A DNA stretch of 64,000 nt from Heliocidaris erythrogramma (taxonomy: Eukaryota > Echinodermata > Echinoidea > Camarodonta > Echinometridae): the NCBI GenBank assembly GCA_025617745.1, contig CM046856.1, positions 33,288,208 through 33,352,207 of the forward strand, given 5' to 3'. Positions 1 through 64,000 of this stretch are shown here, in pieces; positions within the stretch are counted from its first letter, which is position 1; every line of letters begins with the position of its first letter. The translations under genes were made by a program, and so were the position numbers. The notes under the pieces were generated by a model. It searched no databases. It was not told the DNA's origin and saw only the letters and a program-made list of their open reading frames with translations.

Positions 1-2220
1 TAGCTTGCAATTGAAATATAAAATTCATTATTAAACTAAGGTTTATTAGTATATTTTAAATTAATTCTTGTAAAAATGTAAATGATATCATTAATGTGAA
101 TTTTAAAGAAAAATATATGTAGTTCTAATAGAGGCATTGTCAATCTCAATTTGCTTAAAGAAATATTACTGATATGAAATATCTAGCTGTTTAAAATGCT
201 GCATACAGGCTTTATCAATATACATTGTAAATCGAATTTATATATAAATCACTTTTGTTTTAAGAGTGTCATGTCATTCATTTTGACTGTGCCACCCAGT
301 TTACACACAAACATGAATAAACTGACACGATATTGGGTGTCATTCGCACTAAATGAAAAAAAAGAAGAGGATTATGAAAGTTAGGATCAATGGCAAATTG
401 ATCAGTCTTAAACTTGTGTATTTATGAGCTTGATTGATACAATAGATGGATATAGGTCAATAATTTTATGCATAAATAAAGATGATTATAGACAACTTGT
501 AAAACCCCATATGAAGGAAACTATAACAATACTTTATATATTTCTCTTTGAATTTTGATATTTACTGTATACTGCATACTTTGAGCAATACCTTTGTACA
601 ACAGAGTCCTGTTAGTATTATGTGAGATGACTGTGTAAAATTCTTGATTGTTTGGGGCTATTTTACATGGATACAAAGATTTTCTTTGCTGATTTTTGGA
701 TACAAAATATGTTGTGTATTTCAAATAGGAGGATGCTTCAATGAAGCAAACACAAATGCGAATGTATGGGACAGTTTAAACTCAGGGTTTTAACAGTATT
801 CTTTTGTTACCTTCAATACATGTACGCCGACTTGGAAAATATTTTTCTTGCAAGAATATTCCCCCCCTTATTCATATCTGTGGTATTACATGATACTCTC
901 AGTAATTTAGAAAGACTGGATAAAAATGACTGAAGATAGAGAAACTTTGGTGAAATTGTTGGAACGATGACTCTTTAGTGAGCTAAATGCTTTTGCTAAT
1001 TGCTTCTTTGATTCAGTTATTTTACTGCTAAAAATTTGTTTGAAGCTGGAGCACTTTGCAAAGGTCTCGTTATCAATCGTGAATTTAGAAACCTAGGATT
1101 TAAAGAGGGATAATTTTTTTACAGTGTAATATTTTTAGAAACCCAATATCTAATGTTTAGTGATTATTCATTTGCTGTAGAGTTCTGAAGTGCAAGGGCT
1201 ACCTGGGTTCTTGCCAATTTGAGGTATTGAAATTTGTACATTTTATACTATAAGTCCACCGCACAATGTACGATCGGTCTACGATCCGATTTTGAAAGAA
1301 AATTTCTCATTATTATGAATGGCTTGCTTGAAGAGAGTTCATTTCATGCGGTTTTTGCTGTCCAAATCATTGTACTACGTTCATGATTTGTAGTGTTATT
1401 ATGAAAAGCATTATTATTCTTGCCACTGCCAGTATAGGTAGTGTTTGGAATACTTGACACTTTATAACAAGAATAATTGCTCAATGCTGTAATGGGAATT
1501 GTCCTACTCAATATTGTACAGTTGTAAAAATTCTTTCTCTTGCAAGTAAATCTTTTTGAAATATGAAGAAAATATTTTGTTTTACGTACTGTGTTCATGT
1601 GTTGTACTGTGTATCTTCCGTTATCAATATGCTATTCTAATCATTAACTTCAACTGTGGACCAAACGCTAATACCCAACCCTAAATCCGACATAAAGCCC
1701 TAAACCTACATCTTTGATGAAATAGAGCCCAGATATATCTGTCTCAAAGCTCATCAAAATGTGTGTTATGCGTGTATGTTAGAAGATGGAAATATGAAAT
1801 GTATAAGAGATATGAAAAGAATAGGACAGAAAAAAAGGGGAAGCACTATTCATTGCTAATTGCAAGTTTTTAGTTTTCCAATAACTTTGAATTCCTTCTC
1901 TTGCTCAGCTTTTCTCACTCTTTCTTTCAATTCCTTCCCCATCTCTGATGACAAGTAAGAAAGTTATTGCATAAAGACAGATGCCATATCGATATAGACA
2001 TATTTGCCACTCGTTCACCATATGGTATTCCCTCACCATTCATCAATAAGGCATGAGTTTGTAAGTAATGCTTCCATAATAACTTGGACTTGAATAGATT
2101 CTTTAAATATGTTATCGTATTAAAGTGAATAGTGAAAAAATAGCTTAATAAACCCATGATATTTCTGTTCCTCTCACTTTCTGCTCTTATTATATTTCAC
2201 CTTAACAAAACAACCACACT
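1..2220. other. Downstream flank, no gene seen
   Basis: This is AT-rich sequence beyond the probable osr 3' end. Open frames are all under about 85 codons, many opening with non-ATG starts, and none resembles a known protein. I see no mobile element with clear ends. Confidence 0.5.
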
Positions 2221-2224
2221 TGTG

Positions 2225-5096
2225 AAATGTACAGAACTTGCACTGGTTTATTCTGTATCAATAGTCATTTGATATAAAACAAACATTGTCAATAATGAAA
2301 AATCTATGATAATGTGCATTCAAACTAGCAAATAATATAAATCCTCTAATTTCAAAATAATGCAATAACTCAAATAATAAAAACTTGAATTACATTGAGT
2401 TGTTAAGTCTGAGTGTTAAAAGTGAAAATGAAATAAATAATGACAATTTTAAATTCCTATTTACATAAAAAGGTATACACCTTTAGTCATATCTGTAACG
2501 GATCGTTCAACTCTAGCTAGTGAAATTATCATTTACATAATCTTGCTGTCTTGAAGATGTTTCATTCATTACTGGAAGAAAATGATCTGATAATTGAAAT
2601 ATTGAATCTAAATTCCAAGTAATTATTTACATTAATCAAACAATATGCATAGTTTTCTTTTATCTCTTTCTTCTACTTTTAATGAAAATTTATCTACACA
2701 CATTGCAGTTTTCAAACACACAATTAAAGGAATGGTGGATAGCTTCTATTGGAATGGTTTCGCTGAACGTAATGACAACCATATGTTCAAGCTGCATCTC
2801 TAGAAAACTTTTTCAACTACACCTGAACTTCACTTTTATTACAGAAGTATATTTTGTGTGTTTGGTATTGAGTATGCATAAAATATATTTTAATAGTCTG
2901 CATTAATATCTTACTGCAGTCAGACAAGGTTCAAAACTTTCTTCTTTACAATACAATCATGCAAACTGATATACTTCACCAAAATGTCAAAATTCAAAAG
3001 TTCAAATTCAAATTCACTTGAAAAATAACCATGATTAATCAATGAAGCAAGTATTTTTATCTCTTGTGTATGATGTTACAAAATCAGTTGGCAAATTACT
3101 CAAAATCACTATCTTGTATCATTTCCGGCTTGCATCCTCATCATGAAATGCATAGATTATTCCTTATATAGATTTCAAAGCACCAAAATACAATGAACAA
3201 CAAAATTTAATTTACGATAAACTTGCTTGCAATGCCGCACCTTTCAAACAGCTTCAACGTCAAATATACATCAACGACATCAGCTGATAAGTTATATACA
3301 TGTACATCTCTACATCTATATTTACAGTTACTAATCACAGCCCAGCTGTGCTTTCCTTGTTTAAAAAAGAAATCAATATTGCATCAAATGCGTAATTACC
3401 GCTATTCAAAATGAACTTCCTAATAAATAAACATGCACTGTACATCCAAGCAACCTCCAAACCAGCATCCACATAACATTGAAAACTATATACACTTTCC
3501 TTGCTAGGCAACTAGAATTTCAAATTCCTTACACAACTATACATATTTTGCAAGGAGCAGAAAAGGTGATAAGTTGGTTATAAAATACAAAAATGATTTA
3601 CACAAAGTACTATATTGGATACTTTTTGTCCCTTAATATTTGGCATTATAACAGAGCAATACTGCATTTTCATGGGTTTTTTTTCAGTAAGGACCCCTTC
3701 CCTTTTTATAAAATTAATGACAAATTGAAGTCACTGCCTTTGGTATAACAGATATTTTAAGCTAGTAACTGTTAGTACAACACGACAACTATTTATGACT
3801 TTCACACTTTTTATGGTGGAGAAAAAAATAGAGTTGAGAAAATAAAATTGAAGCGTTGGCCGAGAAATAGCAGGAAAATTAAGAAAAATGCTGGTAGAAT
3901 GATAGCTCTAGGAATATACATCTAGAAGCTTAAGTAGATCAACATACCTACAACATAATAAGAAGTTAGAAAGAATGAAGAAAAAAAATCAGGCAAAAGG
4001 ACCATAAAGATAATTTAAGATTTGCAACTCTGAAAACCATTTCTCATCTTTTTCTCATGACAAGGTATTTTGTTAAGTGATTTTCAAAGTACTCTGTCAC
4101 CTTGTATAGTGGATCAGTGCTCTATTTCTTCATATCAAAAAGCATATCAAGTTGAATTTGGGTAAAGTTTGTACTACCATAAAAGTACTGAGTGGTTAAG
4201 AAAAGGACTATCCACATCTCGTATGAAAAGCATTAATGCAAAAATACATTTGATTTCTTTTACTAAACTGAAGAGTTTGTAAGGCATTATATTCAAATAC
4301 AAAACAAGGATCTCAATTTCAAGACTTTACAAACTTAAACTTGACAAGAGTAATGCTAAACAACTTTAACCAAAAGTTTGCAATGAAAAGTGAATATTTT
4401 CCCTAATCCTAAAAACACATTCTCCAAAATAATATAGATAAAAAATAATGCTAGCACCTGTACTTAACATACGCAATATTAGATTTCAGTAGGTAATCTT
4501 AACTATTTCTTGGCTAGAATCCAAAACAACAGACTGCAAGTGGCTATATTTATAAATATTCATACAAAAAACAACTTACAGATTAAAAGTTCTATGCACT
4601 CTCCATCGCCAAGTGGGTGTACCGTATCGCCATTGAATACAATAAAATATCTACAAACTGCTAATGTAGCAAATTATATTCTAATGGTTTATGGAAAATA
4701 ACATTCTTGATAGGAACAGAAGCAAAAACAAAGGTACATTTTAAACTTTAATTTGTTAATATGTTGAATTGATTATTCATTAAGTATCCCTGCTTACTCA
4801 CTGCTTCTAGGGTGATGCAAATTCTAACATAGACATTTTGTTCACCACAGCCTATTATGATACAAGTTTTTAAAACACAAAGCAAATGACATCGTCCATC
4901 AAATCTCAACCTCTACTGTACCAGACAGTCGACCAATCTGCAGCTAGGATGCAAACCTTGCTAGAGGGTCAGAGACTATTCTCGGCTGGTGTAGAGCTAC
5001 CTGTTCCATTTATGAATGATGAAGACCCTTTCCAAGTGAAGCACCTTTAGTCCACGTTCACCACCTTGAAGAGTGTCCTACCACAAAGTCTCTTAA
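2225..5096 (-). other. Probable osr 3' untranslated region with candidate poly(A) signal
   Basis: The sequence after the osr stop is AT-rich, free of long open frames and relatively free of transposons for nearly 3 kb, as expected for a long 3' UTR. On the minus strand an AATAAA lies at 2252-2247. About 15-20 nt further on is a CA-containing stretch and then a GT-rich run (GTGTGGTTGTTTTG) near 2220-2206, which fits a cleavage site with its downstream element. A second AATAAA near 2840-2835 could serve a shorter form. The end point is inferred and no transcript evidence is available. Confidence 0.42.
2247..2252 (-). terminator. Candidate polyadenylation signal AATAAA
   Basis: The canonical hexamer on the minus strand is followed within 45 nt by a GT-rich segment. 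It is the best such pair downstream of the osr stop codon. Isolated AATAAA hexamers are common in AT-rich DNA, so this remains a candidate. Confidence 0.4.
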
Positions 5097-5475
5097 TCAG
5101 TTAGCAACCTCTACTAGTGTTGCGCCACCAGTGGCCATCGACCCTGCGCTTGCGGCTGCAGCAGCTGCAGCAGCGGCAGCGGCCGCGGCCTGGATAGCCC
5201 CGACGCACTCGTTATGGGTGAAGCTGTGCCGCCTCAGGTCGCAGTTCCGCCTGAACACCTTGCCACAGTTGGGACAGTTGAAGGGTTTGATGTCGGTGTG
5301 GGTCAGAAGATGTGTCTTCAGGTTGCTGCGCTGGTTGAAGGTTCGGCCGCAGGTAGCACACTTGTGAGGCGACTGCTGCATGTGAAGGGTCTTGTGGACG
5401 GCCAGGGTTCTTGCCTGACAGAAGCCTTTACCGCACTCTCCACATTTGAAGGGTTTCTCCTTGGAATGGATGTAC
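5097..5475 (-). CDS. osr: osr coding exon 3 (end of finger 2, fingers 3-5, polyalanine tail, stop)
   Basis: The exon begins after a pyrimidine-rich acceptor (CTCTGTCTCAG|GTACATCC) and encodes residues 251-375, ending at TGA 5099-5097. It starts [11 protein letters not shown], completing finger 2 with His253. Finger 3 is Cys261/Cys264/His277/His281, finger 4 is Cys289/Cys292/His305/His309 and finger 5 is Cys317/Cys320/His333/His337. Linkers are of the HSKEKP, HMQQSP and HTDIKP types seen across the Odd family. After finger 5 the protein has a run of 13 alanines (residues 346-358) encoded by mixed GCN codons, then a short tail ending in EVAN. The compact tail lacks a recognisable repressor motif. 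The polyalanine run is likely lineage-specific and may vary in length. Confidence 0.96.
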
Positions 5476-8400
5476 CTGAGACAGAGGGAACAGAATGAAA
5501 CATTCATAAGAAAGGGGCTTTTCTTCAATATAAAGCAATAGACGTTGAAAAGATGTTTGGTACTACAAATCGGAGAATAGCGTTGAACAGAGGCATACTA
5601 AATCTCTTGTCTTGCACTCATCAGAATAAACTGGAGGAATGAACAGAAAGTCCAAATCAAACAAATATAAATGGAAACTAAAGGAACAACTGGCACAAAA
5701 TATAACGAGCTCTGACTGGCTGTCTAAAGATAATCAGGCTTTAATATTGTTAGCCCATTTTCTGTCCATTCTTGTGCTTTACTCTGATGGGTGCAAGATG
5801 AAAAGCTTTAGTATGCCTCTGTTCAATGCAATAGGTATTATCAAATATATTGTTTTAATCCTCCAAAATATCTTTTTCATTATGTCTTGAAATAAGAGTT
5901 GCTCTGCACAGCCTCCAAAGTTTACTAGAGGTTTATCAGACTTTGCAACAACTAAAGTGTTAACTGTCAATTAACAAAAGAAAATGACTTCTTTTAAAAA
6001 AACTCAAAGTATCCATCAAGTTGGATGCATTCGAAAGTGATCACAATCAAGTGTGTTTATGAAGGAGTGTACAGCAGTATAATATTTGTTTTATTCAGTT
6101 TTATGCTCAAAATAAATACGATTACTTTATCATAACAGAAAGTTCTATTTGAAGAAAGTTTCTATTTACAAAGAAAGTTCTATTTGAAATGGGTTCTTCC
6201 CTTTTGATGAGGAACTAAATTACAGCAATATGGGATCACTTTATTAGAGAAAGCCCAAGCAATTTCCCTTCCTGAATGATTTGTGGTTATTAATGCATGC
6301 CTGGTAGTCCAGTTTCCAAAAGTGCATTATTTCAGAAGCATGTTCCTAATCTACAACAGTTCAAATGAACTTTAAGTGTTTTCAAAACACTTGTTTCCTT
6401 CTTTTCCACACATTTGGTTAGAAGTTGGATTCAAGCTTGAATTTCACTTTATAACAATGGGTATAAATCTAACTGTTCTCCAGATCCTTTATCAATGAGG
6501 TTAAAAGGGAACCCGTAGAAGGGCAAGGAACTCTTTGTTTGAAAAATAATATTTTTTTTGTGGAAAGACCACTGCACTTTACTGTTTACAAAGAAGGAAT
6601 GAAATCAGAGTATTCTGCACTTGAAATGAATCAAGAAGCCGAAGTCTAGAGGTTCTTGGGCAAGAGGGGAGTTTGATGGATAATGGAGGGGTGATAAGTT
6701 TAAAAAGAAAACAGAAAAAAGTTTTAAGAAGGGTTACGAAAAATTAAAAGCTGAATTATCAAAGAGCCTCTGAAGTAATTAATATATCAGACAGGAGATG
6801 AAATACAACCAGAAAAGCATTTTGCAATGAAGGAAGTGTCTCATGAATTATGAACAAGAATGAAATTCCACAGAATTCCTGAACAAGTCCCGAACATTTA
6901 AGAGAAGCCTTAGAAATGCAAGCTTTTAGAAGAAAAAAAATACCTTCAAAAATACTCCTCTCTTCTTACTTCCAGGGGAAAAAAGGAGGGTCCTATCTCA
7001 CTGAACATTCTCAAAAAAACATCAATTTTAAAGGAGAAATCTGTCATCTCCCTCTTGCTCGCTTTGAGACCTCATCCGTTTTTTACATCTCCTCATTCTC
7101 CTACAAACGGGGGATTAGGGTAGTGAAGGTTACCCCTCTTTCGCAGGTGTGAGGCGCTTTTAGCCATCTTTTGCCGCTAACGAGGGAACCAGGCCGACCC
7201 ACCCATCCGCAAGATAGGCGGGGTCGTGCCAAAGGTGCCGTTGCCTTGCCGCCGCCACTGCTGCCGCTACTTGCTGCTCGCTCAGGAGCAGAAGTTTTGG
7301 GCATCTGCTGGGGTTATCCAGCGAGATTAAGCGCTCCTTGTCCCCTTGATCAGGGCTTGACAGACGTGGCAACCTGCTAAACTCATTGCGGATAATCTCC
7401 AGCTTCCCTTCTCAAGTGCTCTTGGCGGTCAAAGCATTATCTCGTCATCTCCACCAGCCGCGAGATGATCTACCAAGGCGTTGGAGTAGAGTGGAGTGGA
7501 GGGGAAGGGGAAGGGGGAGGAAGTCCAGGGTTATCATTAAGTTTACTCTGGTAACTCAGGTTATAATTGGATATTACCGTCTTTAATTGTTGCCATCTTG
7601 TTCTGGGACATTACCCCAAAATTGTGCTGTATCCTTTGGTTACACCACAAAGAAATCCCATGCATGATTGACAGGCTTACACCGCTTGAGCTCCTTGCCC
7701 CCATTCCCAGGAAAATACATCTTGGAGGTTGGTTTGGTTTTTATTCCAGGATAGGTGTTTCATATTGCACATCTTTCAAAATCTAGATGCCCTATTCAAA
7801 GAGAAGATCAATAATTTTGATATCTATTTATTATATGAAGGATATTAGATAGGAAAAGTGAAGATAAAGAAGCCTTTCTAAATGAGAACCCGAGCTGAGA
7901 AATAGGACTCATTTGGAGGGAAATGGCGATATCCCCAAGGTTGAATTTCCTCAGCCACTAAGTTTTAGGCATAGTGCCCTCTTTTGGCAAATCAAATGTA
8001 ACATATTTATCCCATTGTTCTAATGTGGGTATTCATTCTGTCTCTCTCTCTCTTGCTCTCTCATTATTCTCCATCTTCCTCACTCATTCAATGGTGCAAA
8101 AATGAGAAAGAGAGAGAGAGAGAGAGAGGAAAGGCAATGCAAAAGGATAATGATACAAGTCCATTCCACACCCTCACTTCTGTCTATGGCTTTGTCTTCT
8201 TACATTTCATATTTTGAACGCCCCTCCCTCCCCTCCCAATGAAAGCAGTGCCCCCCCCCCCCAGTTGGCTGGACCCACACTACTCCACTGATCAATGCTT
8301 TGAAAGGTGTACTGCAATCGATCTCTGGGGCTATACCTTCGGTCTGGCAGCCAGGTGCGATTGCCGTTCCCGGTGTTGCTGCTTGAGGTGACAAGCAATC

Positions 8401-11400
8401 TTATCCGCACTCTCGGATTATCTGTTTTACGACTTGTAGTTTAACAGGGAGTTTGGCACTGCCAGATAACGCTTGGTGCTAAATACTCAATTTGCCAATC
8501 GGTCTGTATGCTCAGACCGGAAGCTGGGGAGATAACGGTATTTACTGAAAGATAGAAACCACCTTGATGAAGGAGGATGCATGGAATCAGAAAAACAGTA
8601 ATAACATCTGAAAGACCTCTGGCTCTGAAAAAGTACATCCTTACAATCGCTACTCCAAAGGATATTGCCATATCATGTGAAGAAAAAAGATATGTAGTAC
8701 ATTAACTTCCTTTTTACAAACATTAATTGTACACTATTGTACTTCCCAGGTCTGTGCTACCATATAATATTTCCGTTCAGAAGTTTTGGTTCTTTTCAGC
8801 ATCTAAAATTGCTTACTTTGATCTTGAATGAAAGACACAGTATTTCTAACAAACAATATCTATCGGTAATGATAATATTATCAACTCGCAAAACATTTCC
8901 TCAACAAATGTAATATATATTACTTTTTAAAAATTATATTTCATTCATGGAGTAGACATCCTTTCTCACTCAAGGAATTTTGTACTTAAAGCAAAACATA
9001 ACTAAATATATCACCATCAAAAATATAACTAGTGAAAAAAATATTTCACCAACCAAATAACATATATTTCCATAAATTTTGATAAATAAGCTACCACTTT
9101 GTTAGGATCTCCTGACACATCTCTTAACCCGTGGACTACTGAATTCTCTCATTCCCATATGCTTAATACAGGGATCACCCGGTTCCCGTAGGCAAGGGGT
9201 TAAGTTTTGGAGGCCTTCATCTTAGCTTCATCAAAGGTAATTTGTCATCTTTTCTTTCAACAAACAACCCTTGCCTCTCGGGCTGTCACTCAAGATGCTT
9301 GGGCGAGATAAGACCAAGTCTAACAAGAGATAAGACCAGGTCCAACAACAGAACCGGAAGGCGATGTTCGAGATAAGTGTGCCCAGATCGTGTAGGTACT
9401 GGACCTGGTGATTGTTTACTGCGGAGGCGGACAGTAAGGTGCAAGGGAGATGTTTACCACCGTAACTACTAACTAACCAAACATCCTGACCTCAAAATGA
9501 AAAATATTAAGTGTTCTTTGATTGCTTCTAGATGTAAACGTAGTATTGAATTTGTATATATTCACTGGAAAAAGTTTACTCAACAATATTTTTTCTTAAA
9601 ATGATAAATCATCAATACATTATCAGTAATACTAAATGGAACTCTTCAAAATACGCCTTATTCATTTGGTAAACAGATCTGTTTCTAATCCAAATTCAAA
9701 GAAAATATCAATACCAAAATATGGGATTGCCTAGATCAGATATTTCCCTAAAACTTATTAAGTGAAGATTGGTACAAATGATATTTCGGTATATACACTT
9801 CAAAAATGAATATGAATTGGGTACATGTATCAAGTTTAACAATCAATAATTGCTTTGATTTAAAGGAAACTTGTAGGATATTGAAAGCATGATTGTTAAT
9901 ATACATTTTCTTCTCTTCCTCACAGGAGAGAGAGAGACACACAACAACTTACATGCTGTTGAAATAAATCGTTGAAATAAATCTATGCAATACAATGACT
10001 GCATGCAACATCTTTAATCATCGTCAAACTATAAATTGATCATTAAAATGACATATTTACAATATACGAGAAAATAACTACTGTTTCCTTTCGACTGCAG
10101 CATGGAAATTCTCTCTCAATCTAATCCACTTTATCATCCAAACAGTTTCAGTAACCCCTTAACCTTAGTTTCATTAAAACCAGTAGCATGACTCAAGCTT
10201 ATTCTTTCTCTAGATTTTAAATCACTTCATGTCCCTTTGAGGAATATGTGAAGGCTTAGAATATGTTTGCAATATTGTCAAATAAATCTCCTTCAACTCA
10301 TGTTTGTATTCATTTATTTCTTTCTTTTCCATCTTTGAAATGTCTTAAACCTATTTTAAAGACAAACACAAGTTCTATTGCCTGTCTAAATGGTATTTCC
10401 GGCTACAGTACTTCGGAAATATGGCTACAAAATCAGCTTTACATATTTACACTTGATTTATGCCAGTGGATGCTGCTACTAATCAAAAGGAAATTTTCAG
10501 ATGATTTTTTTTTTTGTTGGGACAAAGACAATGATTCATTTTGACTGAGTCATCTTCTCGTCTGGAAGATGGAAATATTGAATACCTAGCTCTCTCTCCA
10601 CACCCCAAAATAGGCCCAATATGATGAAGACTGGATATAAAATATTCCAAACTAAGTCCTCATAATGTTCGCAGTCAAGTTTTTGACGTTAATCTAGAGC
10701 GTGCATTTCATCGCCATGTGATTCAGAAGATGGCGATAATCACCTGATAGTTTCCCCCAACCAGATCACGCGAGATTATGCCGCTAATCATACATGGTGA
10801 TTAAAAATGTCTAAGCTGGGCCAGATTTCAAACTGCTCCTCAAATATACAAAGAGGTGACGAGCATGGAAAAATACAAAGAAAACTTTGAGATGTTACTT
10901 TTAATCTCTCATTAATGCCCTGAGACAATGGAAATATGGGTTAAAACTGCTATGAAAGTTGCGTGATGCACACCGAGTCAGAATTAACATATGAGACCGA
11001 TAGAGATAATGCAGAGAGAGAGAGAGAGAGAAATGTATGACTTTCTTTGTGTTGATCATTACCTCCAACATCCCCACTGTGATAAAGGTAAGTATAATTT
11101 CTAACCAACAGCTTGATGTTACCTATGAATTCGATTAGGACCTTGAGTGCATTGAAATATCAGAGAGAAGATCCAGGTATTCGATGATTGAGACAAAAGG
11201 GTAAATAGTATCCAAAAGTTGTGGAAGCTTTGTGATGCCTATTAAACGAGAACATATGAGACCAAAAGAGAGAGTCGGTATATGGAGCAAAAATATGACT
11301 TTCTTTGTGTTTTCATCAATTAGCCTTGGTACCCCAAGAGCTGCAATAAAGCTATCAAATTTATGGATTTAATAACTCCTTCAGCCACATATTAATTATA

Positions 11401-14400
11401 AAAACACTTCAAATAGGTATGTCCAAAGAGCAAATACAGCCAGCTTTCGATAGTTGATGCATATTTTTCCTTCATAATTTACAGTTTAAGTGTATTACTA
11501 TTAGAGAGGGAAAGAATTACAATACCAATATTACATGTTCGAGTAGAACATAGACCTTCATGGGGAAATGGTAGGAAGGTATAATCATAACAAAATACAA
11601 AAAATAATTCATTTCACATTTTTGGGCTCTAAAGATATTTTTCAATACTGTTTTCCAAGAAAAACTAATCAGATTTATAAATATTAAAAATTAACCCTCA
11701 TACTTGGGGCACATTTAATGCTTGAGCAATGAATGAGAAGATACGAGATCAGCGTCTTTGAGCAATCTGCCTGCCTTTTTAGATCTAATGAGTGATAGCC
11801 ATACAAATGCAAAGCTTCGTAACTAGGGTGTGTTTGTAGCATAGCGGAAGCAACTGCAAATCCGGCATTACTAGATAATCATCAATGACCATTTCTTGCT
11901 CTCTTCTTAAAATACAAGTTCATCAAAGCCTCTCTCTCTCTCTCTCCCTCTCATATCCTCTCTTTTCTTACTTGTTTTCAGCACATATTTATTTCCTTCT
12001 CTCTCATGTGTGATTCATGACAAGATAATCCCCATCATGAATTGCTGAGACACTATCCAACTCCATGACCAACAAACTGTGTTCTTCCTTTTTAATTTAT
12101 AAACCCCATCTCAGTTTTGATTGACCACAAGATAATAATCACTGGTCATTCTTCACAAATGTGCCCTCCCTTTTTAATCATAACTCAAACCATATCCATC
12201 TTCCCTAGTCTTCATAATGAAAGCGATTAAGATCACCCATCCGTACCATGACTAGGCCAATCGTTCCTTGATTTGACCATTCAGTCTTATCCCTCTAATC
12301 CCCTTCCACTCCTCTTACTACTTAACCCGTTCCCTCCCACAAAATTATGAGCATTCCTACATCGAGTCAGATTAATCCAGCAACCGAATGCAAAGCGTTA
12401 AGCACATTCAGAGATAAAGATCACAGACATATCCTTCGCAGTATATACTTCCTCTTAATTAATGTTTCATATTTCTTCGTTTGAAACTGAACTTTCCCTC
12501 TTTGGTGAACCCTTTGAATGCCAAACATCTGATAACAACTTCCAATCCCATGTAATTTGAACATGCCATGGTGTTACAGGGGTTAAATATCAATCTGCGT
12601 CCTCCTTCAACAGATCTTGTTGCTGCTTCGGACAATGGAGGCATCATCACGTAGGGTGTGGATTAGGATTAAGAAGCGGGCTGAAGGATTAAAGCATATC
12701 ATCTTGAATGACCAGCTGAATCAAACAGTTGAAACAACTGCCTTTTTTTTACTCTTTGCATATCACACAAATTTTGATACAATTTTTTGAATTTCCTGCG
12801 ATAGATACAAATACTTATATATTTCTTTGAAGAGCAAAATCATATCTGAAAACTCTATTTTTCTTTCCACATGCTCGCGAATAAGTCAAACTAAAAGAAA
12901 AAAAAATGGGGGCAATCTTGGCATGGCTCTCATTTGTGCCATTGGTTTGGTTAGTAGTTTAGCTTCTATAACATTTGCTACTTTTTTTCTCTCTCTCTTC
13001 TATTTTTCCTGTTCCTTGTCTTATTTACAGTAAATCTTTCCTATGACTGATACTCTCTTTCCTTCCTTTTACTTCTTCACTTCCTTCTACTATTTCTTAT
13101 TCCGCCTCGTCTTTTTCTTCTCTCTATCAAAATATACCTTTTTGTTTGATAAAGATATTAAGTATTTGTGACTTCGTTTCGAAAATGGATCAGTCATGAC
13201 ATTCAAAACTTAGCCACAAATACTGACCTTCTTGAAACTTAGAGGTAATTTTTTGTATTTGTTCCTTGACTTCCTTTAGTAATAAAACATCCATGTTTGC
13301 AATTTTTTCAATCTTACCACTTCACATCTATGCTATCACCTTTGGAAATGCCTGTTTCATTGCATTTATACTGCACATCACACCAGAAAAGTGATAACAC
13401 ATTTAACAAACTGAGTAAAACCATACAAATATCGCATCCACAATTCCGAGCCATAATGAGCAATAACCTTGCGTTGATATCTTCTCAATTAGGGGTAAAA
13501 TTAAGGAGAGGAAATAGCAGAGAAAACCTGATAGCTGTCTGGTTATGGAGCTAAGACTCTCCTTAATTCCTGGCTTCTGTTTTTAAGGAAACCTCCAAAG
13601 TCTTCCCAAGTCTTCTCACTTTGCAAGGAGATACTCTGATTGCCAATTTGACTAATGAGGATGAACTTTGCGAAATTCAAAGATGGTATGCAAGTTTCCT
13701 ATTTCATGCTTCTTATTTCTGAGTAACTCCCTTTAAAGACTAATGAAGTACTTGGGTCATATGGTATTAAAGTTCTAGAAACTCTCATCTGTGGTAATTT
13801 GTTATTGGTATCCCAAAAGCAGCTGAAGAAACAAAATTTCTCTATACTATCATGCCCCACCAAAAAAATATTGAGGACTTTCTAATTTGCATGTACATAT
13901 TTCACTTCTCCTGTATACTTCTTTTAATCAACGACCTTCTTCCCCTCTAGTTACTTTCAACGAATTTCAAAAATTACATTTATTCCATTTTCACTTTTGC
14001 TAGATAAAAAAGACTCCAAATTGAGATCACCATTTCATTTCTCCACACCACTTTCATTTCTATTGCATATAATCAAGTAACTATTATTTCATATAAATCG
14101 GTTTTTCCATTTCCCCTTTTTAATTTCTCATTTTTTTCAAGCTATATCAACTTTCAGATTGAAATGTGATGGGTTAAGCCTAAGAAGCATAGTCACGTTG
14201 TCATAGACCCAAATGTTCATGTATTTTGGGGAGGGCGTGCCCAAGGCATTCAGTGTCACATCAATTACAGCAAAGGCTTAAGTTATTAACAAAAAAACTT
14301 TATACGCTGCAAGAAATATGATACAATTCTATGACTGTGTCATGAATGGAACTCCAACTCGACAGCACAAGACACCGACGCGTACTGAGGAGGCCAAAAG

Positions 14401-17400
14401 ACTCGTCAAAGAGTGCCCACAAACTTTTGCAGCCGCTGACTACTGAATTATGTATTTTCATTAATGATTAATCCGATATTCGTTTGGCAGGGAAATAAAA
14501 TCAGTAGTTAGGAATAAGATTTAGGGGGAATTAGTGGTTGCCGAGGGGCACGCCCTCCTGCCTTAATCTCACATTCTATGATATCAAAGTCAATTTTGTT
14601 AATCTCTGACGTGTTTGTAGACTTGTGAATCACGCAAGAGGGGGCTGATGAATTACTGAACGCCAGTGGATCACGTCGTTCACAGATCTAGCCAAAGTCA
14701 CTTGCTGATTTATTCCCGTGGATTGTGTGGCTACGTCTCAACGTGGCAATGCAAGCCACATGACAAGTCTCTTCCATGCAACCATGTGACTTAACAGAGA
14801 TGTTGGCTTTCCATCGTTCAATCTTTCCACAATCGAAGTTCCTTTTTTATAGAAAGTGGAAATTTCTGTTAAGGGCTATTATAAGTCGTTGAAACCTTAA
14901 TGAGTTTTAAAAGTGTTTAGTTTAAGTATTGTTATTTTCTTTCTTCAATTTATACAGTCTGAGGGGACATTAACATATCTTTTCAGAAGAGTTAAGTCAT
15001 TAATATGTTATAAAAACCATTCCTATATGTAGTTTCACATATTAATTTTCCATGATTGTTTGTTTCACTTTTGTGACTAAATTTACTTAAAATGCATATA
15101 TATAATATATATACTGAAAGTAATAATATGCAGTAATGTGTTAATTAGATAACAGTAGGAAGAAGTGAAGATACAAATGAAATAATCCTTAATTCTAGAT
15201 ATGGCTGTTTAAATAATTTTACAAAAATGTACCAAATACATAAACAATATATTAAGTACAACAACTCATTAATCAGGATTTCTTTAAGACTCTTGATATT
15301 TTGAATAATAAATATTGCATCTTCTTTGTAAAGTATTAGATAGACTGCAATTAAACTAGGTTCTCAACATTTGATGATTAATAAATACTTGTTCCTTTCA
15401 TTACATGTACCTCATAAAAAAACAACATTCTTAAATTACATTGAAATGAAGAAATCATTCAAATTTGATTTGAATGCCCACCACACAGACTTAAGACAAA
15501 TGAGTTTTGCATCCAACTTTTCTACCAAACTCCTGCTACACTTCTGTCTGCCATGTCATGTTAGTTAATGTTTCGTGCATTTTCAATATAATTTGAACGA
15601 GGTACTGTAGATTTTGACGTCAGGAGTTTAATGCATCGCTAAAAAAGTGACAGAGATCTATTGGACAGGAGGAAAGATAGACAGACAGGAGGTTTTTATA
15701 TTAATGGAGAAATCAATAATCGCAGACTTGCAGAAGCCTCAATGAATACATATAACTTAATAAGATGCTTCAAATGGCTCCTAAAATTCTACCGAGCTCT
15801 GAGCCAAATTAAACATATGATGAATGAGAGTAGTAGGATTTTTTAAATGAACTTAAAGTCAAATAGCACTATATCTCTTTCCATGTTTTCAATCCATTTT
15901 TTGTCTTCACCCAACAACAAATTACGTGCAGAGCTGTATACGATTGGATCGTTTCTGGAAGTACTTACAACATAAAAATATTTGGCAGGGGTGACTGAAA
16001 TAATATGAAAATTTTATGGTTGAAATAGTGCTTCCTTCTGAGGTTTATTTGCAAAATGATGATTCAAAGCATTCATATAGTGCCACATTTCTCTTAAAAA
16101 CATTCAAGTAACTGCATTTTGCAGCTATCAAAATGTACAAGTCTGATGAAAATTCATACTGGAAGATTTATTAGTGTTTATTGCAAAGAGAATTCAATAT
16201 GTAACCGGGCACCACCAAAAAGTCGCCTGATATGAATTTTTAGCTAAGGTCTGATTCTGAAAGAGCAGATTCTCAGCTTTAAAATGATATATAACTCATT
16301 AGCATTGGATGTTCCTAACTCACTGTACAAAGAGAAGAATGCACAGTCCCTTGTTACTTCTGAGAAATAAGGGTTTAAAGTTTGCAGTCTATTGAAGCAC
16401 TCTGACTTGCAAGGTGTTGTGCTAAGGTGACAAAAGGAGGATTAGAACTCAATGAAAATTTCTATGAAGGGATTATCAGATTGTCCTAAAACTTGGCATA
16501 CTAATTATTCATACCCTGTTCATTATAGCGGACAAGTATCAATGCAAGAACTTATTCTGTCTAAAAGTTATGGGAGATCAGAATGAGACAAGTATTCAGG
16601 GTCGTAAAAGAGAAAAGTAATACAACAAAATCCAGAGAAGACACGCAGTCTAATAAAAAACTGTCAAAAATACCACTTTTAGATTGTTTGGTGCCTCCAA
16701 ATTTTTAGATTACTTAGGAAAAAGTATACTCTTTCAGGAAATACCCAAAACTAAAATTTGACCATGCCAACCAAAAACACATTGACTGAGCTCTAACTGA
16801 AAATCACACAGTGCGACTTTTTGGTGGTTTTGTGGTGCCTGGTCACATATGTAAATTTTCTCTTTTAAACTATATGGTAGTCAGTTTCTGGGAAGGAGGG
16901 TTAACAAGGGAAAAGTTAGTCCTATCATTAAAGGATAGTCAGTAGAGGGAGATGGGGGACTGTTGGTAAGAAATCTGAGTGAGTTTGATGAGTGAGATAG
17001 TGAGATAGAGAGATAGAGAGAGAGATACAGACAGAGAGACAGAGAGAAAGGGTAGATGAATAAGAGAGAAATAAAGAGAAAACAGCAAACCAAAAAGATG
17101 TCAAGGAATAAAAGAGGGAAAGAGAAAAATGCACAGCAAGAGGACAGAAGATCTGAAGAAATGATAATTGGCAGATACATTACATGTACATCTATATGGA
17201 GAAGACTGGGAGAGACAATGGACATTTATACTGAAATCATTTTTAACAAAATTATGGAAGAGAGAAAAGAGTGAGAAAAGAGTGAGAAAGAGAGAGAGAG
17301 AGAGAGAGAGAGTTAGTTAGTTATAGAGAGAACATATAGAAGACAAACTATAAAGAGCAAGGATATGGCAAGAGAGATGGGAAGGAAATGCAGCAAATTC

Positions 17401-20400
17401 AGTTTTACAAAGTGGGAAATTGAGAAAGAAAGAGGTAATAAAATCGCTAAATGAAATAGAAGTTTTGAGCAAGATAGGACATGTCAAACAGTAAAATGAC
17501 AGGGAGGAAAAATGGGGAAAAGGAGAATTTTGTTATCAAAGAGGTTGAATGCTACAGAAAGTGTAATAACAGGAGAAAGAGGAAGTAAAAGACACTAGAA
17601 GAATGATATGATTATTGAAATGAATAGCTCCTACAAGTATGAAATGATATGCCCAAATGAAAATATACTTGATATCTGTGGCAACATAGAGACCACCGAG
17701 ACACATAATAAAACCTTATCCCTTTTTAGTTGGTTTGTGATCAGAATACATAGTGGGAGAGAAACGTGATCAATTTCCCTTTCTGCCCAAGTTTTCTTTA
17801 CAGAATGGGTCAAATTATACTGCTTGTAGATGGAACTAATCTGATGGATTCCAAACTATCCCAACGTTTTCTTAGAGCTATATCCATACTTCTCCTTCTT
17901 TATGTGATACACTAGAAGTTTGAATTTTGGCAAGAGCTTTGCTTTTGCCACTTCATCTTCTTTCGGCTTCCTCAATCGGCTGCCAGCCGCTGATCGAGAA
18001 AGAAAACAAAGATCTTAAATCTCTTGCACAAATGCACAAACACCCGGAGAACATCTTAAGAAAAAACTAATGGTTTTCAGCTAGGGCTCCTCAAAATTAT
18101 CTTTATGCTGGAATCCACAAAAATCTCAATTGTTCTAGCAGCCACCAGTCCTGAGCTAATGACGGATCCAATCGATCCTGTGAGCTCTCCAAATTGGCCG
18201 GATTAGCCTTCCATTCTTTATCCTTTCCTCCCCACGCTGTAGCCTTCGCACCCCTTTGGCCCAGTTTTCCCAATCCCCTTCGACCTCTTGCCTTAACCCT
18301 TACACTATCACAAGGTACGCTACAAGACCACATTAAAAAAAAGAATGTCCCAACTCCATCCCTTTCATCTCCTTCTTCTGAACACCTAAATTTCCTGCAT
18401 ATCTACCACATTATATTTGTGCGAGCTACAGCTATTACACCCTCATATAGACACAACAACTTCCTCAATTGAGTAAAAATGACACCTTAATCTCTCTCCA
18501 TCTCTCATTCCTCCTCTTTCATTAAAACAAAGGTTAATTTAATTTCATTCCCCTGTACCTTCAGCAACCAAAGCGGAACTAAGCTTACTGAAAAAAAAGA
18601 GAAGGCTGTAGTTCCTCATAAGGTATTTCCTTTCAGGAAAACGCTCTCATGACAAGCTTGAGCTGTTTGAAGACCACTTGATGTACTAGAGCAGCCAATG
18701 ATAACGCTACTATATATCTATTTGGCAGCCATTTATTTTTATTCAGTTTTTTATTTTGTGTTTGGTAGACATGCTTGGCAAGGTACTTTCCCTCTCACCT
18801 ACCCAATGATTCCATTCTGGACTCGGAGTCATATTTCCCCCCAAGTCAAGGAGAGTCCGATTCAAGTGCATGGAATGTTTGGAGAAGAAATAAGGAATCA
18901 ACAAGCTTTTAGTGTTCGCATCCTGAATCCTCAGATTTCATCTCTAAAAACGGCATCTCTTGCCTTTGTTTCTCCTCATCAAAGACAGAAACTGGATTGT
19001 TTTTTCAGAGAGCATATATTCCCACCATATGTTACTTTGTTTCCCAAAGTGCTGAAGACACAAGAAAAGAATTCAAAAGTCGCGAGGAAGGGAAATTAAA
19101 CGAATCACGAGACTCTGTTTCGCGTCGTCTCTGAGTACCTGCTCTGTGATTTTTTCCTCTCTATCTCTCTCTCACTTCATTCTCCCATTTACAATAATTG
19201 TCCTTCACTGAGCAAAAAGGGCTGGTAACAGACAAACAATGAAATTTTGCATCTGCTAAATATTCATATTTCTTTGTACGCCCATGAAGGTGGAATATAT
19301 ACGCAGACAATGTGTATTAGATATAGGATGCCCGGGTCTTGAGAAAAAAAATTAAACATCTAAGAATAGAGGTTCTTGTACTGGGCTCCCTCTCTTAGAT
19401 GACATGGATAATACCTACATGTATATTTGTAACTTCTTATGTAACCCCCTTCATTTACAGTGCCCTGTGAATGATTACATTGCTGCTTATATGAAAACTC
19501 TGCATCCACGAACATTCCTGTTTGAAATTTGAAGAACCCAGGCAAAAACATCCTAAAATGTATTCCACTGTTTAATGAATGTCTGGCTACTGGTTCTATA
19601 ACAAGGGCAGATTAAGGGCACAGTAAGAACAGAAAACTCTGACAAAAGAGCCAGGCTTTGAGTGTTTTCCTATTTCCTGACACCAAAAGCAGGGAGAAAA
19701 ATGTTATTGTCCAAGAAAATCTGTTTGAAGAATCCTTGTCAACATTTGTCAGAGCTTTAAAAGAGTTCCCAAAAGGAGGATTAAAAAGGAAGATTATTTG
19801 CATTTCCCTTGTTTTCCCTAGACTTTATTCATGTCTTGCATAAACTTTTAATAGCACTAGAGACTGCATTTTGTCGGCCTTTTCATATTTCATTCTGTAA
19901 AAAAGCTAGGCATGAAAACACGGAGTAAAACATAAATGGTTTTATTCCGTAGAATGTGAAATGGAAAAATGCTCTGAATGAACTATCTCACCTGTGGTCC
20001 CTCAGATGATCTTGTCTTCGGAATGCCTTGTGGCAGATATCACAGGAGTACGGCCTCTCATCTGTGTGGGTCCTTTCATGTATCAGAAGGTTGTACGACT
20101 TGGTGAAGTGGCGGCCGCAGAATCTGCAGATGAACTCCTTCTTGGCCCTCATCGGTCCTCTACCTCGGCGCCTCTCTGTCGGTTGCAGTGCCATCAACCT
20201 CTTGCTGCTGTCTGCGCTGCACGGTTGCGTCGCGGCAACTGCCAGATGGGCAAAGTCAAACTTGGGTGCCTTTTTGGGTGGTGCCGACGACGACCCCAGT
20301 GATGTGTGCTGGCGGGAGGATGGTACTGAAGATGAACCGCTGAGGACCAGGCGGCGCAGGGTGCTGTTAGGGTGTGGTACCGTCAGCGAGGCATTCGGTG

Positions 20401-23400
20401 ATGCGGTGACGGCACCAGGCGGTACCTGCCAGGCGGCGAGACCCTGTGACCATGCAGCAGTACTGATTGCACCGAGGGGCAAGAAGGGGACATGGTCGGC
20501 GCCCTTGGGTAGGTTAAGGGTACCGGCAGCACCACATGCTAGTGCATTGGGTAGATGGATAGGACTGGGGTGGTGAAGGGTTGTCAGCTGGTTCTGGCTT
20601 GTTGGAGTCAGAGGAGGTGTAGGTGGTCCTGAAGGCTTGGATTTCTTCAGCTCTGAAAAAAAGGTATCACAAAAACAAAATTTGATTAACTACTCTCATA
20701 ACTATATCATAAATTTCTACCACCTTGCACAAGGAACACATCAGGTTCATTTTAAAAATTTTAATAAAGCAGCCACTGAGGGATATTGCACAACTGGTGG
20801 AAATCCAAATCAAACTATACTGTTAATGGGGGTGAGCCTTCAACAATGATACATTGCACAAAAAATGATGAAGGTAAAATAAAGACATATTAGCAAGATG
20901 ATAGGTAGTTGTTTGTTTGGGTTTTTTGTGTTTTTTTTATAAAAAGCTAACCAACTCCCCCCCCCCCCCAATAAAGGGCTGACATATTCATTTAAGAAAT
21001 GTATGGAGGGTACATTTCTAATCTCCAAATCATAACCACAAAGTCGTTATTCATTTTCTTTTAATTTGGCAAACTGTTAATTTACAAATTGCCACCTGCC
21101 CAATTAATTAATCTATCCAAAGAAATATTCAAAGGAGCTAGGCTATGTAAAAGAAAATCAGCATTTATAATGTCTTTGTCCCCCAAAACTTAGCCATCAG
21201 TACCCAAAGAGAATATTAGGGTCTTGTTGGCTAACACTACTAATTCAAGGAACAAACAAAATTAGCAGCAACCCATTGCTAAGATTTCAACTACTTACTC
21301 ACACATTTAGCGGCATTGACAAAAGAACAAAATGGCAGTCCAGTAGTACCAAGATATATTTTAGGTTTTAAGTCAGATCAAGAGATAATATACTTCGGGG
21401 TGGTCATTTTTCTTGCTTGCTTTTCATTCATTTGTTGTGTTTTGTTTTTCATTTTTGCTCATCTTCCTTCATGTTGAGTCTGAGATCTTCTGTCTATCTT
21501 GAAATTGTTTTAATCTTGTTAATTCATAACTTTGTTCCTTTAATTTTGATTCCTTTTTCCATTTTTGTATTTTTGTGTTCCTAATAATATTGTTCCTTTA
21601 ACTTTCATATTTCCTTTTCTGTTTGTTTCTTTCTCCAACACTGCTTCTCCTTATGTTCCCAATTTTTTTCTTCTCATTTTTGCCTCCACTAATTCTTTTT
21701 TACTCTCCTTTTCTTGCTCACTAACAAACTATTTACACTATTTAGGTCCTTTTAACTTTGCCCTTGCTCTTTCTCACTTTATTCTCCCTCCTCCCCCCCC
21801 CCCCTCTCTCTGTTTGTTCCAATGCCATGTATATTCATATAAATCTATGAACAGAAGAACATTTCGGAGAGAACCCTAACAAGTAGAAATACAATCAGAC
21901 CATGCTAAATGTGTTACTGTATAAGGTTACCAAAGCCGAAATCTGAAATCAATTCTACTCCAATCAAGCCCAAATTATGATTCCAAATAGGGCTCACTAC
22001 CCCACACAAACCAAATTGCTACTGAACTTTTTGAGAAAGCCGCAAAATCTGCCCAAATTCCTGCCAAATTTGTCGACTCCTTTTGTTTCACGTCGCCACG
22101 TTTGTTTTCCGACCGTGTCTTCCGATCGCAGCTCCCAACGCATGGCCCTGATAAAGGAATCGGAGCTGCGACACTGTGGCGGCGTCCTTTGAACACCGGC
22201 ATTGGACCTGTTAGGGAAGAATTAGCTACATTTTGCATTCTAGCAGGCTGTCGTTTTGAGAGGGGGATCAGATTTCAAACTATCCAACTCGGTATGGCAA
22301 AGCACACCCCTGGCTTAACATTTGAAATAGCTCCCAATCAATTTGATTACAGGTTTCTCTAAGTCACCCTAATTGATCCCAATGGTCTTCTGAAGCTGGC
22401 TGATGGACTGGATCTCGGCCAGCTAAATCAGGGGCTCTGAGTTGGCGGTGTAATAGGTTTGAGAGGGTCTCTCTGCAATGTACATGTAAGCCCATATCCT
22501 TGAGGCGAGAAGCCACAGCGCGGCCGCTTAGCCCAAAGCCTTTGAGACAATTGGTTTGATCCTACCAGGCAATTGCAAAAGTGTTCCCTTGACACTTCCA
22601 GCCCACAGGTTTGATTGAGATGTGTGACAGCGGTGACACAACTATACCTGGTGCAATTTTTCTCCCTTGTCTCTCTCTCTCTTTCTTTCTCTCTCTCTCT
22701 CGGTCTGTCTCTCTTTGTCACCATATTCTATTTTGCCTCCGCCTCTCAGCTGTGCAGAGTCTCAGTTTCACTACTGGGACCAGTAGAATTGATATCCTCA
22801 TCCCTCGCCCACCAAAATGCCCCCCTGCCGCTCCCGTTTGCTACTGACATCCCCAATACAGTCTGGTAATTGTGGCCAACACCAGAGAAAACATAAACAC
22901 TCGCTAATAGGGCTCTTGGCTGCCCGGCGTGTCTTCAGAGCAGAATGGCCAGGCGGAAATGCCTCACCCCTGCACCCCTAATTCACTCCCGCTCAACTGG
23001 AAACAGCGGTGTTGATTTTTCAAGCAAGTGCACCGGAGCTGGCTGTTTGGTTCCCCGACGAGGTATCCCCGTCGGACGCGATGTTTGCTCTCCCGTCCGT
23101 GCCTCTGCTCCGGCTTCGCATCGGGACCGCGGCGCACGCAGCTGTTCGAGAGATAGAGAATTTCATCTTGGGCTTGGGATTGCGAGACGGAGGGGTGGAG
23201 GGACCCTGGCGTGAAGAGCTAATTGGGGTGACGATGATGTAGCAGCAGATCGGAAGTGCCCTCTCCACTGCTCCCTTCATGACCGTAATATAAAGATGAT
23301 GGTATTATTACAGATAGCAGGATACAGGCCAGCAGGCTTTGAAGCTAGATTCTTATTTAATTCCACTACAGGTGACTGAAACAGTCACTGCTTTTAAATG

Positions 23401-26400
23401 TTGACCTGATACACGGGAAGTAATTGGGAAGACCAAATCACCGGAGATTAGACTAATAGACTTATAATGCACTTCAAGATATCAAATACCATTTCCTAAA
23501 TATTTGGCAAATTGAATTGGAAGATGAAGGAGAACCCCAATAAAAAAACATGAAATATATTCATGATTACCCAGTATAACTAAAATTTGTACATCATAAT
23601 CATGAACAACATTTCAGGTTAACATAGCTTCATATTTCGTCAAAATATTCCTTCTGAATGACAAGAAAGAGAGACAGAAGACAAATGAACCTTTTGGCGA
23701 CCCTCTGCTAAAATATTATCACATAAAATCACATAAAATCTACTACTACAACTACTACAACTACTTCTACTAATAAAAAAAAATGAGGGCACTTTGAGTA
23801 GAAATATTCACCATGGAGACCAATATCTTTCCCAATCTAGGGATGAGAGATACAAATCCACTATATTAGGGTGAGAAGACCTTATTTTGACTTTTCTGTA
23901 AACATATTTTAAATTTTCCAGATATTAGGATAGAGAATAATTTTAAATTGTTAGAAATTATTACTGAAAGCTATAATCAACACCCTCCCCTTGTCAAAAT
24001 CTCTCCATCTGTCCATTTCTTGCTCCATTTTTTTGGGGTACTATTACCCTCCTCTGAATTGCATCTCCCTCATCCCCTTCCTCTTCTCTTCCCTCTCCTC
24101 TTTATTTCCCCTTTCCCATCCTTATCTCCCCTTATTCTTCTATTCCTTCTCCCCTCCTGCTCCCTTTCCCCTTCTTCTACACCTCAATATAATCCTCCTT
24201 TCCTCTTTACTTTCTTCTTTTAACTCTCATTGATTCCCTTCGTTCTCCCCATTCCTCCCCTCCCTTCCCTTCCCTCCTTTCCTCACCCCTCCGTCCCCCT
24301 CTCCTTTCAACTCTCCCCCTCCCTCTTTCCAACCCTCCCGTACCCTCCTTTCCTCTCCCCTCCCTCCCCCTCTCTCCTTCCAACTCTCCCCTCTCCTTTC
24401 AACTCTCCCCTCCCCCTCCCTCTTTCCAACCCTAGCTCCCCTATCCTCCTTTCCTCTCCCCTCCCTCCCCCTCTCTCCTTCCAACTCTCCCCTATCCTCC
24501 TTTCCCTCTCCCCTCCCACCCCTCCCTCCCATTCTTCCCCAGTATTGTCCTCCCTTTCCTCTCTTTCTCCCTCTCCTCCAAGCAATCCAGGAGCATTTGG
24601 AAGTAAAGTGGGAGGTTGAGTGAGCCCAGCAGGAGCAGGAAACAACATTAGATTTAATCTTGGCAAGTTTGGTCCTGTCCAAACGCCCCGGCGCGGCGAC
24701 TGCAATGGTGCAAATAGAACACCTACGCCCACACTAGGTGAGAGACAGAAAACGAATCAGCGCATCTGCTGGGTTTATTGCTGAAATAAATCAACATTAA
24801 TATCTTGCCCTTCTAGGTCAATTCCTCCTTCTCTTTCTCTATATCATATATCTTTTTCTTTTGTTCCCTCGTACTTTCTCTTAATGGTTATCTATGTTCT
24901 TAATGCATTCATCTATTTCATGCAAGGCCAAATCACAATTCCCCTTTTCTGCATTAAATAATTCAATAAAGTTCAGAAATAATTCCTTATATAATAAACA
25001 TTCTTTTTTGCGTTTTCATGTCTCATGCAAAGATGTTCTGGGGATGTCAAAAAAAAAAAGAAGAAAACTATGTACTTTCTGACTTGGTATTTGCTTTTGG
25101 TTTACCAAACTTTTTAAAGAAATCTGTCAGGTTAATGTTTCTTGAAAGTTTATACAGAAATAGGTTCAAGCACAAAGGGTACAAACAGAATCGAACCCTC
25201 GAAACAGGTTTAAAAATTACATATAAGAACGAGCGATTCTGCATTAACCAACGTTCAACAAAAACAACATCTTTAGAAAATAAAATAAAATGATTACCCC
25301 CCTCGGCATGTTCTTGACATCAGTCAAAACCAAAAGTCTATGCAACATCATCTCAATTTTCCTTCTCCCTCACTTCACCTCCTTATTGAAAAAAAGAGAA
25401 AATACAGACCAAAAAAAAAAACAGACATCCTACTGTATTTACAGAGTGTAATAATCACAGCAAACAACCATTTGGTGATAGGAGAACTACAAATTCTGAA
25501 ATTTGTTGGCCAGCGGGGCGCCGACGCACCGTAACGGACTCACGGCGAGAGGTTAGTGAGAAGGAGCGAAATTGCATTAGTATCCGCTGGCAACCAACCA
25601 CACATTCACCTGTACTAGGTCAGGCGGGATGGGAGGAGAAACCCCTCAGACAGGTAGATTACCACACAAGAATTTCACTGGAGAAATGATGCAGAGGAAA
25701 CGATGGGGTATGCAGTGTGGAGTATATCGCCTTTTAAGAGCCAGAAATATGTTAATTCTATGTTTAACCCTTCCATGCCACCAGACTTTTGAGCAAATGT
25801 CAAAAATGAATTTTCAAGAGTAAAATATTAACTTTCAAAGAGTATTTTCTCTTGAAAGCAAACTGGGCAAAGGTATATTGCATAAGAATAAACATTATAC
25901 TGATGGCACAGGTTTCTGTATGAGGAAGAATTTTCTAGCCATTCTGAGCCTAAACAAATGTTCAACACTGAAAATTTTGGGCGGGATTTGCCACCCATGG
26001 CATGGTAGGGGTTAAGCACTAATTCTTTATCAAAGCATTAAAATCATGACTCCTCTCTGTTATCAGTAGACAATATGATCATTCCTCGATTTGAAGAAGG
26101 GTGGTTTTCTAGCTTGTTCTTTGAATTATGAGCAAATATTGTAATCTTTCATCAAACACCCTGGAAAAGGAAATGCAATTATAGCTCATCTTTCCATTCT
26201 AATTGTTGTAGTTTTGTTAATTTGGGAGATATTTCACATGCATTTAAGGGATGAGAGAGAGGAAGAGAAACAGAATGATAAGGAAACAGACAGAGAGAGC
26301 TAGAGAGAGACAGGGGGAAACAGAGATATAGAGACAGAGAGTGAAGAAGAAGGAGATAGAAAGGTCAGAGGAGAGAGGCATAGAGAGAAAGGAAAGGGCT

Positions 26401-29400
26401 GGGTGAAATTGGAACTGGGAAAAAGATGGGAAGGGTATGATAGAATTAAGTCAACATTATGAAGTGTAAGTTTTGTTGAGGCAAGCACAAATTGAAATGG
26501 TACAAAAGAGACAGAAAGAGAGAGAGAGACAGACAGAGAGACAGAGAGAGACAGAGAGAGACAGAGAGAGATAGAGACAGACAGACAGAGACAGAGATAC
26601 AGAGAGACAGAGACAGAGATACAGAGAGACAAAGAGACATGCAGAGACAGAACTACCATTTTTAACCAACAAACAAGAATGAGATACAAAAACAGAGAGG
26701 AAGAAAGATGGAGAGAGACAGACTGAATGCGGAAGAGAAATAGAATAAAACAGAAGGACGAGAGGCATGTGATGTATTGCAAAGAAAAACACCACCAAAA
26801 AAAATACAATTGTCTTCGTGACATAACCCAGCTGTAAGTAGCAAATTATCAGGATATAGTCAATAAGTAAGTAATACTTTTCTAAAGCCCATAGAAGGTA
26901 TTTAGTTGTTATTACTGCTGCATGAGCAAGTCCTTAAATCGCCATTAGGTAGATCACAAAAGAATAGAGTAGGCCAAGAAACTAAATGATAGAGATCGTG
27001 AATAAGATAAAGTTTCTATGAACCTCTGCACTTGGTTCTATCATTTGAACTTCCACAAGTGTTATATCCATTACATAAAACAAACAAACAATAAAAAAGC
27101 AATCGAAACAGATTTGAAAGTGACCAGTTGTGTACAGTGTGAGCATGAATTCTGATATCGTATCGAGGATGATTGCTTTTTATAGGGTATTTGAAAAGGT
27201 GATAATGATTTGGAGGGGGAGATTCAAAGGGTCATTAAGACGGAATATCACAAGTGGGATAAAGATCTTGCAAGGCTGCTTCCAATAAAACACAATAGAA
27301 TAAGTAGGATTTACTTTCCGTGTAATGAAAATGATATGGTGAGGATGAAAGATCATTTCTTGCAACAGAGAGACGTATGTAATTACTTTGGTTTCATGAT
27401 GAGAGAAAAAAAAAAAAAAACTTCCACCTGGCAAGTCCATGCAAAAATCCCTATTCTAAAAGTTTTCTCTAAAACGAAGGTCGCAATACCGAAAGCTGAA
27501 GTAAATCCAAGTAGAAAGAAAGATAAGTGAGAGCCAGAAAGACGTTAACTCTGTGATGAAGATTATTCGCTAAGGCCCTTCTTGTTCCAAACAAAGAGTA
27601 TCACATTGTGACATTAGAGCAGCCATAAATTTGAATCCTCTGCTGTGACTTTGAAATCAAAGCCAAAAGGGCATTAACTCAGTCCTATAACCCTTTCGCA
27701 ACATCAATCCACATTTTGTGGTTTGGCTCAATAACTTTTGATTCAGAGCCCTAAAAACTATACCAGATGCATGAGTAGAAAGAGCAAATATTTATGTGCA
27801 CACACACTGTGTGCATTTTTTATAATGTTGCATGACCATATTGCACTTGATGCCGGGATTTTTCAAAAAGGACAATAAGCTTTAAAATCCAAAAATTGGC
27901 AACACATTGAGAGGTTCAAAATCATTGGTTTTTGATCAAAATTGGCAATTTCGTCAACTCTTCGACGAAGTTCCTCACCATGTATATTGTTTTTAAAGAT
28001 ATATCGCATCTCATTAGAACCATGTAGCACTAAAAGAAAAATTTTACAGTTGCCAATTTGAAGAACAAAATTTGATCAATTTAGCCGTTAAAAAATTCCT
28101 TCCAGAAAGGGTTAACACAGGGTTAACAAACTTCTGGCTCTATAGTCATGGGATAAAAACAGATAGTAATGCTTGCAAAGGATAAAACAATACAACTTGT
28201 GTACTACAAGACTGTCACATGTTTTCATTGTACTTGTTAAGTCCACTTTACTGGTCAGATGACCATAAGTCACTTCTAGAATTCATAATCAGAATTTTAA
28301 AAAATAAGAGTATAAAATCACTGTTTATTCTGTAAGGTAATAATCACATCCTTTAATCAAGAAGCAGTCTCTTCCTTGTGCACTTCAAAATGACTTGATT
28401 TCATATTTTTAGCCTATGTTGTTTAGCTATGCTCATCAAGAAGAGCGGAAATCCTTTACCTCATATTTTCAATTGCATCAGGATTGAAGATGATAGACAA
28501 AATGATATGAAGAAGTTGAAGTTGAGCAGCTTATGGTACTGGAATATTGAAATATGAATCTCTTTTAATTATCATTATTACAGGAGCACTTAACGGTGAT
28601 GCCATGATGCATATATATGTTTTCTAATAACCTTTGACAATTATATGGAGAAAACATGTCCGCTCATGTCTGAGAATTTAGTAAAAGGACATTTTGGGTC
28701 CTTTGAACAACACAACGAATTGATAAGTCGCACATGTATGACATCACACATAATGAATAAATTTCCAATCAGAGATACTCCATATTCAGGGCCTAATAAA
28801 TACTAAAAGGCCTTCAGAACACCCAAAATCTAAGTCCGGACTCCCAAAAATTCCAAATTTTACATAAGGCTCATGCATACACACTATAAAATAGTCAATC
28901 CTGGCCCCCAATGACAAAAAGGTAATAGTGTGGAGCCCTGCATATTAGTAATCTCAGCGTCCAAAAGTTCATAACTTTCTTGTTCTAATCATCAATATCA
29001 ATATTTAATGAAATCAAATTATAGTTTCAGAAAATACAAAATAACACTGACCTAATTAGCCACAAGCGGCAACCATATTATTCCCACTCAGGTACCAGCA
29101 AATATCATCAAAATCATTAAAACACAGTCTAGACTTCCTTTAAATTCCTATAGGATTTTTACACTTGCAAACTGTACCCCACTTTCTATTCAAATTGCAT
29201 TTTACCAAAGTGGGCTTACTCCACGATAGTACAGGATTATTTCAGCCCTAGAAAAAGCAGGGTTAATTAGCCCTACCAAAGGTGGGGTTAAATGTAAAAC
29301 GGTGGGGCTAAGCGCTCTGGCTAGGGAGATAGTACGGGACTAAAACTGCAAATGAGAACAGAAAAGAAATAGGCCGAGTTAAAAAAAGCAAGTGTAAAAA

Positions 29401-32400
29401 GCGTACTAGAGGAAAAAATTTGTTCAATCATTCCAAGGGCATCCTGTTGGTATACAGTTTTCATACTGACTTGAGTAATGGACTGTAATTAAAGAGCTCA
29501 TAACTGTTAGATGTTTTCTTAACCCAAGCTGGTAACACAATGACGAGGGTGAGGTTACAATCAACACAGTGATTTAACAAACATCTAATGGTCGTCAAAT
29601 CCTTAATCATGTGATACAAAGGAAAACTATCATATTTTCCTTCACAAGCTGATCAAATAATTTGTAAAAACTATGCAAGTTGGTGAAATCACTCACTCTA
29701 TGCTCAGAAGGGTTCTGACCAGATATTCAGATCAATATAATCATTTTATATTTAGGTAGAGTGCCACAGGCTGGTTGGCTCAAAGAGAATGCCACTGATT
29801 TGGATCTTACCAATCAACACAGTGATTTAACAAACATCTAATGGTCGTCAAATCCTTAATCATGTGATACAAAGGAAAACTATCATATTTTCCTTCACAA
29901 GCTGATCAAATAATTTGTAAAAACTATGCAAGTTGGTGAAATCACTCACTCTATGATCAGAAGGGTTCTGACCAGATATTCAGATCAATATCGTGTGTTG
30001 AGAGCCAGAAGGGCGTTAACTCTGTGTTAAAGTATATGAGTTAACGCCCTTCTGGCTCTCAACACACGATATAATCATTTTATATTTAGGTAGAGTGCCA
30101 CAGGCTGGTTGGCTCAAAGAGAATGCCACTGATTTGGATCTTACCGATCAATTTCCTTATACTGCCATGCACGTGCAGCCATGTTTTAAGGTACTGAATC
30201 TCAAAGTTGAACTCTGTAACTTCTCATTATCACTTCAAAACTGCATTAGAAATGAAACATTATATTTTCTAAGGACTTTTTTCTAAGTAAAACGTTAGCT
30301 TTCAGGTTGATTTGATAGAGCATTTGTCTACTATTTCAGTTCAATGTTTGTTTTTCCTATTTAATGGAATTCACTGAGTCCATAAAGAAGTGTTATCAAT
30401 AAGAATGTGTTTCTTCATTTTATTTAATCGTTTCCCCGCAAACATGCACTTTGACTTCAATCATCAGGCCATGACGAACTGAAACCCAGTCAATTACATA
30501 CCAAGATACAGGTGATAGTACAGGTAACCTCTGCCAATGCTCGACCTAGACAGCCCCACCCCCCCTTCCCCCTTGACTATTATAGTTTGTGCTACGAGTA
30601 TTAAACATAAAGTTACATAAACTCAACTACCTTCAAAATATATCTAATGAAAGTACCCTGATCTTAAAACGAAGGTCAATAGTCAATATTATGAACAGAC
30701 TTCATATAAATAAAGAGTCTCGAAAAGGTTGAAAGGGGTTGGAAGAAAGAAGTTTCTCAAAAAGATCAACAGGGGGTTGTAAAAGAGATCGCTTGATTGG
30801 CTTTGTTTTATAGGCATGCATATCTTACCTTCCATACCCTGATCTTAAAACGAAGGTCAATAGTGTCATGTACTTGAAAATATTAATGAAGCTGGGTAAT
30901 TCCTTTTAACAATTCCTGATATCTAAGAAGTTAAACAATCAAACATGATCAGCATTCTTCAAGAGAACTTACCAGTACTCCATAAATTAAGAGAGGATAA
31001 GTGTTAGAAGATAATAATAAAACAAAAAACATGCAAGTACCAAATTGTTGCTAGGAAAATGATACAAACACAACCAAGTGTCACAATGGGCATATCACAT
31101 TTTTTAGTCTATTGCTCTTTATTGACTTAAAAAAAGCCTCCTTGAACTATCAATTGTTCGAGAAATGGGTTTCGGATTGACAAATCGTCGTTAAGATTGG
31201 CTTTTTGGGGGCGGCCCGAACTGCAATAAAGCACTAGGACAGTAATGGGACTAATCACCATTACGCTCGCAGCCGGCAAACCTTGTAGCCACACTGAACC
31301 CTGTGGAAGCAATATTTTCAAACCGAGCAATCCGCAGACATAATTTGTTTTATTAAGTAACCATTATCTTGGCACACTGCCGACACTTTTATAGATCTTA
31401 ATGAAATAAAAGACTACTTTATTCCACTACTCAATGGCTCGGTCCGTCTTCTCAATAGTAAATGATTCCTACATTACGCTTTGTACACTGTGACCCATAG
31501 ACCCGAGTACGAACTTTTTATTTATCATGAATCTGAAGTAATAAGGGCTAGTTTGTGTATTTATCTATATCCATATCCTTGCTACACAAAATATGCAGAG
31601 TTTGACAAAATAACAATGAAAAATCTCTGGAGAAAGAGGTTTCTTGTGAAATTAAAGGAGAATTACGCTCAAAAATAAAGACGATAGTGTTCAAAGGTGT
31701 TATTTATTCATACTTGTTAGACTATATGGCTTCACGTCAAAATATACGAGATCGATACGAATCAATTTTTTCTGAGCAAAATTTACCATCTGCTAGCAAT
31801 ATGTATCGTCTGCTAGCAGCACATGGGGGCTGCCATTTTGTTTATGTGTACAAGAAGATTTTCTTAATCCAAATGCTCAATTGCCTTTTTCAAAATTAAA
31901 AACCCATTTGAGATTAAAAATATAGAATAGATATGTCAATTTATTTTTAAACTGAAGATTTCCTTATATATTTCTGTTGAAAATCGATATTCGCTTAATA
32001 GAAATCTATGGACGTATGGGACGGAGCAAATTAATTCAAATTTTATGGATGCTTCTTCCCTGAGCATCTATAGCGGCAAACTATGCATTCACCTGCTTTC
32101 GGATAATGGACTTGAAAAGTCAGAATGCATGCTGCATATATTATGTTCTGCTCTGTTTGGCAAACCCAAGAAAATAGATTTTTGTTAAGCAAAACCAGAC
32201 AATTTAAAAGTATCATTATAAAGATTTAATTTTTATAATACATGTAAACGCCCACTTTATATTTTCCATCACATATAGGATTTTAGGTAATTAAGAAAAT
32301 CAATTTAGGATTTGGATTCAAAATATCTTCCTGACTGGAACATTTCTCAATGGTTCATGTACAACTCCAAATCAGCAAGAAAATGGCAGCCCCCATGTAA

Positions 32401-35400
32401 ATGAGTATGAGACAATACCGGGTGTTGGAATATCTTTATTTATACCCTTTTCTGATATCTTATTAGAAAATGATTTAGGCCAATAAGTAGGAATATATTA
32501 CATCTTCCAATATAAGTAAATTTGTAATCAGGGCTTAATTCTCCTTTAAAATCTCTATAAGGGACTGACTCTGCGAATGATATGTTACTTTGAAAAGTGG
32601 AGATACGCCACGGGCAATGTGAATGATGAAGCTTGTGCATTTTAATGAATAAACCAAATATTTTGTCTGCAAAGAGACAAAAGTGCATGAACTAATGGCT
32701 CTTTATTTTATAGTGTTAATGCCCTTCTAACTCTCAAAAGACCATTTCCAGTGAGGTCTGCACGTGTTCATAAGAAAGGTGGTCTCCCGAGCACACTGTT
32801 TTTTTTAATGGTAGATCGACGACTCATATCCTTACTCATAAAGTTTAATACGAAAATGTTACAGCCTGTATTGAATAACATGTATTCAATGTTGGTTGTA
32901 TATCCTTGAATACAAAAAAGTGTGTGTATACAGTGCATTTTCTTCATCACATTGCAAAGCATTTGGTAATCCTTTTTTAAAAAAAGCCTTCTGCACCAAT
33001 TACATGCAATAAAATGAGGGGAGGGAGGGAGGGGAGGGAGGGGGGAGGGGTTCCAATAGCCATGGAGAAGTCAATTGATCACACCAGCATTATACAAAAA
33101 ATCTGAAATTCATTTTACTTGCCCGAAATTTAAAAAAAAAGTTCCACACCCAGCCCTAGTTCTTTGGGCATGGCCAGGGCCCCCTAAATTGTAGCTTTGT
33201 TGCCATGGTAACAACAGTACAGTAGCTTGCATCCCAGATAGCTTAGATATACCCATGCAGTTATAATCCTATTCCAGCTAAAACTATATCTGAATGCTCA
33301 TGTACTATCACTACATATGTAGGGTTTGCAATGTGCGAACAAAAGCTAAGCCATATTGACAACAGACATTATCTCTCCACAGTATTGACTATCATAGATT
33401 TAGACCAAGAAGGGCGTTAAAACCATGAGTTATTGAGTTAACACCCTTCTGGCTTTGAGCAGACGATATGACTTTAGAGGCAACATGGCTACAGGTGCGG
33501 GCGCTACTTACGCCAAAGAACTAGAAACAATGTTAGGATCGTACATATGAGGGTACAAGCATATATCTGACAGTTTATAAGAAGAATAGAATGGATTTCC
33601 ACTTTTTTCATTACCTTATGGCAGCATTATATACATTCATGTTAGATTCCCTGGTAGTCATATTATGAACAGACTTCATATATATAAAGAGTCTCGAAAA
33701 GGTCTAAAGGGGTTAATGGAAGAAAGAAGTGTCTCAAAAAGAGATCGCTTGATTGGCTTTGTTTTATAGGCATGCATATCTTACCTTCCATACCAAAAGT
33801 GCAAAGACCACAACTGCATTCTTAATACGAAAATAAAAATATTCTGAAGATAGTCCATAAAGGACAATTCTAAATTCATGAAATTATGAAGAACGTTTCA
33901 GCTGAGATGATGTATGAGGTCAAAATCTGAAAATTTGACCCATTCTTTTTAAGAATCTTTCTCAAATGTAGAATGAGTTCTGAAGTGTTCATTACCCAGG
34001 GAAGCCTCACCAGCTTCAATACTGTTCTTCCAGAGAGCCCTGTAATCATTATTACCCCAGCAAGATACCCATCTACACCTGGGTGGAGAGGGACAAATGT
34101 GGGTAAAACGTCTTATCCAAGGACCCAGCAAGAATCGAACCCAGGATCTCTGGTATGAGAGTCAAGAGCCTTCACCAATATACCACAGTGCAATCTGTAA
34201 ATTGGTTCTGTTGCAGAACAACACAAAAACTGTTTTCAACATACTTTTAAACGGATTCCACAGACATTATAATATGATATCAATTCTAATACATAGTCAT
34301 GAATATTGTTCTTAATCAAGAGAGAAACAATATTAATTAGTACACACTAATCTTATTGTATTTAATGTCAGCAAATGATCATGAAATTTGATTTGAAAAT
34401 GACATTTTATTCTGATAATCAAAACTAGAATATACTTCAAAGATTTCACAGTCTGTTCAACAGTACAATTTTGTGCAATTACTTAAAAATCTATTTTCAG
34501 TTCACCTAATTCAAGCTATATGATATAATTTTAAGAAAATAATTACTTATAAAAATCAAACTTGTTTCTCTCTTTTGGTACTTAACCATTAAATTTGAGG
34601 ATAAAACATCCCACATGCACTTTTGCTACATAAGAAAGGTGATATATCAACCCATGAAAGAAAAATATCCACCTAATTTCCATCTTTATCAATTAACCTC
34701 AGAGTGACAGATGAAAGACATAGTGTTATAAAATAATAAATTCATGCATCAAATAAATTTGTATTTACAATTTTTATTTGAAATCATAAATGGTAACTAG
34801 AAAATAAAAAAATAGATAAATCCTAAAATGGAAAATAGTTTCTTATAAATCATCCACTTCTCTCTTTAACTCATTGACAAAAAAACACTATTTTTTATAG
34901 AATGATTCATTAAATTGTCTGTGTGGGAACATTACATAATATCAGAGTTCAATTTTCATAGAATATTCAGTGATAACATTAAAAAAAATGCAACCAGAGT
35001 TTATCAATTAGCAGAGAAATCTAACTGATAAAGGGAGCTGAACATAATATATTTTTAGAAACAAAGTTAATAAAAAAAAAAACATCTTGATATCGTGGAA
35101 AAAAATAAAAATTATACTCTTTCATTTTCATTAACTGTGTCATCTGGTATCTTGAAAAGAAAGTCATCTAAAATTTATACCATTTTAGGGAAGTTCTCTA
35201 ATATTTCTTCTGTATAATTGTTATGTTGTATTAATGCAATTGTGGAAATCAATTTAAGAATAAATCAATTCAAGACAATGTCACTGTATTTGCACCAATT
35301 ACTTGAGTTGCACAGTTACAGCTATAGCTTGGTCAACTGCAGTATACATGTACATGAGTACCCTGAATACTGCCCTAAACTCCCCCTAAGCTGTAGGGCT

Positions 35401-38400
35401 GGGATTCTGGCAGCATCTGGTATCTCCCAGTGGCTGCCACTGTGAGCAGTGAAATATGAGCATAGATCTCTATATAGCAGGTTCACTATGTGAGCAAGTG
35501 TCTACACTCAGAATCAATATGTTGATTTTTTGTTAGCCTAAGATAATCTTGAATAACAAAATCTATTTCACAACATAACATTTAAACAGATGATAAAAAT
35601 ATATATATAGGCCAATCATGATCCCTTCTGGGTTTTTTCTTTTTGTTTGTAATTTCATTTTACATTTTCCATATTTCTTTATTTCATTCACCCTCCATTT
35701 TTTTCAGTGGCAGAATATGGCATAATCGAAGCCATTGCTGACATTTTCTACCACATCACAATTTTCATGACAAATTCTGCTTCTTCTCATCCATAAAAGG
35801 TATCATCATTTCTCTTGATATTTACTAAACTAACTGTACAACGTATGTGGTACAGATGGAAAAAGAATTTACATTTTGAGCAAAATAAATAATTTCTGTA
35901 CTACCAAACAGTTAGGGTTTTATTTCAGGTTTCTAATTTTGTTAATTTTTTGTAAAGTACGTCTTCATCAGCCTCAGAGCTGCTATTTTTTTTATGTCTC
36001 TATCAATAAACAATTAAACATAATAAAAATTAAATTCATTGCATTTAAGCATTATCATTGGTCATCCCGATTAACAAAATATTCAATAATTATCATACAT
36101 CAATCCTTGTAATTGCCTTACATTCTTTGAAAATATATGATCCTTTAGTTTTATTTTTACGTCCAGCATTATTACACGAACAAAAAGGAGAGCAATTTTA
36201 AGCCTATACGATTATCTAATCACATTAGCTTTTGTTAGCTTAACTAATCTAAGCACTTGTTGATGGATTCATTCATTCATTCATTCATTCAAACCCCCTC
36301 GCTATTAACACCTGAGTCCTTTTTGCTTTAAGACTTGGCCTAATCTCTCTCTTGAGACTCTTGTGCTGATAAGCCCTTTCAACACTTGGCTTCCAACAGT
36401 TAACAGCAGCTTCCAACACACAAGAAAGAAAAAGGAAAAGGCAAGTTAATCCCAGAACCAAGTCTAGAAACTGGCTTGAGGGGTTATTTCTGGTCAGGTG
36501 AATAGATGGAGGAGAAAAATGACAATAGCAAAGAACAACCTGTGGAAAAATAGGGTATGGTTTTCTACTTAATACAATCTGTAAGTAGAGGCAAGGCCGA
36601 TACCCCATTTTCTATGAGCTCCTTATGTTCAATTGTTGACAAGATAAAGTAATGTTCATCCCTGTACATGAATCTTTAAGCAGAACATAAGGGTTTTTTT
36701 TTTTAAGGGAAAAAAAGATGGTAGAAATTGCAACTTTCTTATGTAGTTGGTGAAATCATATAAATCCTTCTTTCTTCCATCTTCTGTAATATCAAATGAT
36801 TAATTCCACATTTCACAAGTATCATAAATAAGAATAAATAATGTAGCTAAATGAATCACATGAAGTCTTTATTGATATTATCAAATGAATTAATTCCAAA
36901 TGTACAGTGGTGCATTGGTTGTTAGCAATTTTGTTTAAATATTTTGAACAAAAATGTTAACACTTCTAGCATATTGCTTTGAATCTTTCTTTCGTAGGAA
37001 GAAATCTGATTTATATTCATGATTAGAAAGGGAATATCTTAAAGATGATTTCTATGACCAAACATCTCCAATATCGTGTGGAAAAAAGTTCAAAGAGAAT
37101 GAGCTGATTTACCAACAATAAAAACCGATTTCTAAATACAGGAACTTGATTAGTGTTTTGGAAAAGGTCTTGGAAGTAGCATTTCAGAGAAGAAAAAAAA
37201 ATCTAAAATTCCATAATAATGACCCACAACCACATAAACCAAAGAAAGCAACTCTTCTAAGTGATATAATTAACAGTTCCTTGCACCCTCTTTTTTTTCT
37301 TCCAATAAAACAGTTAGCTATTGTCCCCCCTCCGATTATTATCAGCAAACTGCAGCCGAGGAGCAACAATCACTTAGCAAGTCGCCACCGGATCTGCCTG
37401 CCTGCCCTGGCCCACTGAAGCTTCCTTTGTTTGCCCCCTCTATACTACCACTTCCACCCAGCCACTGTGCTTCTTTACATTCAAAGGGGAAGTCTTTGAT
37501 TAACAATTAATTCTGTCCTTCCCAGGTCAGTGTTCTCTTAATTCTTTGTTTTAAGAACAAACTAACTGATTTTTCATACTGAAGAAAATTCAGGAGTCTA
37601 AATGCTATTTCATATTGATATATGAATTTAGTGTTTTACTCATAAGTGGTGGGAAGAAAATGGGATCGATTTTTCACCATGAGGGAAGTAACAATTTCAA
37701 TGTTCTGTTATCATTGGAATTGAATAATGACAATTCTAGTTTTCTCTCCTTATCTAGTTCATGCCTGAACTTGTTCAGCTTTACAAGCTTAGACATTTTA
37801 AAAAGAAAGGCTAATCCTTTATAAATGTAATCCTTGAAAATGAGTAATGGCTCTAAAAACATTGCAGCTTGGCCTCTAAAAACATATCCTCTCTTTTTGG
37901 CTCCTCTCTATCACTATCATAAAGATGTTATTTTTTGTCTTTTCTAAACAAGCCTTTTTCATTCGCACAATTAGATGCATATATTTTATAAACTGTCCCA
38001 GTTTCTGTGAACCTATCTAACAATTAATTGTAATAAAAATTTAAAATACAGCGTGCTTACCACAAAAATTTATTTGTTTTCGTGTAGGTTTAACAATAGA
38101 AATTCCATACCACATTTTCAGGAGAGTTGCAAAAATGTGTGCTCTGCCATTCTATGGATAAACACATTGATAGAAAAGCACTGTTTTATTTGAAGTAAGT
38201 GAATAAATGGCAAAATATAGGGACAAAGCCTTTTTCTGCTCTGTGTACAAATTGTAATTTAATGTAAGCTTGCTCTGTTGTAGTTTCTCTTGATAACTCC
38301 AAACTTTGCACTTTGGCTAGCTTACATTCACCCTAAAGCCTGCCAGAAATGTGCTGTAGAAATGGTGTATTCAAAGTTGATGCAAAATGTTGAAACCGTG

Positions 38401-38629
38401 ATGTATACAAGCAAATTTAGTAATAAAATATACGTACTGTGCTAAACAAGAATTGAAGAGAAGCGTTCACTACTTAATTCATCAAGAAGATTTCTGAATC
38501 CTCATCGATGATTTTAAAATAAACGATGATGGGGTTTTTACCTTTGTGCCACAGGTAGAGCTGAGGGTCCCTGCAAGCAGAGAGATAGAGCTGCCAACTG
38601 TAATACATAGACATCGATCCTGCATCCAT
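5097..38629 (-). CDS. osr: Odd-skipped related zinc-finger transcription factor, whole coding span (3 exons)
   Basis: Three minus-strand coding exons (38629-38542, 20652-19992, 5475-5097) total 1128 nt, exactly 376 codons including the TGA stop, for a 375-residue protein. Residues 31-200 are rich in Pro, Ser, Thr and Ala. Five C2H2 fingers follow at about 205-225, 233-253, 261-281, 289-309 and 317-337, each C-X2-C-X12-H-X3-H. The finger signatures ([60 protein letters not shown]) are diagnostic of the Odd-skipped/Bowl/OSR family, nuclear DNA-binding regulators of animal patterning, gut, kidney and appendage development. Five fingers match fly Bowl/Sob and long vertebrate OSR2 rather than three-finger OSR1. 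I see no clear Groucho-binding eh1 motif. Splice phases agree at both junctions. The family call is nearly certain; the first exon is a strong inference; alternative 5' exons are possible. Confidence 0.93.
5580..5829. mobile_element. 250-bp MITE (family A) with long inverted repeats and AATA duplication
   Basis: The ends are inverted copies beginning GCGTTGAACAGAGGCATAC (left) and GCATTGAACAGAGGCATAC (right, reverse complement). The imperfect match continues inward for about 75 bp through TTGCACYCATCAGARTAAA. AATA stands on both sides (5576-5579 and 5830-5833), a likely 4-bp target duplication. No transposase is encoded, so this is a non-autonomous DNA transposon. Related copies are at 44507-44610 and near 53900-54084. 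Confidence 0.75.
8035..8130. repeat. TC run followed by AG run
   Basis: A TC microsatellite near 8038-8060 is followed by an AG microsatellite near 8107-8130. Together they could pair as a hairpin. Otherwise the region 7600-8460 holds no supported gene. Confidence 0.6.
9128..9199. repeat. 72-bp TTAA-flanked segment, possible tiny MITE
   Basis: The segment is flanked by TTAA on both sides with ends CCCGTGG and GCAAGGGG, resembling the TTAA target and CCC termini of piggyBac-type elements. A second segment of exactly the same length lies at 12326-12397. Confidence 0.3.
9305..9460. promoter_or_regulatory. Candidate enhancer: GATA, Ets-like and forkhead-like site cluster
   Basis: Within about 150 bp of intron 2 there are three GATAAG sites (9307-9312, 9329-9334, 9372-9377), one ACCGGAAG Ets-type site (9353-9360) and two TGTTTAC forkhead-type sites (9413-9419, 9451-9457). 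The block is clearly more GC-rich than the sequence around it. GATA, Ets and Fox factors act together in endomesoderm of many animals, and Osr genes are often expressed in gut or mesoderm. The function is inferred from motif density only. Confidence 0.35.
10690..10803. promoter_or_regulatory. Candidate regulatory cluster of TAATC/GATTA sites
   Basis: Five TAATC or GATTA cores (10690, 10737, 10774, 10785, 10799) lie within 114 bp of a fairly GC-rich patch of intron 2. Such cores are bound by Otx/Gsc/Pitx-class homeodomains. None is the full TAATCC, and a 5-bp core occurs often by chance, so this is weak. Confidence 0.2.
12326..12397. repeat. 72-bp TTAA-flanked segment, possible tiny MITE
   Basis: TTAA stands on both sides, with left end CCCGTT and right end AAAGCG. 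It has the same length as 9128-9199, but the interiors are only weakly similar, so membership in one family is uncertain. Confidence 0.25.
16201..16846. mobile_element. 646-bp non-autonomous DNA transposon with inverted ends
   Basis: The left end GTAACCGGGCACCACCAAAA matches the inverted right end GTGACCAGGCACCAC. AAAAAGTCGC follows in both arms, with a small insertion in the right one. ATAT flanks both sides (16197-16200 and 16847-16850). There is no transposase frame. The superfamily cannot be assigned from the ends alone. Confidence 0.6.
16975..17330. repeat. GA-rich simple-sequence tract
   Basis: The tract has interrupted runs of AG, ending in an uninterrupted AG run near 17286-17312. 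It is responsible for the low-complexity Ser/Leu-rich frames read on the opposite strand, which are not genes. Confidence 0.8.
19992..20652 (-). CDS. osr: osr coding exon 2 (Pro-rich region, zinc finger 1 and most of finger 2)
   Basis: The exon encodes residues 31-249 and two bases of codon 250. It opens after a strong acceptor (seven T, then CAG|AGCTG) and closes at CACAG|GTGAGA. The first 170 residues are low-complexity: a Lys-rich start, then [12 protein letters not shown] and long stretches rich in Pro, Ala, Ser and His, likely a disordered transcriptional-effector region. A basic stretch ([14 protein letters not shown]) precedes finger 1 and could help nuclear import. Finger 1 has Cys205, Cys208, His221 and His225. 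Finger 2 has Cys233, Cys236 and His249, and its last His lies in the next exon, so the intron interrupts finger 2 within the conserved DHLRDHR-YIH segment. The open frame continues upstream of the first Met-like position, which shows that the translation start is in another exon. Confidence 0.95.
24010..24600. repeat. Polypyrimidine tract of about 590 bp with internal tandem units
   Basis: The plus strand is almost entirely C and T, with very few purines. Phrases such as CTCTCCTTTCAACTCTCCCC recur about 90 bp apart (near 24299 and 24391), which shows local tandem amplification. Because osr is read from the minus strand, the nascent transcript would be a long G/A-rich purine run. The long Pro/Ser or Gly/Glu/Arg frames through it are compositional. 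Confidence 0.85.
25768..26011. mobile_element. 244-bp piggyBac-like MITE at a TTAA site
   Basis: TTAA flanks both ends (25764-25767 and 26012-26015). The termini CCCTTCCATGCCA and CCCCTACCATGCCA (right, reverse complement) are inverted. TTAA targets and CCC-starting termini are typical of piggyBac-type elements. No transposase is present. Confidence 0.65.
26260..26740. repeat. Purine-rich GA/ACAGAG simple-sequence tract
   Basis: The plus strand is dominated by G and A with repeated ACAGAGAG phrases, densest at 26510-26640. Opposite-strand frames read as long Ser/Leu/Val repeats and are artefacts of this composition. Confidence 0.85.
27528..27553. mobile_element. Half copy of MITE family B
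   Basis: A single arm, GAGAGCCAGAAAGACGTTAA, matches the left arm of the 79-bp element. The partner arm is not recognisable, although a weak match (CCAAAAGGGCATTAACTC) lies about 100 bp further on at 27662-27680. Confidence 0.45.
27691..28111. mobile_element. 421-bp piggyBac-like MITE, decayed target site
   Basis: The ends CCCTTTC (left) and GAAAGGG (right) are inverted. The right side has TTAA (28112-28115) and the left has ATAA, probably a mutated copy. The interior is AT-rich with no transposase frame. The inverted repeats are short, so confidence is moderate. Confidence 0.4.
29559..29811. repeat. 253-bp tandem duplication, copy 1 (empty site)
   Basis: This copy is nearly identical to 29812-30145. 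The only substitution I find is GCTCAG versus GATCAG. The insertion point used in copy 2 is here the uninterrupted CAATATAATC near 29733-29742. Confidence 0.9.
29812..30145. repeat. 253-bp tandem duplication, copy 2 (filled site)
   Basis: This is the same unit as 29559-29811 but interrupted by the 79-bp hairpin element at 29991-30069 plus a duplicated TA. Removing the insertion restores the sequence of copy 1. Confidence 0.9.
29991..30069. mobile_element. 79-bp perfect-hairpin MITE (family B) at a TA site
   Basis: The 32-bp perfect inverted arms begin TCGTGTGTTGAGAGCCAGAA, enclose a 15-bp loop and are flanked by TA on both sides (29989-29990 and 30070-30071). The TA duplication fits mobilisation by a Tc1/mariner-type transposase. 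The parallel copy of the surrounding DNA without the element proves insertion. Further family members or fragments are at 33392-33466, 44842-44873, 27528-27553 and near 32711-32735. Confidence 0.92.
30654..30864. repeat. 30-bp direct repeats bounding a 150-bp segment copied elsewhere
   Basis: The phrase starting TACCCTGATCTTAAAACGAA occurs at 30654-30683 and again at 30835-30864. The sequence between them (from TATTATGAACAGACTTCAT to ACCTTCCATACC) recurs at 33660-33797. Confidence 0.75.
33016..33050. repeat. G-run cluster (quadruplex-capable) on the plus strand
   Basis: At least six G runs of three or more, separated by single A bases, form a strong G-quadruplex motif. The osr transcript would carry the C-rich complement, so any structure would be in DNA rather than in that RNA. 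Confidence 0.6.
33392..33466. mobile_element. 75-bp diverged copy of MITE family B
   Basis: The element is flanked by TA on both sides (33390-33391 and 33467-33468). It shares AGAAGGGCGTTAA in the left arm and GAGTTAACACCCTTCTGGCT in the right arm with the 79-bp element. Its arms have several mismatches, so it is older. Confidence 0.8.
33660..33797. repeat. Dispersed copy of the 30685-30837 segment
   Basis: It shares ATTATGAACAGACTTCATAT, GAGTCTCGAAAAGG and CATGCATATCTTACCTTCCA with the segment 3 kb away. It lacks a 21-nt insertion present in the other copy. Both copies are in the same orientation. Confidence 0.75.
34010..34195 (-). mobile_element. tRNA-related SINE copy
   Basis: On the minus strand the head reads GTGGTATATTGGTGAAGGC, an A-box-like start, and then a B-box-like GGGTTCGATTC about 45 nt later (near 34143-34133). 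The body contains CTCTCCACCCAGGTGTAGAT, shared with the SINE at 46285-46596. The 3' end is diffuse. Pol III SINEs depend on a LINE for movement. Confidence 0.6.
36266..36290. repeat. ATTC tetranucleotide repeat
   Basis: About six tandem units of ATTC. The surrounding stretch 34320-37400 is AT-rich with no supported gene. Confidence 0.8.
38542..38629 (-). CDS. osr: osr coding exon 1 (start codon, residues 1-29 plus one base)
   Basis: This exon supplies the N-terminus. The ATG at 38629-38627 has G at -3 and G at +4, a good initiation context. An in-frame TAA lies three codons upstream (38641-38639), so this is the first possible Met in the frame; two more Met codons follow within eight residues. 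The predicted peptide begins [16 protein letters not shown] and ends DPQLYLWHK plus one base, with a donor CAAAG|GTAAAA at 38542/38541. The leftover single base combines with the AG that opens exon 2 to make a Glu codon, so the phase is right. The exon is too short for homology alone. It rests on frame, splice site, start context and the lack of a better upstream exon. A transcript or a related urchin sequence would settle it. Confidence 0.78.
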
Positions 38630-39541
38630 AGCTGACGGTTACTCAACATCCAAGAGATGACTGAAATCTGCCAGATGCTACTGTCAAGACTGAAGAGTTT
38701 CTTTTGCTGTAGTACACTTTTGTTGTAAAATTCTCAGAGTTTTGCTTTGAAATTCACAGCATTAATTCAAACCGATGGAGAGCTATTCCAGCTGCTACCA
38801 GTATAGTAATTGATGATGATAGCAAGAGAAGTGAGCGATACCCAAGTTCCTTTTGAATCGATAAATAATGACCTCTGAGAGATAAAATTCTCAAATTTGG
38901 AAGATATAAATATGATGGAACCAGGAGCGATGAAAGTGAACAAGTCAAAACCAGAAAACGCTCCTGACAAAATGAAGGTCTGACGCAGAAAAGAACGGTG
39001 GGTGAACCACGGTTTTCGGGCTAAGTCTCTGAAAATGGCTGCCGTAGAAGCAGTGGAGAATTGGGCGGTGTACGAGAGAAGCAGTTGTGAATCAATGTGA
39101 AGTAAGCGACGCCAACTGCGGAAGTATGGAAAAACAGAGTAGCCTACAACGCGGCGTACGTATGACTGACTTGATGAATTGGTCTTAAAATCATGGATAG
39201 CGTTTCAATATCAGGACGGTCTGACGAAATGATGACTGCGACAAGAAGAAGAGTAGATCTCGAAGGAGATCAGAGGATGAGGTGAAGCAGCTTCCCAAGC
39301 ACAGCTTGGGTGTGAAAGACGATGCTTGGATCACAATGAACATCAGCAAAAAACAGTTCCTCTCACATAAGAAAACAAATTGAACCTGCTAAAAATAATC
39401 AACACATATGTTTTTTTCCTCCACTTCCCGAAGCTCGCGTTGTGTTTGGATGAAGGGCGGGCATCAGAAATACGATAAGGAAACTCTGGTGGCGCAATTT
39501 ATCTGCGGCAGATCGGCATCAGGGAAAGGCAGCCCTTGAAT
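38630..39541 (-). other. Probable osr 5' leader region
   Basis: This is the sequence directly upstream of the osr ATG on the minus strand. Part of it (about 38980-39350) is richer in CpG and GC than the surrounding introns and has several short upstream ATGs. It could be a continuous leader of about 0.9 kb or could contain a leader intron; the sequence alone does not decide. No other coding potential is seen. Confidence 0.35.
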
Positions 39542-39580
39542 GACAAGTGACGTGGGTAGTTGCGATCTCGGTTTATATTA
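39538..39580 (-). promoter_or_regulatory. Candidate osr core promoter (TATA-like and initiator-like)
   Basis: On the minus strand TAATATAAACC, containing TATAAA at 39577-39572, precedes TCATTC, an initiator-like hexamer with its A at 39541. The spacing of about 36 nt is slightly long for a TATA box. The pair lies some 0.9 kb upstream of the osr ATG in a relatively GC-rich stretch. Both motifs are short and this is only the best-looking option in the region. Confidence 0.22.
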
Positions 39581-40900
39581 AATCTAGAAAAGCTGACCAT
39601 ACGAGGATGGGCTATCCCGAGACTCTGACTCTGAGTCATGAATAAATCAGGTCGAGGGGACAAAATATGCATAAAGCCCGATTGCCAATCAGGAGTCGTT
39701 ATCTTTGCTTGGTCAATCTCCTAATTATGACATTATCACCCCAATGACTTTGATGGGTCCGTGGCATCTAGTCCAATATCCAGAGAGCCTTCGCAGATTG
39801 GCGTTCGTCCGATGACATGATATCTCCGCCCCCTTTTGACAAGAAAGCAGTATTTCCCTTTTGTCTTGAAGCAATATGGTTTGACTGTTTGTCCATCTCA
39901 TTAAGATCACAATCTGGATTGTACACAGCTATTTTGTAAACAACACCTATGGTCCTCCTTTTGCTCTAAAACAAACAAGGTGGATCTTCTTTTTTATACC
40001 TGATGAATCCAAAGTGAGCATTTCCAGCCCAGAGGTGCAAAAAAAAAAGTCATAAAAGTATCCCTCTTGGTAGGATCATCCGGAGAGTATTTCCAAAGTA
40101 GGAAACAGGAAGTTAAAATAACTTTCCAATCATTTTGGTGAGCCTAGACATTGGGGATGTGTTGTATCTCTGTGGCCATTGGCTGGAAAGAGATAGAGGC
40201 TTGTGTGTGGAGTGTGTATGCATGTGTGTGCACCCAGCATGGACTCATGAATATTCATAGCATGATTGACATCCTTTCTGCACCAATCAGAGTGCAGGCT
40301 GCAAGTCCAGTGACAAGTGCATGGAAGTTGAGCTTCTTGGTTCATACTGTCTTTAATTCTCTCTGTGTCTCCCTGTCTCTGAGTGTCTCTCTCGCTCTCT
40401 TTTTGTGGTACCAGTTCCAGTAGTAAAGTTCTTTGATACAGTTATACTTCAATCTTCTCTCGCCCTCTCTCACTCTTCACATACTATGCACCTATACAGC
40501 CATGAGCCATTGTCTAATGAGTGCAATGTAATGTCAAAATAGATTCAAATCACTTTAAATGTAATAAATAAATAATCTGTCACTTACTTGAGACTCATTC
40601 CAGAAAACTGCTGCTTTGATTGGTCTCATATACTACCTTGGGAAATTCTCTCACAATTTTCATATTCTATTTTCTATGTAAAACAATTTGAATTGATAAC
40701 TTAGTTCAAGAGAAAAAGTCCAGAAACAAATTCACAATAAATCCCAAAACAGACAATTTATGATTTGCATTTCTCATATTCATACTTCGGGTGCAAAATA
40801 TGTTACTGTTATATAAAATACTTATTGAATAATAAACTTTTCCACAAAGAGTTCCAACAATTTTAGTCCATAGATGAATATATATCTACTAGCAGAAGCA

Positions 40901-40920
40901 GCCCGTGGACATCCACGGGC
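40901..40920. repeat. Short perfect palindrome
   Basis: GCCCGTGGA and its reverse complement are separated by CA. It is GC-rich in an AT-rich setting and is followed by GCTAGC. It may be a fragment of a mobile element; no ends are seen. Confidence 0.4.
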
Positions 40921-41592
40921 GCTAGCTGTGTTTATGATTAATCACCGTACCGTTAATTTGTCACAATAATCAAGTGAATAAATAAAAAAGGCCGGATAAA
41001 GTTATTTTTTACCAAAAAGTATTTACAACATGTGCATTGGTGGATCAGGGTGGGGGTACTTCCGGTCCGTGCCCTCCCAACCCCCCTTTTTGGAAGGAAA
41101 GTATGCATTTTGACCATGTACGATCCGCCCTTTTGTCGATTGTGCCCCCCCCCCCCCCTTTTTAGAATGAAAACCTTTTTTGCTTGTCAAAGAATTATGC
41201 AGGGACCCCCATAACCACCACTCCTGAGCGAATTTTGGAGGTCTGACGTAAAGAAAAATTGTCGCCACAAATTGTTTCTGTTGTTGGTTTTTTGTTAGTT
41301 TTTGTTTGTTTTTGTTTGTTTGTTGTTGTTGTTGTTTTTTTTTGGGGGGGCTCCTTCTTTACACCGTTGCAACCGATATTCCTAAGTGACGTGATCTCCT
41401 ACACATCCCCTCCCCCGAATGATGTCTACATATCAGTTTAGTCTGTCATATCTAAGGGAATGAATTGAGGCGATATACCATAACATCTTTCCAAAGGTAT
41501 GAAGGCCATTCCCCATTCATGTCTGTTGGTGGTTGTCGCATAACTTATGCGACAAACACCCAAATGTGCGGTTAGGTAAACCCTAAACACTA

Positions 41593-41615
41593 CCCTAACC
41601 CTAACCCTAACCCTA
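41593..41615. repeat. Interstitial telomere-like CCCTAA repeats
   Basis: There are almost four perfect tandem CCCTAA units (the complement of TTAGGG), with degenerate CCCTAAAC copies just before. TTAGGG is the telomere unit of most animals, including echinoderms. The array is too short to be a telomere. Confidence 0.7.
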
Positions 41616-41741
41616 CACTCCAAAGCCTACCCCTTCCGCGGATCTCTTTATCATCTCTGAATTTGATATCCTTTTTCTTGATTTTTGCTTTTTTGGATAC
41701 CATAAACGCGTCACCCGGGTTATGTGCTTCAGCGAGACATG

Positions 41742-41762
41742 CCCCCCCCCCCCCCCCCCCCC
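41742..41762. repeat. C homopolymer of 21
   Basis: An uninterrupted run of C, one of several in 41140-41760. Run length is unreliable in sequencing and often polymorphic. Confidence 0.8.
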
Positions 41763-42654
41763 GGCCCCAGCGACTACAGTGAACTCATATACACACAAAA
41801 CTGTGTATGTGAAGCCACAAAATAATGATGTACCTCTATATGCGTGAAACGTAGTACACGCAGTAGGCTACGCTGTGCGAATGAATTACACGCACGTGTT
41901 TTAGCGCCGTGTACATTGAAGCCATACATGCGACTATGGACTTTGAGTCTATGCTTGGAGTATACACGCTGTTCTAATTTGGCATACCTCCCCTTCACAG
42001 TTAAAGGGTATGGGTTGGCTGGGCATGAAGCTATAACCCGCTTCATGGGTTGGCAGAATGATTAGGCCTACTCCCTGCGGAAATTCAATGTTTCAAAAAT
42101 GAATTTATGAAATATGGACGGCACGTCAGCCCTTAAGGAAGTGCCTCCCACCACTCTAAGAACCATTCCCCACCCGTGGGTACCAAAAGGCGGGGACCGA
42201 AAGGGCCAGGGGAGGAGCCTATTTGAACCAAAAAAGGAGCCCCAAATCCTTAGTGTATTATATTAACAGATACAGCTTTTTCTTTATTTCTATGGTTTTT
42301 AGGTCCTAAGGTTCAAATTCTGTGCAAGAATCCTCCAAATTTAGGACAAGAGTTATTCTTCAATTTATAATAAATTTTCATATTTCCCATTTCAACAGCT
42401 TTCCATATTTTCTTATTATTTCATTACTTTTCTCTTTATACAATTTCTTAAAATGTCTTCTCATTACTTTGCAAAAATCACTTAATTTTCATTATTGTAT
42501 TTCTTTCCAAGTAAATCATTGTACATGCAGCTCACATTTTTCATGCATTGTCCCTTATCTATCTGTATTTACCCTACAATCTTTCAGCAGCTTTTTTATT
42601 TTGCATTTTCTTACTCATTTGGTATTTCACCCTTCCTCCTTCCATCTCTCCTTC

Positions 42655-43200
42655 TCTTTCTTTCTTTCTTTCTTTCTTTTTCTCTTGCTCTCTCTCTCTC
42701 CCCTCTCGCTCTCTGTTTCGCATTTGTTTCTATCCCTCTAAATCCTTTCTCCCTCATGTCTTTTTCTCTCACCTTATCCCATCCCTTTCTCCATTTTTTT
42801 CTCTCCTCTCTCTTTCACCCTTTCTTCCTTCTTGCTTCTCTTTCCTCTCTCTCTATCCTTCTAATTCAATCTTATCAGCTCAACAGAAGCAAGAGCTGTA
42901 CACTCACACCAAAAGGGGGAGGGTTAGTAGGCCAATAAAAGCAGAAAATAAAATAACACACTGCCTAGCTTTCTCCCTAATGTCTTTTTCTCTCAGAGCG
43001 CCTTATCCCATCCCTTTCTCCATTTTTTTCTCTCCTCTCTCTTTCACCCTTTCTTCCTCCTTGCTTCTCTTTCCTCTCTCTCTATCCTTCTAATTCAATC
43101 TTATCAGCTCAACAGAAGCAAGAGCTGTACACTCACACCAAAAAGGGGGAGGGTTAGTAGGCCAATAAAAGCAGAAAAAAAAATAACACACCGCCTAGCT
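42655..43200. repeat. TC-rich tract and 224-bp tandem duplication
   Basis: A CTTT/TC simple-sequence run at 42655-42715 leads into two tandem units, 42747-42970 and 42971-43200. Each runs from TTCTCCCT through CATCCCTTTCTCCA to AACACACYGCCTAGCT. The differences are few (for example, extra GAGCG in unit 2). No gene is present; the Ser/Leu/Phe-rich frames are compositional. Confidence 0.85.
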
Positions 43201-43772
43201 AACATGCTAAATGCACACAAAAAGAAAACCTGGTCCCGAAGCAGTGACGAATCAGGCTCTAATACAGAGTAAATGTTTGCCCGCGCGCTGGGTCGTGCAG
43301 CCCATCCATTCATCACAATTAGCAGCAAAACAGCGAGAGAAAACAATCGTGGCCTGAACTTCCGATATTTTGTATCCATTCTATTGTGAGGGTTAGACTT
43401 GTTTGCAGATGAGGGATCCAAGCCGAGACCCTTATCGGTCTTCCTTGAAGCTTGGCCTAACTCAAAGGAAACAAGCAAAATAGTCTCTTATGAAAAGTGC
43501 CTTTAGGAATCAATTTTTGAAGGGAAACAGCAAAAATGCAGTTTTGTGATTAATTAATTCTCCTGAAACTTCAAAAATATTCCGCAATTTGAGACTATAT
43601 GAAGACCAATATAAAACAAGGGATAAGGCAACCTTTAATGTCATAAAGTACAAAGAAAAAAATAACATATATCAGGATTTCAGTAAAAAAGTGTTATCCA
43701 TGTTTCCATGAAAAACCAAAAATGTTCTGATATATTTTTCTTACTCTCAAGCAGCATAGAAATACATGTCAA

Positions 43773-43950
43773 ATGGGGTGTTGCAAGAAAGTTGCAATCG
43801 ATTGCAAATTGTAAAGCAAATTAGAACAACCATTCTGAATGGTTCAGGGTCTGCCCATTCAAGAAGATGCGCTTGCAACAATGATTTTGATTGGTTAGTA
43901 CCGATCAGTTGCAACTTGCAATCAATCGCAACTTTCTTGCAACACCCCAT
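43773..43950. mobile_element. 178-bp hairpin-type MITE
   Basis: The ends are inverted: ATGGGGTGTTGCAAGAAAGT on the left and the reverse complement of the same phrase on the right, with about 40 bp of near-perfect arm. The family is unknown and the target duplication is unclear. Confidence 0.7.
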
Positions 43951-44506
43951 AAATGTTTCAAATTCGAAATGATTTGGTTGGGAAACATCACACTTGAGAG
44001 ACACAACATTTAAAAAAAAATCCTTTCTGAATCCCATAGGTGTGCAAACCCAAACGCACTCTCATCACCTCATACCATTCGCATCGCAATAGTCTGATAT
44101 CCAGTGGTTAGTAATGCAATAGGGAAAACATGATATTTATAGATGACTATGTCAGTGTTACTAATACATTATCATTAACTGAGTATGAACTATGGCATCA
44201 TTGATCCAAAATTTGATATGTCTGGTATGTGGGGAAAGACAAGAAATAAAAAGAATTCAGGAGAAAATGATGAAAAGGTGTCATCATTACGATGAAATAG
44301 ATATCTTTGTGGGTATCAGAGGTTTGCACCTATCATTTGCTACATGTCCACCTCTCTGATGTTCTCTCCCTTTTTTATCTTCTATATTTTTTGGTCTTGC
44401 TGTTTTTCAGTTATGTTTCACACCTCTCTCTTACTCTCTCTCTCTCCCTCCACCCCACTCTCCCTCATCCTCATTCTTTATTTCTCTCTCTCTCTTTCTC
44501 TAAACG

Positions 44507-44610
44507 GTGTTGAAGAGAGACATATTGTTCGATTTCGGCTTTCTGTTCATTCTTGCGGTATACTCCGATGAGTGCGAGACGAAAAACGTCAGTATGTCTC
44601 TCTTCAACGC
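44507..44610. mobile_element. 104-bp deleted copy of MITE family A
   Basis: Both ends match the family A inverted repeats (GTGTTGAAGAGAGACATA on the left; the right end is the reverse complement of GCGTTGAAGAGAGACATAC). The interior retains CATTCTTGCGGTATACTCCG, shared with the copy near 54000. Most of the centre is missing relative to the 250-bp copy. No flanking duplication is evident. Confidence 0.6.
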
Positions 44611-44841
44611 TGTTTTCCGATTCTGTAGTACTAAATATCTTTTCTCTCTTTCTCTCTTCCCATTTTACATAATATTTCTGATGCTTTCCATATTATATTT
44701 TTGAAATTCACTCTCCCTCCACACACAAGCCCACAATTAACATCACTATGAAAGCAAAGTTATTTTTTTTTTTTTACAAATGTCCCTCTGTCATATTTTC
44801 TCTCAAAAAAAAGTGCAGAGGATTAACCCATATTCTGTCAA

Positions 44842-44873
44842 GAGTTAATGCCCTTCTGACTCTCGCCTGAAGA
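44842..44873. mobile_element. Half copy of MITE family B
   Basis: A single arm, GAGTTAATGCCCTTCTGACT continuing to AAGA, is followed by TA. The other arm is absent, so this is a broken remnant. Confidence 0.5.
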
Positions 44874-46284
44874 TATAATATGCGTTTAGGGAGTGATTAG
44901 GACTACTGGCCTTATTCACATTAGTCATATCAAGGTCAAATTATCACATCATCTAAAAGTATATTTGTCCAGATAATAAAATCAACCATATTTTGTCATG
45001 CATTTACATATGATTTGGTTTTTGGCCTGTACTGGTCTTTGGATATCTCTGGGGATAGTGACAGAATATGCTAGAATAAAGAAAAGGAAAAAAAAAACCA
45101 TCAACAAACATACAAATGGGAAGCCATAAGGTGCCTCCACAATTCTTGCTACCTCAAATATGCAATTTTCGACGTAGAGGGCAATATTATGCATGGAAAT
45201 GGTCCGCATCTTCGTCAACTTCACTTCCGGTCCGTATTGAAATACTACGGCTTATGAATAAAATGAGTGCTAAAATGCTTAATTTTTGGATCGCATGACA
45301 TAAACCACTCAAATTTTGAAAATGCAACCAATTGTCTCAATAAATCATGGTATCTTATCAAACATGTCGGTTAATTTATACTCAAACTGGAGGATTTTTG
45401 TAATGCCTGTGTACATTTTCAATGCAAAAAGACAAACACTTGTCGACCCAATCGGGATATTGTCAGCACTGCGCATGCGTGGTTTGCATGACAAACGCCA
45501 TCTGTTGGCGAAATTGCGTATTTGGGGTAGCGATTTTTGCCCTGTTCAATTTGTTGACTAAAGTATTATAAATGTAAGAAATAATGATTATTTAAAGACA
45601 TGCTTCTCATAGATTCTTTCAAAGGTGCACGGGGAGCAAAATACAGAAAGAATGAAGATATGATAGACAAAAATAACATATACAATAAATATTTCGATCA
45701 AATTATGGAAGAGGGTGATATCAAACCAGTATCCTCTATGTTTTTAAAGTTATAATTCAAGAAATATCTGCTGGAATAAAAGGATTAAACAGTAAAAGTG
45801 AAACAGTAAAAAGGAAAGACATGCTGAGACCAGTACACAGATACATGGAATATAAACACCACATAAAGAAGCTGAAAAATAGGAAAAGAAAAAAAAACTC
45901 CAGCAGCTTAGACAGGTAATCGAATACGTGGATAACAACCAAATAAAAGTAACTAGAAAATAAAAAGAAGAATAAATATCAAACACAACTGCGGGGAAGA
46001 GGGGAATGGAGAAAATAAGAACAATACAATGTCATTTTTGATCAATTTATAGCCTGCTTCTGGGTGTAAAGCATACTATGCTTGCTGGTAGTAGTTGTAA
46101 TGTTCCTGGTAATGTTCTAACCTTTTGTAACCTATCATCAATAAAAGGGATGCAACTCCACATACCAAGCCCTCTAGGGTTAAGGAGGTATCAAAATAAC
46201 TATCTGCCATGGACCCTTTCACAGTTGAAATTTTTATTAAATAAGGGTGCATCATTTCTTGACTTTTGAAAGAAATGTTCATGT

Positions 46285-46596
46285 GAACCGCGAGGTCCGG
46301 AGTTCGAATTCCACTGCAGCACTAGCGTCCTTTGGCAAGACATTAATCTACATTTGCCACTCTCCACCCAGGTGTTAAATGGGTACCCAGTAGGATGCGA
46401 AAGTTAATGTCGTTTGCTTAGCAATGTGAGCGCCGCGGCCCATTGCTGGAATACTCCCCAGGGAGTGGAGAATGTGCATACATTGTGTGCGGGCAAGCCA
46501 GAATCCGATGACCGGGGTAATAATATATCTGTAAAGCGCTTAGAGACATCGCCGATGTATTAGGCGCTATATAAAAGCGGAATATTATTATTATTA
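46285..46596 (+). mobile_element. tRNA-related SINE, 5'-truncated, with TTA tail
   Basis: It starts near a B-box-like GAGTTCGAATTCC (46310), lacks a clear A box, passes through CTCTCCACCCAGGTGTTAAA (shared with 34010-34195) and ends with AAGCGCTTAGAGAC, GGCGCTATATAAAAGCGG and then a TTA microsatellite. The microsatellite tail marks the 3' end. Such tails match the 3' ends of the LINEs that mobilise this kind of SINE. Confidence 0.75.
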
Positions 46597-46599
46597 TGT

Positions 46600-49500
46600 T
46601 GAGCTCTCATTTTTTTAACTTTCTTTTGTTCGAATACATTCATTTTATATTACATACCCCTGAAGAAAGATAATAGAGAGTGAATTAACAAACAACATAA
46701 AAACAAGAACAAATGAGAGAAAAAGAGAGTGAGAGACTGATAATAAAAGTAAGAAACTAGAAAAACACTTCTAAAAATCAAAATCAAATTTGCAAGATAA
46801 CATTTAAGAATACCAAATAAGTAATAACATGTCATATCTTACAAACTTTCTACACTACTTTCTCTTCATATTTGCCTCTTCCAAATCCTTTTTCTTCATA
46901 TTGTGATTCCATCGTGGTACAGCTTCCGTATTTCATATTCAGCTGTAAGCCTGTAGGTGATTTCACTCTATAATCTGGAATAGGATTGCATTCATTCCCA
47001 ATATCATAGAAGATACTGTACTTCAACCCTTCGCTCTCCGTCAAAAATATCGTCTGGAGAATTCAGCCTACTCTGAACACCAGAGTCAGGGGGGCATCCT
47101 ACCAACAAAGGGGTATTAGAGTTACACCCCTCCCGGTATTCATCTGGGCTAATTGGTACTTGGGCACCTATGCAAAATGACATTCTATTCCCTCAGATGC
47201 TCTCTAAATTTATCTTGGACTACCTATCTGTCAAATAATTTGCCTCCTCTAATTCATTCCTCTCCAAAGGTGATTTATACATCTCTCTCTCTCTCTCTCT
47301 CTCTCTTTGGTTTTCTCGGGATGATTTAGATTAATAGTGTGATCAAAAGCTGACATGAGCTGACTTAAGTATTATCCTTCTTGTGTACATGTAACTATTA
47401 TACACAGAGTCATCTTGAATGGATTTCTGTATCTTTATCATTGTTTAGATTCAGCTTTTGGTGCATATACATGTATGCACAATCTGTACTTCTTGAATAA
47501 AGACTAGTTACCCTCAGTCTTAATAATACTGAAAACTGAATGATTAGCACTATTGAAACTACACCAACAAAGACAGCATATACCATATAAATATAAATTC
47601 CACAACCTGGGTAAGATTTGATATATACATTATACATATATAGCACTGAAATAGTTAAGATTCATTATAATCCAAAGCACAAGCACACAATTTATACCAT
47701 ATTTTACTCCTTTCTTTCACTGGATCTTCACATTACAGGCTGACTCATCTTCACAAATCAGCTCTCATCTCAAGGGTACAGAGTGGGAAAGTTAAAAGAA
47801 ATGCCTTGCTCCAGGGTTGAAGAAATTCTAAATCTAACTTTTTAGTGTGACCACAATCTAGCCTTTCATTCACTTAACCATGTCAAACAATATGACAAGA
47901 TGAAAGCTAACAGTATATAAAGGGTAACTGGTAGCATCCAGATTTATTTGTATAGATTTATTGGTTCTTGGGGCAATAAAATAGACCGTTTCTAAATTAG
48001 ACCCTTCTCCAAACACCTCAAGTTTTACTCGTCCGTCGTCCAAGTAATTTTCAGACCGACTACCTTCGAAGCTAAGTGACAAAACTATGTAAGCCAGGTG
48101 CACTGTACTCCAAAATCACAGTTCCTGAAGTTTTGAGTAAATAACTCTCAACTACACTAAATCCTTGCATTTTACTGACATTTGCAACTCTCTCATGAGT
48201 ATTTTTGTCACTACTTTGTCATATTTGTTTTTGTTCAAACCATGCTGGATGTACTTAATCATGTTTACTTCTGTATATTCTATCAACATTTTCTTTTAAA
48301 GAAGCAATTCAAACAATACTCTGTTGAAGGTGAAATCGACTTTGTGAAAATTGTTCCATAACTCCAGGTTTCTTTGAAGACTACTGTACTTGGACAAGAA
48401 AACCTACTTTTCATATCCACTGGCAACAGTATTTAAAATGAGAGAGACTGAGTGAGTGTAAGAGAGAGAGAGAGAGAGGGGGGACACACACAGATGACAG
48501 AGAGACAAAGAGAGATAGAGGAAATAAGAGAGTGAGATGGAGAAAGAAAGAAAAGAGAGAGAGGGGCAGAAAAACGGAGAAGTGTAGAAGGGAGGGAGCA
48601 GTCTTTACAACATTTTTTTTTTAACCCATCATAATCAGTCAAACTCCATACACTTTAACGCCACACGGTCTTTAACTCTGTACAAATGTCACCCAAATCA
48701 CTTCTCTTCCATGCAGATGGTATCCAATTTCCAACATGAATACCAAACAAAACACTCCACCAATATTTGTGAACTTCTCCTAGTTCTCACAAATTCCTCT
48801 CCTATACCCCTCCCCTCCCACACTGCCTCGGTTCAAAGTCACTAAAAGTCGGTGATCAATCTCAAACAAAAAATCAACAATCTGCAAGGCTTCTACAACT
48901 GGAGCTTTTTTTCCGGCAAGATCAAAGGAAGTATTGACACAAATGTGGGCTGGATAAAAGAGTTAATGACGCTAATTTGAGAATTGATGGGTAAACTCAA
49001 ATCTTTCGGCAGCACCAATCTGAAAGCGCCAGAGGGTATTAATAGGGTGTTTGTGGGTTTATTTATAGGTTGGTAAGATGTAGAGCACAGATGAAGAAAA
49101 AGAAGTAGTTTTGAGGGTTTAGTTGTCTTAATTGTTTGTTTGGGCATCCAAGTTGCTCGGTATGTTGTTCAGGGTAAATTATCAACAAAGTTGGGTGAGA
49201 ATTCATCATTTAATAAAAAACAAATTAATAAAAAAAATTATTGAAAGAATTTGAAAATGAATCATTAATTACTGACCTCTGTATATTAAACATTAATTGT
49301 TATAAAGTGTCTTAAGATAATCTCAAAAATGAACAGTTTAATTGTTTTCTTTAGTAAATTGTAGATAAATTTTAATAGAATGGGTGACTCAATAACAATG
49401 TATCTTCTAAAATGTAACTATGCACAAACTCATCTTCATTTTAAAAACTGCAAACAAATATTTATACTATTAATCAAGCAATTTTAAATTGAAAACAATG

Positions 49501-50420
49501 TTTGAAAATGAAAGACAGGCCAGTTAAAGCTCATGTTCATTACAAGCAGCAGTATCAGTTAGCTATATTTTACCTTTCAAATGAATTTATACCAATGTTA
49601 AAATGATCACAAAAGCTTACCCATTTCAGCTTTCTGCTTTATATAGGAAATAGCATCTGATATGGCATCAAATACATCCTTGAAGGCAAACAGTTTTCGT
49701 CCTCAATACCTGAAATTTAGAGAATAATCCTTCTTCAAAAGTGCTGTACAATTCTTTCTCTAAAAAAAAGAAATTAAAACAAGGTTCTGCAAGCAAGACA
49801 AACAAGAAACTAGCTTGATGAAATGTCATCTGCAACAATTGTGAGGAAAGATGATCAGAACTTCAGCTAGTTACATAAGATTGGAACTTCTTCACCACCA
49901 AAGACACGCACAAACAAGTCATAAACAAGACAGTAGCAAAGTGAGAGATCAATCGGCTATTGCTCTTCTTTTAATTGCTTCACTTAGACCTGTGTGGTCC
50001 CGACACCAATTCGTCATCCAATTCACCGAAAATAACAGTTCCATTTTATACCTCTTGTGTCGTTATATTTCTCCTTGGTTTGTGTAACAAAAGTAGGAAG
50101 CAGGTCTTTCTGCATCAAATACTTTTGTAGGAGAGATAAAGTGGTCATAAAAATCACTGATTGATAAAATTTTTTGGAGGGCCGAGTTCGACCGGGTGTT
50201 CTGTTACAATCGAATAGAGCATAGGTGTGAAGTCGTTGGATAGAATCTAGTGAGCGTGTTTATGTGTGCAGCTGATTTGATGAATTGGATCTGTATATTA
50301 GTCATAGTGATCAATCAGAGATGAAGTGGATGTAAAAAGTACGTCAAGAGTGATACAAAAGTTCGCTGATCGACTGTTTACTACTTGGTGGAGCCTGCCC
50401 CATTAAACTCTCTATTTGTT
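46600..50420. other. Intergenic stretch without supported genes
   Basis: AT-rich sequence with a TC microsatellite at 47281-47307 and a GA-rich tract at 48445-48600. No frame of convincing length or composition and no complete mobile element was seen. Confidence 0.5.
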
Positions 50421-50423
50421 GCT

Positions 50424-50651
50424 TTCTAAGGTAAGCTCAAGAAAGAATATCAAAGCAATCACTTTCTAAATTCTTTTTTTATTTCAATAGACAGCACTTT
50501 TTATCAAACAAGTGTTATTTCAAATTATTAAATAAAGCTCCTTCTAAGGTAAGCCCAAGAAAAAAGAAGCACTCACTTTCTATTTTTTTTTTAAAATAGA
50601 CAGCACTTTTCATCAAAACAAGTTTTATTTCAAATTATTAAATAAAGCTCT
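50424..50651. repeat. Tandem duplication, period about 118 bp
   Basis: Two units (50424-50541 and 50542-50651) begin TTCTAAGGTAAGC, share AATAGACAGCACTTTT and end ATTATTAAATAAAGCTC. The second is about 8 bp shorter because of deletions. The role is unknown. Confidence 0.8.
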
Positions 50652-51781
50652 GAAACAGAAGGTTTACAAGCACATCTACTGTTACTCTGATATGAAAGTA
50701 CTCACCAGCTGATTTATAACACATAGGAAAACAACAATGCATAAGCCCAAAAGCTGTAGAACTGGCGACTATCATGACACGAAAGTCAATACATGGGTAC
50801 ACAAATATAACAACTATTCCAATACCAAAATCTTTTCCATCGCTTTTAAACTACTGAAATAAATTTCCGGTTTCAGATTCTCTGATCAGTTATTCACTGG
50901 ATTGTTTATATTCAGTGCCAGCTATCAGGTAAGTGACATAAACTGACTCATTTGATGGGTGAATAATTTTATGAGAGAACCTGATTCTGAACTAAAGATT
51001 ACTCACTTCATAGGGATTGAGTAAAACAGATTCTTAACAAATCACCTCTCACATTATTGTCCAATAAAATTTATAAAAGTGGATATTTAGAAAAAAGGAG
51101 GAAACTTTTATTCTCATGAATGTCTGATCAAATTATGTTAGAAATAACATAATCTATAACATAATCTACTACATTTCTTATCCAATCTTTTTTATTGAAA
51201 CTGGTAAATTCAGAAACAGTTTATTATTTTATCAAATGAGTGTTAAGCTGTGAGTCATGCATGTGGCATAGCTTATAAATCCTGAGTTAACAAAAAGATT
51301 TATTTCATTAAAGTTCCTTTTAAGTTCCATTCATAACTTTCAAGCATGCAAAGATGAAAATATCATATCACTCTTAATTTAATTTCCTCAGTAAGGAATA
51401 ATTTCCCCACCATATATACACCATACTTTGATTTTGAATCTTAATCATGATGAGTAATTTCAAATTAAAATTGATATTGGAAAAAAAATGACTAGAGGAC
51501 AATTTAATACCCCAATGAAATGCCCAAATTCACCAATCAAATTTGACAGAAAAGTGAATAAAGAAATAGAAAAAATACATCCTATCTCATACAAATAGCA
51601 GTTTGTTTACTTTTCATTACTTTCCTAAAAAAATCATTAAACCTGAACAATTCAAGCATATCTAATTATATATCGAAATAAATTAAACTTGGTCCCAAGC
51701 GGCACATGAAGTGCAAATATCTAATTTAACAGAACCACATTGACTGACATCTATTTTTTTTTGTATCAGGGGTGGAGTATA

Positions 51782-52438
51782 CAGTTGGAGCTAAAAGTTT
51801 ACATACACCTGGGCAATTCCACAGAAAATGTTCACTTGCCAAAAATCATGAAAATCTACTATATCTTCAGGATTATTTGTGCTACCATAACAAATTTGGT
51901 ATCAAACAAAAGAGCTTATCATGCTCTTTCATCTGACTGGTATGTCATTAGGACTGAAGTATATCTCAGTGTGATTTCCTTCTAAAAACCTAACATTTTG
52001 GCAAAATTTTATGTCAATCTTTTTTATGTCAAACATTTTATGTTTTTGACTCAATATTCCTCACCAAAAGCATTTCAGATATTTTTTTTTGGCTGTATAT
52101 TTTAGATGAATGGAACAAATATGGCTGATAAGAGGATGGTATAATGCTTGTGTTGAGGAATAATGAGCAAAAATATAAAATGTTTTTACCCAAGATTAAC
52201 ATCAAATTTGCCCAAATGTTAGTTATTGTTTTTTCAAAGAAAATCACACCTCATTGTACTTCTGTTCTAATGGCATGCCAGTCAATAGTAAGAGCGGGAT
52301 AAGCTCTTTTGTGTGATACCAAATTTGTCAAGGTAGCACAAATATTTCTGGAGATGTAGTAGATTTTATGACTTTTGTCAAGTGAACAATTTTTTTGTGG
52401 AATTGCCCCAGGTATACGTAAACTTTTGGCTCCAATTG
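51782..52438. mobile_element. 657-bp Tc1-like non-autonomous element with long inverted repeats
   Basis: TA flanks both ends (51780-51781 and 52439-52440). The terminus CAGTTGGAGCTAAAAGTTTA continuing to CATACACCTGGG is close to the known Tc1/mariner terminal consensus with its AAGTTTACATACAC core. The right end is its inverted copy with a few changes. Similarity between the arms continues inward for about 200 bp. There is no transposase frame; this is a long-arm relic dependent on an outside enzyme. Confidence 0.85.
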
Positions 52439-53899
52439 TATATTATATCTATAGTTCAGCTCTGTTCTATCCACGGGCATAGACACGCAATCATCCATTG
52501 TTGGGGGGGGATCTATTCATTATCCCCCCACTAACAATAGAAAGTGTGTATGTATCTATGCCACTGGTTCTATCCAACATGTTACTATACACACAGTCCA
52601 ATTTTTCCCCTTTCATTTGTTACTCTACACCATACTCATCCACAATTCAATGTTAGGCTGTTTACAGATGATATTAACCAACATTTCCCCCTAAATCATA
52701 CACAAATAAATGTGACTATGATACGAAACCAAAACAAAAGGACAAGATCTGTTTAAAAGTTTATGACTGGCAATTCAAGAGTCCTTGGGTTATACACTGC
52801 ATCAGGTTACAGCAGACGTGCATTTGTTATCGAGGAGGTACAGTGTTACTTTACCTGTACGTCTATACTGTACCAACAACCTGTGTAATCTGAATGACAA
52901 TTAATCATTAAAGTTAAAGGGAAAAAGCTGATAAGTTCACCAATTGACGTTAAAGATATCAGAAATTAACTTTATAAATTTAGAACACCATGATCATACA
53001 AATATAAATGACTGCTGTAACCATCGTCTTGAAATGAACCTGCTATGCTAACTATTTCTATACGAGGCTGGCAAAGTTTGTTATTTCTCCAATTGTGATT
53101 TAAGCCAGGAGCTTCAATCAAATTCTAAAAAGAAATATATACTGTACATTGATTAAAGTCACTGATCTGTTTAAAATAGGTGATTTAAATCAGGAATGAT
53201 TTTTTTTCTCACAAACCCTACTTACATGTCAAAATGTGATACCAATATTTAAATGATTTAGAATTACAACAAACAAGGTGATAAATATGGCATGTTGCAT
53301 AAAATAAATCATAATCCTTTACAAATTTAATTTCTTTCTTTACTACTCTGAGAACATCTTTTGCTGTTGAAAGCTTCAAAACTTTAATGAAATGAGTGTT
53401 ATTTGACCTGCTTCAGCTTTAATGGTCCCACTTACAGGCAGGAAACTCTCCTAAAATGTCAAGTAACCTTGGGATTTTTTTTATCTGAAATTCTAAATTA
53501 CTAAACTTGTTGTTAAAGTAAACAAACTGTCAATTTTGAGATGGGGAAAAACACTTGATTTCCAATTTTGGTTTGTCTATATTGATGTTGATTGTAAAAA
53601 ATATACTGAGGAAGTAAGTCAAGAGTTGCATTATTGCCACAGATGATCAAGTGAATCTTGGTTTCGTAACCTTGTCTTGACCCACATGTGTTATGTACTT
53701 TCGTAAAGAGCAATAGAGACCATAATCTTTATAAATAATACATGTACAAACATATATACTATAACCTATTTATAGAGAGAAACTTTACACATCTGCGCAT
53801 GCTCAAAGCCACATACATATGCACATTCAAAGCTCACCGACCCTATTCTGTGCCGACAGAAAGAGTTTGTGAGGACTCTCTTATTATTTTAGCTCCCGT

Positions 53900-54084
53900 T
53901 ATTACAAAACCTAATAATCCTAATTTCCCGTTATTTTCAGGCAGCCAATCAAAGCTCGTTATATTTCGCGCGCTTTGCTCCTTTAGTTTCCGGTTATATT
54001 GCTCGATTTCGGCTTTCTGTTCATTCTTGCGGTATACTCTGATGAGTGCAAGATGAAAAGCTTCAGTATGTCTCTCTTCCATGC
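53900..54084. mobile_element. Partial copy of MITE family A
   Basis: The right end (54084 inward) matches the family A terminal repeat, and about 130 bp of interior aligns in reverse orientation with 5600-5720 (shared AATGAACAGAAAG and AAATATAACGAGCT on the minus strand). The left terminus is not found, so the boundary near 53900 is approximate. A 101-codon minus-strand frame crosses it but is shared with the other repeats only at the DNA level. Confidence 0.5.
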
Positions 54085-54487
54085 CATTTATAATCTTTTT
54101 ATTTATTTGTATTAATCGTGTGAATGTGATTAACTGGAAAGAAAGCACAATATTTTTAAAAAAGAATACTTTTGGACCAAGTGGTCTTCAGGAATCACCA
54201 AGAATTTTTTTCTCATATTTAAACAAGATAAACCAATTTAATATTTTTAAAATGTTGTCTTACTTTTGACAGAGGAAGGAGGCACTATATTCAAAGGGTA
54301 ACACATCCTGATGACAAATTGGGTTTAATACCAGTAGAAAAGTAGGACAAACAGATAGAAATATAGGTGAAAATTTGAGGAAAATCTGATGCAAGGATAA
54401 CAAAGTCTTCAATTTTTAGAGTTGCTGCTCAAACACAACCTGGCAACTCTGTCATTTCTCCATCTGAATATTACTATTTAACTCTGA

Positions 54488-54785
54488 ATACTGTAAACAT
54501 TAATTTTTGTGGGTTTCGTGCTATTTTCGGAAAGCGCGAATTCTAGAACTCGCGAAAATATTAGCATGATTTCCTATGCGGTTTGAATTGTGCGCTTCAG
54601 CACATAAATATGTGTGTCCAATTCCTTTTCGAGCGCATGTGTGTATGCTACGTGTGTATAAATTAATAAATGGAGTGGGTGTACATATGAGAGAGCAATT
54701 GTGCAGCGCGAATTTAAGAACCCGCGAATATGTTTTGGGGTCGTTCAGCGCGAAAATTTAATCGTGCAAAATAACAGCGTACGCA
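54488..54785. repeat. Repeat-like block with CGCGAA motifs
   Basis: The block opens with ACTGTAAACATTAATTTTTG and repeatedly shows GCGCGAA or CGCGAA and TTCGTG, ending near GCGTACGCAGTAAG. The CpG-rich motifs and inverted character suggest a mobile-element relic. The ends are not secure. Confidence 0.35.
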
Positions 54786-55062
54786 GTAAGTAGGATATTG
54801 GCATGATTATTAATGATTGCAACGTTTATTTTCCCTTTGATTCGCATACATCTTCACCTCTAAAAGAAAATGGTGGGTGAACCCAATAATAATTGTATAA
54901 AGAAAATAATTGAGTATGCAAATTATATTGGCAGGTATATTTTGAGGATTAATGACATTATTTTATGAGGATAATTCTTTGACGGGAAACCAAAGACAGC
55001 CCAGTCTTGAAGACAGGTTAACCAAATTTGTTAACCGAATTTGTAAATAATTTCAACAATAC

Positions 55063-55104
55063 AGCAGTAGGTATTGTGAGCTAAGCAGTAGGTATTGTGA
55101 GCTA
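55063..55104. repeat. Two tandem copies of a 21-bp unit
   Basis: AGCAGTAGGTATTGTGAGCT occurs twice with one base between the copies. A minor local duplication. Confidence 0.75.
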
Positions 55105-55413
55105 TCTTCATATGATGTGGAAACAGTGGATGGGTTAGAACATGTTTTAGTGCAAACTCAATATCTGACCTATTTCAGCCCATTAAATGATAGGAATACT
55201 CTGGAACAAATTCAGGATTAGTCGTGCATGCATCATACCTTCTTCAAAAGTAGAGAAAAACCCACTTTCAAAACAAATCTTGCACGCCTAAAGCTTGTAT
55301 ATGCTGCTTACCATAACTAATCAGAGACATTTCAAGTTTCAATCTATAGGTTTCATCCAAAATTATCTTGTGCTTCATGTTCAACAGATTAATGACTAAA
55401 TTTTATCTTTGTG

Positions 55414-55574
55414 CAGTTCTGGGCCCTGTTTCATAGACTTGTTATCAATAACAACTGCCAAATTTCTATGACAAATTTGCTGTCAGCCAATCAGATTCAA
55501 GGATTTCAGTAGCTTATAACAATTATGGCAACTTGTTACTGATAACAAGTTTTATGAAGCGGAGCCCTGAACTG
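55414..55574. mobile_element. 161-bp MITE with GGGCYC-type ends
   Basis: The inverted ends are CAGTTCTGGGCCCTGTTTCA and, from the right, CAGTTCAGGGCTCCGCTTCA. ACTTGTTATCARTAACA follows in both arms. About 50 bp of arm is recognisable. No coding capacity. Confidence 0.7.
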
Positions 55575-56376
55575 AATTGTTAAAAATGTGAAGTGGCCTG
55601 TCCAAGACACACAGAAGTTAAACAATTTATTGAATGTTTAATGTACAGATTGGATAGCCCAATGACACGTGGCAAATCACAAGGATAATTGCAATACACA
55701 TATTCAGCAGCTCCCTGTTGCATACGTGTGTGATGCAATTATAGAAAGTAAGGGAACATGCAAATGATTTCTTTCTATAAACAGAAATGCTAATGCACCT
55801 CTCGAGTCTGGAGGGCAGAAGAAGCAGAAACAAACACATCTCGAGCCTTAATTGAAACTAAAGCCTGGAGTTGCCTAATTAGGTTAAAATGACAAGTTTA
55901 TGGTCCAGGGTTCCACATTGACTGGGAATAAGGCAGATATTAACCAGGTTTTATAGCCTCTTTCAGACCAGAGTGCAGCTCCTTCAACAATGCCCCAATC
56001 ACATGCGACAGGCTTCAGCTCCAGTTTTTACAGCAACTCTCTGCATCTTTCCTACTGAACAAGAAAAGTGCAATGTATGCTTTGAATAGCAGTTTTTTCC
56101 TTCTTTGTGTTGAAATTGTCTCAGTCATAACATTTTTGTCATTTGATCATCTGTTGAAATTGGAGTGGGTTATTTTTTTTACTTTCTGTGAAGACAGAAA
56201 TATTTTTTGTCATAATATTCTTTTCTCTTATAGAAAAGGCAATGAGAAAAGAGCGCAGTATTTGTAGGAAACACATTGAAACTCCGACTTTGTGCGGTTT
56301 TAGTCTCCCAAACCTTATAACTAGCTGTCCACAGGTCCACATAATCAAAACCGTCATGTCTGTAAACCTGAAAAGT

Positions 56377-56895
56377 GGTGGGTATGTGCCGCCTGCAAGA
56401 CAAAAAAAGGGGGGCTTTGGAACGACCGTATCATGAAAAGGATGGCCTTCGGAACTACTACATTTTTTAAAACAGGGCTCTTTGGAACTGGATTACAATA
56501 TAAATATGATGCTACGGAACTGGGCATTGTTTCATCAAACCGTCATATGTACAGGTTCGCCGTCATCCCATTGAAACGCATGTTAATTATGATACAAGCG
56601 TTTCAATGGGATGTCGGTGAACTTGTACTTATGACCGTTTGATGAAACGCTACCCTGGTTTCCACACACACGCTCCCATTCGCTAAATACATTGTGTGTC
56701 ATGGCAAGTCTATGGTGTCTTCGAAACAGGCCAGGGCGGGGAAGGCCAGAACGGCCGGAACGACGGAATGAAAAAAAAAGCGGTGCTTTGGAATGGTTTT
56801 CTCTCTTCTTTTTCTCAACAAGAAAAAAAATGATATGCTTTGGAACAGAAATTTGAGTGTTAAATTGAGGATCTTCTGGGCGGCACATACCCCCC
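56377..56895. mobile_element. 519-bp inverted-end element containing a nested MITE
   Basis: The ends GGTGGGTATGTGCCGCC and, from the right, GGGGGGTATGTGCCGCC are inverted. The interior repeats the phrase CTTTGGAAC in both orientations' flanks. A separate hairpin element (56522-56655) sits inside. Confidence 0.6.
56522..56655. mobile_element. 134-bp hairpin MITE nested in a larger element
   Basis: The left arm GGGCATTGTTTCATCAAACC and the right arm (inverted, starting GGGTAGCGTTTCATCAAACG) match over about 60 bp, through CATCCCATTGAAACGC. The loop is very short. It is nested within 56377-56895, so it is probably the younger insertion. Confidence 0.75.
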
Positions 56896-56986
56896 GCACA
56901 CTATATACTGAGTGCCCCCCCCCCCTTTTGGTTTCTGAACCTTCACTCCTGTGAACCTTCAGCCAACAGTTGTCTCATGGGCATTT

Positions 56987-57884
56987 AGTTCAATAATCTC
57001 CAACCTGTGAGAGCTTCGGGAAAGATAGGCCATCTGCAGATTTGCTAAACCGTGCAAAACTATTTCATCAGATTTCTTTAATTTTGGTGATAAATAAGCA
57101 AGATATTGGAATAACTGTCAGATGCCCCAAGGACCAAAACCTTTGGTGTCCTGAACATTTTGGTCTTGTGAACCTTCAGTCAAGTACAGTCTCATGAGAA
57201 TTTAGTTCCGGCTAACTGTCAAAAGCTCAGAAACCTTTGATCTCCTAACATTCATTTTTGTGAGCCTACAGGCAAATGGGAAGTCCCTGTTACAAAGTTC
57301 TTGTAGGTTTCAAGCCCATCTACAGGAATGGCAACGGAAACAATAATAAGGAAATAAAGTAAGACTCTATTCATATTTTAAAATAGATGACTTCAAAAGA
57401 AAATTGTGTGTGTGTGCACAGATACATGTATACAATCATGAAGCTACATGATATAATGAAAGAAACGTGGCATAATTTAGGTTACAACCAGGGTATCTAT
57501 ATAATTTTTAATCTCTGATTCTCAGTCTACATAACATCAGCTTTAAATATCTTGCTTATTTATCACCAAAATTAAAGAAATCTGATGAAATAGTTTTGCA
57601 CGGTTTAGCAAACCTGCAGATGGCCATCTTTCCCGAATCTCTCTGCTCTTCATTTCATATTTGTGACTTCATGTCTTTCATGCATTATTTTCTCAAATAA
57701 AATGTCTATTGTAGAGAAGATCACCCTTTGCGCATACAACCTCTGATAACGTCTCACCAAAATAAAAATTAAAAATTCAATGTGAATGGGGTATACATGT
57801 CTTCCGGAAGTTTGCCCATTACTCTATCTTACTCTTTATTGATAACATAGCTACTGATTGTCACAGGTTGGAGATTATTGAACT
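56987..57884. mobile_element. About 900-bp inverted-repeat element with one interrupted arm
   Basis: The outer 24 bp (starting AGTTCAATAATCTCCAACCT) are perfectly inverted at 56987-57010 and 57861-57884. The arms continue as 57011-57107 and 57643-57548 (shared TTCGGGAAAGAT, GCAAAACTATTTCATCAGAT). The right arm carries about 215 bp of extra sequence (57646-57860) between its outer and inner parts. No transposase is present. Confidence 0.7.
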
Positions 57885-58029
57885 TTTCAGCAGAATTGCT
57901 GGTCGTTATTAATTACCTCATTCTACTCATGGCCTTAAGAGTATACTCTATTCTACTCTACTATATGAGGCAGCGCTATGCTCTTTATGCATATCATTCC
58001 AGTAAAGTACAAAATGCTTAAATTCATGG

Positions 58030-59760
58030 AGATATGATATGATATGATATGATTGTATTTATTTACCAATAACAAGATGCAATACATTATAATATTTACA
58101 ATATTTACAGGAAAATATTACATAATTAGAACAGGGCAAAAACACGAAAAAGAAAATGGTAAAATGGAACCAGAAAATAGCACAAGTGCTAGTCAGGTCC
58201 GGCCCCAGGTTTAAGATTTGCTTATGAAAATGCAAGTTATCATTCGATATATATAAGCATGTGATTTTAACTAATATGAACAATAGTTATCACATTAAAC
58301 AATGAATAATAAAAAAAACACTGATTTACGAAGCTAACTAAAATTCCATCAGTCTAATACTATATACATGTACATTAATTAACTAAAGGTGGGTTGTAGA
58401 ATTTTATCTATGATTAAATTATCTTTTAAAATTAATGATTATCATTTAACAACAACTGCATTACAGCATTGCGAAAACCTGTTCTTGTATTTTCTATTCT
58501 TATACCACAAGGGAGTTTATTCCAACAATTGCTACCTACAAATGACATTGAAAATTTACCGAGTCGTTTTAAAATGCGGAAGGTGCAACTGTCCTCCTAC
58601 CCTTTGTCTCGCTGAATAACTGTGTTGTATGATGTCGCAATAATCAACTAGGGAGTGAGGTAAGTTTCTATGCACCAAATCAAACATGAAAGTTGCTACT
58701 GCTAGATGATATAACTTAAACACATTTAAGATTCTCATAGATTGGAATAATGGTCTCGAGTGGGATCTGAAAAACTAAAGGTAATAGCATGCATTGCCAT
58801 CTTTTGTGTATAGAGTATACATTGAAGTTTTGTTTTATAAGTGCTCCCCCATACTTCAATACCGTATGTAATATGCGGTTGTTTTAGAGCTTTATACAAC
58901 AATATCAGAGTGTGTGTCAGCATGAAATGCCTCAGCCTAAACAAGATACCGACTTTTTTTCCTTATACTGCTATTTACCTGTTGAATATGGGGTTTCCAA
59001 GTCAAGTGTTTATCAATATGTATACCAACAAAAGTAGCAACATCAACCTCTCATATATCCTTCTCAAATATTTCAAGTCTTCCTCTTAAAAAGGGCCTCA
59101 TCGATCCTTCGACTGCTTAGAAGCATGAAATTTGTTTTCACGCAGTTGATTGTAAGTCTATTTGCAAAACACCATTCTTGAACTAGATGTAAATTTGCAT
59201 TAATTTCATGCACATCAATGATGTGCTGGTGAGGTGGAAAGGTATGAAATAGATTCGAATCATCGGCAAATAGCCTAAAGTTAAAAAAGTCTGTGACTAG
59301 TGGTAAATCATTTATATAAATAAAAAATAGAGTAGGGCCTAAAACAGACCCTTGCGGAACTCCGCATTTGATTTGCCTCTTGTCTGATAGTGTATCCCCA
59401 ATTTTAACAAATTGGAATCGATTTTGAAAGTAACTATGGAACCATTGCAAAGGCAAACCTCATTTATGTAACAAATTACTGTGATCAATTGTATCAAAGC
59501 TTTTTGGAAATCAATGAATATTCCAAGTGTACATTGCCCATCATCAATGGATCGTAATGTATTATTAATCAAATATATCACTGAGAGCTTCGTACTGTAC
59601 TTCTTTCTAAAACCATACTGATGCTGATACAATATCTGATTTGTTTCCAAAAAATGTAGCAGTCTTATATTTACAATCTTTTCAAATATCTTACATATAA
59701 CAGGTAAAACAGATATCGGTCTATAATTGATAGTAAATTATTTTTTTCCAAACTGTTCAT
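58030..59760 (-). pseudogene. Decayed non-LTR retrotransposon (reverse-transcriptase fragment)
   Basis: Read on the minus strand, the sequence shows in order NYRPISVLPVICKIFEKI (near 59735), QYGFRKKYST, FIDFQKAFDTIDH (across a frameshift near 59510), CGVPQGSVLGP, FADDSN (the catalytic-type motif) and a thumb/C-terminal part with ITYGIEVWGS and a closing TR segment, then a short 3' part ending in GATAT-type pentamers (58031-58051). The motifs place it in the Jockey/CR1-like group of LINEs. It is 5'-truncated, lacks the endonuclease and has a frameshift and stops, so it is dead. The pentamer tail marks its 3' end. Confidence 0.88.
58031..58051. repeat. GATAT pentamer repeat, LINE 3' tail
   Basis: About four tandem GATAT units abut the 3' end of the minus-strand reverse-transcriptase relic. 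CR1-like LINEs commonly end in short tandem repeats rather than poly(A). Confidence 0.7.
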
Positions 59761-59769
59761 GCTTGTTGC

Positions 59770-60700
59770 TACCTAACCCTCCTTACAAATATATAGACAG
59801 GTATGGCATCATTTTTTCCCTCATCCATAAAGATTGCACACTATGGCTTAAAATTTTAGATAACTAGCAAAAGCATGGATTAACATGTACATGACAAACA
59901 CACAAAAAAGGATTGTATAAGGTTACTTATTTTGTCAAGTACGCTGTAATCTTTTTAAACAATTAAATATGCCACATTAATTAAGTTTTGTTTTACAAAT
60001 TTCTTTTTATTGCAATGAATCTTTTTGTGTTAAACATTTCATTTAGTATTTGATCTTCTTATTGGGATCATTTTGGCTTCTATTTCTGTTATTTTACATT
60101 CATTTAACCTCCCTCCCATCCCATTACACTAGATAGCAGATATTAATATAACAGCTATTAAAATTTGAGGGCATATTTTGCCTTGTAATACTAAAGTGAT
60201 ATCATATCAACACAAAACTTATTCCAGTCAAGTACACTCAACTTCTAAAGCACTAATGAGCACATACATATATCATGGCATTTATGCAATGACATTTCGT
60301 TGTAGGTCCAAGACCCTGGATAAATCTTGACTACAGAATCCAAGTCCAACTACTAATTGGGTGCTAAGCAGTACTCACTGCTTGTGACACAAATCATAAT
60401 GAAGAACTGTATAAAAGAGACAACACAAAGTTTCTGCTTGCAGACTGGTGCGAATATTCTTCTATCACTTCATTGTCACAATCTTTCGACTAATATGAGA
60501 AATGAAGGCTATCCCTCCACAGATATGACATTGTCCATATTCCTGTAAAGTGTCAATCATTGTTTTCCCTTCTAAGATACCATCTCTCTGTCCACCACAA
60601 GTACCACACCCCCTTACTGATATCATCTGTATCATCAGCACAGAACAAACACTTAAGGAATAAGAAGAGGAAACAATATGCCACTCTTAAATAAGCCACA
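59770..60700. other. No feature seen
   Basis: AT-rich sequence between the LINE relic and the TU-like element, without coding signal or clear repeats. Confidence 0.5.
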
Positions 60701-60712
60701 AGCTGTGTTGCC

Positions 60713-62709
60713 GGGGTCATCCCTGTAGTTAGCGGGTCCGATAGACCGACACCCAATAGATAGAAGGTTCGATAGACCGAATGTACGAGAGGGTCCAGTA
60801 GACAGAAGGTTCTATAGACCGAATCGGCAGGAGGGTCCAATAGTCCGAAGGTTCTATAGATCGAATGACCAACGGGTCCGATAGTCAGAAGGTCCGATAG
60901 ATAGAAGGTTCTATAGACCGAATCGGCAAAAGGGTCCGATAGTCCGAAGGTTCAGTAGGGGTCCGATAGTTAGAAGGTCCGACAGACCAACAATAAATAC
61001 GTAAAAAGGGTAAATAGTGGATAAAATGATAAGTGGGTAAAAAATAGGTGGTTAAAATAAGTGGGGGCGTTATGTTTTCAGATGTTTTCAAATGTGGGGG
61101 CGGGAATATACCCCCCTCCCACATTTCATGCCTGACTCAGGGGGTTCCAACCAAAGAAAAAGCAAAAAAGGAAGAGGTTGAAAAGGTTGAAAAGGAAAGA
61201 AGGAAAGAAGAGAAAAAGAAAAGAAGAGATCAGAAAGGAAAGAGAAGAAAACAAAAATTCGGTCACTAGCATTATTAGGGTTATTTACCAATGCCCATTA
61301 TATTTTCATTATTGATATTAGTTATTAATATAATCGCCATATTTATGTATATAAACCAATGCCAATTATATTCATAAGTCATATGCTTATGGAAGTTATT
61401 TGGTTTGCATCTTGAATCTCTAGCTAATGTTATGCTATTTTTCTACTCAAAGAATGTTGGCAACATAACTGAAAGGAACCGAGCAGCAAGTTGACCTAAA
61501 GGGGGGCTAAAGAGATGAATTTTCAGAAATAATGGCCTGTGACAATAGTCTCTTCCCAATATGAGAACGGAAGATAATATGTTACACAGATTATGAGAAC
61601 GGAATAACAATACGCTATAGAACCTATTCTCAGGATACAAAATTCTTCTTTTTTTCTCTCTCTCTCGCTCATACAATCAAGAAACTAGGCCTAGAATGTT
61701 CTTGCAGCAAGCACCTCTTACGTCCTGCAGCAACAAGAAGCCCGAATATCATAATATTCGGGCAGTGAGGTATCCGACTATTCTCGAATTACCAAAATAT
61801 CACCTGACAACCCTAATTTATGGAAACGCCCCCCCCCCCCCCCAAGAAGGTGGTAGGGCATAATTGAAACAAAGTCATTTTTATTGGTCAGAATCTTTTG
61901 TTGTCAGAATCTTATCTTTGGTTACTTTTCATGAAAATTCAACTATAAAGTGTGGTGTGCACCCCATAAGATTTCTTTGTTTAAAGCTGCCCTTTCTTCA
62001 GCTTGCTCCACTAGAAAAAAATGCTTCGGGCATGATGGGCCTCAGGGCTTTAGTGTGCACCATATAATTAGATTTCCATGTTTCAAAAAATGGTCAGCGT
62101 TCCCCATTGCCAATACATCGGTTTAGTGGCAAAATTAACCGGGGGCTGAGCTGCATGGGTGGACCACCCCCGCCCCACGGTGATGATGATGATGCTCTGA
62201 TAAAAATACTTTTAACATGTTGAAAATGTATAAAACAAAACTTTAAATTAAGTTACCCATTTTTTTTGGGGGGGGGGAGGGTGGGCCTACAGACCTAGTG
62301 CATCGGTTTATTACAATACACATAGAAGAAGATAAGGCATTACCCTTTTCCTCTTATTAGATAAAACTATTAAAAACTTATTGTATCCACTTATTTTACC
62401 TTTTTTACATTATTGTCGGTCTATCGGACCTTCTAACTATCGGACCCCTACTGAACCTTCGGACTATCGGACCCTTTTGCCGATTCGGTCTATCGAACCT
62501 TCTATCTATCGGACCTTCTGACTATCGGACCCCGCTGGACATTCGATCTATAGAACCTTCGGACTATCGGACCCTCCACCGATTCGGTCTATAGAACCGT
62601 CTGTCTATTGGACCCTCTCGTACATTCGGTCTATCGAACCTTCTATCTATTGGGTGTCGGTCTATCGGACCCGCTAACTATCGGACCTTCTAGCTATAGG
62701 GCTGTAACC
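60713..62709. mobile_element. TU-like foldback transposon, 1997 bp
   Basis: Two long inverted arms (about 60713-61035 and 62380-62709) are built from tandem 15-17-bp subrepeats of the type GGTCCGATAGNNNGAAG and GGTTCTATAGACCGAA. The arms enclose about 1.35 kb of unrelated sequence. The perfect 8-bp duplication GTGTTGCC flanks the element (60705-60712 and 62710-62717). This architecture (long arms, tandem outer subrepeats, 8-bp duplication) is that of the TU foldback elements described from sea urchin. No transposase frame is seen; an 8-bp target fits hAT-type mobilisation. Termini match only about 11 of 16 bases. Confidence 0.88.
61740..61763. repeat. Perfect hairpin inside the TU-like element
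   Basis: GCCCGAATAT and its reverse complement are separated by CATA. It could be a small nested element or a structural feature of the core. Confidence 0.6.
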
Positions 62710-62717
62710 GTGTTGCC

Positions 62718-64000
62718 ACTAACCATGCTCTGAAATATAGGAGTTTCTTGCATTCATTTTTGCAAAATTGTATAATCATTTTACCTCACAACTCACTATC
62801 CATGAAGTTCCAAATGTTGCTGGGCTGCTCATTTGAGGACCCCATAGGAAACAAGTATAACAGCCTTCATGGTAAGCCTGTCAAGTTATCATTTTGTTAA
62901 CATGTGTCTCATTGTTCTGGATGTACTTGAAAAGTGAAACAAAATGGAATCAAATGAAGCAATATGTAGTATCCATAAAAGCAAAGTGAATAAATCTCTT
63001 CTAAAAATTATAATATGCTAAGAGTCCACACTAAATCAACATTTTGAAAAGGAACTTCTGACAAGTACTTTTCCAAATATATCTCACTTCTTATCGTTTA
63101 ACTTATCCAGGACTATTCCTGTTCACACTACGGGAGTTCTATTTCCCTAGAAACCTGAAACGGCTCAATTCTTGTAACGCTCCTATGTGCATTCATGATT
63201 GATTTGATATATATATGCATCAGTATCCTGAAATCAAATGCATGCAAATGAAATTCAAAGCCTTGCATGTATGAACATGAAAGTGCACAGAAAATGGAGA
63301 AGATTAGGCCTATGTCGTTGATCATCCGTTCACTGAATAGGAAAAACATGGAGGAGGGAAGAAGGCTCGATGGTAAAGATATGGTCCTGAAACCATAAGA
63401 CTGTAGCTTCCACACCCAGAGAGCTATTTTCAACTAGTCTGGATTTGATAGAAAATACAGTCATCCATGTATCTGTGACCATAGTCTCAAGCATAGTACT
63501 GAATTATCAAATGAATTCCTTCTACATTTGATCTCAAACTAGAATTATTTGTCAAAGATCCAATGCCTGTATTTTGCAATCAATTGCATAGTTATTTCCT
63601 ACTACAATGTGTCTCTAAATACTAATACCTGAAGAGATCATGCGGCTACGACTATGTAACTTACATGTACATATCACAAGATATGTCTATTTATCTGATG
63701 CCAAAATATCTGAATCATATAGCCTACCATCATATGTTATTTTTTAATACAACAAAAAATATATAGTTAATACCAGAAATACTTAAAATGGAAAGAATCA
63801 CTTTGCTACTTTGAAAATTGGAAATAGAGATGAAAGTCTTTTGATTTCAGAGAGAAATTGAACATGCAGTGTTTCAGAAAAGAAAATGTGTCATTTCTTT
63901 GAAATGTTACATTTTTGTTCTACTCTCACAATTAGATAAATGTAGAGAGATTTTCTTCAGTCTTGGAATAAAATAGGACCTCCTACGTTTTTGCTCAATG
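62718..64000. other. No feature seen
   Basis: AT-rich flank beyond the TU-like element. Frames are short and unrecognised. Confidence 0.5.

Follow-up and report, generated by a model that had tools for sequence, protein, structure and literature searches.

A 77-bp hairpin MITE in one of two tandem units of a sea urchin genome, and its probable long parent

Results

The window, by which we mean the whole 64,000-nucleotide stretch of DNA analysed here, contains two tandem units, one empty and one filled. Unit A (29558..29810, plus strand) is 253 bp long and empty, while unit B (29811..30144, plus strand) consists of 253 bp plus 81 bp. Direct comparison of the two, which together occupy less than 600 bp, bears out what a first-pass annotation had claimed, namely two tandem 253-bp units with one substitution (C at 29703, A at 29956; 1 of 253 shared positions, 95% interval 0.01-2.2%) and a hairpin insert present in the second unit alone: relative to unit A, unit B shows a net insertion of 81 bp which folds into a perfect hairpin. 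The target site ATAT occurs once in unit A (29735..29738), and unit B reads ATAT-element-ATAT. The join of the duplication carries the near-match C[A/G]ATCAA, and there are zero N in the window. As DNA, positions 29988-30072 fold with -43.1 kcal/mol (z -15), and a 34-base arm gave two matches, both at the locus, against 0 in 100 shuffles. A search of the genome (1.06 Gb) with the unit, in which very common words were skipped and which had one first-look candidate, returned matches at its own locus alone.

Other repeats are found in the window as well. These are two further two-copy tandem duplications, at 42745-43200 (229-bp unit, 95%) and 50424-50650 (110-bp unit, 85%), a 26-mer, CCTGATCTTAAAACGAAGGTCAATAG, which occurs twice (30657-30682 and 30838-30863, spacing 181 bp), and an inverted repeat with 123-bp arms (60874-60996 and 62410-62532; 98%, 1.4 kb apart) adjoining 42-bp tandem arrays.

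At the locus itself, 15 decompositions of the insert fit the sequence, with 0 to 4 duplicated bases; a reading of 79 bp plus TA can thus not be taken from the locus, and other copies were used for that reason. Our survey of ends covered 109 copies with an exact 19-bp arm core, leaving out 15 loci (repeated places, long elements or a mitochondrial gene), and both ends were recognised in 88 copies. Identical 4-mers flanked 74 of these 88: the flanks were ATAT/ATAT in 61 and ACAT, ATTT, ATAC, ATGT, CCCT or ACCT in the other 13, among which L031 and L032 represent a single duplicated place. The flanking 4-mers were unequal in 14 copies, some of which have mutated ends and one of which, L044 (TTAT/ATAT), is an exact 77-bp copy; the remaining 12 of the 13 exact copies all have identical flanking 4-mers. 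Among 71 copies picked for equal flanks, the symmetrised target consensus was about AYATATRT.

Because copies elsewhere carry identical 4-mers that include CCCT and ACCT, the hairpin element is, on comparison of its copies, 77 bp long, CG...CG, with a 4-bp target duplication (ATAT at this locus). Of the earlier description as a 79-bp hairpin with a duplicated TA, the hairpin stands, while the size and the TA, being one of the 15 possible fits, give way to 77 bp and 4 bp. The element occupies 29992..30068 (plus strand) and has 13 exact copies in the genome, its own counted. Its left arm (29992..30022, plus strand, 31 bp) is the reverse complement of its right arm (30038..30068, minus strand, 31 bp), so that 62 of 77 bp are paired, and the loop between them, TGTGTTAAAGTATAT (30023..30037, plus strand, 15 bases), is one among several loop lineages. 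The left duplication ATAT lies at 29988..29991, its 4-bp length being taken from copies elsewhere, and the right ATAT is seen at the locus (30069..30072).

The 19-bp arm core has 3,097 exact matches in 1.064 Gb against 0 for the reversed control, a number which is not a copy count since two matches are possible per copy. Identity over the full 77 bp was found at exactly 13 places on 9 contigs, and, by these searches, the hairpin is a high-copy MITE. The window itself holds a degraded older relative with two inverted arm cores (33403..33455), and further degraded relatives near 27531 and 44849. Arm types and loops form lineages, and among perfect copies with the young type of arm the lineages differ in the loop. 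The outer arm reads CGTGTGTTGAG in the hairpin and CGTCTGTTTGG in the long elements described below, with 3 of 11 terminal positions different. Mixed arms were seen among 87 copies as 10 bc, 4 ad and 2 ac.

Both ends were recognised in 51 copies of the contig C1 sample, and 10 of these have perfect arms. In this sample, the 23 copies whose two arms are both of the young type showed 47 arm differences, 29 of which come from L033 and L040, two copies shifted by indels; the comparison also includes the duplicated places L013/L015 and L105/L107. Not one of the 47 differences was matched on the other side. Homogenisation, in which one arm copied onto the other keeps the hairpin perfect, is thus not supported, and the perfect hairpin reflects youth rather than repair between arms; working ends may also be under selection. 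Six pairs of places on C1 are near-identical (L012/L014, L013/L015, L029/L030, L031/L032, L092/L093 and L105/L107), being segmental duplications or retained haplotypes, and all six were found because the element is present in both members. A scan of viral contigs with a 20-mer of the arm gave no match, and the sole match of a literature search on the arm sequence concerns, in the part of the article cited, a human protease (PMC4481513).

A second pair of filled and empty sites was found at L005 on C10, where an empty copy about 820 bp off is 144/150 identical and has ATAT once. More distant, element-free relatives of insertion sites were found for L003 (five loci, 77-82%), L052 (82%) and L072 (79%), with ATAT not kept in the relatives of L003 and L052 shown. 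The earlier claim that the hairpin is mobile is right, on sequence evidence that now reaches beyond the locus, because 13 identical copies lie at different places, with 4-bp target duplications, a second filled/empty pair and these more distant related empty sites.

We also considered a target duplication linked to transposition, which is not supported, as local duplicates at insertion sites are without clear enrichment. A local duplicate spans the site in 3 of 46 insertion sites, of which this locus is one, and spans random points in 28/720 (34 loci) and 34/1460 (window). At an identity of at least 95%, the counts are 2/46 (L005 and this locus) against 2/720 (both in L005 and L008) and 7/1460; leaving this locus aside gives 1/45, numbers too small to speak of an excess. 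The side-by-side arrangement is probably not special, and appears to reflect the coincidence of two common features rather than a new mechanism.

Long relatives carry the same inner arm. Two end pairs proved to bound single elements about 7.8 kb (ATAT/ATAT) and 6.7 kb (ATGT/ATGT) long, both with the hairpin's inner arm, and additional copies of the arm motif occur near the ends of long elements. Using either end of the 6.7-kb copy (L122) as query gave 77 and 74 candidates, 40 of each being scored, and many of them, by pairing of coordinates, are about 7 kb long. No gene was recognised in L122: 27 reading frames of at least 55 aa were listed, and the 11 scanned with Pfam gave a sub-threshold SPAN match only and no transposase. 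A segment of this copy (L122:3375-3709) has inverted ends that begin TTAA and is missing from the sister copy; it looks like a nested MITE.

A diverged relative on C1, L145, has a right end that is 86% identical, and its frames match the N-terminal domain and zinc finger of other proteins in the genome, some of them in open frames as long as 1117 aa; in Pfam, L145 gave just a sub-threshold match to a Tc5 zinc finger. Weak collinear relics of both domains are present in the long copies L123 and L149, and a relic of the N-terminal domain alone in L122 and L147 (E 0.02-0.09). Upstream of the right end at C1:66370546, matches to the N-terminal domain, the zinc finger and a DDE-like core are collinear on the minus strand. 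The core match (C1:66362719-66363192) is one of 57 listed and is 38% identical to the query. By the match listing it lies in a 588-aa stop-free open frame inside C1:66358657-66364999, and its strand and order agree with those of the two L145 domains.

The right end of this C1 element is directly followed by CTAT, and on the assumption that the element duplicates 4 bp, its left end was predicted to read CTAT-CGTCTGTTTGGAGCC. This 19-mer has 10 matches in the genome, one of which lies at C1:66357138, 13.4 kb leftward and in the correct orientation, and over its first 327 aligned positions the left end found there matches that of L122 at 88%. The 13.4-kb element thus delimited (C1:66357142-66370546, protein matches on the minus strand) combines CTAT on both sides and a 4-bp duplication with the hairpin's inner arm and with transposase-related matches, while its outer arm differs from that of the hairpin at 3 of 11 positions. 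It is the probable source of the enzyme moving the hairpin, and the matched frame would then encode a DDE transposase which acts on it.

The core-query proteins, two large proteins on C2 (L148) and C15 (L150), are 60% identical over 588 residues and have in common the blocks FDLQQV, DGCVGQNKN and NHGQSEGD, which may be read as a DDE-type catalytic domain. Pfam placed DUF7869 below its cut-off in both (25.5 and 18.8 against 26 bits), and the C2 protein gave nothing from NCBIfam or solved structures. Around these two proteins, no arm motif within 3 mismatches was found in 5.0 and 8.8 kb, and the pair L150/L151 showed neither element ends nor arm motif. L150 and L151 are 99.3% identical over nearly all of 8.8 kb on C15 and C18, and contain a 743-aa DUF7869-like frame. 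Literature searches for DUF7869, and for GQNKN together with transposase, found none.

Discussion

The insertion is real and recent, and the element of an ordinary kind, with a corrected boundary and a probable parent. Its kind is already known, namely a MITE with Sola2-like duplications: it is 77 bp long and non-coding, has 31-bp perfect inverted arms and a constant 4-bp duplication (74/88), and occurs in many dispersed copies. With the MITE class it shares shortness, the absence of coding capacity, inverted repeats, target duplication, high copy number and longer relatives sharing its inner arm, and it differs in being very short and nearly all arm.

Sola2-type elements make 4-bp duplications of AWWT and ATAT/AAAT/ATTT according to the section cited (PMC3627910), and the hairpin family likewise has AT-rich 4-bp duplications; Sola2 fits by duplication and would be a candidate family, in a comparison based on descriptions, although its arms are given there as 12-21 bp against 31 bp in the hairpin. 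Ginger2/TDD elements are summarised as duplicating 4 bp at AT-rich sites, RTATAY, with ends TGTNR (PMC2836005); the hairpin shares a 4-bp AT-rich duplication, at a target of about YATATR, but has ends CG...CG, and no integrase domain was among the Pfam results for the relatives L148 and L150. For Chapaev (CMC), the excerpt cited gives 3-4-bp duplications, insertion of Chapaev3 between A and T, and ends CAC...GTG (PMC4079192); the duplication length is compatible, but the hairpin has CG...CG instead. Taken with the definitions in these excerpts, duplication or ends speak against Chapaev, Ginger1 and Ginger2. Tc1/mariner is disfavoured as well, since copies show 4-bp duplications rather than TA. 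Academ elements have duplications of 3-4 bp. The 3 bp stated for Academ in the passage cited (PMC5199201), against 4 bp in the hairpin, disfavours it less firmly than Tc1/mariner, Chapaev or Ginger. Under the Repbase family rule as excerpted, which asks for equal duplication length and allows one mismatch when ends are compared over 11 positions (PMC4455052), the older-arm hairpins group with the long elements; the young type seen in the window differs at 3 of 11.

Taken as a whole, the best explanation, and one that we regard as highly probable, is a tandem duplication followed by the insertion of a MITE moved in trans by an enzyme that the 13.4-kb element likely supplied. A single-copy 253-bp stretch would have been tandemly duplicated, with a breakpoint at the near-match C[A/G]ATCAA. 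A 77-bp non-autonomous cut-and-paste MITE, nearly all terminal inverted repeat, would then have entered the ATAT of the second unit and duplicated these 4 bp, moved in trans by a transposase recognising the arm sequence. The likely source of this transposase would be the 13.4-kb element, with its related ends, 4-bp duplication and zinc-finger/DDE-like protein matches inside.

Duplication first and insertion after is the simplest order, and to that extent the first-pass dating of the insertion to the time of the duplication or later holds; its firmness does not, since a filled unit may have been duplicated and unit A then left precisely by the element, or unequal exchange may have brought a filled allele together with an empty one, either of which would leave identical sequence. 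Some transposons with 4-bp duplications do excise cleanly, as described for piggyBac in the part of the source cited (PMC7351741). Such a history needs an additional step for which the sequence gives no call, and we consider it rather improbable. A Tc1/mariner-type MITE of 79 bp duplicating TA, as implied by the earlier numbers, is indistinguishable from the 77-bp element wherever the site is ATAT, this locus included; copies flanked by CCCT/CCCT, ACCT/ACCT and ATAC/ATAC, together with CTAT/CTAT around the 13.4-kb C1 element, leave it next to no credibility.

Another reading concerns the assembly, in that the two units could be separate haplotypes, one carrying the insertion and one lacking it, misplaced in tandem by the assembler. 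The six near-identical pairs of places in the C1 sample, 97-447 kb apart, could be unpurged haplotypes, and their substitutions (0.3-1.9%) form a range into which the difference between the units falls. On the other hand, the window is without N, no further copy of the unit was seen elsewhere in the genome, the whole duplication is shorter than 600 bp with a near-match at its join, ordinary long reads would span that length and hence both units, and tandem duplications of 110- and 229-bp units occur elsewhere in the window. Judged from the assembled sequence, haplotype mis-joining is unlikely.

Adjacent filled and empty copies show plainly what the element adds, while copies elsewhere correct the ends and the length of the duplication, and these two features decide the family. 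A very small form, at 77 bp, is joined within this family to a likely parent gene, and how little DNA such a transposase needs thereby becomes testable. A bolder and doubtful view would place the hairpin, the 7-kb elements and the 13.4-kb element in one lineage whose zinc-finger and DUF7869-like DDE protein is undescribed as a transposase superfamily. This lineage would target the palindrome AYATATRT and have arm motifs repeated close to the ends of its long elements; if so, the 77-bp hairpin would be its smallest known substrate.

As for the host, the mitochondrial contig C24 carries COX1. Read with AAA as asparagine, as in the echinoderm code, C24 shows the motifs expected of COX1. What is presumably the large ribosomal RNA stands in front of it, and the sequence probably resembles that of sea urchins.
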